A stretch of 64,000 nt of DNA, taken from NCBI GenBank assembly GCA_027488845.1, contig JAIYBC010000047.1, positions 1 through 64,000 on the forward strand, in the 5' to 3' direction. Below, in pieces: positions 1 to 64,000 of this stretch; position 1 is the first letter of the stretch, and every line of letters begins with the position of its first letter. The position numbers were made by a program, and so were the translations under genes. The stretch is from Verrucomicrobiales bacterium. GTDB lineage: Bacteria > Verrucomicrobiota > Verrucomicrobiia > Limisphaerales > UBA9464. The notes beneath the pieces were generated by a model. That model did not search any database. It worked only from the letters and a program-made list of their open reading frames with translations, and was not told the origin of the DNA.

Positions 1-107
1 GACGGGCGGCTTGTGCTCAGGGGGCGAATGGCGGGAGGGCTTACTGCACGGACAAGGAAGGCACTCGGTTCCAGGGCAACGACTTCCGTGGATGCTCCGT
101 GGGATGG

Positions 108-457
108 AGATTCCACTCGCGGTGAGACGTGTCCCCATCGCGGAAGGTGATCTCAGATAGACGTGTCCCAATCAATCGAGATTCCACTCTCGGTGTGACG
201 TGTCCCCAACGCAGAAGGTGAGCGGGGTGTGACGTGTCCCTAATCAGGGGGAGGAATGCTGGAACTCGAGATTGGAGTGTTCGGGGCGGTTGTAGGAGCT
301 GATCGGGACCCGGCGCGCTTGGTGGTGATCCGTGTCTCGCTACAGAAGCGCGAGCGGACTCGCGCACTCCATGACGCTCGCGCGCTTCCGTCGGCCGCGG
401 GGGCTTCTTTAAACACTCGGTGTGACGTGTCCCCAGTCGGGGAGGTGTGACGTGTCA
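108..457 (+). repeat. Six-copy TGACGTGTCCC-type motif with an imperfect 43-nt direct repeat
   Basis: The core GACGTGTCCC recurs at about 127-136, 160-169, 197-207, 231-240 and 424-434, with a variant ending in CAC at 447-457. Most copies are preceded by GGTG or GGTGT. The first and third copies sit in an imperfect 43-nt direct repeat, 108-150 and 179-221, that starts AGATTCCACT and ends GAAGGTGA. All copies are on the same strand with uneven spacing. Short intergenic arrays like this can be REP-type or decayed mobile elements, but no transposase is visible nearby. Confidence 0.7.
345..388. other. GC-rich hairpin within the repeat region
   Basis: The arms GAAGCGCGAGCG (345-356) and CGCTCGCGCGCTTC (375-388) are complementary except for a 2-nt bulge, with an 18-nt loop. 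It lies between the fourth and fifth copies of the repeated motif. There is no T-tract, so it does not look like an intrinsic terminator. It may be part of a palindromic unit of the repeat family. Confidence 0.4.
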
Positions 458-608
458 CTATATGGGGAGGAGTGAGGGACCGATTCAGCCAAATGCAGCG
501 CTGGACCGGCCGGGATGGGGCGGTCGGTTTCGCTGCTTCAAGAGGAAGAGGGGCGACTTCGGGTGGCGCAGTTCGATGGGCGATCTCCAAAATCGCCTAC
601 AGGAGGTT

Positions 609-995
609 TCAGGTTCGGGGAGGTTCGACGTCGCGGCCGGTTGCCTTCTGGACCAGGCGACGCCATTCGTCGGCGGGCACGTCCATCGGCCGGGCCCGGC
701 ATTTTTCCTCGAACCCGGGGAAGTTCCAAAGGTTGGGGAAGTCGCGGCATTGCTGCGGCTTCACCGGTTGCACCCGACAGTCACCGCCTCGCAGGAAGAC
801 GCACGAGCCGTCCGCCTGGTCGGTCAATGCGAGTCCGTTTCGCTGCACGGTAACCCGTGTGTAGCCGGCGATGAACTCCTCTTCCGTGATCCCGAGGTGC
901 GCGGCCATGCGGCCGATTTCCTCCTCGGTGACACGGACCTGTCCAGGCCAACGGCAACAGGCGGTGCAGCGATCGCATTGCCAGAAGATGGGCAT
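609..995 (-). CDS. YkgJ-family cysteine-cluster protein
   Basis: This is a 128-residue protein of the YkgJ family (predicted Zn- or Fe-S-binding, function uncertain). The N-terminus carries a CxxCxxCC cluster at C7, C10, C13 and C14. A second set of cysteines lies near residues 65-85, C(x8)C(x9)C followed by RDFP, the usual family layout. I chose the ATG at 993-995 because it sits directly before the first cysteine cluster; the longer open frame upstream only reads through tsaB in another frame. The gene lies 2 nt downstream of tsaB and is probably the last gene of the thiL-tsaE-tsaB transcript. The substrate is unknown. Confidence 0.75.
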   Translation of the reverse strand: MPIFWQCDRCTACCRWPGQVRVTEEEIGRMAAHLGITEEEFIAGYTRVTVQRNGLALTDQADGSCVFLRGGDCRVQPVKPQQCRDFPNLWNFPGFEEKCRARPMDVPADEWRRLVQKATGRDVEPPRT

Positions 996-997
996 GG

Positions 998-1684
998 TCA
1001 GGTCGGGTCGCCGGGGATGGGACGCGCGGGCGGTGCCTTCACGAATGCCGCCTCGCGCAGGTAGACCGGAGCCAATTTCTCCGCCGGAACCGCCTCCGAA
1101 GCGGCCGTTGCCAGTTGCGGGAGGTCCGTCGCCGCGGGATGCATCCGGGTCGCGTCGATCATGGCCAGGACTTCCGGGCCGAACTCGGCGATTCCCGTGA
1201 AGGCGGCGTCCAAGTCGGGGCCGAGTACCGTGCGGCCATCGCGGATCCATCGGACCAGTTCTGTATCTGGCACAAGGCGCACGTCGCCATCCCATCCGTC
1301 ACCGTTCCAAGTGCGGACCGCGAACTCCCTCCGTTGCGCGTCGACGGCAAAGGTCCAGGGCAGGGGGCGTCCCAGTCCTGCGGCCCTCTTGCGGAGAATC
1401 TCGAAGGATCCCACGGGGACCACGGGAATCCCGCTGCCCAACGCCCAGCCTTGGACGGTCGAAATGGCGATCCGGATCCCAGTGTAGCTGCCGGGGCCGA
1501 TGTCGAGGGCGAGGAGGCCGACTTCGGCGCGATCGATGCCGGCCGTCCGGAGGGCCCGATCCACGAGGGCGAAGACAGGGGTTTCGCGTCCGGTTTCCTG
1601 TACGGACTCCGCGAGGGTTACGCCGTCGCGTCCCACCGCCACCGAGCGGCGCCGGCTGGTGAACTCAAAGGCCAGGCAGATCAT
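998..1684 (-). CDS. tsaB: tRNA threonylcarbamoyladenosine biosynthesis protein TsaB
   Basis: This 228-residue ASKHA-fold protein is the non-catalytic partner of TsaD in N6-threonylcarbamoyl-adenosine (t6A37) formation on ANN-decoding tRNAs. The TsaB signature LDIGPGSYTGIRI is at about residues 60-72, and length and N-terminal strand match the family. The start ATG at 1682-1684 lies 20 nt inside the 3' end of tsaE, so the two are probably translationally coupled. The longer open frame upstream is only the shifted frame of tsaE. The t6A ATPase TsaE next door supports the call. Confidence 0.92.
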   Translation of the reverse strand: MICLAFEFTSRRRSVAVGRDGVTLAESVQETGRETPVFALVDRALRTAGIDRAEVGLLALDIGPGSYTGIRIAISTVQGWALGSGIPVVPVGSFEILRKRAAGLGRPLPWTFAVDAQRREFAVRTWNGDGWDGDVRLVPDTELVRWIRDGRTVLGPDLDAAFTGIAEFGPEVLAMIDATRMHPAATDLPQLATAASEAVPAEKLAPVYLREAAFVKAPPARPIPGDPT

Positions 1685-2093
1685 GGGAAATCTCGCGGGT
1701 GTTCTCGTCGATCCAGCGGAACCGGAGCGTGCGCAGGTGTGGGAGTCCGTCGAACCGGGCCCGTGAGATCCATTCGGCCACGGTGACCCCCTCGGGTCGG
1801 AGCAAAGGTTCCTCAAGGCCGGCCGAGACCAAGTCTTCCGGGGAGGTGAGCCGGTAGAGGTCCAGGTGCACCACTTCCATCCGGCCACCGGCGTAACGGT
1901 TCATCAGGGAGAAGGTCGGCGAATGGACCCTTGCCGGCGAACCCAGCGCCCGCACGAGGCCGCGGACGAACGCCGTCTTGCCCGCGCCGAGGTCGCCTTC
2001 GAGCCCGAGAAGCCAGCCAGGCCGGACGAGTTCGGCAACCCGGCCTCCGAGCGCCTCGGTTTCCTGGGGGCCGTGGGTGACGACGACGTTCAT
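1665..2093 (-). CDS. tsaE: tRNA threonylcarbamoyladenosine biosynthesis ATPase TsaE
   Basis: This small P-loop ATPase of 142 residues drives the TsaBDE complex in tRNA t6A synthesis. The Walker A motif GDLGAGKTAF is at residues 33-42. HSPTF at about 57-61 and HLDLYRL at about 76-82 are typical TsaE motifs. The ATG at 2091-2093 overlaps the thiL stop codon by 4 nt and its 3' end overlaps tsaB by 20 nt. Length agrees with the family (about 150 residues), so it is intact. Confidence 0.93.
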   Translation of the reverse strand: MNVVVTHGPQETEALGGRVAELVRPGWLLGLEGDLGAGKTAFVRGLVRALGSPARVHSPTFSLMNRYAGGRMEVVHLDLYRLTSPEDLVSAGLEEPLLRPEGVTVAEWISRARFDGLPHLRTLRFRWIDENTREISHDLPGL

Positions 2094-3028
2094 CCGGCGA
2101 AGTGGCGATAGCCGCCCCGCGTGACCGGCGTCAGTCCGCGTGGTTCCCGAAGGAAGACGCCGGGGTTCGCGGTGAGCCGGCCGATGCAGGTGATGCGTGT
2201 GTCCGGGAACCGTGCCTTGAATCCGTCGAGCAGCGGAACGGCGTCCCGCGGTGCGACGCACAGCAACAGCTCGAAGTCCTCTCCGTCGCCGAGGGCCGCG
2301 GCCACGGCAGGGGTGGCGGTGTCGCCCTCGCGGGCCCGAAGCAGGGCGGCCCGACGGATCGGAAGCGACTCCCGGTGGATCTCGGCGCCGGGAACGCCGC
2401 TCTCGGCCAACAGGTGCGGTAGGTCCCCGGCAAGGCCGTCGCTGAGGTCCATCATGGCATGGACGTCGAAGTGCTCGGCGAGCCACCGGGCCTCGGCGAG
2501 TCGCGGCTCGAAGTCGAGGTGGTGTCCGAGGATCGATCCGCCGAGTTCTCCGGTGACGAACAGGGCGTCGCCGACCGTTGCGCCGGAGCGCAGGACGGCC
2601 TTCCCTTCCTCGACCCAACCGAGCAGGGAGACGCTGACGAAGAACGCTCCCGGCGATCGGGTCGTTTCGCCTCCCACCAACGCGACGTCGTGACGGCGGG
2701 CGAGGTCGGCCATGCCGTCATAGAGGGCCTCGATGCGGACGGGATCGAAGCCGTCGGGCAATCCCAAGGTGATCACGGCGGCTGTGGGCGTGCCGGCGTT
2801 GGCGGCGACGTCGCTGAGGGCGCGGGCGAGGGCCTTCCTGCCGATCTTGGCCGGGTCGGTGTCGGGCAGGAAGTGGACTCCCTCGACCACGCAGTCGGTC
2901 TTGAGCAGCAACTGCCTTCCCGGGCCCGGGGAAGCGAGGACCGCACAGTCGTCTCCGGCGCCGACGACGACCGAGGCATTGCCCGGAAGGCGGGGACGGA
3001 GCCGGGCGATCAGTTCGAACTCGTTCAT
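2090..3028 (-). CDS. thiL: Thiamine-monophosphate kinase
   Basis: This 312-residue protein of the AIR-synthase/PurM-like superfamily phosphorylates thiamine monophosphate to the active cofactor thiamine diphosphate. The N-terminal metal-binding GDDCAVL motif is at about residues 26-32, followed by LLKTDCVVEGVHF, DLSDGLAGDLPHL and the C-terminal GDGEDFELL motif characteristic of ThiL. It starts at the ATG 3026-3028 and leads a compact unit, thiL-tsaE-tsaB-ykgJ, whose genes overlap or nearly touch. It is full length with no irregularity seen. Confidence 0.94.
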   Translation of the reverse strand: MNEFELIARLRPRLPGNASVVVGAGDDCAVLASPGPGRQLLLKTDCVVEGVHFLPDTDPAKIGRKALARALSDVAANAGTPTAAVITLGLPDGFDPVRIEALYDGMADLARRHDVALVGGETTRSPGAFFVSVSLLGWVEEGKAVLRSGATVGDALFVTGELGGSILGHHLDFEPRLAEARWLAEHFDVHAMMDLSDGLAGDLPHLLAESGVPGAEIHRESLPIRRAALLRAREGDTATPAVAAALGDGEDFELLLCVAPRDAVPLLDGFKARFPDTRITCIGRLTANPGVFLREPRGLTPVTRGGYRHFAG

Positions 3029-3086
3029 GGAATGCGGAAGTCCGACGGGGCCCGCTCAGCGGGACTCCGAAGGACCGATGAGACTG

Positions 3087-4676
3087 TCATGTCGAGGTGG
3101 GTGGCGGCGAGTCCGGTTTCGGATGCGGGGTGCCTTCCTGTCTGCCGGCCAGCTCCGGAACGGAGGCGAGGTGTCGGGCTTGGCGGCGGGGCAGGGAGCG
3201 CCGGGTCGGCGTGGCCGCCTCCTCACCGGCCCAAGGCAGGAGCCAAGGCGGCAGGTCGGTTCGGCCGGGACGTCTGTAGTCGCGGGCGAGCGTGGGACCC
3301 ACCGATGCGGGATCTTGGCCGAGGTCACGGGTGAGATGTTCCCAGAGGAGTTCGTACTGGCGTGGCAACGCGATGCCGTGGCCCTTCACGCCGCGTTCGT
3401 GGAGGCGGTCGCTGAACCGCAGGAGTGCGTGGAACGCGGATCCGGCGTGCTGCAGCAACCGGGGCAGCGTCTCGCTGAAGTTGCCGCTGTTGCCGTAGAG
3501 ATCCCAGGTCCTCGCGAAGCGGCGGAGCCGGGCGAGTGTGGCGAAGTCCAGGTCGTTGTTGGCGAGGATCTCGTAGGGCGGAAACGGGTTGTAGACCATG
3601 CCATGCTCGGCGTCGTGCCGGACGATCGGCGTGCCGCGAAGACGCTTGAGGATGCCCACCTGGATTTCCTGCGGGCCGAGCTCGAGCAGGCGTTCGAATC
3701 CCCGGCCGAAGGACTCCAGGGACTCGCCGGGCAGACCGGCGATGAGGTCGGCGTGGACATGGACGCCGCTGGAGGAGCGGAGCCAGCGGAGGTTGTCCTC
3801 CATGCGTGCGTGGTTCTGGCGTCGGCCGATCCGGGCCTCCACCTCCGTGTTGAGCGTCTGGATGCCGACCTCGAACTGGAGCGAACCGGCAGGAAAGCGC
3901 TCGATCAGCCCGCGGAGCTCGGTCGGCAGGCGGTCCGGGACCATCTCGAAATGGACGAAGAGGTCGGGAGTCCAGCGTTCGAGGAAGAAGCTGAGGATCC
4001 TCCGGCTGGTGAGCAGGTGGAGGTTGAACGTGCGGTCGACGAACTTGAACCGCCGCAGGCCGCGGTCGAGGAGCCGCTGCATGGACTCGAGGAAGGGCTC
4101 CAGCGGGAACTGGCGCACCGGGATGTCGAGGGAGCTGAGGCAGAACTCGCAGGTGAACGGGCATCCGCGTGAGGCCTCGACGTACACCACCCGATGGGCG
4201 AGGTCGCGGTCGTCGTAGTACCCGTAGGGCGAGGCGAGGCGGGTCACGTCGGGCACCCCGGCGGCGATGATCCGCTGCGGTTGGCCGCCGGACAGCAGCT
4301 GGCGGCAGAGTTCGGGGAAGGCGAGGTCGGCCTCGCCGGTGACGACATGGTCGGCGAGCCGGACGATCTCCTGGGAATCGGTCTCGTGGCTGACCTCGGG
4401 TCCCCCGAGGACGATGACCAGATCCGGGCGAAGTCGTCGGAGGAGCGCGACCAGTTCCGTGGTGGCGGCGACGTTCCAGATGTAGACGCCGAGTCCGAGG
4501 ATCCGGGGGTTGAGGGCGAGGATGGCCTCGGCGACGTCGAGGGGGCGCTGGTTGATGTCGAACTCGGCGATCGCGGCCGAGCTGCGGAGGTCGCCCAGGT
4601 TCGCGAGGAGGCAACGCAGCCCGAAGGCGGCGTGGATGAACTTCGCGTTGAGCGTGGACAGGAGGATGTCCGGCAC
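3087..4676 (-). CDS. B12-binding-domain radical SAM protein (DUF4080 type)
   Basis: The protein has 529 residues. An N-terminal cobalamin-binding-like Rossmann domain (about 1-135, with VLGGPEVS near 89) is followed by a radical SAM domain with the cluster motif CPFTCEFC (C172, C176, C179). A C-terminal region matches the DUF4080 type by layout. Such proteins bind a 4Fe-4S cluster and S-adenosylmethionine and often catalyse methylation or rearrangement; the substrate here is unknown. Translation probably starts at the GTG at 4674-4676, because the conserved MPDILLSTLN N-terminus follows it. The C-terminus is arginine/proline-rich. There is no obvious link to the neighbours. Confidence 0.83.
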   Translation of the reverse strand: MPDILLSTLNAKFIHAAFGLRCLLANLGDLRSSAAIAEFDINQRPLDVAEAILALNPRILGLGVYIWNVAATTELVALLRRLRPDLVIVLGGPEVSHETDSQEIVRLADHVVTGEADLAFPELCRQLLSGGQPQRIIAAGVPDVTRLASPYGYYDDRDLAHRVVYVEASRGCPFTCEFCLSSLDIPVRQFPLEPFLESMQRLLDRGLRRFKFVDRTFNLHLLTSRRILSFFLERWTPDLFVHFEMVPDRLPTELRGLIERFPAGSLQFEVGIQTLNTEVEARIGRRQNHARMEDNLRWLRSSSGVHVHADLIAGLPGESLESFGRGFERLLELGPQEIQVGILKRLRGTPIVRHDAEHGMVYNPFPPYEILANNDLDFATLARLRRFARTWDLYGNSGNFSETLPRLLQHAGSAFHALLRFSDRLHERGVKGHGIALPRQYELLWEHLTRDLGQDPASVGPTLARDYRRPGRTDLPPWLLPWAGEEAATPTRRSLPRRQARHLASVPELAGRQEGTPHPKPDSPPPTST

Positions 4677-4700
4677 CGCGGCAACGTATCGGAAGCCGGA

Positions 4701-6812
4701 TCAGTTGGCGACCGTATCGGCGCCGATGCAGGCGAGCTGCTGTTCCACGGTCTCGCGGAGGGCGCGGATCGAGTAGGGCTTCGGGAGGAAGGTTCCGGAC
4801 TTGGGCAAGGCGCCGGCCTCCTCCACGAGACCGGGTCCGTATCCGCTCATGAGGATCACGCCGAGGTCCGGGCGCTGGCGCCGCAGTTCGACGGCGAGGC
4901 GTTGGCCGGTCCAGTCGCCGGGCATGATGATGTCGGTCAGCAGCAGGTCGACCTTGGAGCCGATGGACGACCAGAGGCGGAGGGCCTCGGTGCCGTTGGA
5001 GGCCTCGTGGACGGAGTAGCCGAGTTGCTCGAGGACGGTGCGGGTGAACGAGCGGACGGCCTCTTCGTCTTCGACCAGCAGGACGGTGCCCTTGCCGGGT
5101 GTCGGGTTGAGGGACGATTCGACCCGGGTTCCGGTGGCCTGGACGCCGGCCTGGGCCGGGATGAGCACGCGGAACCGGGATCCGGCGCCGCGGGCGCTCT
5201 GGACCTCGATCCAGCCGCCGTGCTCCTGGACGATGCTTTCCACCACGGTCAACCCGAGTCCGGAGCCCTGTCCGCGGGGCTTGGTGGAGAAGAACGGGTC
5301 GAAGATGCGTTCCTGGGTCCGGGCGTCCATGCCGGCGCCCGTGTCGGTGACCTCGAGGCAGACGAAGCGCCCTGGGCGCGCCATGCGATGGCGGTGGGGT
5401 GCGGACTGGGCATCGAGGCCGACCTCGTAGGTGGAGAGGGTGAGCCGGCCGCCGAGCGGCATCGAGTCCCGGGCGTTGGTGGCGAGGTTGAGGAGGACCT
5501 GTTCGATGCCGGCGCTGTCGGCGAGGACCGAAGGGAGGATGCGGGCGAGGTCGAGTTCGAGGGAGATCCGGGCGTCGAGCAGTTGGCGCAGCAGTGGCTC
5601 GATTTGGAGCGTCATCTCGTTCAACCCGAGCGGTTGACGGTTGGCGGGTGCCCGTTGGGTCAGGGAAGCCAGCTTGCGGCTGAGCGCCGTGGCCTCCTCG
5701 GTGGCGGCGAGGATCTGCGAAACCGAATGGGTCGCGCCGGGCGACTTCAACCCGCCGTCCGTGAGCAGGGAAGCCTGGCCATGGATCACCGTGAGCAGGT
5801 TGTTGAATCGGTGGGTGACGCCGAGCGCGAGCTTCGCGACGGCCTCGGCGCGCTGGGCCAGGCGCACCTCGTCCTCGAGCCGGCGGACCTGCGTGATGTC
5901 GGCGATGGTCAGCAGGATGCAGGAGTCGTTCTGGAACTCGGCGACCTCGGCCGAGAGGACCACGTCACGGAGGTCGTCGGGCTTGCGCTGGAACCGGCAT
6001 TCGATGCTGGCCGACTTGCCCGACTGGGGCAGGAGGGCGCGTGCGCTCGCCCAGGAGACCGCGTCGTCCAGCGCCGGGAAGTCGCTCAGGGTGCGGCCCA
6101 GCAGGCTCTGCGGATGCGTGCCGACGAGCTCGAAGAACCGGTCGTTGGCGTCGGTGACGCGGCCGTCGTCGATGGCCAGCACGGCCATCGCGGTGGAGTT
6201 CATGCGGAAGGCCGCGGCGAAGCGGGCCTCGGCGGCGCGTCGTTCGGCGACCTCGCGTTCCAGGCGGTTGTTGGTGGCCTGGAGCTTCAGGGCCCGTTGG
6301 TCGAGCACGCGGTTCAGTTCCTGGAGCCGGTGGCAGTATTCGGAGAACTGGTCCCATTTGAGCGCCAGCAGTCGGGCCGCCTGGTGCACCTCGGCGGCAC
6401 CTGCCGGGACCTCGAGGACCAGCAGGTGCTGCGGCGATTCGAACCGCGCGGAGAGCTCGTTGGGATCGGTGCCGGGGGGCACGCAGAAGACGACCTGGAG
6501 GTCCGGCTGGTATTCCCAGAGGCGGGAGACGGTCTCGAAACCGCTGACCTCGCCGGAGAGCGACTGGGAGACGAAGGCGACGGAGTAGGGACGCCCGGTC
6601 ATGAGGGCGGACTCCAGGCGTTGGACCGCCTTGGCACCGTCCTCGACACCATCCGCGTCGAACATGATCGGCCGTACCGGGGAGGCGTCGATTTCGCCGC
6701 CGTCGACCAAGGGCAAGGGGCTTCCGGGTGACACGAGGTGCGAGGTGATCGCCGCGGGTTTGCGGTCGACCACCAGGACACGGAAGACGCTCGGATTGCA
6801 GTAGGAGGCCAT
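4701..6812 (-). CDS. Hybrid sensor histidine kinase (pseudo-receiver, PAS, HATPase, receiver)
   Basis: This soluble 703-residue hybrid kinase has no membrane segment or signal peptide. Residues 1-145 resemble a divergent receiver domain. A probable coiled coil (150-200) and a PAS domain (about 195-310) follow. The phosphoacceptor H334 lies in GVTHRFNNLL. The HATPase shows an N box (LNLATNARDS), a G1 box (DTGAGMD) and a G2 box (GQGSGLGLTVV). The C-terminal receiver has phosphoacceptor D627 and K678. The class resembles NtrB-like/PAS hybrid kinases. No response regulator or HPt protein is adjacent, so its output is unknown. A probable RBS, GGAGG, precedes the ATG at 6812. Confidence 0.88.
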   Translation of the reverse strand: MASYCNPSVFRVLVVDRKPAAITSHLVSPGSPLPLVDGGEIDASPVRPIMFDADGVEDGAKAVQRLESALMTGRPYSVAFVSQSLSGEVSGFETVSRLWEYQPDLQVVFCVPPGTDPNELSARFESPQHLLVLEVPAGAAEVHQAARLLALKWDQFSEYCHRLQELNRVLDQRALKLQATNNRLEREVAERRAAEARFAAAFRMNSTAMAVLAIDDGRVTDANDRFFELVGTHPQSLLGRTLSDFPALDDAVSWASARALLPQSGKSASIECRFQRKPDDLRDVVLSAEVAEFQNDSCILLTIADITQVRRLEDEVRLAQRAEAVAKLALGVTHRFNNLLTVIHGQASLLTDGGLKSPGATHSVSQILAATEEATALSRKLASLTQRAPANRQPLGLNEMTLQIEPLLRQLLDARISLELDLARILPSVLADSAGIEQVLLNLATNARDSMPLGGRLTLSTYEVGLDAQSAPHRHRMARPGRFVCLEVTDTGAGMDARTQERIFDPFFSTKPRGQGSGLGLTVVESIVQEHGGWIEVQSARGAGSRFRVLIPAQAGVQATGTRVESSLNPTPGKGTVLLVEDEEAVRSFTRTVLEQLGYSVHEASNGTEALRLWSSIGSKVDLLLTDIIMPGDWTGQRLAVELRRQRPDLGVILMSGYGPGLVEEAGALPKSGTFLPKPYSIRALRETVEQQLACIGADTVAN

Positions 6813-6983
6813 GGACGACGGATTCCGGTGCCGCCCACCCGGGATTCGGGCGGGCGACCCATCGGGGTCATCGGCAGGACCTCGACGTGGCTTGAGTGGC
6901 GAGTCGGACCCGACCGCGGCCGTGCGGCCGGAGGGGAAATGGGAAAGGCCTCGGGAGTGCGCCCGAGGCCGTCGGGAAACGGC

Positions 6984-7634
6984 TCAGACGTGGCGGACCA
7001 CCTCGGCGGCCGGGAACCGGACCTTGGGCAGCGAGGCGTACTTGTCGTCGGCCGAGCGGTAGCCCGCGGTGCAGACCACCACGGTACGGTAGCCGGTTCC
7101 CTCGAGTCCGAGGATGGAGTCGTAGGCGGCAGGCTCGATGCCTTCCATGGGGCAGGTGTCGACGCCGAGGAGGGCGGCGGCGGCCATGAACTGGCCGAGG
7201 GCGATGTAGACCTGGTGGGTTTGCCAGGTGTCGAGGCGGCCGGCGGTGCGTGCGCCGTTGAGACTGTTCAGGATCATTCCCCGGTAACCCGCCAGGGCTT
7301 CGCGGGTGCCGCCGCGGAGGGCGACCTGCGAGTCGAGGAAGCGGTCCACATGGGCCTCGTCCAGACCGGTGCGGACGGTGAACACCACCATGTGCGAGGC
7401 CTCGGTGACCTGCTTCTGCCCCCAGGACTTGGGCTCCAGCTGGGCGCGGAGGGCGGGATCGTCGATCACGAGGAACTTCCACGGCTGGAGTCCGAAGCTG
7501 GAGGGGGCGAGGACCAGGGACTGTTCCAAGGCGGCCCAGACCGGCGCGGGAATCCGGGCGGAGGGATCGAACTTCTTGGTGGCGTAGCGCCACTGGAGGT
7601 GTTGGACGAGCTGTTCGGGAGGGAGCGTGTTCAT
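6984..7634 (-). CDS. Nitroreductase-family NAD(P)H oxidoreductase
   Basis: This 216-residue flavin enzyme of the NfsB/nitroreductase family uses FMN and NAD(P)H to reduce nitroaromatics, quinones or similar acceptors. Family motifs include RYATKKFDP near residue 16, APSSFGLQPWKF at 43-54 and GVDTCPMEGIEP in the second half. The chosen ATG (7632-7634) precedes the first conserved helix. A far longer open frame continues upstream but is only antisense to the helicase gene. It is monocistronic and diverges from the SNF2 gene across 165 nt that should hold both promoters. Confidence 0.87.
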   Translation of the reverse strand: MNTLPPEQLVQHLQWRYATKKFDPSARIPAPVWAALEQSLVLAPSSFGLQPWKFLVIDDPALRAQLEPKSWGQKQVTEASHMVVFTVRTGLDEAHVDRFLDSQVALRGGTREALAGYRGMILNSLNGARTAGRLDTWQTHQVYIALGQFMAAAALLGVDTCPMEGIEPAAYDSILGLEGTGYRTVVVCTAGYRSADDKYASLPKVRFPAAEVVRHV

Positions 7635-7799
7635 GGGTGGAGGAAACCGACCGGCCGATCCTAGGATCGACCTTCCGGATCGGCAAACGGTCCGGTGCCG
7701 ACATGGGTGGGACGGTGATTCCTGTTGACCGGGGCGGCTTATCCTGACGACAACATCAGGGACGTACCGGAACCGTTCCGGACTGTTTGGAAAGAAATC

Positions 7800-10700
7800 A
7801 TGGCGAGAAATGTCCGAAAAACCGCGGTGGCCAACAAATCCGCGGCCAGTTCCCGATACGACGCGCACCACAAGGTGCTGACCACGACCTACGGTTCGTT
7901 CGCGGACCTCCGGCGGGAGCTCTCGGACTCCAAGGAGAAGGTCAGTGAACGGGAGGCGGTGCTGAAGCTCTTCGCCACCTGCACCGATCCCCAGAGGGCC
8001 TACCTGCTGCTCGACGACTACCTGGAGAAGCTGGCGCTGAACCGGAAGGACTTCGGGCAGACCGAATGGTGGCCCCGGATGCAGCAGTCGACGGGACGTC
8101 CGCGGCTCGAGGAGGTGGCGATGCTGTTCCTGAGGAACAACCGTTCGCTGCCGACCGAGCTGCTGCAGTACGCGAACTTCGAGAAGTTTGCCGAGGTCGA
8201 GCAGTCGGAGAAGGAGACCGGCTTCGTCCAGGAACTGGAGAACTGGCTTTTCCCGCCGAACCACACCCACCTGGACTCGCCGCGGGCGGCGTTGCGGGTG
8301 GTCTGCGAACCGACGCGGGACGACGCTGCGGTGAACCAGTGGCGGTTGTCGGTCCACTTCTTCCTCTTCCGCTCCCGGTCCGGGGAGAAGGAGCGTTTCC
8401 TGCCGGAACTGTGCGATCTCCGGACGCGTGCCGCGCATGAGGCCGAGCTGTTCCCCGCCGAGGATTGGCAGGTGATCGACTGGCTGCATGGACACTGGGG
8501 CGGCAAGGTGAAGGCCGGCGAACTGCTGGTGCTCGACGGGCCGGACCTGCTGACCTGGCTGGCGAAGTGGGCCCACGGCAACCGCCTGGAACTGCTGGGC
8601 AAGGGGCTGAGCCTCCAGTTCGTGGGCCGGGTCGCCGAGCTGAAGCCGCGACTGGAGACCATCGAAGAGGAGATGAGCTTCACCCACGTGCTGGCATTGC
8701 CGGACGGGACGGAGCACCGGCTGCAGGAGGCGCGCTTCTTCGTGGGCGAGCCGCCGCTGGTCTTGGTGGAGGGCGAGTTCTTCGTCCTGCGCAACGCGCC
8801 GCCGCCGGCGCTGCTGGGACCTTGGGCCGAGCGCCCGGTGGTTCCCGTGAAGCGGCTTTCGCAGCGCCTGCTGACGGAGCTCCGTCGGACCCAGGCCAAG
8901 GAGCAGCCGAACGCCCGTTGGGAAGAGCTCTGCGAGACCCATCCGGCGAAGCCCAAGTTCACCTTCGAGCTGGCCGACGAGGTCGTCCGGGTGCGGCTGT
9001 TGGCGGTGAGCGACAAGGACGGTTCGGAGTGGCAGTGGAACGGACACGAGTGGACGCGCGTCGTGGAACGCCGCGCCGGCGACTCGAGGCCCGAGCTGCT
9101 CGACGATCCTCGGCTGATGCCCGCGATCCACTGGCTCCAGCGCGCCGACTGGTTCACCCCGGAACCCGGGCTCTGGGTGCTGGATGCGAACGAGAACTGC
9201 CTTTCCCAGCTGGCGACCGCGTGGGGTGACCGGCCGACCGACGCCGAGTACCTCGGCAATCCCAGCTTCCAACGCCTGTTCCTGAGCCGGCGCCTCGTGA
9301 AGCCGAAGCTGGTCCTCCGCGGATCCGGCATCGACTGGCTTTCGGTGTGCGCCGAGTGGGAGGCCGAGGGACTCAAGCTCACCCGGGCCGACGTCGAACG
9401 CCTGGCCGCCTCGACCTCGCGCTTCGTCAAGCTGCCCGACGGCGGCTGGGTGGAGATCGACACAGACGCGAACCGCAAGGCCCACGAGACCGCGGCGACC
9501 CTCGGGCTCGACGGACTCTCGGCCGACGCGCAGAAGGCCTCCCTCATCCACGCGACCCAGCTGGACGACGCGACCATCGAGGGGCTTGGGGCCGGCAAGG
9601 CGGTCGCCGAGCTCCGGGCCAAGCTCGCCAACTTCAAGGGCGTGCCGGAGACGCCGCTGCCCGCGGGAATCGTCGCCGACCTGCGTCCGTACCAGCAGGA
9701 CGGCTTCAACTTCCTCGCCAACCTCGTCCGGCTCCGCCTCGGCGGCATCCTCGCGGACGACATGGGTCTCGGAAAGACCCTGCAGACGCTCACCTGGCTG
9801 ATGTGGCTCCATGAGCGTGCGCCGAAGAAGGACCGCAAGCCGTCCTTGGTGCTGTGTCCCGCCTCCGTGCTGCACAACTGGCGCCGCGAGGCGGAGAAGT
9901 TCGCTCCGGGACTCAAGGTCCTCGTGCTGCAGTCGGGCCAGCAGCGTCACAACCTCCGGAAGCAGATCCCGGAGTACGACATCGTGGTGACCAACTACGC
10001 GATCCTCCGGCGCGACCTGGAGGAGTTGGGCAAGTTCCGCTTCCACGCGCTGGTCTTGGACGAGGCGCAGTTCATCAAGAACCCGACGGCGCAGGTGACC
10101 GTCGCGGTGAAGGAGATCGAGGCGGACCACCGCCTCGCCCTGACCGGAACGCCGTTGGAGAACCGGATGCTCGACCTGTGGTCGATCGTCGACTTCTCGC
10201 AGCCGGCCTACCTGGGCAACCAGCAGAACTTCATCGAGACCTACGAGTCGAAGGGCGAGGGTCCCGAGTGGGACGGCGCCGCGAAGCGCAAGCGTCTGAG
10301 CGCGCGCCTGCGTCCGATCATGCTGCGCCGCGTGAAGAAGCAGGTCGCGAAGGACCTCCCGGACCGCATCGAGGAACGCCGCGACAGCGAGCTCGACGAG
10401 GAACAGCGCAAGCTCTACCTCGCGGAGCTGCGCCGCAGCCGCGAGCAGGTGATGAAGACCATGCAGGAGAAGGGCGTGGCCAAGTCCAAGATGCACGTCC
10501 TCGCGGCGCTCACCCGCCTGCGCCAGATCTGCTGCCATCCGCGGCTCGTCGGCAACGACGCACCGTCGGGCAAGACCGAGACCCTGTTCGAGCTCTTCGA
10601 GCCGATCCTGGCGTCCGGGAACAAGGTGCTGCTGTTCTCGCAGTTCGTGGAGATGCTGAAGCTGCTCGAGGCCGCCTGCCGCGAGCGGGGCATCAAGACG

Positions 10701-11075
10701 CACATCCTCACGGGCGAGACCAAGGGCCGCATGGAGGTGGTCAACGCCTTCCAGGCCGATCCGGAGCCGTGCGTGTTCCTCCTGTCGCTCCGGGCCGCGG
10801 GCACCGGCCTCAACCTCACCAACGCGTCCTACGTCGTCCTGTACGACCCGTGGTGGAACCCCGCCGTCGAGGCCCAGGCCATCGACCGCTCACACCGCAT
10901 CGGCCAGACCCAGACCGTGATGGCCTACCGCCTCATCACCCCGGGAACGGTCGAGGAGAAGATCTGGGAGCTGCAGCAGAGGAAGTCCGCCACCATCGCC
11001 GACGTCCTCGGCGAGGAGGGCTTCGCCAGCAACCTCAGCAAGGACGACCTCGAGTATCTCTTCAGCGAAGACTGA
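7800..11075 (+). CDS. SNF2-family DEAD/DEAH-type helicase
   Basis: This is a 1091-residue Swi2/Snf2 ATPase. The last ~450 residues form the two helicase lobes: Walker A DDMGLGKT with K659, Walker B DEAQ at 754-757, motif III LTGTPLENR, and motifs V/VI with RAAGTGLNLT and DRSHRIGQTQ. The first ~620 residues are acidic and helical and match no domain I recognise. Bacterial SNF2 proteins remodel protein-DNA or RNA polymerase complexes or act in defence; the role here is unknown. The ATG at 7800 follows GGAAAG at a suitable distance. An intrinsic terminator follows the stop codon. Confidence 0.9.
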   Translation: MARNVRKTAVANKSAASSRYDAHHKVLTTTYGSFADLRRELSDSKEKVSEREAVLKLFATCTDPQRAYLLLDDYLEKLALNRKDFGQTEWWPRMQQSTGRPRLEEVAMLFLRNNRSLPTELLQYANFEKFAEVEQSEKETGFVQELENWLFPPNHTHLDSPRAALRVVCEPTRDDAAVNQWRLSVHFFLFRSRSGEKERFLPELCDLRTRAAHEAELFPAEDWQVIDWLHGHWGGKVKAGELLVLDGPDLLTWLAKWAHGNRLELLGKGLSLQFVGRVAELKPRLETIEEEMSFTHVLALPDGTEHRLQEARFFVGEPPLVLVEGEFFVLRNAPPPALLGPWAERPVVPVKRLSQRLLTELRRTQAKEQPNARWEELCETHPAKPKFTFELADEVVRVRLLAVSDKDGSEWQWNGHEWTRVVERRAGDSRPELLDDPRLMPAIHWLQRADWFTPEPGLWVLDANENCLSQLATAWGDRPTDAEYLGNPSFQRLFLSRRLVKPKLVLRGSGIDWLSVCAEWEAEGLKLTRADVERLAASTSRFVKLPDGGWVEIDTDANRKAHETAATLGLDGLSADAQKASLIHATQLDDATIEGLGAGKAVAELRAKLANFKGVPETPLPAGIVADLRPYQQDGFNFLANLVRLRLGGILADDMGLGKTLQTLTWLMWLHERAPKKDRKPSLVLCPASVLHNWRREAEKFAPGLKVLVLQSGQQRHNLRKQIPEYDIVVTNYAILRRDLEELGKFRFHALVLDEAQFIKNPTAQVTVAVKEIEADHRLALTGTPLENRMLDLWSIVDFSQPAYLGNQQNFIETYESKGEGPEWDGAAKRKRLSARLRPIMLRRVKKQVAKDLPDRIEERRDSELDEEQRKLYLAELRRSREQVMKTMQEKGVAKSKMHVLAALTRLRQICCHPRLVGNDAPSGKTETLFELFEPILASGNKVLLFSQFVEMLKLLEAACRERGIKTHILTGETKGRMEVVNAFQADPEPCVFLLSLRAAGTGLNLTNASYVVLYDPWWNPAVEAQAIDRSHRIGQTQTVMAYRLITPGTVEEKIWELQQRKSATIADVLGEEGFASNLSKDDLEYLFSED

Positions 11076-11101
11076 CCCCGGTCGTCTCCGCCGATCCCAC
11101 G

Positions 11102-11152
11102 CCGCCGTCGCCGGGTCCATTCTGGATCCGCCGACGGCGGTTTTGTGTTTCC
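11102..11152 (+). terminator. Intrinsic terminator of the SNF2 gene
   Basis: A perfect 9-bp stem, CCGCCGTCG (11102-11110) with CGACGGCGG (11132-11140), encloses a partly paired loop. The tail TTTTGTGTTTCC follows immediately. It begins 26 nt after the helicase stop codon. Confidence 0.8.
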
Positions 11153-11183
11153 GATCGATGGACGAACTTCGCGCGGGGACATC

Positions 11184-11210
11184 CGCAGATGTCGCAGATG
11201 GACGCGGATG
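11184..11210. repeat. CGCAGATG-type short intergenic repeat
   Basis: CGCAGATGTCGCAGATGGACG followed by CGGATG is a degenerate tandem of a CGCAGATG-like word. It sits between the helicase terminator and the next gene. Similar short tandems are, from general knowledge, widespread between genes in Verrucomicrobiota, Planctomycetota and cyanobacteria. No function is known. Confidence 0.5.
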
Positions 11211-11321
11211 GGGGCTCAACGGGGAGATTGGTGGGGACCTTCGATCTCTGTGGATGTTGGCCCTGTGGGAACTGCGGAGATTGTCGTCGTGGTGCGGGAT
11301 CCACATCCTGTGGAGAGGCCG

Positions 11322-14300
11322 ATGTCCGCACTTCGCCATCTCAATGGAATCACCCGACTCCTCTCGTGGTTGGTCCTGACTTTGGCCTTTCGACTTTGGG
11401 GAGCCGATCCGCTCCCGGGCGAGAGGGCCCGGCCTTGGGGGCGTGCATTCATGCCCCAGGACTACGGTGGGGATGCCCAGGTCGGGGCGGTGATGGAGTC
11501 TCCATGGGGCACCATGCTGTTCGCTTCCGGTCGGAAGATCATCGAGTTCGACGGATCGGCCTGGAGGGCGGACGAGACTCCGGTGGCGCACATCCGGGCG
11601 ATCGTGGACGCCGGGGGCGGACGCATCGTCATCGCCGGAACCGGCGGCTTCGGGATGTTGAGCCGGCGAGCCTCCGGCGGATGGGATTACGAGTCGCTTT
11701 CGGACCGGCTGGATCCGTCGGACCGTGATTTCGGAGCGATCTGGCAGGCCTATCGCATCGGGGAAGAGGTCTGGCTGGGCGGGGAGAACCGGGTGTTCCG
11801 TTGGAAGAGTCGCGAGCTGAAGGCATACCGGAACCCGGGTGCCGGCACGTTGGTCCTGCTCGTTGCCGAGGGGCGGCCGTACCTCCATGGCACACGGGTC
11901 GGGCTGATGCGGTGGGATGGTTCGGGGTTCCAGGCGTGGGTCACGAACCGGGCCGTGGCTCGCGATCAGCCCTATGGCCTGTTCCCCGAGCCGGACGGTT
12001 CCTTCCTTCTCGCTTGGCGTCGAGCCGGGCCCCTGAGGCTGATGGGCGAAGAAGTGCGGTCCATCGGCGAGGAGTTTCAGGCGCTTCCTGGCGGTGGCTG
12101 GATCAATTCCGCGATCCGGCTGAGGGACGGCAACCTGCTGCTCGGTCGGGATGGGGCAGGTGCGGTGGTGGTCACGCCGACCGGCCGGGTCGTGGAGGTG
12201 TTCACCCCGGAGGACGGCCTCAGTGACGGCGAAGTGGTGGCCTCGCTGGAGGATTCGCGGGGCGACCTGTGGTTCGCCACCCGCCGCGGCATCACGCAGT
12301 TCGCACACCGGCGCGGTTTGTCCTGGCTGGGAGAGCGGGACTCCATGCTCGACGGGCCGATCCACGGGATGCTGCGTTGGCGCGGCGACCTCCATGTGAG
12401 CATCGGCGACGGATTCCGGGTCTTTGCTCCATGGAACAAGCTGATTCCGGGTCGACTCACATTGGGCATCTCCGGTGTCGACTTTACGGAGCCTCGCGGT
12501 TGCGTCGTGGTCGATGAACGGATCCTGATCGGACATGCCGAGGGCCTGTTCCGGTACATGACGAAACCGGGTTCCAAGATCCCCACGGCGCTACCGCCGA
12601 TCTCCGCTCCGCGGCGTCATGAGGTCCTGCTCCGGTCCGTCCGGGAGCCGTCACGGCTTTGGTCGGGTGGCTTTGCGGGACTGGGGGTCTCCGAGTTGTC
12701 CGCCGGCGCCGAGGTCCGGGAACTCCGTTTCTGGACCAACTCCGGGCCGGTCCAGTCCCTGGTCGAGCAAGGCGAGGCCATCCTCTGCGGAACCGGCGAC
12801 GGGCGAATCTGGTCGGTGCCTGGGGATTCTTCGAACCTGACCTTGGAGTGGTCCACTCCGACGGGTTCCGTCAGCGGACCGGTGCGTCTGATCCTCCTTC
12901 CAGGCGGCCCGACCGCGTCCACTTCGGCCGGCCAGAAACGGCGGGATGGGGGCGGGCGATGGGTGGATGAGAACCGCCTCCATTACGCTGGAAAACCCGT
13001 GGATCGCGTGACTGCGGCGGTGGACGGGAGGGGCGGCGAGGGATTCGTCTCCGTGATCGTCGACGGGGGGACATCGCTGCTGGGGCGACACCGATCCGGT
13101 CCGGACGGTCGACTGGCTTTCACGCCGTTCGCGGCATCCGTCCAGGCGGCGTTGGGTGGCCATGGGGCGATGTTGCTGCATTTCGAGGACGACGCGGAAG
13201 GCGGCGTCCTCTGGGCCAAGGGCGACGGCCCGATGGTCCGGATCGCGTTGGGCAGGATGGATCCGCCGCGGGAACTGCCGGATGTGCGGCTGCGGCGCCG
13301 GTTGCGGGACGGTGGGCTCCGGGAGGCGGCAAGCCTGTCCGGCGACGACCAGTGGAGGTGGGATCGGGGCGCGGTCCGGTTCGAGTGGTCCGCTCCGGAA
13401 TTCGAGCCCGGTGCTTCGCTGCGTTTCGAGACGCGCCTGACTGGATGGGATACGGGGTGGAGCGAGCCATCGGTCGTGTTGGCCAAGGAATGGAGCGGAC
13501 TGCCGGAAGGGCGGTACCGCTTCGAGGTGCGGGCGGTGGACCGCTTGTTGCGGCGGACACCGGTGGCGGCGTACGGCTTCGTGATCGTGCCACCGTGGTA
13601 CCGAACCGTTGCGGCCTACGCGGGCTACGTCCTCTTGGCCGGCCTGATGGTCTGGGGGTTCCTGCGGCAACGGCTGGCCCAGCTCGAACGGGAGCGACTT
13701 CGGCTGGAGGAACTCGTCGCCCGACGCACACAGGAACTCGCGACCGCTCGGGACGTCGCCGAGGAAGCCAGCCGGGCCAAGTCGCGGTTCCTCGCCAACA
13801 TGAGCCACGAACTCCGGACGCCCTTGAACGGCATCCTCGGCTTCGCCCAGCTCCTGGCCCGCGAGCCGGGACAGTCGGACCGGAACCGCGAACGGCTCCG
13901 GGTGATCGGTTCCAGCGGCGACCACCTCCTCGGCCTGATCAACGACGTGCTCGACCTGGCCCGGGTCGAGGCGGGTCGTGTGGAGCTGCGGCCTGCGCCG
14001 TTCGTGCTCCGCGACCTGCTGAGGGACATCGAGCCGGGGTTCTCGCAACGGGCGCTCCAACGTGGATTGGCCTTCCGCGTCGATGCTCAAGGTCTCGTCG
14101 ACGACATGGTCCAGGGAGACGCCAAGCGTCTTCGTCAGGTGCTCGAGAATCTCCTGGGCAACGCCGTGAAGTTCACCCAGGTGGGCGAAGTGACCCTGAC
14201 GGTGCGTGGATCCCAGTCCGGCCGGGTGGAATTCGTGGTGGCCGACACCGGACCCGGAATGGCGGCCGAGGATGTGGCCCGCCTTTTCAAGCCCTTCTCG

Positions 14301-15215
14301 CAGGCCGAGCAGGGACGTCCACCGGAGCAGGGTGCGGGACTGGGACTCGCCATCAGCCAGCATCTGGTCGGCCTCATGGGCGGCGAGATCCAGGTTGTCA
14401 GCGAACCCGGACGTGGCAGCGAGTTCCGCTTCTCGGTCGCGCTGCCGTCGGCCAAGGCGGCGGTTGCGTCGACGGGGTCCGTCGTCCGGATCACCGGCTA
14501 CGAAGGGCCACGTTTGGAGGTCCTGTTGGTGGACGACCTCGAGGTCAATCGGCGGCTGCTGCGGGAGTTCCTGGAGCCGCTGGATTTCCGGGTCGCCGAA
14601 GCCGCCGACGGACGGGCGGCGTTGACGATTCTGGAATCCGGGAAGTGCCGTCCGGCGCTGGTCCTGCTCGACCTCCGGATGCCGGGCATGGACGGCTTCG
14701 AGTTGACGCGTCGCCTGGTCGCCATGCCGGGGTTCCGTGCTCGCCTGCTCGCCACCTCGGCGTCTGTCCTTGGATTCAACCGCGAGGATGCCCTGCGTGC
14801 GGGAGCCCACGGTTTCCTGCCCAAGCCGTTCAAGGAGGAGGAGCTCCACGAGCTGCTTCGCCAGCAGCTGCCGGTTCCGTGGATCGTGGGTGAAAGGGGG
14901 ATGGAACCATCGGGGTCTGGGACGGCGGCCCGGGGAGCGGATCCGGAGTCGAATGCCACTGACAGTCCGACCGGGTTGCCCGACGGGGAACTGGAGGTCC
15001 TTCGGGAGGCGGCCAACCGGGGCGACGTCAGCCTGCTGCGTCGTGAGATCCTCCGCCTGAAGTCGATCCACCCGGACCAAGTCCAGTTCCTCGTCGAGCT
15101 GGAACAGCTTGCCACCGGCTTCCGAATGGGTGCACTCCGCGAACGTTTGTCAGGAGCAAGGGAAGGTGGCCACAGAGGCTCGGAGGACACGGAGGGGACG
15201 AATCGGACCTCCTAG
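11322..15215 (+). CDS. Periplasmic beta-propeller hybrid histidine kinase
   Basis: This 1297-residue membrane sensor has a signal peptide or N-terminal anchor (about 1-23), a large propeller-like sensor region (about 30-680), a Y_Y_Y-type domain (about 685-755) and one membrane segment (about 757-780). The cytoplasmic part has HisKA (H829 in SHELRTPLN), HATPase ([15 protein letters not shown]) and a receiver (D1117, K1168). It resembles the one-protein hybrid two-component systems that sense polysaccharide fragments in Bacteroidetes, but lacks their AraC-type output domain. I chose the ATG at 11322 because the hydrophobic leader follows it. The last ~17 residues derive from an intergenic repeat (see the repeat at 15168). 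Confidence 0.86.
15168..15196. repeat. CACAGAGG-type repeat captured in a coding 3' end
   Basis: GGCCACAGAGGCTCGGAGGA followed by CACGGAGG is a degenerate copy of the short CACAGAG/CGGAG word found between genes in many PVC and cyanobacterial genomes (general knowledge). Here it is read in frame and supplies the hydrophilic HRGSEDTEG tail of the propeller kinase. Confidence 0.55.
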
Positions 15216-15336
15216 GTCCCACCCGTCGGCTCGCAGGCGGTTTCAGTGATCTGTGTTCCGCCGCGACCCTTGAGGATGAGACTCCGACGCTTCAGGGATT
15301 GAATCGGATCATGCCCGAAGAGCGCGAGAGACGGCG

Positions 15337-16281
15337 TCATTCCTCCGGGATCCACCAGCGGACGCCCTGTTTGAGGATCTCCCACTGGGAAAGGGCGACG
15401 CCGCCGAGGATCAGCACGGTGGCCGCCCAGAAGGTGGCGGACAGCGGGGTGCCGAAGACGAGGAAGTCCCACGAGGCGGTGGTCAGCGGGATCAGGTTTC
15501 CGAAGAGAGCCACCTTCGAGACGGGCCATCGGGTGAGCGATCGGGTCCACAGCGAGAACGGCACGATCCCGCCGAGTGTGATGCAGAAGACGTGGAAGCC
15601 CAGCGTGCGCGGATCCATCACCGGCAGGGCTTCGGCCCGGAGGATCTCGACGGTGGCCGGGAGGACGAGCAGCAGGCCGCCTCGCCACATGGTGTGCGCA
15701 GAGACGGCGGCGCCGGACCAACCCTCACCAATGCGCCGGCACTCCCGGCTGTAGAACGTCCACAGCAATCCGGTGGAGATCCCGAACAGGTGCCCGACGC
15801 CCGAGCCGTCCGAGCCCAACGAAGGCAGCAGCAGCACCCCGACACCGCAGAAGGTCAGGAACACGGCACTCCAACGTCGGAGACGGACCGAGCCGGCGGC
15901 TTCGACGCGGCCTTCGAGCAGGAGCGCCCAGGCGGGGGAGACCGCCATGTGCAGGGCGAAGTGGGAGGCCGGCAGGAAGTGGAGGGTCCAGTTGCAGGCG
16001 GCCACGTACAGCGCGAGCAGCAGTCCGCCCATCCAGAGGCGGCCACCCCGGCCTTGCGGAATGGGAACCGCGTCACCGAAGAGCCTTCGGTTCCGGGCGA
16101 TCGCCAGCAGAAGGAAGCCGGCGGCAAGGAACCGGGTGGAACCGGTGAAGAGTGGTGGCCAACGGGAGAGGACCTGCTTCAGGGAGACGTTGTTCGCGCC
16201 CCAAAGAAGGATGGCCGCCAAAAGCCATGGAACCACGCCGGAGCCGGAGGAACGGGAGCCGATGGACGCCGGAGCGCTCAA
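15337..16281 (-). CDS. EamA/DMT-family transporter
   Basis: This 314-residue membrane protein of the drug/metabolite transporter superfamily has about ten hydrophobic segments in two EamA-like halves (about 15-150 and 165-300). Members export amino acids, metabolites or drugs; the substrate cannot be read from the sequence. The most upstream usable start is TTG at 16279-16281, which overlaps the hisA stop codon (TTGA) and suggests coupled translation. The next internal ATG would remove the first membrane helices. It is the second gene of a hisA-eamA pair. Confidence 0.8.
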   Translation of the reverse strand: MSAPASIGSRSSGSGVVPWLLAAILLWGANNVSLKQVLSRWPPLFTGSTRFLAAGFLLLAIARNRRLFGDAVPIPQGRGGRLWMGGLLLALYVAACNWTLHFLPASHFALHMAVSPAWALLLEGRVEAAGSVRLRRWSAVFLTFCGVGVLLLPSLGSDGSGVGHLFGISTGLLWTFYSRECRRIGEGWSGAAVSAHTMWRGGLLLVLPATVEILRAEALPVMDPRTLGFHVFCITLGGIVPFSLWTRSLTRWPVSKVALFGNLIPLTTASWDFLVFGTPLSATFWAATVLILGGVALSQWEILKQGVRWWIPEE

Positions 16282-17057
16282 GGCGACTTCCGGTGCGCCT
16301 GGTTGAAGGAGACGCAGTCGGCATAGCGGACGCCCGTGCCGCCGAAGATGTCGAGCGCGCTTCCGATCGTGAGTCCGATCCGGCCGGCGCCGACCTCATG
16401 GACGGTCCGGAGATCCCCGATCGTGTGTGCGCCACCGGCGTAGGTGGCCGGGATCGGACTCCATGCGGCGAGGTCGCGTACGAGGTCGACATCGATCCCG
16501 CGACAGAGGCCCTCGACGTCCACGGCGTGGACGAGGAACTCGGAGCAGAATCCGGCCAAACGCGAGCAGGTCGCCGAGTCCACCTCGAGGTCGGTGAACT
16601 TCTGCCATCGGTCGGTGACCACCCAATGGCGGCCATCGCGCTTCCGGCAGGAAAGGTCGAGGACCAGGCGATCGGGGCCGATCCGGGCGACAAGCCTTTC
16701 GAGGCGTTCGAGGTCGAGGCGGCCCTCCCGGAACACCCAGGAGGTCACGATCACCTTCGCCGCGCCGGCCTCCAGCCACGACTCGGCGTTGTCCAAGTTC
16801 ACGCCGCCACCGTACTGGAGGCCCCCGGGCCAGGCTCCGAGGGCTTCACGGGCGGCGGACTCGTTGCCGGGGCCGAGGGCGATGACATGTCCGCCGACGA
16901 GGCCGTCGCGACGGTAGAGTTCGGCAAACCAGCCGGGGGGCTTGTCGGATTCGAAATTGGTCCGGGTTCCGGCGCCGGAGTCCGTGAGCGTCCCGCCGAC
17001 GATCTGGACCACCTTGCCGTTCCGGAGATCGATGCACGGTCGGAACACGGAGGTCAT
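16278..17057 (-). CDS. hisA: Phosphoribosylformimino-AICAR ribotide isomerase, eukaryotic type
   Basis: This 259-residue TIM-barrel isomerase carries out the fourth step of histidine synthesis (ProFAR to PRFAR). Its sequence follows the eukaryotic HIS6 subtype rather than ordinary bacterial HisA: FRPCIDLRNGKVVQIVGGTL at 5-24, TNFESDKP at 33-40, GGHVIALGPG, PGGLQYGGG, LVLDLSCRKRDGRHWVVTD and GSALDIFGG. From family knowledge this subtype is typical of fungi and plants and has been noted in Fibrobacter. No other his gene is nearby. The ATG at 17055-17057 directly precedes the conserved N-terminus. It diverges from ppnP. Confidence 0.88.
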   Translation of the reverse strand: MTSVFRPCIDLRNGKVVQIVGGTLTDSGAGTRTNFESDKPPGWFAELYRRDGLVGGHVIALGPGNESAAREALGAWPGGLQYGGGVNLDNAESWLEAGAAKVIVTSWVFREGRLDLERLERLVARIGPDRLVLDLSCRKRDGRHWVVTDRWQKFTDLEVDSATCSRLAGFCSEFLVHAVDVEGLCRGIDVDLVRDLAAWSPIPATYAGGAHTIGDLRTVHEVGAGRIGLTIGSALDIFGGTGVRYADCVSFNQAHRKSP

Positions 17058-17171
17058 CCTACGGTCGGAGGGATCCCGGTCCCAGAGAAAGGTGGTCCTC
17101 TCCGGATCGGAGCCGCGCTCCCGGAGAGAACGGAGTTGCTGGGTGGGGCGTCGGCGCGGCAGGTTTCCGCG

Positions 17172-17498
17172 ATGCCGATTCCGACCGAGTTCCGCAACGT
17201 CACTGCCGTCGCCAAGGCCAACGTGTATTTCGAAGGGAGGGTGGTTTCCCACACGATCCTGCAACCCGACGGCAGCAAGAAGACCCTTGGCCTGATCTAC
17301 CCGGGGAAGTTCCACTTCGGAACGGACAAGGCGGAGATCATGGAGATCGTCGCCGGGTCGTGCGTGGTGAAGCTGGACGGCTCCGTCACGACCGCTACCT
17401 ACGCGGCGGGATCGACCTTCGAGGTGCCGGCCAAGTCCGGCTTCGACATCGAGGTGACGTCCGGCATCTGCGAGTACATCTGCTCGTTCATTCCCTGA
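17172..17498 (+). CDS. ppnP: Pyrimidine/purine nucleoside phosphorylase PpnP
   Basis: This small cupin of 108 residues, PpnP/YaiE family (formerly DUF1255), splits nucleosides with phosphate to a free base and ribose 1-phosphate. Diagnostic motifs are ANVYFEGRVVSHTI near residue 16, KTLGLIYPG near 37, and the C-terminal cupin strand with FEVPAKSGFDIEV. It is slightly longer than the E. coli protein (94 residues). It appears monocistronic and diverges from hisA with 114 nt between the starts. Confidence 0.9.
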   Translation: MPIPTEFRNVTAVAKANVYFEGRVVSHTILQPDGSKKTLGLIYPGKFHFGTDKAEIMEIVAGSCVVKLDGSVTTATYAAGSTFEVPAKSGFDIEVTSGICEYICSFIP

Positions 17499-17591
17499 AC
17501 CGCGGAGCGGAGGAGCACCGGGTTTGAATGGCTGCGGGCCGGAACGGCGGATACCCGGACGACCATCCAAGTCCAGGAACTCCGCCTCGGC

Positions 17592-17771
17592 TCACCACGT
17601 CTGGACGGAATCCGCCTTGAGGACGAGTTCCACCAGGGCGGCGTAGTCGGGTCGCGGTCCGGTGAGGTCGGCGACGACCACGGTGTTCGCGGGTTCCTTC
17701 CGCTGGTTCTCGATGAGCTCGAGGACCCAGCTTTCCGCGGGCCGGTTCAGGATGTGGAGCAGGGTGGGCAT
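17592..17771 (-). CDS. DsrH/TusB-like small protein
   Basis: This is a 59-residue protein beginning MPTLLHILNRP, which resembles the N-terminus of DsrH/TusB (MLHTLNRSP-like). It has no cysteine, so it cannot be a sulfur carrier itself. It lies 4 nt downstream of the DsrF-like gene and is the third member of an E-F-H-like set. It is shorter than typical TusB (about 95 residues), so it may be a reduced or divergent subunit, or an unrelated small protein. The ATG at 17769-17771 is chosen over a longer frame that would read into the neighbour. Confidence 0.5.
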   Translation of the reverse strand: MPTLLHILNRPAESWVLELIENQRKEPANTVVVADLTGPRPDYAALVELVLKADSVQTW

Positions 17772-17775
17772 TGGG

Positions 17776-18126
17776 TCAGAAGCGGAGCACGTAGGTGGAA
17801 CGGGCCGCCAACCGGGACAGCTCCGCATCGTCGATCTCCTCGAAGGGCTGCGTCGGCGTTCCCAGATCGAATCCCTCCATGGCGCCCTTCTGGACGCGGA
17901 CTGGACGGCCGAACTCGGCGACGATCGGCAGGTAGCGGGTGTAATTGTCCTCTTCGAGCAGTTCGTCCGGGAACTCGGTGAGCGCGAGGACCGCGGGGCC
18001 GCGCAGGTAGAGATGCACCTCGGCCTTCTTCCAGGTACCGACGCCGGCGGCGATGCGGACGGCTTCGGCGGCGCGGGCGTTGGACCGGGGATCCGAGTCC
18101 ACGATGACCAGCAGGGAGGGTTTCAT
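17776..18126 (-). CDS. DsrE/DsrF (TusC)-like protein
   Basis: This 116-residue DsrE-superfamily protein has the alternating strand-helix pattern of the fold: LLVIVDSDP at the start and EVHLYLRGPAV at about 36-46. It has no cysteine, so it is probably a structural partner like TusC/DsrF rather than the sulfur acceptor. Its ATG (18124-18126) shares one base with the stop codon of the upstream DsrE-like gene. The three genes together resemble DsrEFH/TusBCD, which relay persulfide sulfur for tRNA thiolation or sulfur oxidation. No tusA, tusE or mnmA is nearby. Confidence 0.6.
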   Translation of the reverse strand: MKPSLLVIVDSDPRSNARAAEAVRIAAGVGTWKKAEVHLYLRGPAVLALTEFPDELLEEDNYTRYLPIVAEFGRPVRVQKGAMEGFDLGTPTQPFEEIDDAELSRLAARSTYVLRF

Positions 18127-18446
18127 CAGGCGTTGAAGCTCACGAAGCGGTCGGTGGAGGCGACGAGGTCGCTGACCACGGTGAGTCCCGCGAAGGTGGC
18201 GGAATCGTCGACCGGCAGGCCGCGTTGGTGGGCCCCGTAGGCGCAGGCGTAGAAGCGGACGCCGCGTGCGGGCAGCGCCTGGAGTTCCGGATCCCTCACG
18301 CCGGCGACGGCGTCGTCGATGCAGTAGAGGAAGACGTCGCATCCGGAATCCACGGCCGCGGAGGCGAATCGGACGCCATGGCGGAACGCCGGGGTCGAGG
18401 GACCCGCCGATATGAGGATGCCGAGTTTGCGTCCAGTGGAGGACAT
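18126..18446 (-). CDS. DsrE (TusD)-like sulfur-carrier protein
   Basis: This 106-residue DsrE-fold protein starts KLGILISAGP. Its cysteines are C36, C42 and C68. C68 lies in FYACAYGAHQRG, the position of the persulfide-carrying cysteine in TusD/DsrE. By family analogy it would accept sulfane sulfur and pass it on; the pathway here is unknown. It is the first gene of the three-gene minus-strand set and overlaps the next by 1 nt. Single-gene DsrE paralogues of unknown role are also common, so the sulfur-relay reading is inferred from the three-gene order. Confidence 0.62.
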   Translation of the reverse strand: MSSTGRKLGILISAGPSTPAFRHGVRFASAAVDSGCDVFLYCIDDAVAGVRDPELQALPARGVRFYACAYGAHQRGLPVDDSATFAGLTVVSDLVASTDRFVSFNA

Positions 18447-18530
18447 GGGTTGGATGGAACCCTGTGGACGCGGATTTGTCACGTGGCCCGGCGGCTTGAC
18501 CGCGGCGCGGACCGGGGGAGGGTGGCCGGG

Positions 18531-19439
18531 ATGCGCGTGTTGATCGTGGGATGTGGCTACGTCGGGAAGGCGCTGGGAAGGCAACTGGTCCAGCGCGGCG
18601 ACGAAGTCTGGGGATTCCGTCGGAAAGCCGCGGAGGATCCGGAGCTTTCCGCGGCGGGCATCCATCCGGTCACCGGTGATCTCACCAACGCCGCCGACCT
18701 GGATTCGCTCACTGTGCCGTTCGACTGGGTCGTCGACACCGTCTCCTCAAGCCGGGGCGGCGTGGAGGCCTACCGTGACGTGTACCTGGGTGGAGCCCGG
18801 AACCTGGTCCGCTGGGCGGAGTCGCGTGGGATCCGGGGCCTGGCCTACACGAGCAGCACCAGCGTCTATGGACAGACCGACGGCGGATGGGTCGACGAGG
18901 GTAGCCCGGCGGAACCCGCGGGGGAAACCGGCAGGCTTTTGCTGGAGACGGAGCAGGTGTTCCTGGGTGCGGCCCGGGAGGGCAGGGTGCCGGCGACCGT
19001 GCTGAGGGTCGGTGGCATCTATGGACCGGGCCGGGGGCATCTCTTCCGACAGTTCCTCTTGGGAGAAGCCCGTCGGGAGGCCAACGGCGGACGGTGGATC
19101 AACATGGTCCACCGGGACGACGTCGCCGGCGCCATCGAGGCGGTGTTGCGACGTGGCTTGGGTGGACGGTTGTACAACGTGGTGGACGATCAACCGGTGC
19201 GGCAGGGGGATTTCCTGGGCTATCTGTCGAAGGAAACCGGCCTGCCGCTTCCACCGGAGGCGACGCCCGGGGAAGCGACGCCGGTTCGGAAACGGGGAAC
19301 GACGGACAAGCGTGTCTCGAATCGTCGGCTCAGGGAGGAGTCCGGTTGGGCGCCGATCCATACGGACTTCCGCTCGGGGTATGCCGGGGAAATCCGACGG
19401 TTCCTGTCCGGGGGGCTTGCGGCAGAAGAGGCGGGTTGA
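18531..19439 (+). CDS. NAD(P)-dependent epimerase/SDR (YeeZ-like)
   Basis: This 302-residue extended short-chain dehydrogenase/epimerase has the N-terminal Rossmann motif VGCGYVGKALG (5-15), then TSSTSVYGQ with the catalytic tyrosine region near 105-113 and RVGGIYGPGR near 160. C-terminal substrate-binding residues are present. The closest relatives by pattern are YeeZ-type NAD(P)-binding proteins of unclear substrate. GGGAGG lies 8-14 nt before the ATG at 18531. It converges on the DciA-like gene with only 1 nt between the stop codons. Confidence 0.78.
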   Translation: MRVLIVGCGYVGKALGRQLVQRGDEVWGFRRKAAEDPELSAAGIHPVTGDLTNAADLDSLTVPFDWVVDTVSSSRGGVEAYRDVYLGGARNLVRWAESRGIRGLAYTSSTSVYGQTDGGWVDEGSPAEPAGETGRLLLETEQVFLGAAREGRVPATVLRVGGIYGPGRGHLFRQFLLGEARREANGGRWINMVHRDDVAGAIEAVLRRGLGGRLYNVVDDQPVRQGDFLGYLSKETGLPLPPEATPGEATPVRKRGTTDKRVSNRRLREESGWAPIHTDFRSGYAGEIRRFLSGGLAAEEAG

Positions 19440-19440
19440 C

Positions 19441-19893
19441 TCAGCCGAGTCGGAACGAGATGCGTTGGACGACGGTCTTGCCGAGGGCCGTCTGGAGACG
19501 TTCGAGGATCTCGTGGCGTCGGTAGCGGACGATCTCGTCGAGCCAGACGTTGCTGTCGACCGTGACGAAGAGGGTGCCTTGGGCGAAGTTGGACGGATTG
19601 GCGTGGGCGGCGACGGTGGGGTCGATCACCTGCGGCCAGACCTGTTGTATCCGGGATTCGTCGAGCCGCTGCTCGAGACGCATCTTGCCGAGGACGCCGG
19701 TGAGGATGTCGGCGACGGGTTTGGAGGCGTCCTTCCAGGCCTTCTCCGTGGCGGAGAAGGGCATCCTCCGCCAGGAATCGACGGTGCGGGACCTCGCCGC
19801 GGCCTCGGCCCGGCGGCGCCTCGCCGGGTCGGGCGGGAGCGGAAGCGGAGCGGGCGGCGGCGTGGCGGACTTCCTGGGTTTCCGGGCGGCCAT
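19441..19893 (-). CDS. DciA-like DUF721 protein
   Basis: This 150-residue protein has a basic, proline-rich N-terminus (1-35) and a DUF721/DciA domain (about 50-150) with RIQQVWPQVIDPTVAAHA and LFVTVDSNVWLDEI. DciA is the ancestral loader of the replicative helicase DnaB in bacteria lacking DnaC or DnaI. The order of the low-complexity region relative to the DUF721 domain varies between phyla. The gene lies downstream of rpsA and is probably transcribed separately, because a strong terminator separates them. Confidence 0.7.
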   Translation of the reverse strand: MAARKPRKSATPPPAPLPLPPDPARRRRAEAAARSRTVDSWRRMPFSATEKAWKDASKPVADILTGVLGKMRLEQRLDESRIQQVWPQVIDPTVAAHANPSNFAQGTLFVTVDSNVWLDEIVRYRRHEILERLQTALGKTVVQRISFRLG

Positions 19894-19990
19894 GCCTGAG
19901 GACCAAGCTCCGGGCGCCGGAGACGGAGGTCAAGGCCCGGGAACAGGCGACGCTGCGGTCGGGAGCGCGTCGACGGATTGAGGCGGAAGC

Positions 19991-20028
19991 GGAAACGAAA
20001 AAGGGGCGCACCATGGAAGGTGCGCCCC
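19991..20028 (-). terminator. Intrinsic terminator of rpsA
   Basis: A 10-bp perfect stem, GGGGCGCACC (20003-20012) with GGTGCGCCCC (20019-20028), has a 6-nt loop. Read on the minus strand it is followed by TTTTTCGTTTCC. It lies 25 nt beyond the rpsA stop codon. Confidence 0.88.
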
Positions 20029-20053
20029 TGTCGGGATCGTCGTGGACGACGGA

Positions 20054-21730
20054 TCAGTTGGACTCGCGCTTCTCCTCGGCGGCGGCGAACGCGTGCTCGA
20101 GGGCGACGAGGTCCTCGCCGGGCTTGAGCTGGTCGAGCAGCTTCTGCTCTTCCTTGAGCTGCTCGGGGCTGTAGTTGGCGGCCTTGATCGAGAGTCCGAT
20201 GCGGCGCTCGTTGCGGTCGATCTTGATGACCCGGGCGGTGACGTCGTCGCCGACCTTGAGCACGTTCTTGATCTTGTCGACGCGGTCCTCGCTGACCTGG
20301 GAGATGTGGACCAAGCCGTCGATGTCGTTCGGCAGGCCGATGAAGGCGCCGAAGGAGGCGAGCTTGGTGACCTTGCCGGAGACGAGGTCGCCCACCTTGA
20401 AGTGCTTCTCGATCTGCTCCCACGGGTCGATGGCGAGCTGCTTCATGCCGAGGCTGATGCGCTGGTTGGCGCGGTCGACCTCGAGGACCACGGCCTCGAC
20501 CTCGTCGCCCTTCTTCAGGACTTCGCTCGGGTGGTTGATCTTGCGGGTCCAGCTCATGTCGGACACGTGGATCATGCCGTCCAGGCCTTCCTCGAGCTCG
20601 AGGAACGCGCCGTAGCTGGTGAGGTTCCGGATCGGGCCCTTGACCTGGGTGCCCGGCGGGTACTTGGAGTGGGCGAGATCCCACGGGTTGGTCTCGAGCT
20701 GGCGGATGCCGAGGCTGATCTTCTGCTCCTCGCGGTTGATGCCGAGGACGACCGCCTCGATCTCCTGACCCTGCTTGAGGACGTCGGAGGGCTTGGCGAT
20801 GCGCTTGGTCCAGGACAGCTCGGTGACGTGGACGAGGCCTTCGACACCGGGCTCGATCTCGACGAACGCGCCGTAGGGCACGAGGTTGACGATCTTGCCC
20901 TTGATCTTGGCGCCGACGGGGTACTTGCCCTCGATGTTGTCCCAGGGATTGGCGAGCTTCTGCTTGAGGCCGAGGCTGACGCGTTCCTTCTCGCGGTTGA
21001 TGTCGAGGACGACGACGTCGATCTCCTGTCCGACCTTGAGCATCTCGCTGGGGTGGCTGAGGCGGCCCCAGGACATGTCGGTGATGTGGAGGAGGCCGTC
21101 GAGGCCGTTGAGGTCGATGAACGCACCGAAGTCGGTGAGGTTCTTGACCGTGCCCTTGCGGATGTCGCCGGGCATCATCTCGGACAGCAGCGAGGCGCGG
21201 CGGGCGTTGCGCTCGGCCTCGATGATCTCACGGCGGCTGAGGACGACGTTCTGGCGGTCGGGGTTGAGCTTGACGACCTTGAACTCGTAGGAGTTGCCGA
21301 CGAAGACGGCGAGGTTCTTCGGGGGGACGATGTCGACCTGGGACGACGGGCAGAAGGCCTCGACGCCGATGTTGATGAGCAGGCCGCCCTTGACGACGGA
21401 CTTGACCCGGCCGGTGACGTTGCCGCCCTCGTTGCAGATGGTCTGGATGCGGTCCCAGTTCTGTTGGAACTCGGCCTTCTCCTTGGAGAGGTGGACGTTG
21501 CCTTCCTTGTCCTCGGCGCGCTCGATGAGCACGTTGACCTCGTCCCCGACCTTGACGGTGTCGAAGTCGACGAACTCCGAGGAGGAGACGACGCCTTCCG
21601 ACTTTCCGCCGATGTCGATGAGGACTTCCTTCGGACGGATTTCGATGATGGTTCCCTTGACGATCTGACCGGCCTGGAAGTGGCGGTCATACTGCTTCAG
21701 CAGTTCAGCAAATTCGGCGGTGGCCGACAT
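20054..21730 (-). CDS. rpsA: 30S ribosomal protein S1
   Basis: This 558-residue protein has six consecutive S1 RNA-binding (OB-fold) repeats, as in long-form S1. It helps unfold and dock mRNA on the 30S subunit. Repeats are recognisable by recurring GAFIDL/GAFVEI/GAFLEL/GAFIGL-type strands and GLVHVTELSW/GLLHITDMSW motifs, each followed by KVGxxV/I-type segments. The ATG is at 21728-21730 and the strong terminator lies downstream. Codon use is strongly biased to C or G at third positions, as expected for a highly expressed gene. The upstream 5' region is long and contains a GC hairpin at 21789-21807. Confidence 0.95.
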   Translation of the reverse strand: MSATAEFAELLKQYDRHFQAGQIVKGTIIEIRPKEVLIDIGGKSEGVVSSSEFVDFDTVKVGDEVNVLIERAEDKEGNVHLSKEKAEFQQNWDRIQTICNEGGNVTGRVKSVVKGGLLINIGVEAFCPSSQVDIVPPKNLAVFVGNSYEFKVVKLNPDRQNVVLSRREIIEAERNARRASLLSEMMPGDIRKGTVKNLTDFGAFIDLNGLDGLLHITDMSWGRLSHPSEMLKVGQEIDVVVLDINREKERVSLGLKQKLANPWDNIEGKYPVGAKIKGKIVNLVPYGAFVEIEPGVEGLVHVTELSWTKRIAKPSDVLKQGQEIEAVVLGINREEQKISLGIRQLETNPWDLAHSKYPPGTQVKGPIRNLTSYGAFLELEEGLDGMIHVSDMSWTRKINHPSEVLKKGDEVEAVVLEVDRANQRISLGMKQLAIDPWEQIEKHFKVGDLVSGKVTKLASFGAFIGLPNDIDGLVHISQVSEDRVDKIKNVLKVGDDVTARVIKIDRNERRIGLSIKAANYSPEQLKEEQKLLDQLKPGEDLVALEHAFAAAEEKRESN

Positions 21731-22265
21731 AATGGAATGTGCGGACGGGACTCGTCCGCTAGGTTTCGTGCTGCGAGGAGGCTTGAGCGGGGCGCGAATC
21801 CGGCCCCTCAGAAGACTCCATTGCCCAACGTGACCGACGTTGCGGTTGGCAACGGAGGTTAGCGGTTAGGTGACGTGTTTAACTGTTTTTCTCAGCCGAG
21901 ATTGCCGCCACACACGTGACGACCGGCGCCGCGGACAGTCTCTGGAAGTCCCGTGTTTGCAAGAAGGAACTTGGCAGGACCTTCCCGCGGTCCGGTTGGA
22001 CGGCCGCTGGGTGGCACCAAACCGGGAATGCCCGCATAGGTCGGCTCAGGTTCCGTGTCCGCTTTGCCGGAAGCATCCGCATCGCCCAGCTGGGCGCCTG
22101 GCGATGGCGAAAGATCATGATCCTGCCATCCATTTCTTGCCAAGTTCGGTTCCTTTCGTGAACTTTTCCAAGTTCCCCGCCGTAATCCTTCCCGGACTCG
22201 TCGAACGTTTTTGGTTCGGCTCGGTCGAACCCGCGTCTTCGCCAGTCACCGGCAAACCCAAGGGT

Positions 22266-22283
22266 TGTCACGCTCCGGTGACA
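22266..22283. promoter_or_regulatory. Inverted repeat TGTCAC-N6-GTGACA, candidate operator
   Basis: This is an 18-nt perfect dyad with 6-bp arms and a 6-nt spacer, about 260 nt upstream of the LamG gene start. Its size and symmetry fit a dimeric regulator site, for example of the CRP/FNR or GntR type, but no regulator can be assigned. Confidence 0.35.
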
Positions 22284-22492
22284 GCCTGCCATTTTGGCGT
22301 TGGAATGTCACTCCGACCGCCAATTCCGGCACAGCCGGCAACCCCACCTTGACTTGACCGGGCAGGTTTCGTCTTTGCGTCCTGAACGGTTACGGGAGGG
22401 TGAAATTCCGGCGGTGCACACCGCAACGGGACCGGGTTGTCCAACCCAGGACTTTCGCGGGCTCGTCTTAGGTCGATCGCCGGAAGGGGCAT

Positions 22493-22510
22493 CGGTGACG
22501 GTTGTCACCG
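22493..22510. promoter_or_regulatory. Inverted repeat CGGTGAC-N4-GTCACCG near the LamG start
   Basis: Perfect 7-bp arms are separated by 4 nt and end 36 nt before the LamG ATG. It shares the GTGAC/GTCAC half-site with the dyad at 22266. It could be an operator or a short hairpin in the leader of the transcript. Confidence 0.35.
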
Positions 22511-22545
22511 TGGCCTTTGCCGTCCCTTCGACCGTAAGATAGCCC

Positions 22546-25500
22546 ATGAAACCCCAAATCCTCCAAATCACCAGCCTTGTCGCGCTGCTTGGCAGTGCGA
22601 CGACGGTCGTGCAGGCCGACTACGCCTCCACGCTGTCCGGCTTCAACCCGCTCGCCTACTGGCGGTTGAACGAGACAACGCAACCGCCCGCGGCCGATGT
22701 CGCCGTGAACACGGGGTCCCTCGGTGGCGCCGCCTCGGCGTTTTACCAGGGAGCCTCGGTCCATCCTGTAGCCGGCGCACTGGCCGGCAGCACCGATTCC
22801 GCTTCGTCGTTCGACGGTTCGGCCGGGACGATGGCCTTCGGCCCGTACCTGCCGTCGATGCACATCCCGGCTCCGTTCACGGTGGAAGCCTGGTTGAATC
22901 CGGCCGTTGCCCACGCGGCCGGCTCCGGCACGCTGACCTGCGCGCTGTCGAGCGGTCAGTTCGCCGCCCCCCGCACCGGGTGGTTGATCTACCAGTCCGA
23001 GACCGGTTGGAACCTGCGCACGTACAACGCCAACGGCACGGCCACCTCGCTGAACATCACCGCGGGCCCCGCGCCTTCCGCGGGTGTCTGGTACCACGTC
23101 GTCGCGACCTATGACGGCACCAGGGTGAAGATGTACGTGGACGGCCAGCTTTCCGCCGAAGGCACGCCCACGGGCTACGTCCCGGGTGCGTCCGGCGGCT
23201 TCGCCATCGGCGGCCGCGCGGATAGTTCCTTCTACTGGAACGGCGCCGCGGACGAAGTGGCGATCTACCCGAGCGCCCTGTCGGCCGCCGATGTGGCCGC
23301 CCACTACGCCAACGGAACCAGCGCGTCCCCTTCCGCCCCGTACCAGACCCTGGTGCAGGCGAAGTCGCCCGTCGCCTACTACCGCCTCGGTGAGGCGACC
23401 TACACCCCGCCGACTTCGTTGCCGGCCGCGGTCGCGACCGGCAGCCTCGGCGCCGGTGCGAACGGGTCGTACAACCCCGGTATCCAGGTCGGTGCCGCTG
23501 GTCCCCAGCCGCCCGCCTACTCCGGCTTCGGCGCGGGCAACAGCGCCCCGGCCCTGAATGGCAGCGCGGGTTTCGTGGGCACCCCGGTGCAGATGAACGA
23601 CCTGACCGAGTTCACCATGACCGGCTGGGTCAAGCGCGGCACCGTCAAGAGCGGGCGCGGTGGCTACTTCGGCCAGAACGACCTGCTCGAGTTCGGTGAC
23701 GCCAACGGCGGAACCAGCGTCGAGCTCTGGGTCAACGCGCGTGGTGGCAACATCGTCGCCCCCTATCCGTTCGCGGACAACGAGTGGGGCCAGTTCGTCG
23801 TGACCGGCACGACCACCAACACCGTGCTCTACGCCAACGGCCGCGAGATCGGCCGCCTCAGCGGCACCATCGAGACGTACGGCACCAGCACCTACTTCTT
23901 CAACATCGGCGGCGGCGGCATCTTCAACGTCTCCGGTGACGTGTTCCGCGGCAACGTGGACGAGGTCGCGATCCTTCCCGTGGCGCTGACCCCGGCGCAG
24001 GTCCAGGCGCTGTACTTCTCGTCCGAGGTCGTCCCGGTCGTCACCACCCAGCCGTCCCTCCCGGCCCGCCCGGTCTACGCCGGCTACACGCTCTCGCTGT
24101 CGGTCGCCGCACAGGGCACCGCACCGCTGAGCTACGAATGGCGTCGCAATGGAACCGCTGTGGGTTCCCAGACCTCCTCCGCCCTGACGATCCCCTCCGT
24201 GACGACCGCCCTCTCGGGCATCTATGACGTCGTCGTCCGCAATCCGTTCGGCGCGACCACCAGCGCCCCGGTCACCGTGGACGTGCTCCCGGCCGACGGC
24301 ATCGCCCCGGTCGCCCAGTACGCCTCGGGTCTCAGCGGCCTCACCGGCGTCCGCATCTGGTTCTCGAAGCCCCTGGACCCGGTCACCGCCCAGAACCCGG
24401 CCAACTACCAGATCCCCGGCCTCACCGTCACCGCCGCCACCCTCTCGGCCGCTCCCGGCCGCACCGGCGACAACATCGTCGACCTGACCACCTCCGCGCA
24501 GACCCAGGGCGCGAGCTACACGGTCACCGTCACCGGCGTGAAGGACCAGATGCTGCCCGCCGCGACCGTCGCGTCGACCACGCTGGGCTTCAAGTCGTGG
24601 GCGCTCGTCCAGGGCATGCTCCGCTTCGAGCACTACGACAACATCCCGACCGCCAGCGACGGGGCCATCACCACCGGTCTCTCCGATCCGCGCGTCATCG
24701 CCGGAACTCCGACGACCCTCGCCCACATGACCGGCAGCTTCAACACCCGCACGGTGTTCCCCGACGACTCCCATGAGAACTACATGGCGAAGATCACCGG
24801 CTTCCTCACCCCGACCGAGACCGCCGACTACTACATCTTCGTCCGCTCCGACGACGCCTCGCGTGTCTACCTGAGCAGCAACGAGACCCCGCCGAACCCG
24901 GCGACCGACACCCCGATCGCCTTCGAGCTCGGCTGCTGCGGTGCGTTCATGGAACCGGAGTCCGGCGACGCCGCGACCACCGCGACCCCGATCACCCTGC
25001 AGGCCGGCCGCAGGTACGCCATCCTCGTCCTCCTCAAGGAAGGCGGCGGCGGCGACTGGCTCGAGCTCGCCTGGCGCAAGTCCACGGACAGCACCATCGC
25101 CACCGACCTGCGTCCGCTGGCCGGCACGTTCTTCGCCACCTACGTCGATCCGAACGCGGACGTCACCATCACGCAGCAGCCGACCGATGAGGAGGCCGTT
25201 CCCGCGGGTGGTTCGACCACGTTCGCCACGGTGAACTTCGCCACCTCCGACGGTGGATTCACGGTGACCAACAGCACCGAGACCGCGGCTGGACCGTTCA
25301 ACTACGACGGCGCCACCTGGCTCGCCGAGGGCGGCAACGGACCGTTCAACTCGCGCCTGAGCAGCCCGCCGTTCACCGTGCCGGTGAGCCAGGGCGTGAC
25401 CCTGTCCTTCAGCCACCGCTACTCCTTCGAGGGCGACTACTGGGACGGCGGCCAGGTCCTGATCAGCGTCAACGGCGGCGCTTACACCGTGGTTCCGAAG

Positions 25501-26166
25501 GAGAACTTCACCGCCAACGGCTACGCCATCGGACGCACCATCCAGGGCAGCGGCATCCTGAACGGCCAGTATGCGTTCAACGCCAACTCCCCGGGCTACG
25601 CCGCCGGCGAGTTCATCACCACCACCGCCCTCCTGGGCACCTTCCAAACCGGTGACCGGATCTCGGTCCAGTTCCTGGGTGGCTGGGATGACAACACCGT
25701 CGGCTCCTCGCCGAACTGGCAGATCCGCAGCCTGACGCTCGCCTACAGCACGCCTCCGACCGAAGTGCTGTTCGAGTCCGCCGCGACCGTCACCCGCCAG
25801 GGTGCGGCCGCTCCGTTCACCTACCAGTGGCAGCGGAACGACGGCTCGGGCTTCACCGACATCCCGACGGCCACCGCGTCGAGCTACCGGTTCTTCGCCA
25901 CGGCGGCCGCGGACTTCACCGCGACCTTCCGCGTCCTCGTCGGCGTCCCGGGCAACTACGTGCCGTCCAACGTGGTCAAGCTGGTCGCCCCCGGTGCCAA
26001 CCCGACCCTCACGGTCGGTGTCAGCGGCGGGTCCACGGTGATCACCTACACCGCCACGCTGCAGTCCGCTCCGGCGATCACCGGTCCGTGGCAGAACGTG
26101 ACCGGCGCCACGAGCCCGTACACGGTCCCGACCACGGGCACCGTGTTCTTCCGCACGGTTCGCTGA
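22546..26166 (+). CDS. Secreted LamG/Ig/PA14 multidomain protein
   Basis: This 1206-residue exported protein has a signal peptide (about 1-24, ending VVQA). Domains in order are two LamG/concanavalin-like modules (about 30-250 and 270-490, each opening with an AYWRLNE/AYYRLGE motif), an Ig-like module (about 500-580), a beta-sandwich linker (about 590-670), a PA14-like module (about 680-840) and C-terminal beta-rich modules. It ends in TVFFRTVR, the SGPW...FFR-type tail common in verrucomicrobial secreted proteins (from memory). It probably binds polysaccharide or acts in adhesion; no catalytic motif is seen. Third positions are almost all C/G. A strong terminator follows. Confidence 0.8.
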   Translation: MKPQILQITSLVALLGSATTVVQADYASTLSGFNPLAYWRLNETTQPPAADVAVNTGSLGGAASAFYQGASVHPVAGALAGSTDSASSFDGSAGTMAFGPYLPSMHIPAPFTVEAWLNPAVAHAAGSGTLTCALSSGQFAAPRTGWLIYQSETGWNLRTYNANGTATSLNITAGPAPSAGVWYHVVATYDGTRVKMYVDGQLSAEGTPTGYVPGASGGFAIGGRADSSFYWNGAADEVAIYPSALSAADVAAHYANGTSASPSAPYQTLVQAKSPVAYYRLGEATYTPPTSLPAAVATGSLGAGANGSYNPGIQVGAAGPQPPAYSGFGAGNSAPALNGSAGFVGTPVQMNDLTEFTMTGWVKRGTVKSGRGGYFGQNDLLEFGDANGGTSVELWVNARGGNIVAPYPFADNEWGQFVVTGTTTNTVLYANGREIGRLSGTIETYGTSTYFFNIGGGGIFNVSGDVFRGNVDEVAILPVALTPAQVQALYFSSEVVPVVTTQPSLPARPVYAGYTLSLSVAAQGTAPLSYEWRRNGTAVGSQTSSALTIPSVTTALSGIYDVVVRNPFGATTSAPVTVDVLPADGIAPVAQYASGLSGLTGVRIWFSKPLDPVTAQNPANYQIPGLTVTAATLSAAPGRTGDNIVDLTTSAQTQGASYTVTVTGVKDQMLPAATVASTTLGFKSWALVQGMLRFEHYDNIPTASDGAITTGLSDPRVIAGTPTTLAHMTGSFNTRTVFPDDSHENYMAKITGFLTPTETADYYIFVRSDDASRVYLSSNETPPNPATDTPIAFELGCCGAFMEPESGDAATTATPITLQAGRRYAILVLLKEGGGGDWLELAWRKSTDSTIATDLRPLAGTFFATYVDPNADVTITQQPTDEEAVPAGGSTTFATVNFATSDGGFTVTNSTETAAGPFNYDGATWLAEGGNGPFNSRLSSPPFTVPVSQGVTLSFSHRYSFEGDYWDGGQVLISVNGGAYTVVPKENFTANGYAIGRTIQGSGILNGQYAFNANSPGYAAGEFITTTALLGTFQTGDRISVQFLGGWDDNTVGSSPNWQIRSLTLAYSTPPTEVLFESAATVTRQGAAAPFTYQWQRNDGSGFTDIPTATASSYRFFATAAADFTATFRVLVGVPGNYVPSNVVKLVAPGANPTLTVGVSGGSTVITYTATLQSAPAITGPWQNVTGATSPYTVPTTGTVFFRTVR

Positions 26167-26221
26167 AACCGCCGCATCCGGGGCGTCCCGCGAGGGATGC
26201 CCCGGAGGACGTTTCCATCCA

Positions 26222-26263
26222 AGAGGCCGGGAAGTTCCGCTTCCCGGCCTCTTTTGTGTTTCC
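26222..26263 (+). terminator. Intrinsic terminator of the LamG gene
   Basis: A 13-bp perfect stem, AGAGGCCGGGAAG (26222-26234) with CTTCCCGGCCTCT (26240-26252), has a 5-nt loop. The tail TTTTGTGTTTCC overlaps the stem end. It lies 55 nt after the stop codon. Confidence 0.9.
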
Positions 26264-26285
26264 GGAGCCCGTTGGGGAAGTTGAC

Positions 26286-26327
26286 GGGAAACGAAAAGGC
26301 CCCGTTCCACGGAGGAACGGGGCCTTT
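26286..26327 (-). terminator. Intrinsic terminator of the flavin reductase / lipid operon
   Basis: A 14-bp perfect stem, AAAGGCCCCGTTCC (26295-26308) with GGAACGGGGCCTTT (26314-26327), has a 5-nt loop. On the minus strand it is followed by a TTTTCGTTTCCC tail. It lies 36 nt after the stop codon of the last gene of the minus-strand run that begins at 36792. Confidence 0.9.
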
Positions 26328-26363
26328 CGCAATTCGGGGTCGGATGGCTGGAGAAGGGTCGGA

Positions 26364-27083
26364 TCAGCCCCACTTCTCGAGCTTCATCTGCTCCTTCGGC
26401 AGTCCGAGGTCGTGCAGGACCAGGTGTTCCACCGCGTTCACCATCTCGTTGGTGCCGCAGGCGTAGAACACCGAATCCGCCGGGTTGTCGACGAAGCTCT
26501 TCACCCACTCCGGCGTGATGCGGCCGCGACGGCCGGTCCACGGGTCCTCGGGGGCGAGGCGGGTGCAGGTGACATGGAACTGGAAGCGCGGGTTCTTCGC
26601 GGCCAGTTCGCGGAACTCCTCGGCGAAGATGATGTCGTTGGTCGTCCGGACCGTGTAGAGGATGGTGATCCGGGTATCGAGGTTCCGTGCAGTCGCCTCA
26701 CGGGCGAAACCGCGGAACGGCGTGACGCCAGAGCCGCCGGCGACGCAGATGAGGTGCTTGCCCGGGGGATCGAAGACCGGGAGGAACTTCCCGACCGGCG
26801 GGATGACGAACATCTTGTCCCCGGCCTCCAGCCAGTCGACGACGCTCGTGCCCATCTTGCCGTCGCGCTTCACGGTCACCTCGTAGTGGCCGCGGTCGAG
26901 GGCCGAGGAGCTCAGCGAGTACGCGCGCTTGTACTTCGTCTTGTGGGGCCAGTAGACGGTGATGAACTGGCCGGTCTTGAAGTCCGGCTCGTATCCGGCG
27001 GGCCACTGGAACCGGACGGTTTTCACGTCGGGAAGCTCCATCTTCACCGACTCGACAAGCATTTCAGCGATGACCTTTGACAT
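26364..27083 (-). CDS. Ferredoxin reductase-type FAD/NAD(P)H oxidoreductase
   Basis: This 239-residue flavoprotein of the ferredoxin-NADP+ reductase superfamily has an FAD-binding domain (about 1-100, RAYSLSSS at 53-60) and an NAD(P)-binding domain (about 110-235, GGSGVTPF at 116-123, FYACGTNEMV near 207). It ends in EKWG. No 2Fe-2S ferredoxin domain is attached, so it would pass electrons to a separate carrier. Its ATG lies 20 nt inside the upstream hydrolase gene. As last gene of the minus-strand run that opens with a CarF/PEDS1-like desaturase, it could supply that enzyme's electrons; this is inference. Confidence 0.83.
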   Translation of the reverse strand: MSKVIAEMLVESVKMELPDVKTVRFQWPAGYEPDFKTGQFITVYWPHKTKYKRAYSLSSSALDRGHYEVTVKRDGKMGTSVVDWLEAGDKMFVIPPVGKFLPVFDPPGKHLICVAGGSGVTPFRGFAREATARNLDTRITILYTVRTTNDIIFAEEFRELAAKNPRFQFHVTCTRLAPEDPWTGRRGRITPEWVKSFVDNPADSVFYACGTNEMVNAVEHLVLHDLGLPKEQMKLEKWG

Positions 27084-27957
27084 GTTCGGGTTCGTTCCCG
27101 GGGGAACGCGGGGACGATCCTGACGCAAGGCGGTTCGGAGTAAAGCCGGTGTTTTCCCGGAGCCCACCGGCGTCGAGGATTTCGGCGAGCCAGGCGGCGG
27201 CGACGGCGGGTCGGTTGAACAGGACCGCGTGGTCGGTGTTGACGAGCCGACACGGTCCAATTCGACCCGGGCAGTGGCTCCGCAGCCATCGGTCCACCGA
27301 CCACCAAGGAACGACCAGATCCCAGAACCCGCTCAGTTGGTGCACCGGGATGGAGGTGTTGGCCGCGGTGGGGCGGAGGTCTTCGTCGAGGATCATCCGG
27401 AGACGTCGGCTCATCGCCAGACGGTCGCCGTTCCGTCTCCGCTCTGCGACGAAACGGCGGATCGCCTCCCGCCTCCCAACCCAGGATTCGCCGATCCACG
27501 GAGCGATCCGTGGGAAGAGCAGGACCATGGCGGCGAGCAGGGGCGACGCGGTGCCGAATGGGAATCCGCCTGTCAACCGGACCGCCCATGGCCACGGATG
27601 CGACACGAATCCCCCGGCGAGACACAGGCGCTCGGCCTGGAAGCCGGTTGGTGCTGCGCGGAGGATGGCCCAGGCGACCTGGGACCCAAACGATTCCGCC
27701 AGGAGCGTCCCGCGTCGTATTCCGGCTTCCTGCAGCGTCCGGATCACTGCGGTGGCCAAACCGTCCAGCCCGTCATCCTGGTCTCTGGGATAGGCCACCT
27801 CGACGATCCGGAACCGGACCGCAAGCCGTGCACGCAGGCCGCCGAACAGCGTGCAGTCCCCATGCAGGCCCGGGAGGTAGACCACGGTGGCCGCGTTCTC
27901 GGGACCCGAGACTGTGCATCGGACCTCACGGTCGGAGGCGGTGTCGTGGACGCTCAT
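27064..27957 (-). CDS. Alpha/beta hydrolase
   Basis: This 297-residue alpha/beta-hydrolase-fold protein has an oxyanion region YLPGLHGDC near residues 31-39, a nucleophile elbow ESFGS near 82-86 and a late NTDHAVLF with the probable catalytic histidine. It has no signal peptide, so it is probably cytoplasmic. The chosen ATG (27955-27957) overlaps the stop codon of the upstream lipase-like gene by 4 nt, and the 3' end overlaps the reductase start by 20 nt. The substrate is unknown; an ester or lipid is plausible from its neighbours. Confidence 0.72.
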   Translation of the reverse strand: MSVHDTASDREVRCTVSGPENAATVVYLPGLHGDCTLFGGLRARLAVRFRIVEVAYPRDQDDGLDGLATAVIRTLQEAGIRRGTLLAESFGSQVAWAILRAAPTGFQAERLCLAGGFVSHPWPWAVRLTGGFPFGTASPLLAAMVLLFPRIAPWIGESWVGRREAIRRFVAERRRNGDRLAMSRRLRMILDEDLRPTAANTSIPVHQLSGFWDLVVPWWSVDRWLRSHCPGRIGPCRLVNTDHAVLFNRPAVAAAWLAEILDAGGLRENTGFTPNRLASGSSPRSPGNEPEHVKGHR

Positions 27958-28625
27958 TCCACCTGGGTCTCCCGGCGCCCTTGTCGGAGGAACCGCACGG
28001 TGACGTCGAAGACCTCGCGATCCCACGGCAATGCGGTGTGGCAGGTCCGCACCGAGTGGTGTGAGGTCATGCCAACGAGTCGGGTCGACTCCACGCTCAC
28101 CCGGCCGTCATGCGGTTTCGGCAGGGGCGAGACGAACGGGTGCGGTGGACGCGTCCCCGCGACGACGAGCAGCGGGAAGTCGGCCGGTGGCAGGCTTCGC
28201 GCGAAGGAATCCGGACCGGTGCCCAAGGCGACGAGGTTCGGTCCGGCGACCGCGCGGACCAGGGCCGACCGCGACCAGAAGTCGGCGGCCTCGCTGCCTT
28301 GGTTCGGCGGACCCAGCATCACCACCTGCCCGAGGCGATCGCAGCCATGGAGTTCCAGGTGCCGCCGCAGGACGAGGGCGCCCATCGAGTGGGTGACGAA
28401 GTGGATCTTGCCACCGGCAGGCGGGATCCGTTTAGCCAATTCACGTCCGAGGAGCCGCGAGCCGATCTCCTCCAACGGCATCCGGACCGAAGGGTAGCCG
28501 ATGGACACCACCTTGAATCCGGAACGCCTCAGCCTTCCGGCAAGGCCGGCCAGATGCATCCGGCCAGACCACCAGCCGTGCAGCAGCACGACCGTTTCCG
28601 TGGTTTGTTCCGAAGGAGTTTGCAT
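27954..28625 (-). CDS. Lipase-like alpha/beta hydrolase
   Basis: This is a protein of about 223 residues with the LLHGWW oxyanion motif near residue 13 and the elbow THSMG near 80, as in LipA/EstA-type acylhydrolases and PGAP1-like esterases. A late SHHSVRT segment near 200 may carry the catalytic histidine. The ATG at 28623-28625 is chosen; a second ATG 27 nt upstream is possible. No signal peptide is seen. It overlaps the next hydrolase by 4 nt. In a phospholipid-remodelling operon a lysophospholipase or acylhydrolase role is possible but unproven. Confidence 0.7.
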   Translation of the reverse strand: MQTPSEQTTETVVLLHGWWSGRMHLAGLAGRLRRSGFKVVSIGYPSVRMPLEEIGSRLLGRELAKRIPPAGGKIHFVTHSMGALVLRRHLELHGCDRLGQVVMLGPPNQGSEAADFWSRSALVRAVAGPNLVALGTGPDSFARSLPPADFPLLVVAGTRPPHPFVSPLPKPHDGRVSVESTRLVGMTSHHSVRTCHTALPWDREVFDVTVRFLRQGRRETQVE

Positions 28626-28658
28626 CGGTGCGCGTCCGGGACGGCTTCCCACCCGCAG

Positions 28659-29387
28659 TCAATCGGAGTGGCGGTCGAGCAGCGTCCTCACGGCCTCGGC
28701 GTAGCAGGCGCGTTTCAGCTTTTCCACCTGCGCGACGCGTCCGCTGTCGCGGTTGAGGTAGCCCGTGGTGGCGTCCTCCTCGCGTGGCTGCGTGGTGAAC
28801 ACCGACCACGAGCCGGTGCGGGTGTCGATGAGTGCGACCTTCAGCCGCATGCGGGTCCTGCGGGTCTGCTCCGGGATGGCCCAGCCGACCAGCGGTACCC
28901 AGGAGACCAGTTCCGTCCCGTACTGCTGCGAGGCGGACTCGAGCACACCCCAGCAGGCGACGATGTGGTCGCAGCCGGCATGGGCGGCCGCCAGCCGGAC
29001 GGCCCGCCCGTCGGTGCCGCCGTCTCCGGGCCGGCCGTCGAACGGGACCACCTTGAAGGACTCGGCGAGTCCCGAACGCAGCGGTTCGTCGGGTTGGATG
29101 GCGCCGGACTGCACGAGCAGGACCGACGATCCACGGCGGAGGCGGACTGGCTGGGCGGACGCCAGCGCCTTGAGGATGTCGTCGTCGGTGATCCGGTTCG
29201 TCCCACCGATTCCCAGCAACTCGTACTCGGCGATCTCACCGCGATAGAGCCGGCTTCGGGAGGGGATGCCGGAACTCGTGGAGTAGCCGCCCGGATCGGA
29301 GATGGAGGTGGTTTCGCACCCGGCGAGGAACAGGGCGGCGAGTGGAAGGAACCGGGATAGCGGGGATCTCGGGGACTTGGGATTCAT
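28659..29387 (-). CDS. Putative lipoprotein of unknown function
   Basis: This 242-residue exported protein has a lipoprotein signal peptide, ending in the lipobox LAGC with C24. The mature part is predicted soluble and shows RVRMRLKVALIDTRTGSW-like beta-rich segments near 180-200; I recognise no family. It is a likely client of Lnt, encoded four genes upstream in the same run. It lies 36 nt downstream of the GDYXXLXY gene and 33 nt upstream of the lipase-like gene. Confidence 0.65.
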   Translation of the reverse strand: MNPKSPRSPLSRFLPLAALFLAGCETTSISDPGGYSTSSGIPSRSRLYRGEIAEYELLGIGGTNRITDDDILKALASAQPVRLRRGSSVLLVQSGAIQPDEPLRSGLAESFKVVPFDGRPGDGGTDGRAVRLAAAHAGCDHIVACWGVLESASQQYGTELVSWVPLVGWAIPEQTRRTRMRLKVALIDTRTGSWSVFTTQPREEDATTGYLNRDSGRVAQVEKLKRACYAEAVRTLLDRHSD

Positions 29388-29423
29388 GGGAGGTCGGGTT
29401 TCGGTTCCGGTCCGGATGGCGAG

Positions 29424-29969
29424 TCAGCGGGCGATGCCTGACATGGCTTCGGCAAAGGGCTTTCCGTCGAGGTACAGCTCTCGGATGACCGGGCGTCCGT
29501 TGGGCGGAATGGCCGCCTCGACCGTCAACTTGCCCTGCGGTTCTCCGGTGCCTTCCCGGACGTAGAAGCGTTCGATGCCGTATTCGAGCCGCACCGAGTT
29601 GGACTCGCCTGCCGTCCAACGCGATTGGACGACCCGCCCTTGGAGAACCGGCCGGGATTCGTCCTTCGGCTTGTGGAGGTGGGCCGCGACGGCGACATGG
29701 AAGTCGCCTTGTTTCGTGAGCACCACGTGAACCGGGGTTCCGATGGCGGGTTGTTGGAAGGCTGGACCCTGGAACAGTTCCCGGGGTATTTCGGAGATGG
29801 CGTAGTTGAGGATCACGTAGTCGCCGCGGAGCAGGTCCCGCGGGTCGATCGGCCGTGTTTCCAGCAGCACCGTGACGTCGGAGCGGAGGCGGGATTCCTG
29901 CACCGTGACCGTGGCCAGGATCCAGAGGCACTGCGCGGCGAGCACGAGGAAGAGGAGTGTGGATTTCAT
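29424..29969 (-). CDS. GDYXXLXY-domain membrane protein
   Basis: This 181-residue protein has an N-terminal hydrophobic segment (about 1-20, signal anchor) and the family-defining GDYVILNY at about 49-56, followed by a beta-rich extracytoplasmic domain containing QGRVVQSRW and LEYGIERFYV. GDYXXLXY proteins commonly pair with DUF2157/DUF4401 membrane proteins, as here, with the DUF2157 gene 18 nt upstream. The biochemical role of the pair is unknown. Confidence 0.8.
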   Translation of the reverse strand: MKSTLLFLVLAAQCLWILATVTVQESRLRSDVTVLLETRPIDPRDLLRGDYVILNYAISEIPRELFQGPAFQQPAIGTPVHVVLTKQGDFHVAVAAHLHKPKDESRPVLQGRVVQSRWTAGESNSVRLEYGIERFYVREGTGEPQGKLTVEAAIPPNGRPVIRELYLDGKPFAEAMSGIAR

Positions 29970-29987
29970 GGTTGGGTTCCGTGCGGT

Positions 29988-31157
29988 TCAGGCCGCGGAC
30001 CTCATGCTCCTGACGAGGGACCTGCGGTGTCGCTCGAGGTACCAGCCGAGGAGGATCAGCAGCAGGCCGGTGCTGACGAAGATCATTCCCGTGTCGGCCA
30101 TCGATCCGAAGAGCTGGAAGAGGGCGGCCAGGATCTGCACCGCGATGGCGACGATGGCGAGGTTCACGTGGAAGGCGCTGGACCGCTGGATCCCGACCTG
30201 GATCTGGACCAGGGAGACCGCGAACAGGACTGGGATGACGAGCCAGTGGGGTCCGATGTCGCCCCGTTGGTGGAAGGCGGAGTCGGATCCGGCGAGCAGG
30301 CCGGTCCAGCCGACGGCGACGACGACGACAAGTGCCCCGAACCACGCCATCCTCCATTTCGCGGGCATGCCGTCGACATTGCGGGCCAGCGCCGTGCCGA
30401 CGAGCGCCAGCGCCAGCGCGGCGACGGCCCCGGAGAGGATCCAGGCTCCCTGGGTCACCGCGGACTGCCCATAGAAGGCCCCGATCATCAGGGGCAACGA
30501 GGCGTGGTGGACGCCGAGCAGGCCGAACTTCTCCGTGGCCCCGGCAAACTCGGCGAAGGGTCCGCGTCGCAGCAGGCCGCCCAGTCCGACGAAGAGCACG
30601 CCGAGGAGCAGGTAGAACGAGCACATGCGGGCGCCGCCACCGAACCGGAGAAGTCCGTCGTCCTGGGTGAGTTCCATGCCAAGCCAGATTCCGAAGGTGG
30701 TGAGCGTGAGGATGTGGAGGGCCCTCGAGCGAAGGATCCAGGGGAGTGGAACCATGCCGGCAAGCCAGAGCAGCACCGCATCGGGAGCGCGGGAGCCGAG
30801 GTGGTAGATCTGCCCCACCAACGCGATGTTGGCGAGGAACAGCCCTGCGCCCACGAGGTGGAGGGTGGTGGCGATCGCGGGATGGTCGCCTCCCTTCCCG
30901 AGCCGCCATCCCAGGAAATGGGCGCCCAGCATCAGCAGGATGCCGCCGCCGATCTTGGGCGCCTTGGGAACCGAGTCCCAGTTGGCCGCCACGAGCAGCA
31001 CGGCGCCGCAGACGAACAGGATCCCCCCGAGGACGGCGAGGATCACGAGCAGCCGGTTGGATTCCCTGTCGAGCCGGTGGCGGTGGATGATGAGATCGTG
31101 CTGGAGCCGGGTGATCAGCCCTTCCTGCAGCAGTTGCTCGATGTCGGATCTTCTCAT
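29988..31157 (-). CDS. DUF2157-domain polytopic membrane protein
   Basis: This 389-residue protein has a soluble N-terminal segment (1-40, RRSDIEQLLQEGLITRLQ) and about ten to twelve membrane helices, the DUF2157 layout. I chose the ATG at 31155-31157; the longer frame upstream enters the aas gene. Seven nt separate it from aas. It is the usual partner of the GDYXXLXY protein encoded next. Its function is unknown, but its place between Aas and the lipoprotein suggests an envelope role. Confidence 0.78.
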   Translation of the reverse strand: MRRSDIEQLLQEGLITRLQHDLIIHRHRLDRESNRLLVILAVLGGILFVCGAVLLVAANWDSVPKAPKIGGGILLMLGAHFLGWRLGKGGDHPAIATTLHLVGAGLFLANIALVGQIYHLGSRAPDAVLLWLAGMVPLPWILRSRALHILTLTTFGIWLGMELTQDDGLLRFGGGARMCSFYLLLGVLFVGLGGLLRRGPFAEFAGATEKFGLLGVHHASLPLMIGAFYGQSAVTQGAWILSGAVAALALALVGTALARNVDGMPAKWRMAWFGALVVVVAVGWTGLLAGSDSAFHQRGDIGPHWLVIPVLFAVSLVQIQVGIQRSSAFHVNLAIVAIAVQILAALFQLFGSMADTGMIFVSTGLLLILLGWYLERHRRSLVRSMRSAA

Positions 31158-31164
31158 GATGGCA

Positions 31165-33357
31165 TCAGGGGTTGGCGATGGACTCGACCAAAGCGCGGTG
31201 GTTGACCTTGCCGGTGCCGAGCTTGGGGATCTCGCGGACATGCCGCAGTTCGCGCGGCACGCAGAGGTTGGCGAGTCCCTTGGCGCGGACGACCTGGCGG
31301 ATCTCGTCGAGGGTCAGCTTCTCGGCATTGGTGATGGCGACGAGCTTCTCCCCCTTGTCCTCGCAGGCCACCGCCACGACCGCGACCTCGCACCGGAGAC
31401 CGTGTTGGGGGAACGCGCCGGCCAGGGCGTCCTCGACCGCGGTCAGGCTGACCATCTCGCCGCTGACCTTGGCGAAGCGCTTCATGCGCCCGAGAAGGAA
31501 GACGAAGCCGTCGTCGTCGATGCGGGCGAGGTCTCCGGTGTCGTACCAGCCGCCGTGCCCGCGGAACGTGGCGTCGGCGTCGGGGTTGAGGTAGCCGAGC
31601 ATCACGTTGGGGCCACGCACGAACAGGCGACCCGAGATGACGCGTCCGTCGGAAGCGTGTTCGCTGACGCCCTCCACGGGTTCCAGGCGCCAGGACATTC
31701 CCGGCATGAAGCGTCCGACGCTTCCGAACCGGGACTCGATGCGGTTGTTGGCGCAGAGCACGGGACTGCATTCGGTGGCGCCGTAGCCCTCGAGCAGGCG
31801 GATGCCGAACTTGCGGGCCCAGGTCTGGGCGGTGGCCTCCTGGACCTTCTCGGCTCCGGCGACGAGGTACTTCACGCTGCGGAAGTCGTAGGGAGCCGCC
31901 TTGCGGGCGTAGCCGTTGAGGAAGGTGTTGGTTCCGACCATCACGGTGCAGTTCTTGTCGTAGACCACCGCGGGGACGACGCGGTAGTGCAGCGGGGAGG
32001 GATAGAGGAAGGTGTAGAGCCCGCGGACGAGCGGCAGGAGCGTGCAGGCGGTGAGACCGAAGCTGTGGAAGAGCGGCAGGGCGTTGAAGAAGCGCTCGTG
32101 GTCGGTGATGTCCAGCGAGGCGTCCATCTGGCGGATGTTGGCCAGGAGGTTGGCATGGCTGAGGACCACGCCCTTCGGGACGCCCTCGGATCCGGAGGTG
32201 AACAGGATCACGGCGGGCCGGCGTCCGTAGGCGGCTCCGAGGTCACGTCCGCGGAACGTGCGACCGCAGGCGACGTGATTCCGCAGCAACGCGACGGCCT
32301 TTTCGGCCGCTGTGATCCGTTCGCGCACGTCCTCGAGGTGGTGGAACGTGATCCCGGCGGCCTCCATGGGGCCTATGTCGATCTTCGCCTTCTGCAGGAA
32401 GACTCGCGAGGTGACCACGTGGCGGAGCCCGGCGAGCCGGGCGCACTGCAGCATCACGGGTACGCCCGTGGAGAAGTTGAGGACCGCGGGGACGAGGTCG
32501 TTCGCCCAGAGCGCCAGCAGGGTGACGGGCATCCCGTTGACGTTCGGCAGGAGCACGCCGATGTGGGAGGAGACGGGATCGCGGCCTTCGGCGAAGCGCG
32601 GGCTGAAGTGGGCGAACTGCTGCGCGAGCAGCTCGGCGCCGACCATGAGGCGCCGGTAGGTCAACGGCTTCTGGTTGATGTCCTCCAGCACCTTCTTCCC
32701 GGGAAGCGTCGCGGCGGTCTCCGCGATGGCGGCGAGCACGGTCGAGGGGCCGAACTCCTGTTCGACCTCGAAATGCTGTTCGACCATGCGGTCGCGGAGC
32801 CAGGCCGTGATCCGCTGTCGGGCGACGGTGTTGGAGAGTTCCTTCAGCCGCGGGGCCTCGAGGACGGGGCTGAAGTGGGCGGTGACGGTCGGGAACCACC
32901 GGGTCCATCCGTCATGGCGGACGAAGGCGACTCGGCCGGCGTTCCGCAGGTGGCAGGTGACCACCTTCGCTCCGGTCTTGTGGATGAGGAAGCCGGTGCC
33001 GTCGAAGAGCTTCATCAGGCGCGCCGTTGCCGAGATCCGTCCCTCGGGGAACAGGACGAGGCGTCCGCCCTGGGCCAGGAACTCGGCCATGCGCTTCGCG
33101 GCGTAGGGCGAGGCGGGATCCACCGGGAAGGTCCGGCGATTGACCATGACCCGCCGATGGATCCAGCTGGTCTCGGCGGTGGTGGAGCTGGTGACGAAGC
33201 GCCAGTCGTCGTCGAGCACGGCACCGAGGAACGCCCAGTCGAGCCACGAGACGTGGTTGGGCAGGAGCAGCACCGGTCCAGGGGTGTTGAGCACGCCGGT
33301 GTTGAACGCGCGGAACCGGAAGCAGATCCGGAGCAGCAGTCGGAGCAGGGCCTTCAT
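31165..33357 (-). CDS. aas: Bifunctional acyltransferase/acyl-ACP synthetase (Aas-like)
   Basis: This 730-residue fusion has the same architecture and length as E. coli Aas (719). The N-terminal PlsC-type acyltransferase has HVSWLD (H35-x4-D40) and FPEGRIS (103-109). The C-terminal AMP-forming synthetase has TSGSEGVPKG (387-396), GYGATE and the YDTGDLAR motif. It would re-acylate lysophospholipids at the inner membrane using acyl-ACP made in situ. Translation is coupled to lnt by a 4-nt overlap (ATGA), and lplT lies just upstream, matching the E. coli lplT-aas pairing. Confidence 0.88.
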   Translation of the reverse strand: MKALLRLLLRICFRFRAFNTGVLNTPGPVLLLPNHVSWLDWAFLGAVLDDDWRFVTSSTTAETSWIHRRVMVNRRTFPVDPASPYAAKRMAEFLAQGGRLVLFPEGRISATARLMKLFDGTGFLIHKTGAKVVTCHLRNAGRVAFVRHDGWTRWFPTVTAHFSPVLEAPRLKELSNTVARQRITAWLRDRMVEQHFEVEQEFGPSTVLAAIAETAATLPGKKVLEDINQKPLTYRRLMVGAELLAQQFAHFSPRFAEGRDPVSSHIGVLLPNVNGMPVTLLALWANDLVPAVLNFSTGVPVMLQCARLAGLRHVVTSRVFLQKAKIDIGPMEAAGITFHHLEDVRERITAAEKAVALLRNHVACGRTFRGRDLGAAYGRRPAVILFTSGSEGVPKGVVLSHANLLANIRQMDASLDITDHERFFNALPLFHSFGLTACTLLPLVRGLYTFLYPSPLHYRVVPAVVYDKNCTVMVGTNTFLNGYARKAAPYDFRSVKYLVAGAEKVQEATAQTWARKFGIRLLEGYGATECSPVLCANNRIESRFGSVGRFMPGMSWRLEPVEGVSEHASDGRVISGRLFVRGPNVMLGYLNPDADATFRGHGGWYDTGDLARIDDDGFVFLLGRMKRFAKVSGEMVSLTAVEDALAGAFPQHGLRCEVAVVAVACEDKGEKLVAITNAEKLTLDEIRQVVRAKGLANLCVPRELRHVREIPKLGTGKVNHRALVESIANP

Positions 33358-34865
33358 TGGGAAATGGAAATGGGCTTGGGGCCGGTGCGGGCGGATCCCA
33401 GGGCGGAGAGTGCCAAACCGGTGGCGATCACGAGCCACGCCCCGGTGCAAAGCGGGGCGATCCAATGGTCGAGGGGACGCGGATTCGGCTTTTCCCGCAG
33501 GTACAGGGTCCCGGCCACGATTTCCCCTTGGCCGGGAATCGTCGTGGTACGTTCTAGGCCGCCGCGGGCGGAGATCAGCTGGGAGGGGCCTGAACTGGCC
33601 ACCCGGAGCACGGGCAGTTGGTACTCCGTCGCCCGTAACCGTGCCTGACGAGCATTCAGTCCGTGCTCGTAGGCGCCCCATTGCTCGACGTCCATGGTGG
33701 GGAACAGGAGGGCCCGTGCCCCCTGGCGAACCAGTTCATCGGAGACGCGCCGGTAGCTGGCGTCGTAGCAGATGCCGATTCCGATGGGGCCCCAGGGCGA
33801 GTTCCAGAGCCGTTGGGATTCCGCCGGAAGCCCGTCGTTGAAGAACTGGATCGGCTGGGACTTCGCCTGGGTGAACACCACGTCGCCATTGGTCCCGACG
33901 ACGAATGCCGTGTTGCGGAAGGCCGCCCCGGAGTCCTGATCCGGGGCTTGGGTCGGACGGAGAAGGGCACGGGACGAGGAGGCGCCGTTGCCCGGCGTGG
34001 AAGTCAGGAACTCCTTCCCGCCCGCGACCAGCCAGCGGGTGTGCAAGCGGCACCAGTTTCGGACGACCTCGGGAGGCTCGCCTTCGAAGGTGTACTCGGG
34101 CAGGACGATCAGTTCCACGGACGGGCGTTCCCGGATTGTCCGGTCGAGGGCCTCCATGAGTTCGGTCATCGAAGGGAACTCCAGTTGCAGGCCGGCGACA
34201 GCGACCGGGCGGTGGGGTTCGGGTTTGTCGATGCGGGGTCGCAGCATCGTGTCGACAACGAGCAGGACCCCGATTCCCACGAGGACGCCCAGGACGGCGA
34301 GGTAACCGCTCCGGAATCCGCGTTCGGCGATCCGCACCAGGGTTGCGGCGAGTCCGAACAGCGCGATGCCGGCACCGAAGACCCCGAGGTCGAGCAGCGG
34401 GAGGGTATCGGGCAGAACAGATCCCGCGCTCAGCCACGAGAAGCGGAGCCACCAGACCTCGCACCGGAAATACTCGATGCCGGCCCAGATCACCGGGGAA
34501 AGCGCGAGGCTCCAGGAGGTCCCGAGACGATGCTCCACATGCCACAGGGTGAGGGAGAACGCCGCGAGCCAAAAGGGGAGGATGAGCCAAAGGGGGATCG
34601 CCGCCGGCCCGAAGATGTTCCAGAGGAATCCCAGGTGGGGTGCGTAGCAGGCGACGCCGAGCCCCAGTGAGACGTAGAAGGCCATCCTGGCGGTGGGGAG
34701 GCGCCGGAGCAGGAACAGGCCGCCGAGGAACCCCAGCATCAGCACGGACATCGGGGGGGTCAGGAAGGCTGCGTGGAAGCAGGCGACGGCCCCCAGGAGA
34801 ACCGGCGTCCACGTCCGTCCACCCGGTGGGAGGGGCGCGGTGCCGATGTTTTGGGATGCGGTCAT
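33354..34865 (-). CDS. lnt: Apolipoprotein N-acyltransferase
   Basis: This 503-residue inner-membrane enzyme adds the third acyl chain to lipoproteins, taking it from phospholipid and leaving a lysophospholipid. About six membrane segments (20-210) precede a nitrilase-like catalytic domain (about 220-470) and a final membrane helix (about 475-495). The expected Glu-Lys-Cys triad is visible: E257 (LPEYTFEG), K335 and C366 (GIGICYDASY). The cysteine context CYD differs from the more usual CYE. It lies 28 nt downstream of lplT and overlaps aas by 4 nt. Confidence 0.87.
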   Translation of the reverse strand: MTASQNIGTAPLPPGGRTWTPVLLGAVACFHAAFLTPPMSVLMLGFLGGLFLLRRLPTARMAFYVSLGLGVACYAPHLGFLWNIFGPAAIPLWLILPFWLAAFSLTLWHVEHRLGTSWSLALSPVIWAGIEYFRCEVWWLRFSWLSAGSVLPDTLPLLDLGVFGAGIALFGLAATLVRIAERGFRSGYLAVLGVLVGIGVLLVVDTMLRPRIDKPEPHRPVAVAGLQLEFPSMTELMEALDRTIRERPSVELIVLPEYTFEGEPPEVVRNWCRLHTRWLVAGGKEFLTSTPGNGASSSRALLRPTQAPDQDSGAAFRNTAFVVGTNGDVVFTQAKSQPIQFFNDGLPAESQRLWNSPWGPIGIGICYDASYRRVSDELVRQGARALLFPTMDVEQWGAYEHGLNARQARLRATEYQLPVLRVASSGPSQLISARGGLERTTTIPGQGEIVAGTLYLREKPNPRPLDHWIAPLCTGAWLVIATGLALSALGSARTGPKPISISQ

Positions 34866-34893
34866 GGGAGGTAGGGATGGGTTCAGGGCCGGA

Positions 34894-36171
34894 TCACGCG
34901 GTGCGTTGGGGAGGGATCCGCAGCCAGGTGACCACTGCCATGGTGACCACCGCGAGAACCAGGAACACCCCTCCGGCGCTGATCCCGGCGGAGGGTGCCA
35001 GGGTGCAGAGGATCCCCGCGGCGGCCATGCCCACGTTGTCGCACAGGTTCTGCACGGCGATGGTCTTCCCGAGCTTTCCGGGATCCGACTCGGACTGCAG
35101 CGCGGCGTTGAACGGAATCAGGAAGAGCCCCGCGGCGACACCGGCACCGATCAGGAGCGTGACGATTGCCGGAAGCAGGACGAAGGAAACGGAACGGACT
35201 CCGTCGGGGCCGGTGGATTCCCAGGTGCGCCGTGCGATGTCCGGCAGCCCGAGCGGCCCGGCCGCGAAGAGAAGCAGGAGCATCCCGGAAAGGAACAGGC
35301 CGTGGGCCCTGGAATGCCGGAGGTCACCCACCGGATAGAGCAGTCCGGCAAGGATGCTGCCGACCATGACGCCGACGCTGAGCCAGAGTCCCAGGAGGGC
35401 TATCTGGGTGTTCGAGGGAAGCTTCAACACATTGAGGCCCCAGGCCGTGAAGTTGATCTTCATGGCGGCTCCGCAAACCCAGAAGAGGGCGGTGCCGACG
35501 AGCACCTTCGCGAGCCGTGGACCGCGGAACAGGTCCATGAGGTGGGTGTGGAATTCGCCCATGCTGCGACGCAGGACCACCGACGGGTCGTCGGGCGTGC
35601 GTTCCATCAGGAGATTCAGGAGGAAGGAAGCGCCGAACACCCCGAGGACGGTGGCGTAGCAGGTGGCGATCGGAAGTCGGTCCACCATCACGGAGCCGCC
35701 GACGGCGCCGACGAGAATGGCGACGAGCGTGAGGAGTTCGACGGTGCCGTTGGCCTTGACGAGGCGTTCCCGGGGAAGGATCTCGGGCAGGATGCCGTAC
35801 TTCGCGGGACCATAGATCGCGGCACCGATCCCCACGATGAAGTAGCCGGGTCCTTGCCAGAAGGGACCGTACCAGACGCTGAGTCCGCAAAGTGAAGCGC
35901 CGACGACCTTGAGGATGTTGCCCCCGGCGAGCCAGGCGGTCTTCGAGTAGCGGTCGTTGAGGAATCCGGCCAGGGGAGCCAGCAGGATGTAGGGAATGAA
36001 GAGCAGGCTCGAGTAGAGTCCGCTGCGCACCCGCAGCTGGTCCGGCGTGATGGAACCCGCCTGTTGCAGCAGCGTGAGCTGGCCGACGATCACCGCCAGG
36101 ATGGCGTTGTCGCCGAAGGCGCCGATGAACTGGCTCAACAGCAGGAGTGGGTAGTTGCGGGCGGATTTCAT
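34894..36171 (-). CDS. lplT: Lysophospholipid transporter LplT-like MFS protein
   Basis: This 425-residue major-facilitator protein has twelve predicted membrane segments. N-terminal features FIGAFGDNA (15-23) and GPAKYGILPE (about 120-130) are typical of LplT and related lysophospholipid flippases. The aas and lnt genes immediately downstream strengthen the assignment: LplT brings periplasmic lyso-lipid to the inner leaflet for re-acylation. It lies 18 nt downstream of the CarF/PEDS1-like gene. A generic MFS exporter is the alternative. Confidence 0.82.
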   Translation of the reverse strand: MKSARNYPLLLLSQFIGAFGDNAILAVIVGQLTLLQQAGSITPDQLRVRSGLYSSLLFIPYILLAPLAGFLNDRYSKTAWLAGGNILKVVGASLCGLSVWYGPFWQGPGYFIVGIGAAIYGPAKYGILPEILPRERLVKANGTVELLTLVAILVGAVGGSVMVDRLPIATCYATVLGVFGASFLLNLLMERTPDDPSVVLRRSMGEFHTHLMDLFRGPRLAKVLVGTALFWVCGAAMKINFTAWGLNVLKLPSNTQIALLGLWLSVGVMVGSILAGLLYPVGDLRHSRAHGLFLSGMLLLLFAAGPLGLPDIARRTWESTGPDGVRSVSFVLLPAIVTLLIGAGVAAGLFLIPFNAALQSESDPGKLGKTIAVQNLCDNVGMAAAGILCTLAPSAGISAGGVFLVLAVVTMAVVTWLRIPPQRTA

Positions 36172-36189
36172 GGGTCGTACGGCTCGGAG

Positions 36190-36792
36190 TCAGGCATGGG
36201 ACGCCATCCGGATCCAATCCGGAGGGGCGCCATGGCGGCGGTTGGAGGTGTCGATCCGGCGGCGCAGGTGGAAGAGCTTCCAGAGAAGGCATTCGAGGCG
36301 CGTCCAGAAGCGGAGGCGTTCGAGCACCGGGTTCAGGAATTCGGTGATCACGCAGTAGTGGGTGGACTTGGGATCAGTGTGGTGGCGGGCGTGATGACGG
36401 GCACTCTGGAAGACCTTCAGGTCCTGGAGAAGACTGATCCAAGGACCGTTCTCCCGTCGGCTGCGGTGCGCCCACTTGTGGATCTGGTTGGCGTTGCCCA
36501 CAAGGGCCGCGAACAGGACCGCCTGCCAGCCGAGGAACCCGGCCCACGAGGCGAACGCGAGGAAGACACCCGCGAGGATCATCTGGTCCCAGCACGATTC
36601 CCACCACGACTTGCGGGTGAAGTGACGGGGCAGGTGGTGGTGGAGGATGTTGGGTCTTCCGATCAGTCCGCCGACCACGGGGCTGTTCTCCCGGATGTAG
36701 GCGTCCTCGATCCAATGGACGAAGCCGACGACGAAGTCGGCGGCGAGGAAGATCCCTGCGGTCTCGAGCGGTACGGTGAACCATGCGTTCAT
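36190..36792 (-). CDS. Plasmanylethanolamine desaturase-like protein (CarF/PEDS1/TMEM189 family)
   Basis: This 200-residue membrane protein has the histidine pattern of the Lipid_desat (CarF/PEDS1/FAD4) family. DFVVGFVHW gives H26; HHHLPRH gives H51-H53 and H57; NQIHKWAH gives H105 and H109; LLQD at 121-124 precedes ARHHARHH, which gives H133, H134, H137 and H138. H145 and then NPVLERLRFW follow. CarF/PEDS1 are O2-dependent di-iron enzymes that make the vinyl-ether bond of plasmalogens. The ATG at 36790-36792 opens the family core. It is first in the run leading into lplT-lnt-aas. FAD4-type acyl-lipid desaturase is the main alternative. Confidence 0.82.
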   Translation of the reverse strand: MNAWFTVPLETAGIFLAADFVVGFVHWIEDAYIRENSPVVGGLIGRPNILHHHLPRHFTRKSWWESCWDQMILAGVFLAFASWAGFLGWQAVLFAALVGNANQIHKWAHRSRRENGPWISLLQDLKVFQSARHHARHHTDPKSTHYCVITEFLNPVLERLRFWTRLECLLWKLFHLRRRIDTSNRRHGAPPDWIRMASHA

Positions 36793-36890
36793 GACGCCGC
36801 ATGGTGTCGCCGATCCCACCGCGTTCCGGTGAATCGAAAAGCGTTCCCCCGACATTGATGCAGTCGATCCCGCCGGCGAGAGTCGCGTCG

Positions 36891-37898
36891 ATGGCTGTCC
36901 CGTCCATTCCATCCGCACGTCGAAGGATCCTGTTCCGTGTCGTGTTGGGGATCGCGGCCGTGGTGTTCCTAACCCAGTTGCTGGCGTGGAACCACGCCCG
37001 GAAGTTCATGGCCTTCTCGGATGTGGCAGTGCGGACACGTCCGCCCGAAAGCCTGGGCCGGCTGGAACGTCTCGGGGTCCTCGTTCGCGGTGTCGATTTC
37101 CCACGTCCAGGCAATCGTCGGACGCCCCGCGACCTCGGGTTGGAGTTCGAAACGCTCCAGATCTCCGCCTCGTCGGATGTCCTGCTCGAGACCTGGCGCC
37201 TCCCGGCACCGAAGGGCGGGCCCACCCGTGGCGTGATCCTGCTCTTCCACGGATACGGAGGGAGCAAGGACGGGCTGTTGGGAATGGGCGAGGCCTACCA
37301 CCGGATGGGACTCGAGGTCTGGCTGACCGATTTCCGGGGTGTCGGCGGTTCGAGCGGAAACACCACCTCCTTGGGCTACCACGAGGCGGAGGACGTCAGG
37401 GCGGTGTTCGCGGCCGCTTCGTCCCGTGCAGCGGGAATTCCCGTGTTTCTCCACGGGGCCTCGATGGGGGCGGCGGCCGTGATGCGGGCGGTTGGGGAAC
37501 TCGGTATCGAGCCGCGGGGAATCGTCGGCGAATGCACCTTCGCGCGCTTCCAGGACGCCGTGGAGAACCGCTTCGCCGCGATGGGGCTTCCGAGGAATCC
37601 GGGTGGTTGGCTGCTGACCTTCTGGGGAGGCCGTGTGGCGGGCTTCAACGGGTTCCGGCATCAGCCGGTGGGGTACCTTCGGCGGATCCGGGTCCCGGTG
37701 CTGCTGATCCACGGGGAACGCGACACGCGGGTGCGGTCGGAGGAAGCCGAGGAACTGAAGCGCGCGGCGGCAGGACCGGTCACGCTGGTGCGTCTGACGG
37801 ACTCCGGGCACGAAGGAGGGCTGGCGACTTCGCCTGCGGAGTGGACGAAGGCCGTGGAGGAATTCCTGTCCGGGACGCTCGCTTCGCCGAGCCGCTGA
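36891..37898 (+). CDS. Membrane-anchored alpha/beta hydrolase
   Basis: This is a protein of about 335 residues with an N-terminal membrane anchor (about 12-32), then an alpha/beta-hydrolase domain: LFHGYGG near 123, nucleophile elbow HGASMG near 191, and the late LTDSGHEGG histidine motif. It resembles YfhR/BEM46-type (bem46-like) hydrolases of unknown substrate. The start is uncertain: ATG 36891 is used, and ATG 36858 would add 11 residues. It diverges from the CarF/PEDS1 gene across roughly 65-100 nt and is followed after 46 nt by the exonuclease gene. Confidence 0.75.
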   Translation: MAVPSIPSARRRILFRVVLGIAAVVFLTQLLAWNHARKFMAFSDVAVRTRPPESLGRLERLGVLVRGVDFPRPGNRRTPRDLGLEFETLQISASSDVLLETWRLPAPKGGPTRGVILLFHGYGGSKDGLLGMGEAYHRMGLEVWLTDFRGVGGSSGNTTSLGYHEAEDVRAVFAAASSRAAGIPVFLHGASMGAAAVMRAVGELGIEPRGIVGECTFARFQDAVENRFAAMGLPRNPGGWLLTFWGGRVAGFNGFRHQPVGYLRRIRVPVLLIHGERDTRVRSEEAEELKRAAAGPVTLVRLTDSGHEGGLATSPAEWTKAVEEFLSGTLASPSR

Positions 37899-37944
37899 AG
37901 CCCGGCCTTGTCTGCGATCGGGTCGCCAAGCAGGTTCATCCGCG

Positions 37945-38847
37945 ATGTCCGAGTCCGAACCCACCCCGCGGCTGCTGCTCGTGGACGGTCATGCCTACGC
38001 CTACCGGGCCTTCCACGCGATCCGCTCGCTCAACGGCCCCGACGGCGCGCCCACGAACGCCCTCTACGGCTTCATCAAGATGCTCCAGAAGATGGAGGGG
38101 ATCCTGAAGCCGACGCATCGCCTCGTGATATGGGATGGTGGTCTCGCCGAGGACCGCATGGCGGAGCTTCCGGGATACAAGCAACAGCGTCCTCCGATGC
38201 CCGAGGGACTCGCGGTCCAGATCGACCAGATGCCCGGCTGGCTGGCGGCCGCGGGCTATTCCTCGTGGGAGCAGGACGGCACGGAGGCCGACGACTGGAT
38301 TGGGACCTACGCGAAGCGGGCCGAGGCGGCGGGCTGGAACACGGTCGTGGCCAGTTCGGACAAGGACTTCATGCAGCTCGTCAACGACCGCATCGGTCTC
38401 TTCAATCCCAATGACAAGACCGAGAAGGTCTGGGGGGCGGCGGAGGTGGTGGCGAAGTCCGGCGTCGAGCCGGCGCAGATCGTGGACTGGCTGAGCCTGG
38501 TCGGCGACGCGGTGGACAACATCCCCGGAGTGCCGGGTGTCGGCCCGAAGACGGCGACCGACCTGCTACGGCGTTTTGGCAGCGTCGAGGCGCTGTTCTC
38601 CCGTTTGACCGAGGTGAAATCGGACCGCCAACGCGCCGAGCTGCTCGGGGCCATCGAGAACGTCCGGAGGAACCAGCGGATGGTGGCCCTGAAGTGCTCG
38701 TTGGAAGGCGGACCTGACCTCGCGTCGCTCGCCCCGACGCCCTTGGATGTCCCGACGTTGCGCGAACTCTATCGGCGATGGGGATTCCGGAGTCTTCTGT
38801 CCGAACTCGGACCCGAGGAGGCTGCCGCGCAGGGAAGCCTCTTCTGA
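37945..38847 (+). CDS. Stand-alone 5'-3' exonuclease (FEN / Pol I N-domain)
   Basis: This 300-residue protein corresponds to the 5' nuclease domain of DNA polymerase I without the polymerase part. The PIN-like core has LLLVDGHAYAYRAFHA (10-25), the metal-binding TEADDW and SSDKDF motifs, and the helix-hairpin-helix region VDNIPGVPGVGPKTA. It would remove RNA primers and flaps during lagging-strand synthesis. GxSLF is its last segment, so it ends naturally and is not a truncation at a frameshift: no polymerase domain follows in any frame. The ATG is at 37945. Confidence 0.88.
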   Translation: MSESEPTPRLLLVDGHAYAYRAFHAIRSLNGPDGAPTNALYGFIKMLQKMEGILKPTHRLVIWDGGLAEDRMAELPGYKQQRPPMPEGLAVQIDQMPGWLAAAGYSSWEQDGTEADDWIGTYAKRAEAAGWNTVVASSDKDFMQLVNDRIGLFNPNDKTEKVWGAAEVVAKSGVEPAQIVDWLSLVGDAVDNIPGVPGVGPKTATDLLRRFGSVEALFSRLTEVKSDRQRAELLGAIENVRRNQRMVALKCSLEGGPDLASLAPTPLDVPTLRELYRRWGFRSLLSELGPEEAAAQGSLF

Positions 38848-38862
38848 CGGCGGAGCGGACGA

Positions 38863-39276
38863 ATGCACGAACCGGAACCAACGAAGCGGGATGTCCCGGA
38901 CCGTACGTCGCCAGGCGTGCCCATGCGGCTTCCGGAGACCGACGGGAACCTCGACTCCGAAACGCCGCCGTTGCTGGAGAGGAAGTTCTCCCCAATCCAT
39001 CCGGCGGCTTCGGCGATCCTCCTGTTCGTGGACAACCTTTGGATGACGGCCGACTGGGCCGCACTCCTCTGGGTGGTGACCATTCCGCTGAGCTTTCTCA
39101 GCGTCTTCCTGCCCACGCTTTGGCTTCAACGAGCCGCGCGTCGTGATCCGTGGTCCGCCGCACTCGCCAAGGCCTTCGCCCTAGGTATCGTCGCCGCAGT
39201 GCCTACTTCCATCACCGGAACGCCGGTTGGCATGGCGCTGCTCGCCTGGGCGGGCATCGAATGGAGGCGGCGTTGA
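38863..39276 (+). CDS. Small membrane protein of unknown function
   Basis: This 137-residue protein has a hydrophilic N-terminus (1-45) and three probable membrane helices (about 47-65, 68-90 and 103-130). I recognise no family. It lies 15 nt downstream of the exonuclease gene and overlaps the start of the cytochrome-WD40 gene by 16 nt, so it is probably co-transcribed with both. No function can be inferred. Confidence 0.55.
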   Translation: MHEPEPTKRDVPDRTSPGVPMRLPETDGNLDSETPPLLERKFSPIHPAASAILLFVDNLWMTADWAALLWVVTIPLSFLSVFLPTLWLQRAARRDPWSAALAKAFALGIVAAVPTSITGTPVGMALLAWAGIEWRRR

Positions 39277-40619
39277 ACCCGCTGGCGAAGGCCTTGTTGT
39301 GGGTGGCCTTTTGTCCCGTTCCCGCGGCTGTGGCGCAGGAGTCCGCGGTGCGGAAAGCCGACTTCGGAAGGGACGTGGTCCCCATCCTTCTCGAGCGGTG
39401 CCTAGGATGCCATCAGGAGTCGAAGGCCAAGGGCCGCTACCGGATGGATTCGGTGGCGCAATTGCGATTGGCCGGCACCAGCGGAGAAGTTCCGGTCGTT
39501 CCCGGCGATCCGGGGGCGAGTTCCTGGATGCGTTGGATCACCAGCCAGGATCCCGAGGAGCGCATGCCGAAGGACGGTGCCCCGCTCACCGCCGACGAGA
39601 TCGAACGGATCCGGTCCTGGATCCAGGGAGGGGCGGTGATGGAGGGGAAGTCCGCGGACGCCGCGCTGTCCGCTTGGCTGCCGCGGGGTGCCGGCGGCGT
39701 GGCTCCCGTCGCGTACCGCCATCCGGTCCCCATCGCGGCGCTGACATTCTCACGGGACGGATCGGAACTGGCGGTCGGGGCGTTTCGGGAGGTGCTCGTC
39801 GTCGAGACCCTAGGCGGCGGACTGAAGCGTCGGCTTCCCGGGCTGCCGGACCGGATCACCGCCTTGGACTGGAGTCCGGACGGCGCCTCGCTGGCGGTGG
39901 CCGCGGGCAGTCCCGGACGGCAGGGAGAGGCGGTCCTGCTCGACGCGTCGGACGGCACGTTGCGGGCCTGGCTTCGGGGTGGGGCCGATGTCCTGACGGC
40001 CGTGCGATTCAGTCCCGATGGCAGCCTGATCGCCGTCGGGGGGGCGGACGGCGTGGTGTCGGTCCATGACGCGGCCTCCGGAACGAGGCGGGTCGCGCTG
40101 CCGCCGCATTCGGACTGGGTGCTGTCCCTGGCCTGGAGCGGTGACGGCAAGCGCCTGGTGAGCGCCAGCCGCGATCGGACCGTTCGGGTGGCGGATGCGG
40201 CCTCGGGCGAGGCGGTCTCCAGCTTCACCGAGCATGGGGCGGCGGTTTTCGCGGCGGAGTTCAACATGGGCGCCGGCCGTGTCGTCAGCAGCGGCAAGGA
40301 CCGGAAACTCCGGGTCTGGGAGGTGGCGGGATCGGATTCGAAGACGGTGGCCTCGTTCGGGGATGCGGAGCTGACCTCGATGGTCTCGGTGCCGGACGGG
40401 TTCCTGACCGCGGGAACGGACGGCGTGGTGCGGCGGCATTCCTGGAAGTCGGTCCAGAAACCCCGTGAGTTCCGCTCCGCGGGGCGTGCCACGGCCGTGG
40501 CTTGGACGAGCGTCGGGGAACGGGTCGCCGGCGGTTTCCAAGATGGCTCGATCCGCATCTGGACGGCCGGGGAAGCGGCGTCCGTGTCGGAGTTCCGTCC
40601 GTTTCCGGGACTTCGCTGA
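39261..40619 (+). CDS. Exported c-type cytochrome fused to WD40 repeats
   Basis: This 452-residue protein has a signal peptide (about 1-25), a planctomycete/verrucomicrobial PSCyt1-like haem domain with CLGCH (near 47-51) and the [11 protein letters not shown] motif, then about seven WD40-like blades (about 155-450) with repeated SPDG and VRVAD/LRVWE motifs. Such proteins are periplasmic; from family knowledge they are often encoded beside DUF1501/DUF1549 genes, but none is present here. The ATG at 39261 overlaps the previous gene by 16 nt. Confidence 0.8.
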
Positions 40620-40687
40620 GGAAATGGAGGCTTGCCCGGGGGCGACCGGGGGACAGAATTCAAGACCACTCCGTAAGCCCTCCGAAC

Positions 40688-41683
40688 ATGGGACGCATCT
40701 ACAACAACATCGTCGAAACCGTCGGCCGCACGCCGCTGGTCCGTCTGAACCGCATTCCCGCCAGCTTCGGCGTCGATCCCTCCACGCGGGTCCTGCTGAA
40801 GTGCGAGTTCTTCAATCCGCTGGGTTCCGTGAAGGACCGCATCGGCATGGCCATGATCGATGCCGCCGAGAAGTCCGGCGTGTTGAAGCCGGGCACCACG
40901 ATCATCGAGCCGACCTCCGGAAACACCGGCATCGCCCTCGCCTTCGTCGCGGCCGCGCGGGGCTACCGGTTGATCCTCACCATGCCGGAGACCATGTCCC
41001 TGGAGCGCCGCACGCTGTTGGCGCTGCTGGGAGCCAAGCTCGTGCTGACGCCGGGAAGCGAAGGCATGCGCGGGGCGATCGCCCGGGCCGAGCAGTTGGC
41101 GAAGGAGACGCCCGACTCGTGGATCCCTCAGCAGTTCGAGAATCCCGCCAACCCCAACATCCATACGGCCACCACGGGGCCTGAGATCTGGGAGGACACC
41201 GACGGCGCCGTCGACATCCTGGTGGCCGCGGTCGGCACCGGCGGGACGATCTCGGGCGTGTACGAATACATCAAGCCGCTCAAGGCGTCGTTCCACGCCA
41301 TCGCCGTGGAGCCGAAGGATTCCCCGGTGATCAGCCAGACCCTGGCCGGACAGTCGGTGAAGCCCGGACCGCACAAGATCCAGGGCACCGGTGCCGGATT
41401 CGTCCCGAAGAACCTCCATCTGAAGGACTCGAACGGCAACGACCAGATCGTCGAGGCGGTGCAGGTCTCGAACGACGACGCCTTCGCCATCGCGCGGCGT
41501 CTCGCCAAGGAGGAGGGCATCCTCGCCGGCATCTCCAGCGGTGCAAACGTCTGGGCGGCCATCGAGGTCGCGAAGCGTCCGGAGAACAAGGGCAAGACGA
41601 TCGTCACGATCGGATGCTCCACCGGTGAGCGGTACCTCTCGACGGCGCTGGCCGCCGAAGCCCGCGCCGAGGTCGGCGGCTGA
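40688..41683 (+). CDS. cysK: Cysteine synthase A
   Basis: This 331-residue PLP enzyme of the O-acetylserine sulfhydrylase family makes cysteine from O-acetylserine and sulfide. The PLP lysine K49 lies in GSVKDR, the substrate loop TSGNTG is at 77-82, and the phosphate-binding GTGGT is near 180. [20 protein letters not shown] at the ATG is the classic CysK start. It appears monocistronic. No cysE or sulfate-assimilation gene is in the window. Confidence 0.94.
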
Positions 41684-41707
41684 TCTGGGATATCGGGCCC
41701 TTTTGAC

Positions 41708-41753
41708 GGCGGCGGACCGGATCCACAGGGTCGGGTTCGCCGCCTTTGATTTG
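41708..41753 (+). terminator. Probable terminator after cysK
   Basis: A 7-bp GGCGGCG/CGCCGCC stem (41708-41714 and 41738-41744) with a long loop is followed by TTTGATTTG. It is weaker than the other terminators in the window. It lies between two convergent genes and may serve both. Confidence 0.5.
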
Positions 41754-41802
41754 TCGGGGTGGAAGATCCCCGAAACCCGTGATCCGCGGCGCTCCCGCCG
41801 AT

Positions 41803-42849
41803 TCAAAGTCGGATCACCAGCTTGCCGAACTGCTCGCCGCGCTCCATGCGCGTGAAGGCTTCCGTGGCCCGATCCAACGGGAACACGGTGTCCACCACCG
41901 GCCGGATGGCATGGTTCTTCACGAAGTCGACCATGTCCGCGAAGTCGGCCGGGCTGCCCATGGTGGTTCCGAGCAGGGAGAGTTGCCGCCAGAACACCTT
42001 GCGCATGCTGAGTTCGGGCGGGTTTCCTCGGGTGGCCCCGAAGAAGACGATGCGTCCGCCCGGGGCGGCGAGGTCGATGAGATGGTCGAAGCCGCTGCCG
42101 CCGGCGCTGTCCACGATGACGTCGAACGGTCCGTGGTGGCGTCCGAACTCAACGTGCCAGTCCGGCAGGTTGTAGAGCACACCCGCCTTGGCGCCGAGTT
42201 CATGGGCCTTCTCCAGTTTCGACGGCGTGCTGGATGTCACGCAGGGCAGGGCGCCGGCGGCGACCGCGAATTGCAGGGCGATGAGCGCGGTGCCCGCCCC
42301 GATGCCGTTGATGAGGACGCGTTCGTGGGGCTGCAACTGCGCGCGGCGGAAGAGCGCCCGGAACGCGGTCAAGCCAGCCAAGGGCAGGGCGGCGGCCTCC
42401 TCCCACGAAAGGTGAGAAGGTTTCGGGGCGACTTGGGCCAAGGGAACCCGGATATACTCGGCCAGCGTGCCGTCGTGCGGTAGCCCGAGGATGGTGAACC
42501 GCGGTTCCTGGGCCTTCTCGGAATGCCCCCAGTCGAAGGACGGGTTGATGATGACTTCCCGTTCCATCCACGCGGAGTCGACGCCTTCGCCGACCTCGAC
42601 CACGGTGCCGGCGCCGTCCGAGCCGGGGATGATCGGGAAATGGAGTCCGGCGTACTGGCCGGTCTTGATCCACACGTCGCGGTGGTTCAGGGCCGCAGCC
42701 TGGATCCGGACGAGAACCTCGCCGGACTTCGGTGCGGGCTGCGGGACGGTGTCGACGACGAGTTCGTTGATGCCTTGGAGGACGGCGGCTTTCACGTCCG
42801 CAGGAGATATCCCAGCACGGGCACGGATGCGAGCGGCCAGAGCCACCAT
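41803..42849 (-). CDS. Zinc-less MDR-family dehydrogenase/quinone oxidoreductase
   Basis: This is a protein of about 348 residues of the medium-chain dehydrogenase/reductase superfamily: ALNHRDVWIKTG near 51, the GroES-like fold, and NAD(P)-binding GIGAGTALIALQ near 175-186. The four-cysteine structural zinc loop is absent and the usual catalytic GHE is GSD, which points to a zinc-free quinone-oxidoreductase-like enzyme. The start is uncertain: ATG 42849 is used, and GTG 42795 (giving VKAAVLQ...) fits the family N-terminus better. It diverges from the beta-helix gene. Confidence 0.75.
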   Translation of the reverse strand: MVALAARIRARAGISPADVKAAVLQGINELVVDTVPQPAPKSGEVLVRIQAAALNHRDVWIKTGQYAGLHFPIIPGSDGAGTVVEVGEGVDSAWMEREVIINPSFDWGHSEKAQEPRFTILGLPHDGTLAEYIRVPLAQVAPKPSHLSWEEAAALPLAGLTAFRALFRRAQLQPHERVLINGIGAGTALIALQFAVAAGALPCVTSSTPSKLEKAHELGAKAGVLYNLPDWHVEFGRHHGPFDVIVDSAGGSGFDHLIDLAAPGGRIVFFGATRGNPPELSMRKVFWRQLSLLGTTMGSPADFADMVDFVKNHAIRPVVDTVFPLDRATEAFTRMERGEQFGKLVIRL

Positions 42850-43009
42850 TTCGTGTCCAGGACGCACCTTCCACGAACCCTCCGCGACGTCAGGTTCCCC
42901 TGCATTTGGACACGGTGGATCCAAGTGACCAAGCGGACCCAACCGGCTCCGTCTGCGTGGTTGGCCCTTCGCCTGCTTGGGCGGCGCCGTCCGCGTCCTT
43001 CTCAAACCT

Positions 43010-46000
43010 ATGATACCGTGGAAAAACCTACTCCGTCTGCTGGTCCCGTTGTCCTTGGTCGGCGTCGCCTACGCCACCGACTACGACATCGGGCCTGGGC
43101 AACCGCTGAGCCGCATCGGCCAGGTCGCCATGCACGACCTCCAGGCCGGCGACACCGTCCGCATCCATTGGCGGGCCGAACCCTATCGCGAGAAGTTCCG
43201 AATCTCGGGCGAGGGTACCGCGGACCGTCCAATCCGGGTGATGGGGGTTCCGGGCCCGAACGGCGAACGTCCCGTGATCGACGGCGAAAACGCGACAACC
43301 CATCCGGGAGACGTCTGGCCCACCTTCGTCTCGGGCGGCGAAGAGCAGTCGATTGGTGATCTTGGACTGGTGATGGTGTACCGGGGGCCGGGCCGGGACT
43401 TCGAGTACAAGCCCAAGCACATCGAGATCTCCGGCCTGGAAATCCGCCACGGACGCAAGACCTACACCTTCACCGACGCCGGCGGCGCGGTCCGCCGTTA
43501 TGGCGGCTCCGGCATCTGGATGCTTGGCTGCGAGGACGTCAGCATCATCAACTGCAAGATCCATGACTGTGGCGACGGCATCTTCGCCAAGTCCAATGGC
43601 GAGGAGGCGACGGCGACTCGTCGGATCCGCATCGCCCAATGCCATATCGAAAACAACTCCGAGATCCCGCCGCCTCCTCCGGCGTTCGCGTTCGCCTCCC
43701 ACAACATCTACACCGAATGTTTCGGCATCGTCTTCGAGGACAACTTTTTCGGTCCGACCCGTCCGGGGTCCAACGGGGGCAACCTCAAGGACCGCTCGAC
43801 CGGCACCGTGATCCGCAACAACTGGATCGAAGGCGGACTCCGCCTCATCGACCTTGTCGAGGCCCAGGACGCCTGGCCGATGGCCCAGGACGATCCCGCC
43901 TACCGCCGCGCCGTGGTCCAGGGCAACTACCTTGTCAGCGGGCCGGGTCAGGCCGCCACCGCCGTCCACTACGGGGGTGACTCAGGATCATTCAACACCT
44001 ACCGGAAGGGACGGCTCGAATTCCATCACAACACGGTCGTCTTCCGTCGCGACCAGTCGGAGATCTATCGGGTGCGGGTCTTCGAGATCAGCTCGAACGA
44101 CGAGGAGTTGATGGCCTGGAACAACGTGTTCTACCGCGAGTCCGCCACTCCAGGGGCCGCCCCGGCGCTGCTCTATCTAGGTCTCTCCGAGGGGCGGCAC
44201 CATTTCGGCACCAACTGGATCAGCCCGGGCTGGGGTCCCTGGGACAACGGCATCCCCGGCATCGGCACCATGGTCGGCCTGGAGAAGCTGGTCTCTCCTG
44301 GCGGCGAGTCTCCCGGATTCGTCAATGCCGCGGCCGGTGACTACCGGCTCGGCGCCTATTCGCCGGTTCGCGACATCGGCGAAGCGTTGCCTGTCGGTGC
44401 TCCGGAGGCTCCGTTGCAGTACGTGATGCATCGTCGGAGCGAGGTCCGGCCCGTGGTCGGCGCCCCGGATCCGGGAGCGAGTGAGTTCGTGCCGCCGTCG
44501 GGGCCGGTTGCCCCGGAAGCCCATCCGCAGGACCTCGCCGTGGTTCAGAACCGCCCGCTCGAAGTCCGTCTCACCGGCTACGATGGCAACGGCGACACCT
44601 TGGGCTTCGCGGTGGTGTCGCAGCCGTCGAACGGCGTCCTTTCCGGCACGGCACCGACGCTGACTTACATGCCGTCCGCCGGCTTCCTCGGCAACGACAG
44701 CTTCGTCTTCGTCACCTTCGACGCCGGCCTGACCTCCGCTCCGGTCACCGTCTCGCTCACGGTCGAGCGGCCGAGATACCTGCTCACCGTCCAGGGAGGA
44801 TCCGGAGGTGGTCGCTACGTTGCGGGATCCACGATCGAGTTGGCGGCCAACGAGGCCGCGGCCGGACAACGCTTCATCACCTGGGCTGGCGCCGCGGTCG
44901 CCGATTCGATCCGGCCGACAACGACCTTGGTCATGCCTGAAGGGGACACCACGGTGGCGGCCCTCTTCCGTGCGGTTCCGCCCGCGAACGGTCCCTTCCT
45001 TTACGAGGTCGGTCCGGGACGTCCCTACGCCACGCTTTCCGCGGTGCCTTGGACCCGCCTGTTTCCGGGCGACACGGTCCGCGTTCACTGGAGGCCCGAG
45101 CCCTACGCCGAGAAGGTCCTCATCCCGGGTCGCGGCACAGCGACGGCACCGATCCGCTTCGAAGGCGTCCGTGGCCCGGCCGGGCAACGGCCGGTCATCA
45201 GCGGCCTGGGCGCCGTGACCGGCACCAACACCGCGTTCGCATCGTGGGACGTCAGCCAGTACCTCGGACTGGTCACCGTGGCCCGGGCCGACGGCGACTC
45301 CCCGTTCTTCAAGCCGGGCCACATCCGGATCAGCGGCTTCGAGCTCCGTGACATCCAGCCGACCCCGAACGGCGTGCTTCCGATCGTCTGGTTCGAAGCG
45401 GCCGCCATCCGTCTCGACGGGGCGGAACAGGTCCGGATCGAGGACTGCGACATCCACGACGCCCCCACCGGCATCTCCGCCCGCCTGAACGGCGGTGAGT
45501 TCGGCCTCACCCGGGACCTCGTGATCGAGCGTTGCCTCTTCCACCGGTTGGGCGCCGTGGGAAGCTACAGCGGAGCCAACCTGAACACGGAAGTCGCCGG
45601 AATCACGGTCCGCTCCTGCCTCCTGGGGCCGCCGTTGGAGGGTTCCTTCGGAGACAACGTCCTCGACCGCTCGGCTGGGACCGTCTTCGAGGCGAACCGC
45701 ATCGAGGGCGGGGCCCGGATGCTGGAAATCGCCGCCCCGATCGGCGAGGTCGGAAACCTCATCCGCAACGACCCGCGCTTCAACCTCACCCGCGTCGTCG
45801 GCAACCTGATCCTCGTGACCCATCGTGAGGCCACGCAGCCGGTGTTCTGTGGCGCGGACCTCTCGGACCGGGACCGTCCCCGCACGGGCACGCTGGAGAT
45901 GCTCCACAACACCGTGCTCATCCGCAGCGGCACCTACCAGGTCAACATCCCCTCCGTGGGGACCCCGGTGTCGGTCGACTTCCGTGGCAACATCATCCAC

Positions 46001-46522
46001 CGGGCCGGGTCCGAACGGATCCAATTGCTCGGTGACCGGGGCACGTTGAACTGCGGCGTCAACTGGGTCAGTCCGGGTTGGGAATCCGTCTCCCCGGCCG
46101 TGGTCAATGGAGCCGCCAACCTGATCGGCGCCGCCAACAACGACCCGGGTCTCGATGCGAACCTTCGTCCGGTCGCGGCGTCTCCCTGCCGCGACGCCGC
46201 CGTCGGCACGGGGCCGACGCTTCAGTACCTCGAAATCGCCCGCAGCCAGATCCGCGGCGTCATCGGTGGTGCCGCCGACCTCGGAGCCTTCGAGGCCGGC
46301 CTGGTGGAACCGGGCTCCGGTGCCGTCCTCACGGTTGGCGCCTCCGCCAACGCGCTGCAGCTCCGTCTGACGGGAACACCGTCGGCCGCCTACCGCGTGC
46401 TGTCGTCCTCCGACCTCTCCACGTGGACTGGCGTCGGCGAGTTCACCCTTCCGACCTCCGGTGAGGTTGACCTGCCGTCCCCTGGCTTGGTGGAAAGCCA
46501 TCGGTTCTTCCGCGTGGAGTGA
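43010..46522 (+). CDS. Exported, internally duplicated right-handed beta-helix protein
   Basis: This 1170-residue secreted protein has a signal peptide (about 1-24). Two homologous parallel beta-helix (pectate-lyase-like) halves, about 25-490 and 665-1110, both open with an IGPGQP/VGPGRP-type block containing GDTVRIHWRAEPY or GDTVRVHWRPEPY and then GTADRPIR or GTATAPIR. Between them lie a cadherin/Big-like module (about 500-590) and an InlB-repeat-like block with WAGAAVA (about 595-660). The C-terminus ends SHRFFRVE. It may be a polysaccharide lyase or binding protein; no lyase catalytic set was identified. Confidence 0.78.
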   Translation: MIPWKNLLRLLVPLSLVGVAYATDYDIGPGQPLSRIGQVAMHDLQAGDTVRIHWRAEPYREKFRISGEGTADRPIRVMGVPGPNGERPVIDGENATTHPGDVWPTFVSGGEEQSIGDLGLVMVYRGPGRDFEYKPKHIEISGLEIRHGRKTYTFTDAGGAVRRYGGSGIWMLGCEDVSIINCKIHDCGDGIFAKSNGEEATATRRIRIAQCHIENNSEIPPPPPAFAFASHNIYTECFGIVFEDNFFGPTRPGSNGGNLKDRSTGTVIRNNWIEGGLRLIDLVEAQDAWPMAQDDPAYRRAVVQGNYLVSGPGQAATAVHYGGDSGSFNTYRKGRLEFHHNTVVFRRDQSEIYRVRVFEISSNDEELMAWNNVFYRESATPGAAPALLYLGLSEGRHHFGTNWISPGWGPWDNGIPGIGTMVGLEKLVSPGGESPGFVNAAAGDYRLGAYSPVRDIGEALPVGAPEAPLQYVMHRRSEVRPVVGAPDPGASEFVPPSGPVAPEAHPQDLAVVQNRPLEVRLTGYDGNGDTLGFAVVSQPSNGVLSGTAPTLTYMPSAGFLGNDSFVFVTFDAGLTSAPVTVSLTVERPRYLLTVQGGSGGGRYVAGSTIELAANEAAAGQRFITWAGAAVADSIRPTTTLVMPEGDTTVAALFRAVPPANGPFLYEVGPGRPYATLSAVPWTRLFPGDTVRVHWRPEPYAEKVLIPGRGTATAPIRFEGVRGPAGQRPVISGLGAVTGTNTAFASWDVSQYLGLVTVARADGDSPFFKPGHIRISGFELRDIQPTPNGVLPIVWFEAAAIRLDGAEQVRIEDCDIHDAPTGISARLNGGEFGLTRDLVIERCLFHRLGAVGSYSGANLNTEVAGITVRSCLLGPPLEGSFGDNVLDRSAGTVFEANRIEGGARMLEIAAPIGEVGNLIRNDPRFNLTRVVGNLILVTHREATQPVFCGADLSDRDRPRTGTLEMLHNTVLIRSGTYQVNIPSVGTPVSVDFRGNIIHRAGSERIQLLGDRGTLNCGVNWVSPGWESVSPAVVNGAANLIGAANNDPGLDANLRPVAASPCRDAAVGTGPTLQYLEIARSQIRGVIGGAADLGAFEAGLVEPGSGAVLTVGASANALQLRLTGTPSAAYRVLSSSDLSTWTGVGEFTLPTSGEVDLPSPGLVESHRFFRVE

Positions 46523-46542
46523 CCCGATCCAATCCGGCGCAC

Positions 46543-46603
46543 CCGGCGGCACTTTTCGACGGAGTCCATTTGGACGTCCGCCGGGGTGCCGCCGGTTCCG
46601 TTT
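46543..46603 (+). terminator. Probable terminator after the beta-helix gene
   Basis: A 10-bp perfect stem, CCGGCGGCAC (46543-46552) with GTGCCGCCGG (46586-46595), encloses a second small hairpin and is followed by TTCCGTTT. It starts 20 nt after the stop codon. Confidence 0.6.
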
Positions 46604-46940
46604 CTGGAGGACGCAGCCGTTTGAATTCAGGCCTTCCGACGATCCGCCCTTGAGGGTGGTTCGGTCGGGAATCCCCGTTCGCTTCGGTTGACCCTTCTGC
46701 AATCCGCTGGGAATCCGTTCGAGAGATACCAGACCCATTCTTCCTGGGACGTGTCCGATTGGCAGGTTTCAGGCGTTTGGGTTGGGATGGTTTCCGCCGG
46801 CTGAAGCCGGGACTCCATACCCTGAGGAAATCCCCGGCATACGGGGAATCCACTCTTTGTGGTGGCGCCTCGAACAGGGAGCGGGCGATTCGTGCCGATT
46901 GGGGCTTCACGTCGGTGGGGAGCTTGGGGACGATCGCGGG
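46604..46940. other. Intergenic stretch upstream of the esterase gene
   Basis: No gene is supported here. It contains a short GCCGGCTGAAGCCGGG hairpin (about 46797-46812) and should hold the promoter of the esterase/SMP-30 gene. Open frames crossing it have no recognisable product. Confidence 0.4.
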
Positions 46941-48716
46941 ATGTCTCCCCGTTCACGGTTCCTGGCGATCCTTGCCTTGTCCCTGTCGACACTGGTTCCC
47001 GTCGGCCTGCACGGCGCCGACGACTACACGTTGTCCCGCGAGTCGTTGGAACGGGCGGCCGGGGTGCCTGCGGGCAAGGTGCAGGAGTTCGACTTCAACG
47101 ACTCGAAGGTCTTCCCCGGCACCACCCGCGGATGCTGGCTCTACATCCCGGCCCAGTACGACGGGTCGAAGCCGGCGGCCTTGATGGTCTTCCAGGACGG
47201 GCATGAGTACCGGTCGGACAAGGGGTCGCAGCGGGTTCCGGTGGTTTTCGACAACCTGATCGCCCAAGGCGAAATGCCGGTGACGATCGCGCTCTTCATC
47301 AATCCCGGGCACCGCGGGACGAACGCGCCTCCCGCCGCGGGTTGGGGCAACCGGAGCAACCGTTCGTTCGAATACGACTCGCTCGGTGGCGACTACGCCC
47401 GGTTCCTGGTCGACGAACTGATCCCGCACGTGAAGGAGCGTTTCGGGGTGAAGATCACCGACGACCCGGAGTTCCGTGCGATCGGCGGGATGAGTTCCGG
47501 GGCCATCTGCGCCTTCACGGTTGCCTGGGAGCGGCCGGACCAGTTCCGCAAGGTGCTGTCCCAGATCGGCAGCTTCGTGAACATCCGCGGCGGCCATGTG
47601 TATCCGGCGCTGATCCGCAAGACCGAGCGCAAGCCGCTCCGCGTGTTCCTGCAGGACGGCGTGAACGACCTGAACAACCTGCACGGCGACTGGCCGTTGG
47701 CGAACCGCGAGATGTCCAGCGCGCTGACCTTCGCCGGTTACGATTCTAAGTTCGTGCTGGGGGACGGTTCCCACAGCGGCAAGCATGGCGGCGTGATCCT
47801 CCCCGACGCATTGCGCTGGCTGTGGAGGCCTGCGATGCGTCCGCCCGAGCCGAGCACCAACAACTGGAATGGCGACGAGGCGCTGAACAAGGTCCTGGCG
47901 GGCGGCGGCACCGACGCTCCGTGGGAGAAGGTGGGCGACGGCTACGGGTTCACCGACGGCGCCTGCGGCGACTCCAAGGGCGACTTCTACTTCAGCGACC
48001 TGCCGAAGGGCATCCTGTACCGCGTGGCCGCCGGGGAATCCAGGCCGGTGGCTTGGCTCGAAGGCGGGCCGAAGGTGAGCGGACTCAAGTTCGGTCCTGA
48101 TGGACGGCTCTATGCCGCAACCCAGGGAGAGAAGCAGAAGATCATCGCCATCGATCCCGCCACCAAGGCGATCACGGACGTCGGCGTCGACGTGAAGCCC
48201 AACGACCTGATCGTCTCCAAGGCGGGCTGGGTCTATTACACCGACACCGCCGCCGGCCAGGTCCAGGCCGTGCCGATCTCCGCCAAGGCCATGCCCCGTC
48301 CGCGCGTCGTGGCCGGCGGGATCAACCGTCCGAATGGCATCGCCCTTTCTCCGAAGCAGGACCTCCTGCTGGTCTCCGAGTACGGTGGAACCAACGTGTG
48401 GAGCTTCGTGGTCGATGCGGACGGCGGGCTGTCCGCCGGGGAGCGCTACATGACCCTGGTCGTGCCGCCGGGACGCAAGGACAGCGGTGGCGACGGTTCG
48501 ACGGTGGACGCCCTGGGGCGCACCTATGTGACCTCACACGCGGGCATCCAGATGTTCGACTGGACCGGGCGGTTGGGCGGCGTCATCGCCAAGCCGGAAG
48601 GCAAGGGGATCGTGAGCTGCGCCTTTGCCGGACCGGACCAGGCGTACCTCTACGTGTGTGCCTCCGACGCGGTCTTCCGTCGCAAGACGCTGACCCGGGC
48701 GGCCGCCATCCCGTGA
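46941..48716 (+). CDS. Secreted esterase fused to SMP-30/gluconolactonase propeller
   Basis: This 591-residue exported protein has a signal peptide (about 1-25) and an N-terminal enterochelin-esterase-like alpha/beta hydrolase (about 45-290) with nucleophile S185 in GGMSSGA and a late GDGSHSGKHGG histidine motif. A C-terminal SMP-30/gluconolactonase-like six-bladed propeller (about 315-590) has VKPNDLIVSKAGWVYYTDT and NRPNGIALSP motifs. The fusion suggests sequential attack on ester-linked sugar or lactone substrates. The ATG at 46941 is used; the upstream reading frame lacks any leader. No partner is on the same strand. Confidence 0.82.
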   Translation: MSPRSRFLAILALSLSTLVPVGLHGADDYTLSRESLERAAGVPAGKVQEFDFNDSKVFPGTTRGCWLYIPAQYDGSKPAALMVFQDGHEYRSDKGSQRVPVVFDNLIAQGEMPVTIALFINPGHRGTNAPPAAGWGNRSNRSFEYDSLGGDYARFLVDELIPHVKERFGVKITDDPEFRAIGGMSSGAICAFTVAWERPDQFRKVLSQIGSFVNIRGGHVYPALIRKTERKPLRVFLQDGVNDLNNLHGDWPLANREMSSALTFAGYDSKFVLGDGSHSGKHGGVILPDALRWLWRPAMRPPEPSTNNWNGDEALNKVLAGGGTDAPWEKVGDGYGFTDGACGDSKGDFYFSDLPKGILYRVAAGESRPVAWLEGGPKVSGLKFGPDGRLYAATQGEKQKIIAIDPATKAITDVGVDVKPNDLIVSKAGWVYYTDTAAGQVQAVPISAKAMPRPRVVAGGINRPNGIALSPKQDLLLVSEYGGTNVWSFVVDADGGLSAGERYMTLVVPPGRKDSGGDGSTVDALGRTYVTSHAGIQMFDWTGRLGGVIAKPEGKGIVSCAFAGPDQAYLYVCASDAVFRRKTLTRAAAIP

Positions 48717-48732
48717 GCCTGCGGGGATGAAT

Positions 48733-48755
48733 GCCGGCGGCAGGTTGCCGCCGGC
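48733..48755. other. Hairpin between convergent genes
   Basis: A 10-bp perfect GCCGGCGGCA/TGCCGCCGGC stem with a 3-nt loop lies between the esterase (plus) and mutarotase (minus) stop codons. No T-tract is present on either strand; it may act as a 3'-end stabiliser. Confidence 0.45.
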
Positions 48756-48802
48756 CACGGCCAAGTTGGTCGTGCCACCCAAACCGACTGAATGGTTTCC
48801 GC

Positions 48803-49888
48803 TCAGCGCCGGTCCGTGCGGAAGGTGAACACCGTGGTGTCCTTCTGCGGCTTGCCGGGACGCACCACGATCGACGGGAAGTTCGCGTGGTGGATGGCAT
48901 CCGGGTAGTACTGGGTCTCGAGGCACACTGCGGTGTTGCCGAGGTGGTTGCCGGTGTAGAGCTGGATCGCGGGCTGGGTGGTCTTCACCTCCATGACCCG
49001 GCCGCTGGCGGGATCGCTCAACCTCGCCGCGAACTTCAGCCGACGGCTTCCTCCGAGCACGAAGTTGTGGTCATAGCCGTTCAGGCCTTTCCGAAGCTGG
49101 CTGAAGCGTTCGCCCACACGGGTCGGCTTCCGGAAGTCCACCGGCGTTCCCTCCACCGGAAGGATCTCGCCGGTGGGGATGAGTTCGTTGTCGGACGGCG
49201 TGTAGCGCTTGGCGGGGATCGTCAGGATGTTGTCCACGCAGCTGCCGCCGCCGGAGAGGTTGAAGTAGGCGTGGTTGGTCAGGTTGACGATCGTGGCCTT
49301 GTCGGTCTCCGCCTCGTAGTCGACCCGCAGCTCGTTGTCGTCGGTGAGCGTGTAGGTGACGGTGGTGCGCAGGTTGCCGGGGTAACCTTCCTCGCCGTCG
49401 GCGCTGAGGTAGGAAAGGCGGACGAAGGCGTCGCCGCGACGCACGCCGGTCCCGTCGAGGTTCCACACCACGCTGGCGAAGCCCTTGCTGCCGCCGTGGA
49501 TGGAGTGGCGGCCGTTGTTTCTCGCGAGATTGTAGGTGGTGCCATCCAGCTCGAAGCGGGCTCCCGCAATGCGGTTGGCGACGCGTCCGATCACCGCCGC
49601 CGACCCCGGGAATCGCTCGTACTGGGCGATGGTGTCCGTCGACAGCACCACGTTGGTCCAGTTGCCTTCGCGGTCGGGGACGTTGATCTCCTGGATGATC
49701 GCGCCGTAGGTGAGGATCCGCGCGGACAGGCCCTTGCGGTTCTTCAGCGTGATCCGCCGCACGGGTTCGCCGCCGCGGGTGCGGCCGAAGTCCTCGTGGC
49801 CGGCCGAGGCGAATCCGGGTGCGGCGTGGAGCAGGCCGAAGGCGGAAGAGAGCAGAAGTCCGGCGAGCAGTCGGTATGGGGAGCGCAT
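48803..49888 (-). CDS. galM: Exported aldose 1-epimerase (galactose mutarotase)
   Basis: This 361-residue enzyme interconverts alpha and beta anomers of aldoses. It has a signal peptide (about 1-24), unlike cytoplasmic GalM. Family motifs are YGAIIQEINVPDR, NGRHSIHGG with a catalytic histidine (about 115-125), NHAYFNLSG (about 210-218), and LETQYYPDAIHHANFP with the probable catalytic glutamate. The ATG (49886-49888) precedes the hydrophobic leader. It is the last gene of a run with a periplasmic sugar dehydrogenase and an SMP-30 lactonase, which fits a periplasmic sugar-oxidation route. Confidence 0.88.
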   Translation of the reverse strand: MRSPYRLLAGLLLSSAFGLLHAAPGFASAGHEDFGRTRGGEPVRRITLKNRKGLSARILTYGAIIQEINVPDREGNWTNVVLSTDTIAQYERFPGSAAVIGRVANRIAGARFELDGTTYNLARNNGRHSIHGGSKGFASVVWNLDGTGVRRGDAFVRLSYLSADGEEGYPGNLRTTVTYTLTDDNELRVDYEAETDKATIVNLTNHAYFNLSGGGSCVDNILTIPAKRYTPSDNELIPTGEILPVEGTPVDFRKPTRVGERFSQLRKGLNGYDHNFVLGGSRRLKFAARLSDPASGRVMEVKTTQPAIQLYTGNHLGNTAVCLETQYYPDAIHHANFPSIVVRPGKPQKDTTVFTFRTDRR

Positions 49889-49950
49889 GGGACGGGGGCT
49901 GGAGTTGTTTGCGAAAGGCTGGAGCCCAGGCATGTCGGGCGATTTCGGAA

Positions 49951-51681
49951 TCACGGCGTCTTCACGGCGTCGAAGCGGGTGGAATCGAGGTCGAGGGTGA
50001 ACACCGTTCCGGCGAAGCCGACGGCGAGGATCCCGCCCCGGTGATCGCGGCCGAAGGAGACCGGCTGGTCCGGCAACACGCCGAGTTGGTGGACCTGTTT
50101 CAGGGTCCCGTTCTCCTGGCGGACGCCGAAGAGGCGCTTGGAGTTGAAGTCGGCGCAGAAGTAGACGCCGTCGAAGCTCGACTTCGGGTCGCCGCGGAAG
50201 ACCGGGCCGCCCGTGATCGAGTTCCCGAACTTCCGTCCGTAGGCGAACACCGGCGGCACGAACGTCCTGCCTTCCTTCCGGTACTGGCTGGAAAACGCCT
50301 CGAAGCCTTCGAGGACATTCCAGCCGAGGTTGTCGCCCTTGCGGACGAGGTCGACTTCCTCCTCGCGGTCCTGTCCGACGTCGGCGACCCAGAGGTCCCC
50401 GTTCGCGGGGTCGAAGGTGAACCGCCACGGATTGCGAAGTCCGGAGGCCCAGATCTCGGGCCGCACACCGGCGAGGCCGACGAACGGGTTGTCCGACGGG
50501 ATCCCGTAGGCCTGCCCTGCGGGGACGCGGTCGACGTCGAGCCGCAGCATCTTGCCGAGGAGCAGGCCCATGTTCTGGGCGTGTCCGTTCGGGTCGTGGT
50601 GCGGTCCGGTGTCTCCCATCGCGAAGTACAGGAATCCATCCGGCCCGAAGTCGACGCAGCCGCCGCTGTGGTCCTCGGCCACGCTGGGAATGGCGATGAG
50701 ACGCCGTCCCGGCTTGCCGGAATCCGATTTCAGGTCCGCGGTGAGTTCCCGTTCCACGAGCACCGTCGTGACCGTGCCCTTCTCGAGGACCTGATACTTG
50801 AGGAAGTACCGGCGGTTGGCGCGGACCTGGGGATGGAAGGCGAGGTGGAGCAGGCCGTTCGGTCCGCGGTCGCTGAAGACCTCGCCGGTGAGGTCGAGGA
50901 AGTCGGATCGGGATTCGCCCGCCGCCGATTTCTCCACGCGCCAGATGAAGCCCCGTTGGTGGAGCACGAGGAAGGTTCCCTCCGCACCCGGGACAGCGTG
51001 GATCGAGGTCAGGCCCGTGTGGACCTTGCCCGGCGGAAGCGTGAACGGACGCTCGAAGAATGGCCGAACGCCAACCGGCGTGGCCAACTCGGGAATCTCG
51101 GTCGGCATGCCATGGGCCGTGGCGAGGGAGTGGGCCGGTTGCCGCAGGCTGGCGAGGTATTCGACGAGGTCGGTGAACTCCTGCAGGGACAGGGCGGTCT
51201 GCAGGCCCTCCGGCATGAGCGACGTGGTGCTGCCGGTGCGGGAGACGACGTCGGCGGTGGCGATGCGGACGCGTTGGCCGTCGCCGCCCATCAGCTCGAT
51301 TCCGGAGTCGTCGGCCTTCTTGAGCGTTCCCTGCAGCGTGCGGCCGTCGCGGGTCTCCACGGTCATCAGGCCGTAGCCCGGCGAGATCGTCGCGGAAGGA
51401 TGCAGGATCGACTGGATCAGGTCCCGGCGTCCGAAGGCGTCGCCGGCCGACTGGAGATCCGGACCTGCCTTGGACGCGGTGCCATCCACCGAATGGCAGT
51501 TCGCGCAGTTCAGGCGGGGATCCGCCAAGAAGAGCCGGCGGCCGTTCCCGACGTCGCCGTTGCGGGTGAGCGCGTGGTTCCGGTAGGCGCCCGCGTCGGG
51601 CGTCTGGGCCGAGGTCGGAAGGGCGGCGGCAATGGCGCCCAAGGCGGCCGCGGCGAGCTGGGAACGGGAGGGGAACTTCAC
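49951..51681 (-). CDS. Cytochrome c / PQQ-type sugar dehydrogenase fusion
   Basis: This exported protein has about 576 residues. An N-terminal c-type haem domain (CANCH, C59/C62/H63) of the planctomycete/verrucomicrobial haem-binding type, with SILHPSATISPGYG and VEYLASLR motifs (to about 175), is followed by a soluble glucose/sorbosone dehydrogenase-type propeller (about 190-575; DFGPDGFLYFAMGD, SGLRNPWRFTFD). It would oxidise aldoses to lactones with PQQ and hand electrons to its own haem. There is no ATG near the leader, so GTG 51681 is the likely start. It lies 14 nt downstream of the SMP-30 gene. Confidence 0.84.
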   Translation of the reverse strand: MKFPSRSQLAAAALGAIAAALPTSAQTPDAGAYRNHALTRNGDVGNGRRLFLADPRLNCANCHSVDGTASKAGPDLQSAGDAFGRRDLIQSILHPSATISPGYGLMTVETRDGRTLQGTLKKADDSGIELMGGDGQRVRIATADVVSRTGSTTSLMPEGLQTALSLQEFTDLVEYLASLRQPAHSLATAHGMPTEIPELATPVGVRPFFERPFTLPPGKVHTGLTSIHAVPGAEGTFLVLHQRGFIWRVEKSAAGESRSDFLDLTGEVFSDRGPNGLLHLAFHPQVRANRRYFLKYQVLEKGTVTTVLVERELTADLKSDSGKPGRRLIAIPSVAEDHSGGCVDFGPDGFLYFAMGDTGPHHDPNGHAQNMGLLLGKMLRLDVDRVPAGQAYGIPSDNPFVGLAGVRPEIWASGLRNPWRFTFDPANGDLWVADVGQDREEEVDLVRKGDNLGWNVLEGFEAFSSQYRKEGRTFVPPVFAYGRKFGNSITGGPVFRGDPKSSFDGVYFCADFNSKRLFGVRQENGTLKQVHQLGVLPDQPVSFGRDHRGGILAVGFAGTVFTLDLDSTRFDAVKTP

Positions 51682-51695
51682 GGAGTCGGAGACGT

Positions 51696-52607
51696 TCAGA
51701 AGGTTCCGTGCACGCGCATCTTCACCGTGTACACCGAGTTGCCTGAAGTGATGAACAGGATGCTGCGGTCCTTGCCCGCGAACTTCACGTTGCCGGTCCA
51801 ACCCTCGGGAAGGTGGATCTGCTCGATGCGTTCCCCGGCCTTGTTGAAGACCGTCACACCGCGTCCCGTGAGGTAGACGTTGCCTTCGTTGTCGAGGGTC
51901 ATGCCGTCGGAACCCTGCTCGCAGAACAGGCGCCGGTTCTCGAGCGAGCCGTCCTCGCGGATGTCGTACACGTAGGTCTTCCGGGCGCCGAGGTCGGAGA
52001 CGTAGAGCGACACTCCGTCGGGCGTCCCGACGATGCCGTTGGGTTGGCGGAGGTCGGTGGTGACGCGGCGGAGGGTCTTGCGGTCGGCACCGAAGAAGTA
52101 GACCTGCTGGGAATCCTGGACGGGTTTGCCTTCCCGCTTCCAGTAGTCGCGCCTGTAGAGCGGGTCGGTGAAGTAGAGCGCGCCGTCCGGCCGGATCCAC
52201 AGGTCGTTGGGCCCGTTGAGCAGCTTCCCGTCGAAGTCGGAGACGAGCACCTTGGACTTCTTGTCCGGCGAGATGGACCACAGCTCGTTCTTCTCGTCGG
52301 CGCAGGCGAGCAGGTTGCCGTCCTTGTCGAAGGCGGTGCCGTTGGCGCGGCCCGACGGCTTCATCCAGTCGGTGCAGGCGTTGTCCCTCGCGGACCACTT
52401 CACGATGCGGTCGTTGGGCTGGTCGGTGAAGTAGACGTTGCCCTCCTTGTCGGCGGACGGCCCTTCGGTGAACACGAAGCCCGAACCCGACTTCTCGGGC
52501 TTCGCGCCGGGAGCGATGACGGGGGAATCGGCCGCCTGGGCGGTGAACAGGGACGTCAACAGGGCAAGCGTCTGCCAGGGACGGGGGAAGCGCATACGCG
52601 GAACCAT
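51696..52607 (-). CDS. Exported SMP-30/gluconolactonase family protein
   Basis: This 303-residue protein has a signal peptide (about 1-25) and a six-bladed SMP-30/LRE propeller. Metal-binding positions are visible: FTEGPSADKEGNVYFTD near 49-65, GPNDLWIRPDG near 135, QPNGIVGTPDG near 190 and SDGMTLDNEGN near 235. It would hydrolyse aldonolactones made by the dehydrogenase encoded next. The start is ATG 52607, or ATG 52595 four residues later. It heads a three-gene minus-strand run and diverges from the DTW gene. Confidence 0.85.
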   Translation of the reverse strand: MVPRMRFPRPWQTLALLTSLFTAQAADSPVIAPGAKPEKSGSGFVFTEGPSADKEGNVYFTDQPNDRIVKWSARDNACTDWMKPSGRANGTAFDKDGNLLACADEKNELWSISPDKKSKVLVSDFDGKLLNGPNDLWIRPDGALYFTDPLYRRDYWKREGKPVQDSQQVYFFGADRKTLRRVTTDLRQPNGIVGTPDGVSLYVSDLGARKTYVYDIREDGSLENRRLFCEQGSDGMTLDNEGNVYLTGRGVTVFNKAGERIEQIHLPEGWTGNVKFAGKDRSILFITSGNSVYTVKMRVHGTF

Positions 52608-52731
52608 GCCTTGGCCGAAGTCGCGGATCGAGCAGATCGTTGGACTCCCCCCCGGCCGACCGGCGGGGGCGGATCCAGCGACCGGGGCGGCCTTGAATCT
52701 CCGGCTTCGGCGTGGTTCGGTCTGCGGCCCG

Positions 52732-54003
52732 ATGTCGGTTCCCGTCTCCCGTCCCACCTGCCTGCGCTGTCGCCGGCCGGTTTCCGCCTGCTGGTGTGGC
52801 GGCCTGACGCCGGTCGGGACCCGTACCCGCGTGGTGTTCCTGCAGCATCCCCGCGAATCACGCGTCGCGATCGGCACGGCACGGATGGCGCATCTGGGGC
52901 TGCTGGCCAGCGAGTTGCACGAGGGTGTCGAGTTCGGCGGGCACGCACGGGTCGAGGAACTGATACGCCGGCCGGGAACGGCCCTGCTTTTCCCGGGTGA
53001 AGGCGCGGTGTCCCCGGATTCGTTGGAGCGGCCCCCGGAGACGTTGCTGGTCATCGACGGCACATGGCCGCAGGCGCGGAAGATGTTGTCGCTGAACCCG
53101 GCCCTGCGTGCCCTGCCGAGGATCGGCTTCCGGCCCCGGCGGCCGGGGAACTACCGCATCCGCAAGGAGCCGGCGGAGCATTGCGTGGCCACCATCGAGG
53201 CGGTCGTCGAGGTCCTGGCCGCCCTGGAACGGGATGAGGAGCGGTTCGCACCGTTGCTCAAGGCGTTCGAATCGATGGTCGACCACCAGATCGCCGCGGC
53301 TGCGGCGAGGACCGGCCCGCCGCGAAGGCGCTTGAAGCCGGCGGATCCCTGGTGGGCCTCGCCGTCGGCCCCGGATCTCGAAGCGCTCTGGCCCAATCTG
53401 GTGGCGGTCGCGGCGGAAGCGAATGCGCACCGTCGGGACAGCGGTGTTCCCGGGCGCCCGGAGCTGGTGCATCTGGCGGCGGTGCGACTGGCGTCAGGAG
53501 AGCTGTTCAACGCCTTCCTGGCACCTCGGCGTCCTTTGGCGCCCGGCGCGCCGCATCATCTGGAGGTCACCCGCGAGGACCTGCTCGGAGGCGGGACTGT
53601 GGATGGGGAACTGGCGCGGTGGACGGACTTCGTGGGGGCGTCGGGAATCGTGGCGGGATGGGGGAATTTCGCGGTGGAACAGCTGGCGCAGGAGGCGTGG
53701 CGGCCGGCGTCGCCCCCAATGGACCTGCGGCTGCTGGCGGCGCACCGGTTCAAGCGGCGGCCGGGCTCGGCGGAAGCGGCCATGTCGGCCTTGGGTGGAT
53801 TCCCCGAGCGCGGAACGCGCCTGCCGGGGCGCGCCGGACGGACGGCCTTCGCCGTGGCGGGGTTCCTGGAAAGGATGAGGGAAGAGCAGCGGCGCGGACT
53901 CCCCGGTAGGACGACCGGACAAGAATCGGAGGCGGAGCCGGTCAGAGGCTGCGGAGCCAGTCCGAAAAGCGGATCCGCAGCGAGTCACGACGGCGGAGGT
54001 TGA
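52732..54003 (+). CDS. DTW-domain tRNA-uridine aminocarboxypropyltransferase with exonuclease-like extension
   Basis: This is a 423-residue protein. The N-terminal TapT/DTW domain (1-185) has a zinc-type cluster C10-x2-C13-x6-C20-x-C22 and the DGTW motif D109-W112; from family knowledge it installs acp3U on tRNA. The C-terminal part (about 215-385) has the strand-helix pattern of a DnaQ-like RNase H fold (LVHLAAVRLASGELF, HHLEVTREDLL, IVAGWGNFAVEQL). The acidic catalytic residues are missing: AEAN replaces the DxE motif and the HNxxFD aspartate is lost. It overlaps a minus-strand gene by 62 nt at its 3' end. Confidence 0.78.
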   Translation: MSVPVSRPTCLRCRRPVSACWCGGLTPVGTRTRVVFLQHPRESRVAIGTARMAHLGLLASELHEGVEFGGHARVEELIRRPGTALLFPGEGAVSPDSLERPPETLLVIDGTWPQARKMLSLNPALRALPRIGFRPRRPGNYRIRKEPAEHCVATIEAVVEVLAALERDEERFAPLLKAFESMVDHQIAAAAARTGPPRRRLKPADPWWASPSAPDLEALWPNLVAVAAEANAHRRDSGVPGRPELVHLAAVRLASGELFNAFLAPRRPLAPGAPHHLEVTREDLLGGGTVDGELARWTDFVGASGIVAGWGNFAVEQLAQEAWRPASPPMDLRLLAAHRFKRRPGSAEAAMSALGGFPERGTRLPGRAGRTAFAVAGFLERMREEQRRGLPGRTTGQESEAEPVRGCGASPKSGSAASHDGGG

Positions 54004-54667
54004 CCGAGGTGCGGCCGTGCGGGATCACGGCGGCCGAGATGCTGCCGGGACCGCCCGCATCCCGGTTGGGTTCCGAGAACTCCAGCTGCAGTGTCTCGTC
54101 GACGAGTTTCACCACGCCGCCGGCGGCGCGGACGCGGATGCCCCGTGGAATGCCATGGATGGCGGTCGCGCCGTAGTGGGCGACCAGCAGCACCAGCAGA
54201 TCCTCGATCGGAGGCAGTGACAGTCGGCTGTCCGAGTAGAGTCTTCGCAGGCGTTCCGTCGGGAGGTTCGCGGTTTCAGGCACCGCGGTACGCAGCGCGA
54301 TACGGGTGGGTATCGCATTGCGCCGATAGAACGCGTGCCGTTTGCCGAGCTGGGAGATCAGGTCCGCAGGCAGGATCGGCTGCCGTTCCAGGTAGGTCTG
54401 GCAGAGGTTGGCGTCCCTGAGGCAGTCCAGCCGGGATTTCCCGGCCGGGATCAGGAGCTGTGCGGCGTGTTGTTGGCGCAGGCGCTCGAATCCGTAGAGC
54501 GCCTCGAAATCCTCGCGCGGCATGCCCTCCGGCTTCCGGATCGTGAGCGTCGGCCCGTTGGAAACGGACTTCCTCCGGACGGAGATGTCCTCCGGTTCGA
54601 TCACCGTGATGATCTCGCGTCCGGTGGGGATCCCGGCAAAGGAGCTTCCTTTGGAGGCGCTGGGCAT
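53942..54667 (-). CDS. Hypothetical protein, tail-to-tail overlap with DTW gene
   Basis: This is a 241-residue protein of unknown family. The N-terminal third is mixed, and the middle and C-terminal parts are basic with LPPIEDLLVLLVAHYGA near 155-172. No signal peptide or membrane segment is clear. Its last 62 nt overlap the end of the DTW-domain gene on the other strand. It diverges from the DUF1415 gene. Codon positions look coding but the gene is unconfirmed; it could also be an antisense artefact at its 3' end. Confidence 0.45.
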   Translation of the reverse strand: MPSASKGSSFAGIPTGREIITVIEPEDISVRRKSVSNGPTLTIRKPEGMPREDFEALYGFERLRQQHAAQLLIPAGKSRLDCLRDANLCQTYLERQPILPADLISQLGKRHAFYRRNAIPTRIALRTAVPETANLPTERLRRLYSDSRLSLPPIEDLLVLLVAHYGATAIHGIPRGIRVRAAGGVVKLVDETLQLEFSEPNRDAGGPGSISAAVIPHGRTSVNLRRRDSLRIRFSDWLRSL

Positions 54668-54831
54668 TTCGAATCTGGAACGGTTCCGTCCTGGGTGCTG
54701 CCCATGGAATCGCCCGGGATGGACATTTGATCAACCCCAGACTGCTCCTTCCATGGCATTGGATCCGTCGGATGGCCCAACCAAACGCGGCTTGCACCGA
54801 GGCCCGGGTCGATGAGAGGGATCGGGCGCAG

Positions 54832-55446
54832 ATGGATGCATCCACCCAGTCCAACGTCCCCGAGGCCGACTGGACGCCCTCAGACACCGTGGTGCTGGAT
54901 CGGACACGGGAATGGCTCGAGAAGGCGGTGATCGGCCTGAACCTGTGTCCCTTCGCACGCGCGGAGCACCTGAATCGGCGGATCCGATACCGTGTCAGCA
55001 CGGCCGTGGACACGGGACGTCTCCTTGCCGAACTGGAGGAGGAGCTGCGACACCTCGCAGGGGTGGATCGCAGCCAGTGCGAGACAACGCTGATCATCCA
55101 TCCCCGGGTGCTCGGGGATTTCTTCGACTTCAACCTGTTCCAGTCCGAGGTGGCGCTTTGTGTCCAACGTTCCGGCCTCGAGGGCGTGCTGCAGGTGGCG
55201 AGCTTCCATCCGCACTTCCGCTTCGCCGGGACCGAGGCGGACGACATCACCAACTTCACCAACCGGGCACCCTATCCGACGCTGCATCTGTTGCGGGAGG
55301 AGTCCATCGCGGCCGCTGCGGGTCCCGAGGAATCGGAGCGCATCGTGGAACGGAACCTCGAGACGTTGCAGCGCCTGGGGCCGGAGGGATGGAAGGCCCT
55401 CGGCATCCACACGCCCTCGATGGGGCCTCCCGACGGGGAGCGATGA
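54832..55446 (+). CDS. DUF1415 family protein
   Basis: This 204-residue protein of the DUF1415 family has the hallmark LNLCPFA near residues 37-43 and later HPRVLGDFFDFN near 88 and ASFHPHFRFAG near 125. The function is unknown. I chose the ATG at 54832 because DUF1415 homology begins soon after; the longer upstream frame adds an unsupported 35 residues. It converges on tgt with 32 nt between stop codons. Confidence 0.75.
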   Translation: MDASTQSNVPEADWTPSDTVVLDRTREWLEKAVIGLNLCPFARAEHLNRRIRYRVSTAVDTGRLLAELEEELRHLAGVDRSQCETTLIIHPRVLGDFFDFNLFQSEVALCVQRSGLEGVLQVASFHPHFRFAGTEADDITNFTNRAPYPTLHLLREESIAAAAGPEESERIVERNLETLQRLGPEGWKALGIHTPSMGPPDGER

Positions 55447-55478
55447 ACCGGACGGCCGCGCCGTCGGTCGGTTTCGGG

Positions 55479-56756
<1,278 letters not shown>

Positions 56757-57203
56757 TCAGGCTGCGGTCCGACGGATCAGGTAGCGGCGGAACGCCTTCA
56801 GTTCCGTGGGGTGCTCCTTCCAGTAGCGGACCAGCGCGGAGAAGGCGGCCAGAGTCTGGGGCCGCAGGTGGTGTTCGATCTCCTCGACCTCCTCGGCCAC
56901 CGTCTGCGCCTCGAGCCCCATCTGGCCCAACAACGCGGTGAGGGTGTGGTGGCGGTCCTTGATGTGTGCGGCCACCGCCATGCCCTCGACGGTGAGGGTG
57001 AACCCCCGGTACCGGGTGTAGTTCACGAAGCCGCGCTTCGCGAGGCGCCGGACCATGTTGGAGACCGTGGACCGCGTGAGACCCAGTTCCGCCGCGAGGT
57101 CGCTCACCCGGGCATAGCCGTTGCGCTCCACGAGGTCGTGGATCCGCTCGAGATGGTCCTCCGTGGACTCGGACCTTTCCGGCCGATGGGGGTGGGAGCT
57201 CAC
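56757..57203 (-). CDS. mntR: Manganese-dependent repressor MntR (DtxR family)
   Basis: This 148-residue DtxR-family regulator is close in pattern to B. subtilis MntR. All six manganese ligands are in place by alignment from memory: D16, E19, H85, E107, E110 and H111. A winged helix (about 25-70) contains VSDLAAELG and TVSNMVRRLAKRG. GTG 57203 is chosen as start because it leaves a plausible operator/promoter upstream; GTG 57263 would add 20 residues. It diverges from the metal ABC operon it probably controls, repressing uptake when Mn2+ is abundant. Confidence 0.86.
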   Translation of the reverse strand: MSSHPHRPERSESTEDHLERIHDLVERNGYARVSDLAAELGLTRSTVSNMVRRLAKRGFVNYTRYRGFTLTVEGMAVAAHIKDRHHTLTALLGQMGLEAQTVAEEVEEIEHHLRPQTLAAFSALVRYWKEHPTELKAFRRYLIRRTAA

Positions 57204-57263
57204 GCGGGAAAATGCTGCCGTCCGGGCAACGGGATCGCCAAGCAGGAATGTACGGATCCTCAC

Positions 57264-57328
57264 AAAGAGTTTTAGCCATCACACATTATGTTTGACGTCA
57301 TACTCACCGGCCCGGATGTTCTGCGCCC
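57264..57328. promoter_or_regulatory. Divergent promoter/operator between mntR and the metal ABC operon
   Basis: This short region is AT-richer than its flanks. It holds an 8-nt palindrome TGACGTCA (57293-57300) nested in a TATG-N8-CATA inverted repeat (57287-57302). TTGACG (57292-57297) could be a -35 element for the plus-strand operon, though the matching -10 is weak. It is the most likely binding site for MntR or the YtgR-like domain. No exact match to a known MntR box is claimed. Confidence 0.5.
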
Positions 57329-58243
57329 ATGAGGTACCGCTTGTTGACCGGTTTGCTGGGCTTGGCGGCGCTGCTGTTCGCAGGGGCCGTGGGGGCGGAG
57401 GCCGCCCCGCTGCGGGTGACCACCACGGTGGGAATGGTCACCGACATGGTGCGCCAGGTGGGTGGCGACGAGGTCGAGGTTTCCGGCCTCATGGGCGCGG
57501 GCGTCGATCCCCACCTCTACAAGGCGACCGCCTCCGACCTCGTGAAGCTCCAGCGGGCCGACGTGATCCTCTACGGCGGGCTCCACCTCGAGGGCAAGAT
57601 GCAGGGGGTCTTCGAGAAGCTGGCGAAGTCCGGCAGGCCGGTCCGGGCTGTCACCGAGAAGCTGCCCCGCACGCGGCTGCTCAAGCCGGAGGAGTTCGAA
57701 GGCCAATACGACCCGCACGTCTGGTTCGACGTGGCGCTTTGGAGCCAGTGCGCCGACGTCGTCGCGGAGGCCCTCGGAACCGCCCGGCCCGCCTCCAACG
57801 ACGCGTTCCAGGCGAGGGCCGTCCTCCTGAAGGGCCGCCTGGAGGAGCTGGACCGCTGGGTGCGCTCCCGCGTCTCGGAGGTGCCGGCGGAGCGGCGGAT
57901 CCTCGTGACGAGCCACGACGCCTTCAACTACTTCGGCCGCGCCTACGGGTTCAAGGTCGTCGCCCTCCAGGGTGTCTCCACCGTGACCGAAGCCGGCTTG
58001 GCGGACGTCACCCAGCTCGTCGACTTCATCCGGTCGCAGAAGGTCCCGGCGGTCTTCGTGGAGACGTCGGTGCCCCATGCGACCATCGAACGCATCAGCA
58101 AGGACGCCGGTGTCAAGATGGGCGGCGAGTTGTTTTCCGACGCCTTGGGCACGCCGGGGGAGATGGAGGAAGGCGACGACTTGGGCACCTACGAGGGCAT
58201 GATCCGGCACAACATCCGGCGCATCGTCGGAGGATTGAAGTGA
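57329..58243 (+). CDS. TroA/YtgA-type metal ABC substrate-binding protein
   Basis: This 304-residue exported solute-binding protein has a signal peptide (about 1-23) and the cluster A-I (ZnuA/TroA) fold with metal ligands H62 (DPHLY), H130 (DPHVWFD), H196 (SHDAF) and D271. The His-His-His-Asp set is as in TroA, which binds Mn2+ and Zn2+. It is the first gene of a five-gene transport operon and shares one base (58243) with the next gene. The metal could be Mn, Fe or Zn; the MntR neighbour favours Mn. Confidence 0.9.
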   Translation: MRYRLLTGLLGLAALLFAGAVGAEAAPLRVTTTVGMVTDMVRQVGGDEVEVSGLMGAGVDPHLYKATASDLVKLQRADVILYGGLHLEGKMQGVFEKLAKSGRPVRAVTEKLPRTRLLKPEEFEGQYDPHVWFDVALWSQCADVVAEALGTARPASNDAFQARAVLLKGRLEELDRWVRSRVSEVPAERRILVTSHDAFNYFGRAYGFKVVALQGVSTVTEAGLADVTQLVDFIRSQKVPAVFVETSVPHATIERISKDAGVKMGGELFSDALGTPGEMEEGDDLGTYEGMIRHNIRRIVGGLK

Positions 58244-59109
58244 TGTCCGGCCGACGTGTCGCGGCCTCGTCGGCCTTCTTCCTGGCGACTTCGGCCTTCG
58301 CCGGCGAATCCCGTCCCGACAAGTCCGGATACCATCTCCTCCGTCCGGTTCCGCGGGAGCAGATGCGGGAGTTGAGCACCGACCGGCCGGACCAGACGGA
58401 GAGCGCCTTCACCGTGGATGCTGGCCACTTCCAGGTCGAGTCGGACCTCGTGGCCTACACCCGTGCGACCTCGGACCTGCCCGGCGGGATCCGCCAGCAG
58501 GAGCAGAGCTGGACCTTCGGCGGACTCAACATCAAGGCGGGTCTGCTGCCATCGGTCGACCTCCAGGTCGTCCTGAGTCCTCACGAGCGCTACCTGCTGG
58601 ATTCCACGGATCCGACAATCCGGGACCGGGCGGACGGGTTCGGCGACATGGAGACCCGTCTGAAGTGGAACGTCTGGGGCAACGACGGCGGGAGGACCGC
58701 CTTGGCGCTCATGCCCTACGTCCGGTGGTCGACCTCGGAGATCCAGCCCGGGCGTGGGGTCGCGGAAGCCGGTGTCATCGTCCCCATGGCGGTGGAGCTG
58801 CCCTCCGGTTGGGGCCTCGGCCTGCAGACCGGCCCTCAGGTGTCGCGTTCCGTGGGCGGATCCGTTGAGGATCTGTCCTGGATGAACTCGGCAACCCTGG
58901 GACATGACATCGTCGGTCCGTTGGCCGGCTACGTGGAGTTCTTCTCGGTGGCTCCGGTCTCCATGGGCGGGGACTGGGATGGTTGGGCCGACATCGGCTT
59001 CACCCTCGGCCTGACACCGGATGTCCAGGCCGACTTCGGATGCAATTTCGGCGTCCATGGGGACGCGCCCGAGTACGGGCCGTTTGTCGGCCTTTCGGTC
59101 CGATTCTGA
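58243..59109 (+). CDS. Outer-membrane beta-barrel protein (Phenol_MetA_deg-like)
   Basis: This 288-residue exported protein has a signal peptide (about 1-20) followed by the opening TDRPDQTESAFTVDAGHFQVE characteristic of the MetA-pathway/phenol-degradation transporter (outer-membrane beta-barrel) family. It has alternating amphipathic strands and a C-terminal aromatic residue (LSVRF), the barrel-assembly signal. It lies inside the metal ABC operon with a 1-nt overlap and a 3-nt gap, so it is probably co-expressed. A role in passing metal across the outer membrane is inference. Confidence 0.78.
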   Translation: MSGRRVAASSAFFLATSAFAGESRPDKSGYHLLRPVPREQMRELSTDRPDQTESAFTVDAGHFQVESDLVAYTRATSDLPGGIRQQEQSWTFGGLNIKAGLLPSVDLQVVLSPHERYLLDSTDPTIRDRADGFGDMETRLKWNVWGNDGGRTALALMPYVRWSTSEIQPGRGVAEAGVIVPMAVELPSGWGLGLQTGPQVSRSVGGSVEDLSWMNSATLGHDIVGPLAGYVEFFSVAPVSMGGDWDGWADIGFTLGLTPDVQADFGCNFGVHGDAPEYGPFVGLSVRF

Positions 59110-59112
59110 ATC

Positions 59113-59925
59113 ATGAGCGACGCAAACAGGAAGACGGAGGCGGCCGGCGAACCGCCCGGCGGCATGGCGCCGCTGGAGGTCCACGACCTCACGGTGGCCT
59201 ACCAGAAGAAGCCGGTGCTGTGGGGTGTGGACCTCGTGGCCCCGGCGGGGAAGCTGATCGGGATCCTGGGTCCGAATGGCGCCGGCAAGTCGACCCTCAT
59301 CAAGGCGTGCATGGGGCTGATCCCACCTGCGGCCGGTTGGGTGAAGGTCTTCGGAAAGCCGATCTCGGAGACCCTTTCCCGCGTCGGCTACGTTCCGCAG
59401 CGGGAGTCGGTGGACTGGGACTTCCCGGTGAGCGTGATGGATGTGGTGCTCATGGGACGGTACGGGAAGGTGGGGTTGTTCCGGCGTCCGAGCCGGGCGG
59501 ACCGGGACGTCGCCAGGGCGTGCCTCGAGCGGGTGAAGATGCTGCCCTTCGCCGACAGACAGATCTCGAACCTCTCGGGTGGCCAGCAGCAACGGGTTTT
59601 CCTGGCGCGGGCCCTGGCGCAGGAAAGCGACCTCTACTTCATGGACGAACCCTTCGCCGGGGTCGACGCGGCCACGGAATCGGCGATCATCGAGCTGCTG
59701 CATGACCTGAGGGGGAAGGGGAAGACCATCTTCGTGGTGCACCACGACCTGCCCACGGCCCGCAACTACTTCGACTGGCTGCTGCTGCTGAACATGCGCG
59801 TGGTGGCGTTCGGTCCCACCGAAGAGGTGTTCACCTACGAACTGCTCCAAAAGGCCTACGGCGGACGCCTCACGATCCTGTCCGAGGTGGCGGAGGCGGT
59901 GCGTGCCAAGGGCCACCTGGGATGA
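59113..59925 (+). CDS. Metal ABC transporter ATPase (TroB/YtgB-like)
   Basis: This 270-residue ATP-binding subunit has Walker A GPNGAGKS (K59), signature LSGGQQQR near 155, Walker B FMDEPFAG near 177 and a switch histidine (VHHD) near 214. It energises Mn/Fe/Zn import with the two permeases encoded downstream. It overlaps the first permease gene by 4 nt. Confidence 0.94.
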   Translation: MSDANRKTEAAGEPPGGMAPLEVHDLTVAYQKKPVLWGVDLVAPAGKLIGILGPNGAGKSTLIKACMGLIPPAAGWVKVFGKPISETLSRVGYVPQRESVDWDFPVSVMDVVLMGRYGKVGLFRRPSRADRDVARACLERVKMLPFADRQISNLSGGQQQRVFLARALAQESDLYFMDEPFAGVDAATESAIIELLHDLRGKGKTIFVVHHDLPTARNYFDWLLLLNMRVVAFGPTEEVFTYELLQKAYGGRLTILSEVAEAVRAKGHLG

Positions 59926-61403
59926 GGTTGCGCACTCCCAACGTCCTTTTGCCGAAGTCTTGGGTGGCGTGCGTCGCCGTCCTGCTGCTTGCCGGGGTTC
60001 TGCCCGTGTCGGCGGCCAAGATCGGGGACATGGCCGAGACGGACTGGCGCACGCAGGCGGTCCGCTTCCTGACCCTTTCCGACCCGGCGGTCCGCTATGC
60101 GTTGGCCGGCACGGCGCTGCTGGGGGTGGCGTGCGGACTCCTTGGGGGATTCCTCGTGGTGCGTCGGATGGCGCTGGTCGGCGACGCGTTGTCCCATGCC
60201 GTGCTCCCCGGCGTGGCGTTGGGGTTCTTGTGGAACATGAGCAAGGATCCCGTGGCGATCTTCGTCGGTGCGACCATCGCGGGGCTGCTGGGGACGGGGA
60301 CGGTCTTCCTGATCACACGGACCACCCGGTTGAAGGAGGACTCGGCGTTGGGGATGGTGTTGGCGGGGTTCTTCGGGGCCGGGCTCTGCCTGATGTCGAT
60401 GTTCCAGAGGCTGCCGAGCGGCGGGAAGGCCGGCATCGACAAGTTCCTCTTCGGGCAGGCCGCGGCATTGGGGCCCGGTGACGTCCGTCTGATGGCGGTC
60501 GTGACGCTGTTGGTGGTCATGGTGTTGGGGGTCGCCTACAAGGAGTTCCTGCTGGTGAGCTTCGATCCGGGATTCGCCCAGGTGTCGGCTCTTCCCACCC
60601 GTTGGCTCCAGCACCTCCTGATGCTCCTGCTCGCCTTCTCGGTGGTGATCGCCCTGCAGGCGGTGGGGGTCGTCCTGGTTTCGGCGATGCTGATCACGCC
60701 GGCGGCCACGGCCTACCTGCTGACCGACCGCATGCATCGGCTGCTGCTGATCGGCGCGCTCCTGGGACTGGTCTCCGGCGTTTCGGGTGCCTTCTTCTCG
60801 TTCCTCGGGACCAACCTCCCCACGGGGCCGTTCATGGTCCTGTCGGCCAGCGGACTCTTCGTGCTCGCCTTCTTCCTCTCGCCGTCCCGCGGACTTGTGC
60901 CCCGCTGGTGGCGGTCCCGCGGCCAACGGGTCCGGATCGCTCGGGAGAACACCCTCAAGGCGGTGTACCAGATCCTCGAGGACGAGGCGTTCCGCAGGGA
61001 CAGCATCAGCCTCCGTGAACTGGCCGAGAAACGTCGTGTGACCTTGGAAGCCGCGGGAGGCGAGGCGCGGTCTCTCCGGCGCGCGGAGTTCGCCACCCTC
61101 GACGACGAGACCGTGTGCCTGACCCCGTCGGGTTGGCAGCGCGCGGCGGCGATCGTCCGCAACCACCGCCTTTGGGAGCTGTACCTGACCCATGCCGCCC
61201 AGGTGGCCCCGGACCACGTGCACGACGACGCCGAGAAGATCGAGCACGTGTTGGGAGAGGACGCGGTGCGCCAGCTGGAACGCCGACTGCAGTTCGCCGA
61301 CACGGATCCGCACGGAAAGCCGATCCCGGGAGTGCACGCCGTCCATGGCCCGTCGCCGGCAGCCCGGCCGGGCAAGCCCACGGGCTACGGGGGGAATCGA
61401 TGA
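59922..61403 (+). CDS. Metal ABC permease fused to DtxR/YtgR-like regulator (YtgCR-like)
   Basis: This is a 493-residue fusion. Residues 1-325 are an ABC-3 permease with an extra N-terminal hydrophobic segment (about 12-32). Residues 338-470 form a DtxR-like module: a winged helix (about 345-405, RELAEK, LTPSGW) and a metal-binding domain with H415, E419, H434, E438, E441 and H442, matching the DtxR/IdeR ligands by alignment, and DPHGKPIP at 462-469. The layout matches Chlamydia YtgCR, where the repressor part is cleaved off and controls the ytg operon. It overlaps both neighbours by 4 nt. Confidence 0.9.
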   Translation: MRLRTPNVLLPKSWVACVAVLLLAGVLPVSAAKIGDMAETDWRTQAVRFLTLSDPAVRYALAGTALLGVACGLLGGFLVVRRMALVGDALSHAVLPGVALGFLWNMSKDPVAIFVGATIAGLLGTGTVFLITRTTRLKEDSALGMVLAGFFGAGLCLMSMFQRLPSGGKAGIDKFLFGQAAALGPGDVRLMAVVTLLVVMVLGVAYKEFLLVSFDPGFAQVSALPTRWLQHLLMLLLAFSVVIALQAVGVVLVSAMLITPAATAYLLTDRMHRLLLIGALLGLVSGVSGAFFSFLGTNLPTGPFMVLSASGLFVLAFFLSPSRGLVPRWWRSRGQRVRIARENTLKAVYQILEDEAFRRDSISLRELAEKRRVTLEAAGGEARSLRRAEFATLDDETVCLTPSGWQRAAAIVRNHRLWELYLTHAAQVAPDHVHDDAEKIEHVLGEDAVRQLERRLQFADTDPHGKPIPGVHAVHGPSPAARPGKPTGYGGNR

Positions 61404-62398
61404 ACCTCGTTCCTCCCTTCGAGTTCCACAGGGTGGTCGTGGCGCCCTGGACCACCGAGTTGGCCAACTACGGGGTGATGGCGCTGATGTCCTTCCTGGT
61501 GGCCGCGGCCTGCGGCCTGGTGGGGAACTACCTCATCCTGCGGCGGATGGCCCTCGTGGGGGACGCCATCAGCCACAGTGTCCTGCCCGGGATCGTGGTC
61601 GCCTTCCTGGCCACCGGCTCCCGCGGAACCGTCCCGATGTTCATCGGCGCGGTGGGTGCGGCGGTGGTCACCACCTTGCTGATCGAAGGCATCCACCGGC
61701 ACTCCCGGGTCAAGCAGGACGCGGCCATCGGGATCGCCTTTTCGAGCCTGTTTGCGATCGGGGTGATCCTGATCTCGCTCTTCGCCGACAAGGTGGACCT
61801 GGACCAGGATTGTGTCCTGAACGGCGAACTTCCGTTGATCCCTCTGTCTCCGTCGGTGGAACTGTGGGGAATTGCCCTGGGGCCTCCCGCCTTGGTCCGG
61901 ATGGCGGTGGTCCTTTTGCTGTCGGTGGTCGGGATCCTCCTCTTCTACAAGGAACTGCTCGTGGGAGCCTTCGATCCCGGTTTGGCGTCTTCGCTGGGAT
62001 TCCGGCCGGGATGGATTCTCCAGGGCCTGATGGTCTGGCTTTCGATCGTGGTCGTCTCGGCCTTCGAGGCGGTGGGGGCGATCCTGGTGATCGCCATGCT
62101 CATCCTCCCCGGGGCGACGGCGTCGCTGGTGACCGATCGCCTTGGGCGGCGCATGGTGCTTTCGGTGGTTCATTCCGCCCTGAGCGCCGTGCTCGGGATG
62201 CACCTTTCCGTCTGGCTCGACTGCTCGCCCTCGGGGGCCGCGGTGGTGGCGGGATCGGGGCTCTTCGTCGTCGCCTGGCTGTTCGGACCCCACGACGGCG
62301 TGCTCCCGCGCATCTGGCGTCGCCGTCGAACCCTCGAGGGGGTCATTGATCCCGCTGAAGCAGAGGATTACCCAGGATCAGGACGGGTAATTCGTTGA
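61400..62398 (+). CDS. Second metal ABC permease (TroD/YtgD-like)
   Basis: This 332-residue polytopic permease of the ABC-3 family, parallel to the permease part of the upstream fusion (shared RRMALVGDAxSHxVLPG near 47-65), has eight or nine membrane segments. It lacks the DtxR-like extension. A short charged tail follows the last helix. It overlaps the previous gene by 4 nt and ends the ytgABCD-like operon. Confidence 0.9.
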   Translation: MNLVPPFEFHRVVVAPWTTELANYGVMALMSFLVAAACGLVGNYLILRRMALVGDAISHSVLPGIVVAFLATGSRGTVPMFIGAVGAAVVTTLLIEGIHRHSRVKQDAAIGIAFSSLFAIGVILISLFADKVDLDQDCVLNGELPLIPLSPSVELWGIALGPPALVRMAVVLLLSVVGILLFYKELLVGAFDPGLASSLGFRPGWILQGLMVWLSIVVVSAFEAVGAILVIAMLILPGATASLVTDRLGRRMVLSVVHSALSAVLGMHLSVWLDCSPSGAAVVAGSGLFVVAWLFGPHDGVLPRIWRRRRTLEGVIDPAEAEDYPGSGRVIR

Positions 62399-62462
62399 CG
62401 CCCATTTCATCGCGCCAACAGACTGGTTGAAGCATTCGCATTCTGCGGCATCCTACCACACG

Positions 62463-63602
62463 ATGAGTACCACCACCCCGGCAGGCAACGTTTCCAAAGG
62501 TCTTGAGGGCATCGTCGCCGCGCACACGCGCCTGAGCGACGTCCGCGGCGACATCGGCCAGTTGATCTACTGCGGCTACGACATCAACGAGCTTGCCGGA
62601 GCGGTGACGTACGAGGAGGTGGTCCACCTGCTTTTCCACAACCACCTGCCGAATCCCAAGGAACTGGCCGAGCTGAAGACCGTGCTTGCCGGCTACCGCG
62701 AGTTGCCCCAGGGGGTGGTCGACCTGATCACGTCGCTGCCGAAGGACTGTCCGCCGATGCATGCCATCCGGACGGGCGTCAGCGCCTTGGGCTGCTACGA
62801 CACCACGGCGGACGACGACACGATGGACGCCCAGCGTCGCAAGGCGTTGCGGCTGATCGCCCAGATCCCGGTGATCACGGCCTACTTCCACCGTTCCCGG
62901 CAGGGGCTGCCCCTGGTTTCGCCGAATGCGTCGCTGGGCGAGGCGGCGAACTTCCTGTGGATGATCGACGGCGAGAAGCCGTCGGCCGAGAAGGAGAGCA
63001 CGATGGACATGTGCTACGTGCTCCACGCGGACCACGGCATGAATGCGTCGACCTTCAGCGCCCGGGTGACGATCGCGACGTTGAGCGACATGTACTCCGC
63101 GGTGACGACCGCGATCGGGACCCTGAAGGGCCCGCTCCACGGCGGCGCCAACGAGGGCGTGATCAAGATGCTCAAGGAGATCGGTTCGCTGGAGGCGGTG
63201 GACGCGTACGTCGCGGACTGCCTCGCCCAGAAGCGCAAGATCATGGGCATCGGTCACCGGGTCTACAAGGTGCTCGATCCCCGAGCCCCGCACCTCAAGC
63301 GGATGGCCCAGGTGCTTTCGGCGAAGCTGGGCGAGCCCAAGTGGATCCAGATGTCCGAGCGGATCGCGGAGCTGATGCTGAAGGAGAAGAACCTCCACGC
63401 GAACGTCGATTTCTACAGCGCCACGGTCTACTACAGCCTGGGCATCCCGACGGACCTGTTCACGCCGATCTTCGCGATCGCGCGGACCAGCGGCTGGACG
63501 GCACACGTGCTCGAACAGCTGGCCGACAACCGCCTCATCCGTCCGCAGTCGGTGTACACCGGTCCCGTCGGACTGAAGGTGTCCCCGATCGCATCGCGCT
63601 GA
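62463..63602 (+). CDS. gltA: Citrate synthase
   Basis: This 379-residue enzyme condenses acetyl-CoA and oxaloacetate in the citric-acid cycle. Catalytic residues are visible: H226 (GPLHGGAN), H265 (GHRVYK) and D316 (NVDFYS). Its length fits the shorter bacterial citrate synthase type. The ATG at 62463 is chosen over an upstream one that adds 12 unsupported residues. It is followed after 79 nt by sucC, another TCA-cycle gene. Confidence 0.94.
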
Positions 63603-63681
63603 ACCGTTGCCGCAGCCGGGTCCGGCCCACAGGGGGCGGACCCGCGTCTTCGGCGCCCCAATCCCGTTTTCACGTCCCCGA

Positions 63682-64000
63682 ATGAACATCCACGAATACC
63701 AGGCCAAGCAGCTTCTCAAGCAGTATGGTGTCGCCGTCCCCGCCGGCGATCCCTGCAAGACCGTCGAGGAGGCCCGCGCGGCCGCCGAGCGGCTCTTCGG
63801 AGCCGGCCACACCCTCATCGTCATCAAGTCCCAGATCCACGCGGGCGGCCGCGGGAAGGGAACCTTCACCCACGGCTTCAAGGGTGGCGTCAAGCTGGCC
63901 AAGTCCGTTGAGGAGGCGGTCGACTTCGCGACGAACATGCTCGGCAAGACCCTGGTCACGAAGCAGACCGGACCCGAGGGCCGTGTGGTCCAGACGATCC
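63682..64000 (+). CDS. sucC: Succinyl-CoA synthetase beta subunit, 5' part
   Basis: Only the first ~106 residues are in the window; the gene continues past its right edge. The opening [17 protein letters not shown] and the [15 protein letters not shown]-grasp segment are typical of SucC, which with SucD interconverts succinyl-CoA and succinate with ADP/ATP or GDP/GTP. The ATG is at 63682. sucD presumably follows outside the window. Confidence 0.93.

What the first reader, a model, noticed from the sequence alone, without database searches (positions are those of the whole stretch)
36190..36792. Bacterial plasmalogen-type desaturase candidate
The 200-residue protein carries the histidine framework of CarF/PEDS1 (H26, H51-H53, H57, H105, H109, H133-H138) and the NQIHKWAH and LLQD blocks. 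CarF in Myxococcus and human TMEM189 make plasmalogens aerobically. A PVC homologue beside lyso-lipid recycling genes would point to aerobic ether-lipid synthesis in this lineage.
Basis: partly seen in the sequence, partly recalled or inferred. Interest (0 to 1): 0.7.

Follow-up and report, generated by a model that had tools for sequence, protein, structure and literature searches.

The report
Unassigned bacterial membrane lipid desaturase clade
This lake-bacterium gene makes a real iron-dependent membrane lipid enzyme related to the animal plasmalogen-making enzyme, but it belongs to a separate, unstudied branch that lacks the plasmalogen-specific marks, so it more likely alters another membrane lipid.

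Summary
In detail: window 36190-36792 (minus strand) encodes a 200-residue PF10520 (Lipid_desat) protein (E 1.9e-36) with all eight di-iron histidines and the catalytic aspartate (D30). The plasmalogen reading does not follow. The PEDS1/CarF-specific ninth histidine is K61; PEDS1's F118 is N48; N48 and a clade-specific E29 are invariant in 81 of 81 clade members. The clade is one side of a PF10520 tree (100/98), human PEDS1 and plant FAD4 lying on the other, though AU tests do not fix where those two attach. No AGPS-type or DUF2229 (PlsA-type) gene was found in its 95%-complete genome. AGPS-like genes occur in 6 of 7 Planctomycetota genomes with a full CarF-type motif (one as a fragment) but in 1 of 13 genomes with this clade. 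It sits 18 bp upstream of LplT-Lnt-Aas-like genes; LplT follows it in 13 of 15 nearest loci. Most likely it is a di-iron desaturase (or hydroxylase) of an intact phospholipid acyl chain; substrate and position are unknown. By-product: CarF-signature genes in Planctomycetota.

The parts
36190..36792 (-). Lipid_desat (PF10520) protein, 200 aa: eight-histidine di-iron lipid desaturase of an uncharacterised clade
   Evidence: AlphaFold2 model mean pLDDT 93.7
34894..36171 (-). LplT-like lysophospholipid transporter (MFS), 425 aa, 18 bp downstream of the desaturase
   Evidence: NF008397 LplT 203 bits, E 6e-60, below its 297-bit cut-off; MFS_1; gap read
33354..34865 (-). Lnt-like apolipoprotein N-acyltransferase, 503 aa
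   Evidence: TIGR00546 69 bits, E 3e-19, below its 132.9-bit cut-off; CN_hydrolase
31165..33357 (-). Aas-like bifunctional 2-acyl-lysophospholipid acyltransferase / acyl-ACP synthetase (start is my choice: the ATG that overlaps the Lnt stop; the longest ORF starts at 33681)
   Evidence: NF005959 545 bits (cut-off 886), NF005291 712 bits (cut-off 1349); Acyltransferase + AMP-binding; ORF
26364..27083 (-). FNR-type flavin reductase (FAD_binding_6 + NAD_binding_1), candidate electron donor; near desaturase-LplT-Aas in genus mates, about 9 kb from the desaturase here
   Evidence: (89.5% identical to a genus mate's gene), ORF; PDB nearest NqrF 1e-21
27954..28652 (-). alpha/beta hydrolase (lipase-like), part of the same cluster in several genus mates

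Best explanation
The gene encodes a helical membrane di-iron enzyme that uses O2 and reducing power from a flavin reductase to desaturate an acyl chain of an intact membrane phospholipid, probably phosphatidylethanolamine and probably near the glycerol end of the chain, as PEDS1 and FAD4 both do. It is probably co-transcribed with LplT-(Lnt)-Aas, which by analogy with E. coli (recalled) return lysophospholipid to the inner leaflet and re-acylate it, so the modified chain would feed this remodelling loop. Shown: family, eight-His/Asp framework, high-confidence fold, tight gene order conserved in close relatives, separate clade, loss of the PEDS1-specific residues. Inferred: co-transcription, desaturation rather than hydroxylation, the substrate, the position, and the electron donor.
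For: PF10520 E 1.9e-36. H26, H52, H105, H109, H134 and D30 in 81 of 81, and H51, H137, H138 in 80 of 81 rows. Model pLDDT 93.7; best solved match the fatty-acid hydroxylase Scs7p (Z 6.9, 152 residues aligned, rmsd 4.2; next Z 2.5; 239 chains compared). Aas-like follows LplT in 11 of those 13, the other two contigs ending first. An FNR-type reductase lies on the same contig in 10 of 13. Separate side of the PF10520 tree at 100/98. The known activities of both characterised branches act on intact phospholipids (PMC7149458, PMC9131029, passages).
Against: The lysophospholipid-gene context is local: 64 of 80 loci show no LplT-like hit, some on contigs that end soon after the gene, and two loci that branch beside the window protein in the tree (L026, L027) lack it too. 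In 26 of 80 loci a LysR-type gene lies near instead (one representative scanned). The FNR-type gene is not next to the desaturase in the window itself and was found in no locus outside the genus. Pfam FA_hydroxylase gives a weak hit (21 bits, below its 31-bit cut-off) and the structural best match is a hydroxylase, so hydroxylation is open. The own genome has two ordinary FA_desaturase hits as well. No biochemical evidence exists.
Confidence: 0.5

Rival explanations
1. Plasmanylethanolamine desaturase (CarF/PEDS1 function): it makes plasmalogens from alkyl-ether PE.
For: Same superfamily and eight histidines plus the essential Asp. P0002 is somewhat nearer to recalled human PEDS1 (32.8% of 186 columns) than to recalled FAD4 (26.8% of 194). 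The AU test does not reject PEDS1 next to the clade (p 0.364), nor the seven CarF-motif proteins next to it (p 0.326). H131A and F118A in mouse PEDS1 keep 7.4% and 6% activity, so loss is not absolute. One of 13 clade-bearing genomes (G348, locus titled Moraxellaceae) has a clear AGPS. Two modular FAR-domain proteins in the own genome could belong to an ElbD-like route, and Agps and ElbD homologues are reported in 43 of 270 Black Sea Verrucomicrobiota MAGs each (PMC11868695, passages).
Against: Ninth His is K61 here and His in only 12 of 81 rows; F118 is Asn in 81 of 81. PEDS1 held together with the Verrucomicrobiota rows (and L084) to the exclusion of the rest of the clade is rejected (p 6e-5). 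NF045946 70.5 bits against 240-263 for three Planctomycetota full-motif proteins. Plant and alphaproteobacterial homologues, which lack the ninth His, did not complement carF (PMC9131029). No AGPS or DUF2229 found in the own genome; AGPS-like in 1 of 13 clade genomes against 6 of 7 CarF-motif genomes. ElbD homologues do not prove ether lipids: Pontiella has them and no ether lipids were detected (PMC11868695).
Confidence: 0.12
2. A lipid hydroxylase (fatty-acid 2-hydroxylase-like or lipid-chain hydroxylase) with the same di-iron fold.
For: Best structural match is yeast fatty-acid hydroxylase Scs7p, Z 6.9; weak FA_hydroxylase Pfam hit, 21 bits; clade-specific E29 beside the essential Asp could alter the chemistry.
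Against: PF10520 fits far better (126 bits), and both characterised PF10520 activities are desaturations. Z under 8 may mean only a common arrangement (note).
Confidence: 0.2
3. Specifically a FAD4-type phosphatidylglycerol delta-3-trans acyl desaturase, that is, a bacterial functional counterpart of plant FAD4 (a special case of the best explanation).
For: Shares the absence of the ninth His with plant FAD4. The AU test does not reject FAD4 next to the clade; the held tree was 2.03 log units better (p 0.54).
Against: Only 26.8% identity to recalled FAD4, which keeps Phe where this clade has Asn. The free tree puts FAD4 on the other side of a 100/98 branch, but FAD4 is a long branch there.
Confidence: 0.1

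Closest known systems
CarF / PEDS1 (TMEM189), plasmanylethanolamine desaturase, PF10520
   Same: PF10520 domain, eight essential histidines, the essential Asp, NQxHKW(A/S)H and LLQD blocks
   Different: No ninth His (K61), Asn for F118, extra E29, shorter N terminus, 70.5 bits to the CarF model, no AGPS found in the genome
Plant FAD4 (delta-3-trans PG desaturase), PF10520
   Same: Eight histidines, Asp, no ninth His; acts on an intact phospholipid
   Different: Asn instead of Phe three residues before the HH pair, E29, low identity; no affiliation in the free tree (AU test leaves it open)
Planctomycetota CarF-motif proteins found here (L135, L138-L141, L143, L144)
   Same: PF10520, PVC superphylum
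   Different: They have the PFRxHHxxPxx(I/M)T(R/K)HDF(I/V)ETNG block, and 6 of their 7 genomes an AGPS-like gene; this protein and its genome have neither
Fatty-acid 2-hydroxylase Scs7p (PDB 4zr0)
   Same: Best solved structural match (Z 6.9, 152 aligned, rmsd 4.2), membrane histidine-metal lipid enzyme
   Different: 12% identity; different Pfam family

Membership tests
PF10520 Lipid_desat superfamily | profile match above the curated cut-off | tested here: met
   126.1 bits against 26.4
PF10520 Lipid_desat superfamily | eight conserved histidines and the essential aspartate | tested here: met
   H26, H51, H52, H105, H109, H134, H137, H138 and D30; each in 80-81 of 81 rows, aligned to recalled human PEDS1
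CarF/PEDS1 | ninth histidine (mouse H131, CarF H113) | tested here: not met
   K61; His in 12 of 81 rows
CarF/PEDS1 | phenylalanine F118 | tested here: not met
   N48, Asn in 81 of 81; Phe in 20 of 20 fetched Planctomycetota proteins. Recalled FAD4 also has Phe, so this does not separate PEDS1 from FAD4
CarF/PEDS1 | score above the NCBIfam CarF equivalog cut-off (NF045946, 500 bits) | tested here: not met
   70.5 bits; three full-motif proteins themselves reach only 240-263, so the cut-off is strict
CarF/PEDS1 | groups with PEDS1 in a tree | tested here: inconclusive
   Separate side at 100/98, but AU p 0.364 for PEDS1 held with the clade; one recalled reference
CarF/PEDS1 | makes vinyl-ether PE; complements M. 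xanthus carF | not testable with these tools
   needs bench work
CarF/PEDS1 | ether-lipid supply in the genome by AGPS (context, not strictly defining) | tested here: not met
   Only two FAD-oxidase_C proteins, nearest glycolate oxidase 1e-94 and LctD 2e-81 against AGPS 2e-27 and 1e-28; assembly 95% complete
CarF/PEDS1 | ether-lipid supply by an ElbD-type protein (context) | tested here: inconclusive
   One AMP-binding-ACP-FAR-domain protein and one ACP/FAR-domain protein on contig C40, no acyltransferase domain found in either
Plant FAD4 | groups with FAD4 in a tree | tested here: inconclusive
   Not in the free tree; AU p 0.54 when held together; one recalled, unchecked reference
Plant FAD4 | delta-3-trans 16:1 in PG | not testable with these tools
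   needs lipidomics
Fatty-acid hydroxylase (PF04116 / Scs7p-like) | profile match above cut-off | tested here: not met
   21 bits against 31; fold match Z 6.9

The most novel reading that the evidence does not exclude
A third functional branch of the PF10520 di-iron desaturases, spread by record titles over Verrucomicrobiota, Gemmatimonadota, Acidobacteriota, Bacteroidota, Pseudomonadota and Planctomycetota, mostly in metagenome-assembled genomes. It carries a changed second sphere (HWxED, PNxxHH) and makes an undescribed head-group-proximal modification of bacterial phospholipid acyl chains. In the window's genus and close relatives it is wired into lysophospholipid re-acylation.
Probability: 0.4. 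Interest if true: 0.65.

Novelty: new variant of a known kind. Interest (0 to 1): 0.45.

Why it matters
In the papers seen here PF10520 has two characterised activities, both unusual and both near the glycerol backbone. A bacterial branch found in several phyla, with the metal site intact but both PEDS1-sensitive residues changed, is a good place to look for a third lipid product. It also warns against annotating such genes as plasmalogen synthases from the histidines alone. As a by-product, Planctomycetota genes with the CarF/PEDS1 motif, 6 of 7 accompanied by an AGPS-like gene in the genome, make the question of aerobic plasmalogen synthesis in the PVC superphylum directly testable elsewhere.

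Tried and rejected
Solved-structure search by sequence: no PF10520 relative found (P0002, none at E up to 1; profile A1, two indolepyruvate decarboxylase chains at E 3). Foldseek against PDB: nothing at E <= 0.001, 47 rows at E <= 10, all unrelated-looking; no stearoyl-CoA desaturase or PEDS1 structure appeared, which shows nothing. Plasmid search for named relatives: no match with P0002 or P0003. Rfam on the window: none. Promoter scan 31000-37200: 0 found; terminator-like 5 found, 2.6 expected. M. xanthus and Leptospira CarF could not be reached: the one genome-contig scan returned neither among its 80 loci.

Considered and rejected: H53, H57 and H133 as part of the motif (variable); the desaturase as the sole unsaturation enzyme (two FA_desaturase hits in the own genome). 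AU tests kept open several alternatives that the free tree disfavours: target+PEDS1 p 0.364, target+FAD4 p 0.54, the seven CarF-motif proteins with PEDS1 as one clade p 0.487, target+seven CarF-motif proteins p 0.326, the same plus PEDS1 p 0.21.

Rows dropped: the 81-row residue counts keep all rows, damaged ones included. For alignment A3 and the fold, L077 (stop or short) and ten near-copies (93% or more identical) went out, then L060 and L096 (odd read-through or frameshift), L090 (H51N) and L059 (left out by oversight): 66 rows. L077, L060 and L096 were set aside before the alignment. The tree used 37 rows of the clade out of 83 available (P0002, 80 loci, L103, L104), chosen by hand for spread, plus 27 others. 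Only 20 of 33 Planctomycetota PF10520 hits were fetched, the best-scoring, so the 16-of-20 ninth-His count is not a phylum rate. In the scan, 80 of 115 relatives were kept. The AGPS test examined every PF02913 hit listed for the 13 clade genomes; of the 7 CarF-motif genomes four weak hits were not fetched (one in G590, one in G724, two in G737). Genus membership of loci was taken from equal contig lengths with genomes.

Full report
What is there. The minus strand of window 36190-36792 encodes a 200-aa protein with Pfam PF10520 Lipid_desat at 126 bits, E 1.9e-36, and a weak FA_hydroxylase hit below its cut-off. The own genome (G000, 5.39 Mb, 95% complete) holds one copy. The nearest named record is a pond Verrucomicrobiales MAG (98% identity); the title 'Akkermansia muciniphila' on some near records is a record label. 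One search matched 180 stretches, of which 115 encode relatives; the best 80 were kept.

Residues. Published work (PMC8960569: outline and passages; PMC7149458: passages; PMC9131029: outline, passages, section 6 part 1 of 2 and section 10) gives eight histidines essential in mouse PEDS1 (96, 121, 122, 187, 191, 215, 218, 219), essential D100, F118 with 6% activity left when mutated, and H131, found in PEDS1, myxobacterial and Leptospira proteins but not in plants or Alphaproteobacteria, and needed for CarF function (7.4% left in the mouse enzyme). In the window protein the eight are H26, H51, H52, H105, H109, H134, H137, H138, and D100 is D30. Over P0002 and the 80 loci these are kept in 80-81 of 81. 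The F118 counterpart is N48, Asn in 81 of 81. The H131 counterpart is K61: across 81 rows N 25, L 22, K 15, H 12 and seven others. E29, beside D30, is Glu in 81 of 81 (Ala in recalled PEDS1, Ile in recalled FAD4). The alignment between the HH pair and K61 has no gap against PEDS1.

Controls within PF10520. Of 343 Planctomycetota genomes, 33 carry PF10520. In the 20 best-scoring loci fetched, F118 is Phe in 20 and the ninth residue is His in 16 (R 2, K 1, Q 1). Seven (L135, L138-L141, L143, L144) carry essentially the whole PEDS1 block. Three of these seven (L135, L138, L139) score 240, 241 and 263 bits against the CarF equivalog model NF045946, and L146, with the ninth His but not the full block, 211. 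The window protein scores 70.5 and eight other clade members 71-107. None reaches the 500-bit cut-off. Four of 19 genomes of the window's own genus (G001, G003, G009, G015) have a second, CarF-like PF10520 protein with Arg at the ninth place; the two scored, L002 and L004, gave 189 and 194 bits. The window genome does not have it. The window-type gene is in 14 of 19 genus genomes. In evenly drawn samples PF10520 was found at E <= 0.001 in 3 of 288 genomes of the own phylum, 4 of 190 of L101's class, 3 over the cut-off, and 3 of 369 of L092's class, 2 over the cut-off, the centre genome included each time.

Tree. Sixty-four rows, 202 columns: the 37 clade rows are one side of a branch at 100/98, and in 100% of 200 bootstrap trees. 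Recalled human PEDS1, recalled FAD4, the CarF-motif proteins and the second Verrucomicrobiota type lie on the other side. This is a split, not a rooted clade. Approximately-unbiased tests do not reject PEDS1 (p 0.364) or FAD4 (p 0.54) attached to the clade, nor the seven CarF-motif proteins (p 0.326; with PEDS1 p 0.21). They do reject PEDS1 held with the Verrucomicrobiota rows and L084 alone (p 6e-5). So it is a separate branch, with sister group unresolved.

Fold. AlphaFold2 with 66 sequences: mean pLDDT 93.7, pTM 0.88. Foldseek found nothing significant in PDB. VIA-align, comparing 239 chains, gave yeast Scs7p fatty-acid hydroxylase at Z 6.9 over 152 residues, rmsd 4.2, next Z 2.5. This fits a membrane di-iron lipid enzyme but does not separate desaturase from hydroxylase, and a Z under 8 may mean only a common arrangement.

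Neighbourhood. On the minus strand: desaturase, 18 bp, LplT-like, 28 bp, Lnt-like, then Aas-like with overlapping ends, if its start is at 33357. L026 and L027, which branch in the same six-row group of the tree, have no LplT-like gene in reach, so the order is kept in 13 of these 15 nearest loci. Three more loci have it (L046, L052, L061; 16 of 80 in all), L046 and L052 with the Lnt-like gene as in the window. In 10 of the 13 genus loci an FNR-type flavin reductase lies on the same contig, in 8 of them with at most one gene between it and Aas; the other three contigs end first. Its window copy is at 26364-27083, 89.5% identical to a genus mate's, nearest PDB chain NqrF 1e-21, with cytochrome b5 reductase and oxygenase reductases further down. 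Elsewhere the context is different: a LysR-type gene near the desaturase in 26 of 80 loci. The lysophospholipid link is therefore real but local.

Ether-lipid supply. The own genome has two FAD-oxidase_C proteins; both are nearest to glycolate oxidase or LctD, not AGPS. DUF2229 (PlsA/Ger-type, assignment recalled) was not found. Two long proteins with a FAR-type domain lie at the start of contig C40: AMP-binding + ACP + NAD_binding_4, and two ACP + NAD_binding_4, neither with an acyltransferase domain found. They could be part of an ElbD-like or a natural-product pathway and keep the question open. As a control, AGPS-like proteins with an S-H-(H/Q)-H-G-x-G motif occur in 6 of 7 CarF-motif Planctomycetota genomes (in G737 as a 207-residue fragment; none in G664) and in 1 of 13 genomes with the window's clade (G348, locus titled Moraxellaceae). 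For the control type the PDB evidence is close (L176: AGPS 7e-42, D-lactate dehydrogenase 8e-40), so 'AGPS-like' is all that is shown; for G348 it is clear (AGPS 1e-71, next kind 2e-21). A paper seen by passages (PMC11868695) reports Agps and ElbD homologues in 43 of 270 Black Sea Verrucomicrobiota MAGs each, so other members of the phylum may have such genes; it also notes that Pontiella, with ElbD homologues, showed no ether lipids.

Verdict. The window gene is a member of PF10520, not of the CarF/PEDS1 subgroup by the residues that mark it, and not shown to be FAD4. The best reading is a di-iron desaturase of an intact phospholipid acyl chain, tied in this genus and close relatives to lysophospholipid recycling. 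Eight literature searches (listings, with PMC11868695 and PMC12456178 also by passages) listed no paper on this branch in the held library. The 2022 review states that true CarF homologues beyond myxobacteria had been reported only in Leptospira (PMC9131029 section 10).

Noticed in passing
L135, L138, L139, L140, L141, L143, L144 (Planctomycetota genomes G564, G590, G737, G695, G724, G710, G664): Proteins with essentially the full CarF/PEDS1 motif including the ninth histidine; 6 of the 7 genomes also hold an AGPS-like gene, one as a fragment. These are better candidates for aerobic plasmalogen synthesis in PVC bacteria than the window gene.
   Followed up: partly
L002-L005 (genomes G009, G001, G003, G015 of the window's genus): A second, CarF-like PF10520 paralogue with Arg in place of the ninth histidine; 189-194 bits to the CarF model for the two scored.
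   Followed up: partly
window 33354-36171 against L023 8622-9974: LplT differs sharply (62% identity) and no hit to the Lnt-like gene appears in a relative whose desaturase is 98% and Aas 89% identical, while L025 shares the window's LplT type (94%): the LplT-Lnt block may have been replaced.
   Followed up: no
L129 3-3431 and 3440-7087 (own genome contig C40): Two adjacent modular proteins: AMP-binding + ACP + thioester-reductase-type domain, and ACP domains + the same reductase type; possible natural-product or ElbD-like genes.
   Followed up: partly
26 loci of cluster c1, such as L056, L059, L062, L065, L067-L069, L098: A LysR-type gene near the desaturase, divergent in those named, suggesting substrate- or condition-dependent control (one representative scanned).
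   Followed up: no
L068, L072, L103 desaturase C termini: Cysteine-rich tails after the PF10520 domain in some clade members, absent from the window protein.
   Followed up: no
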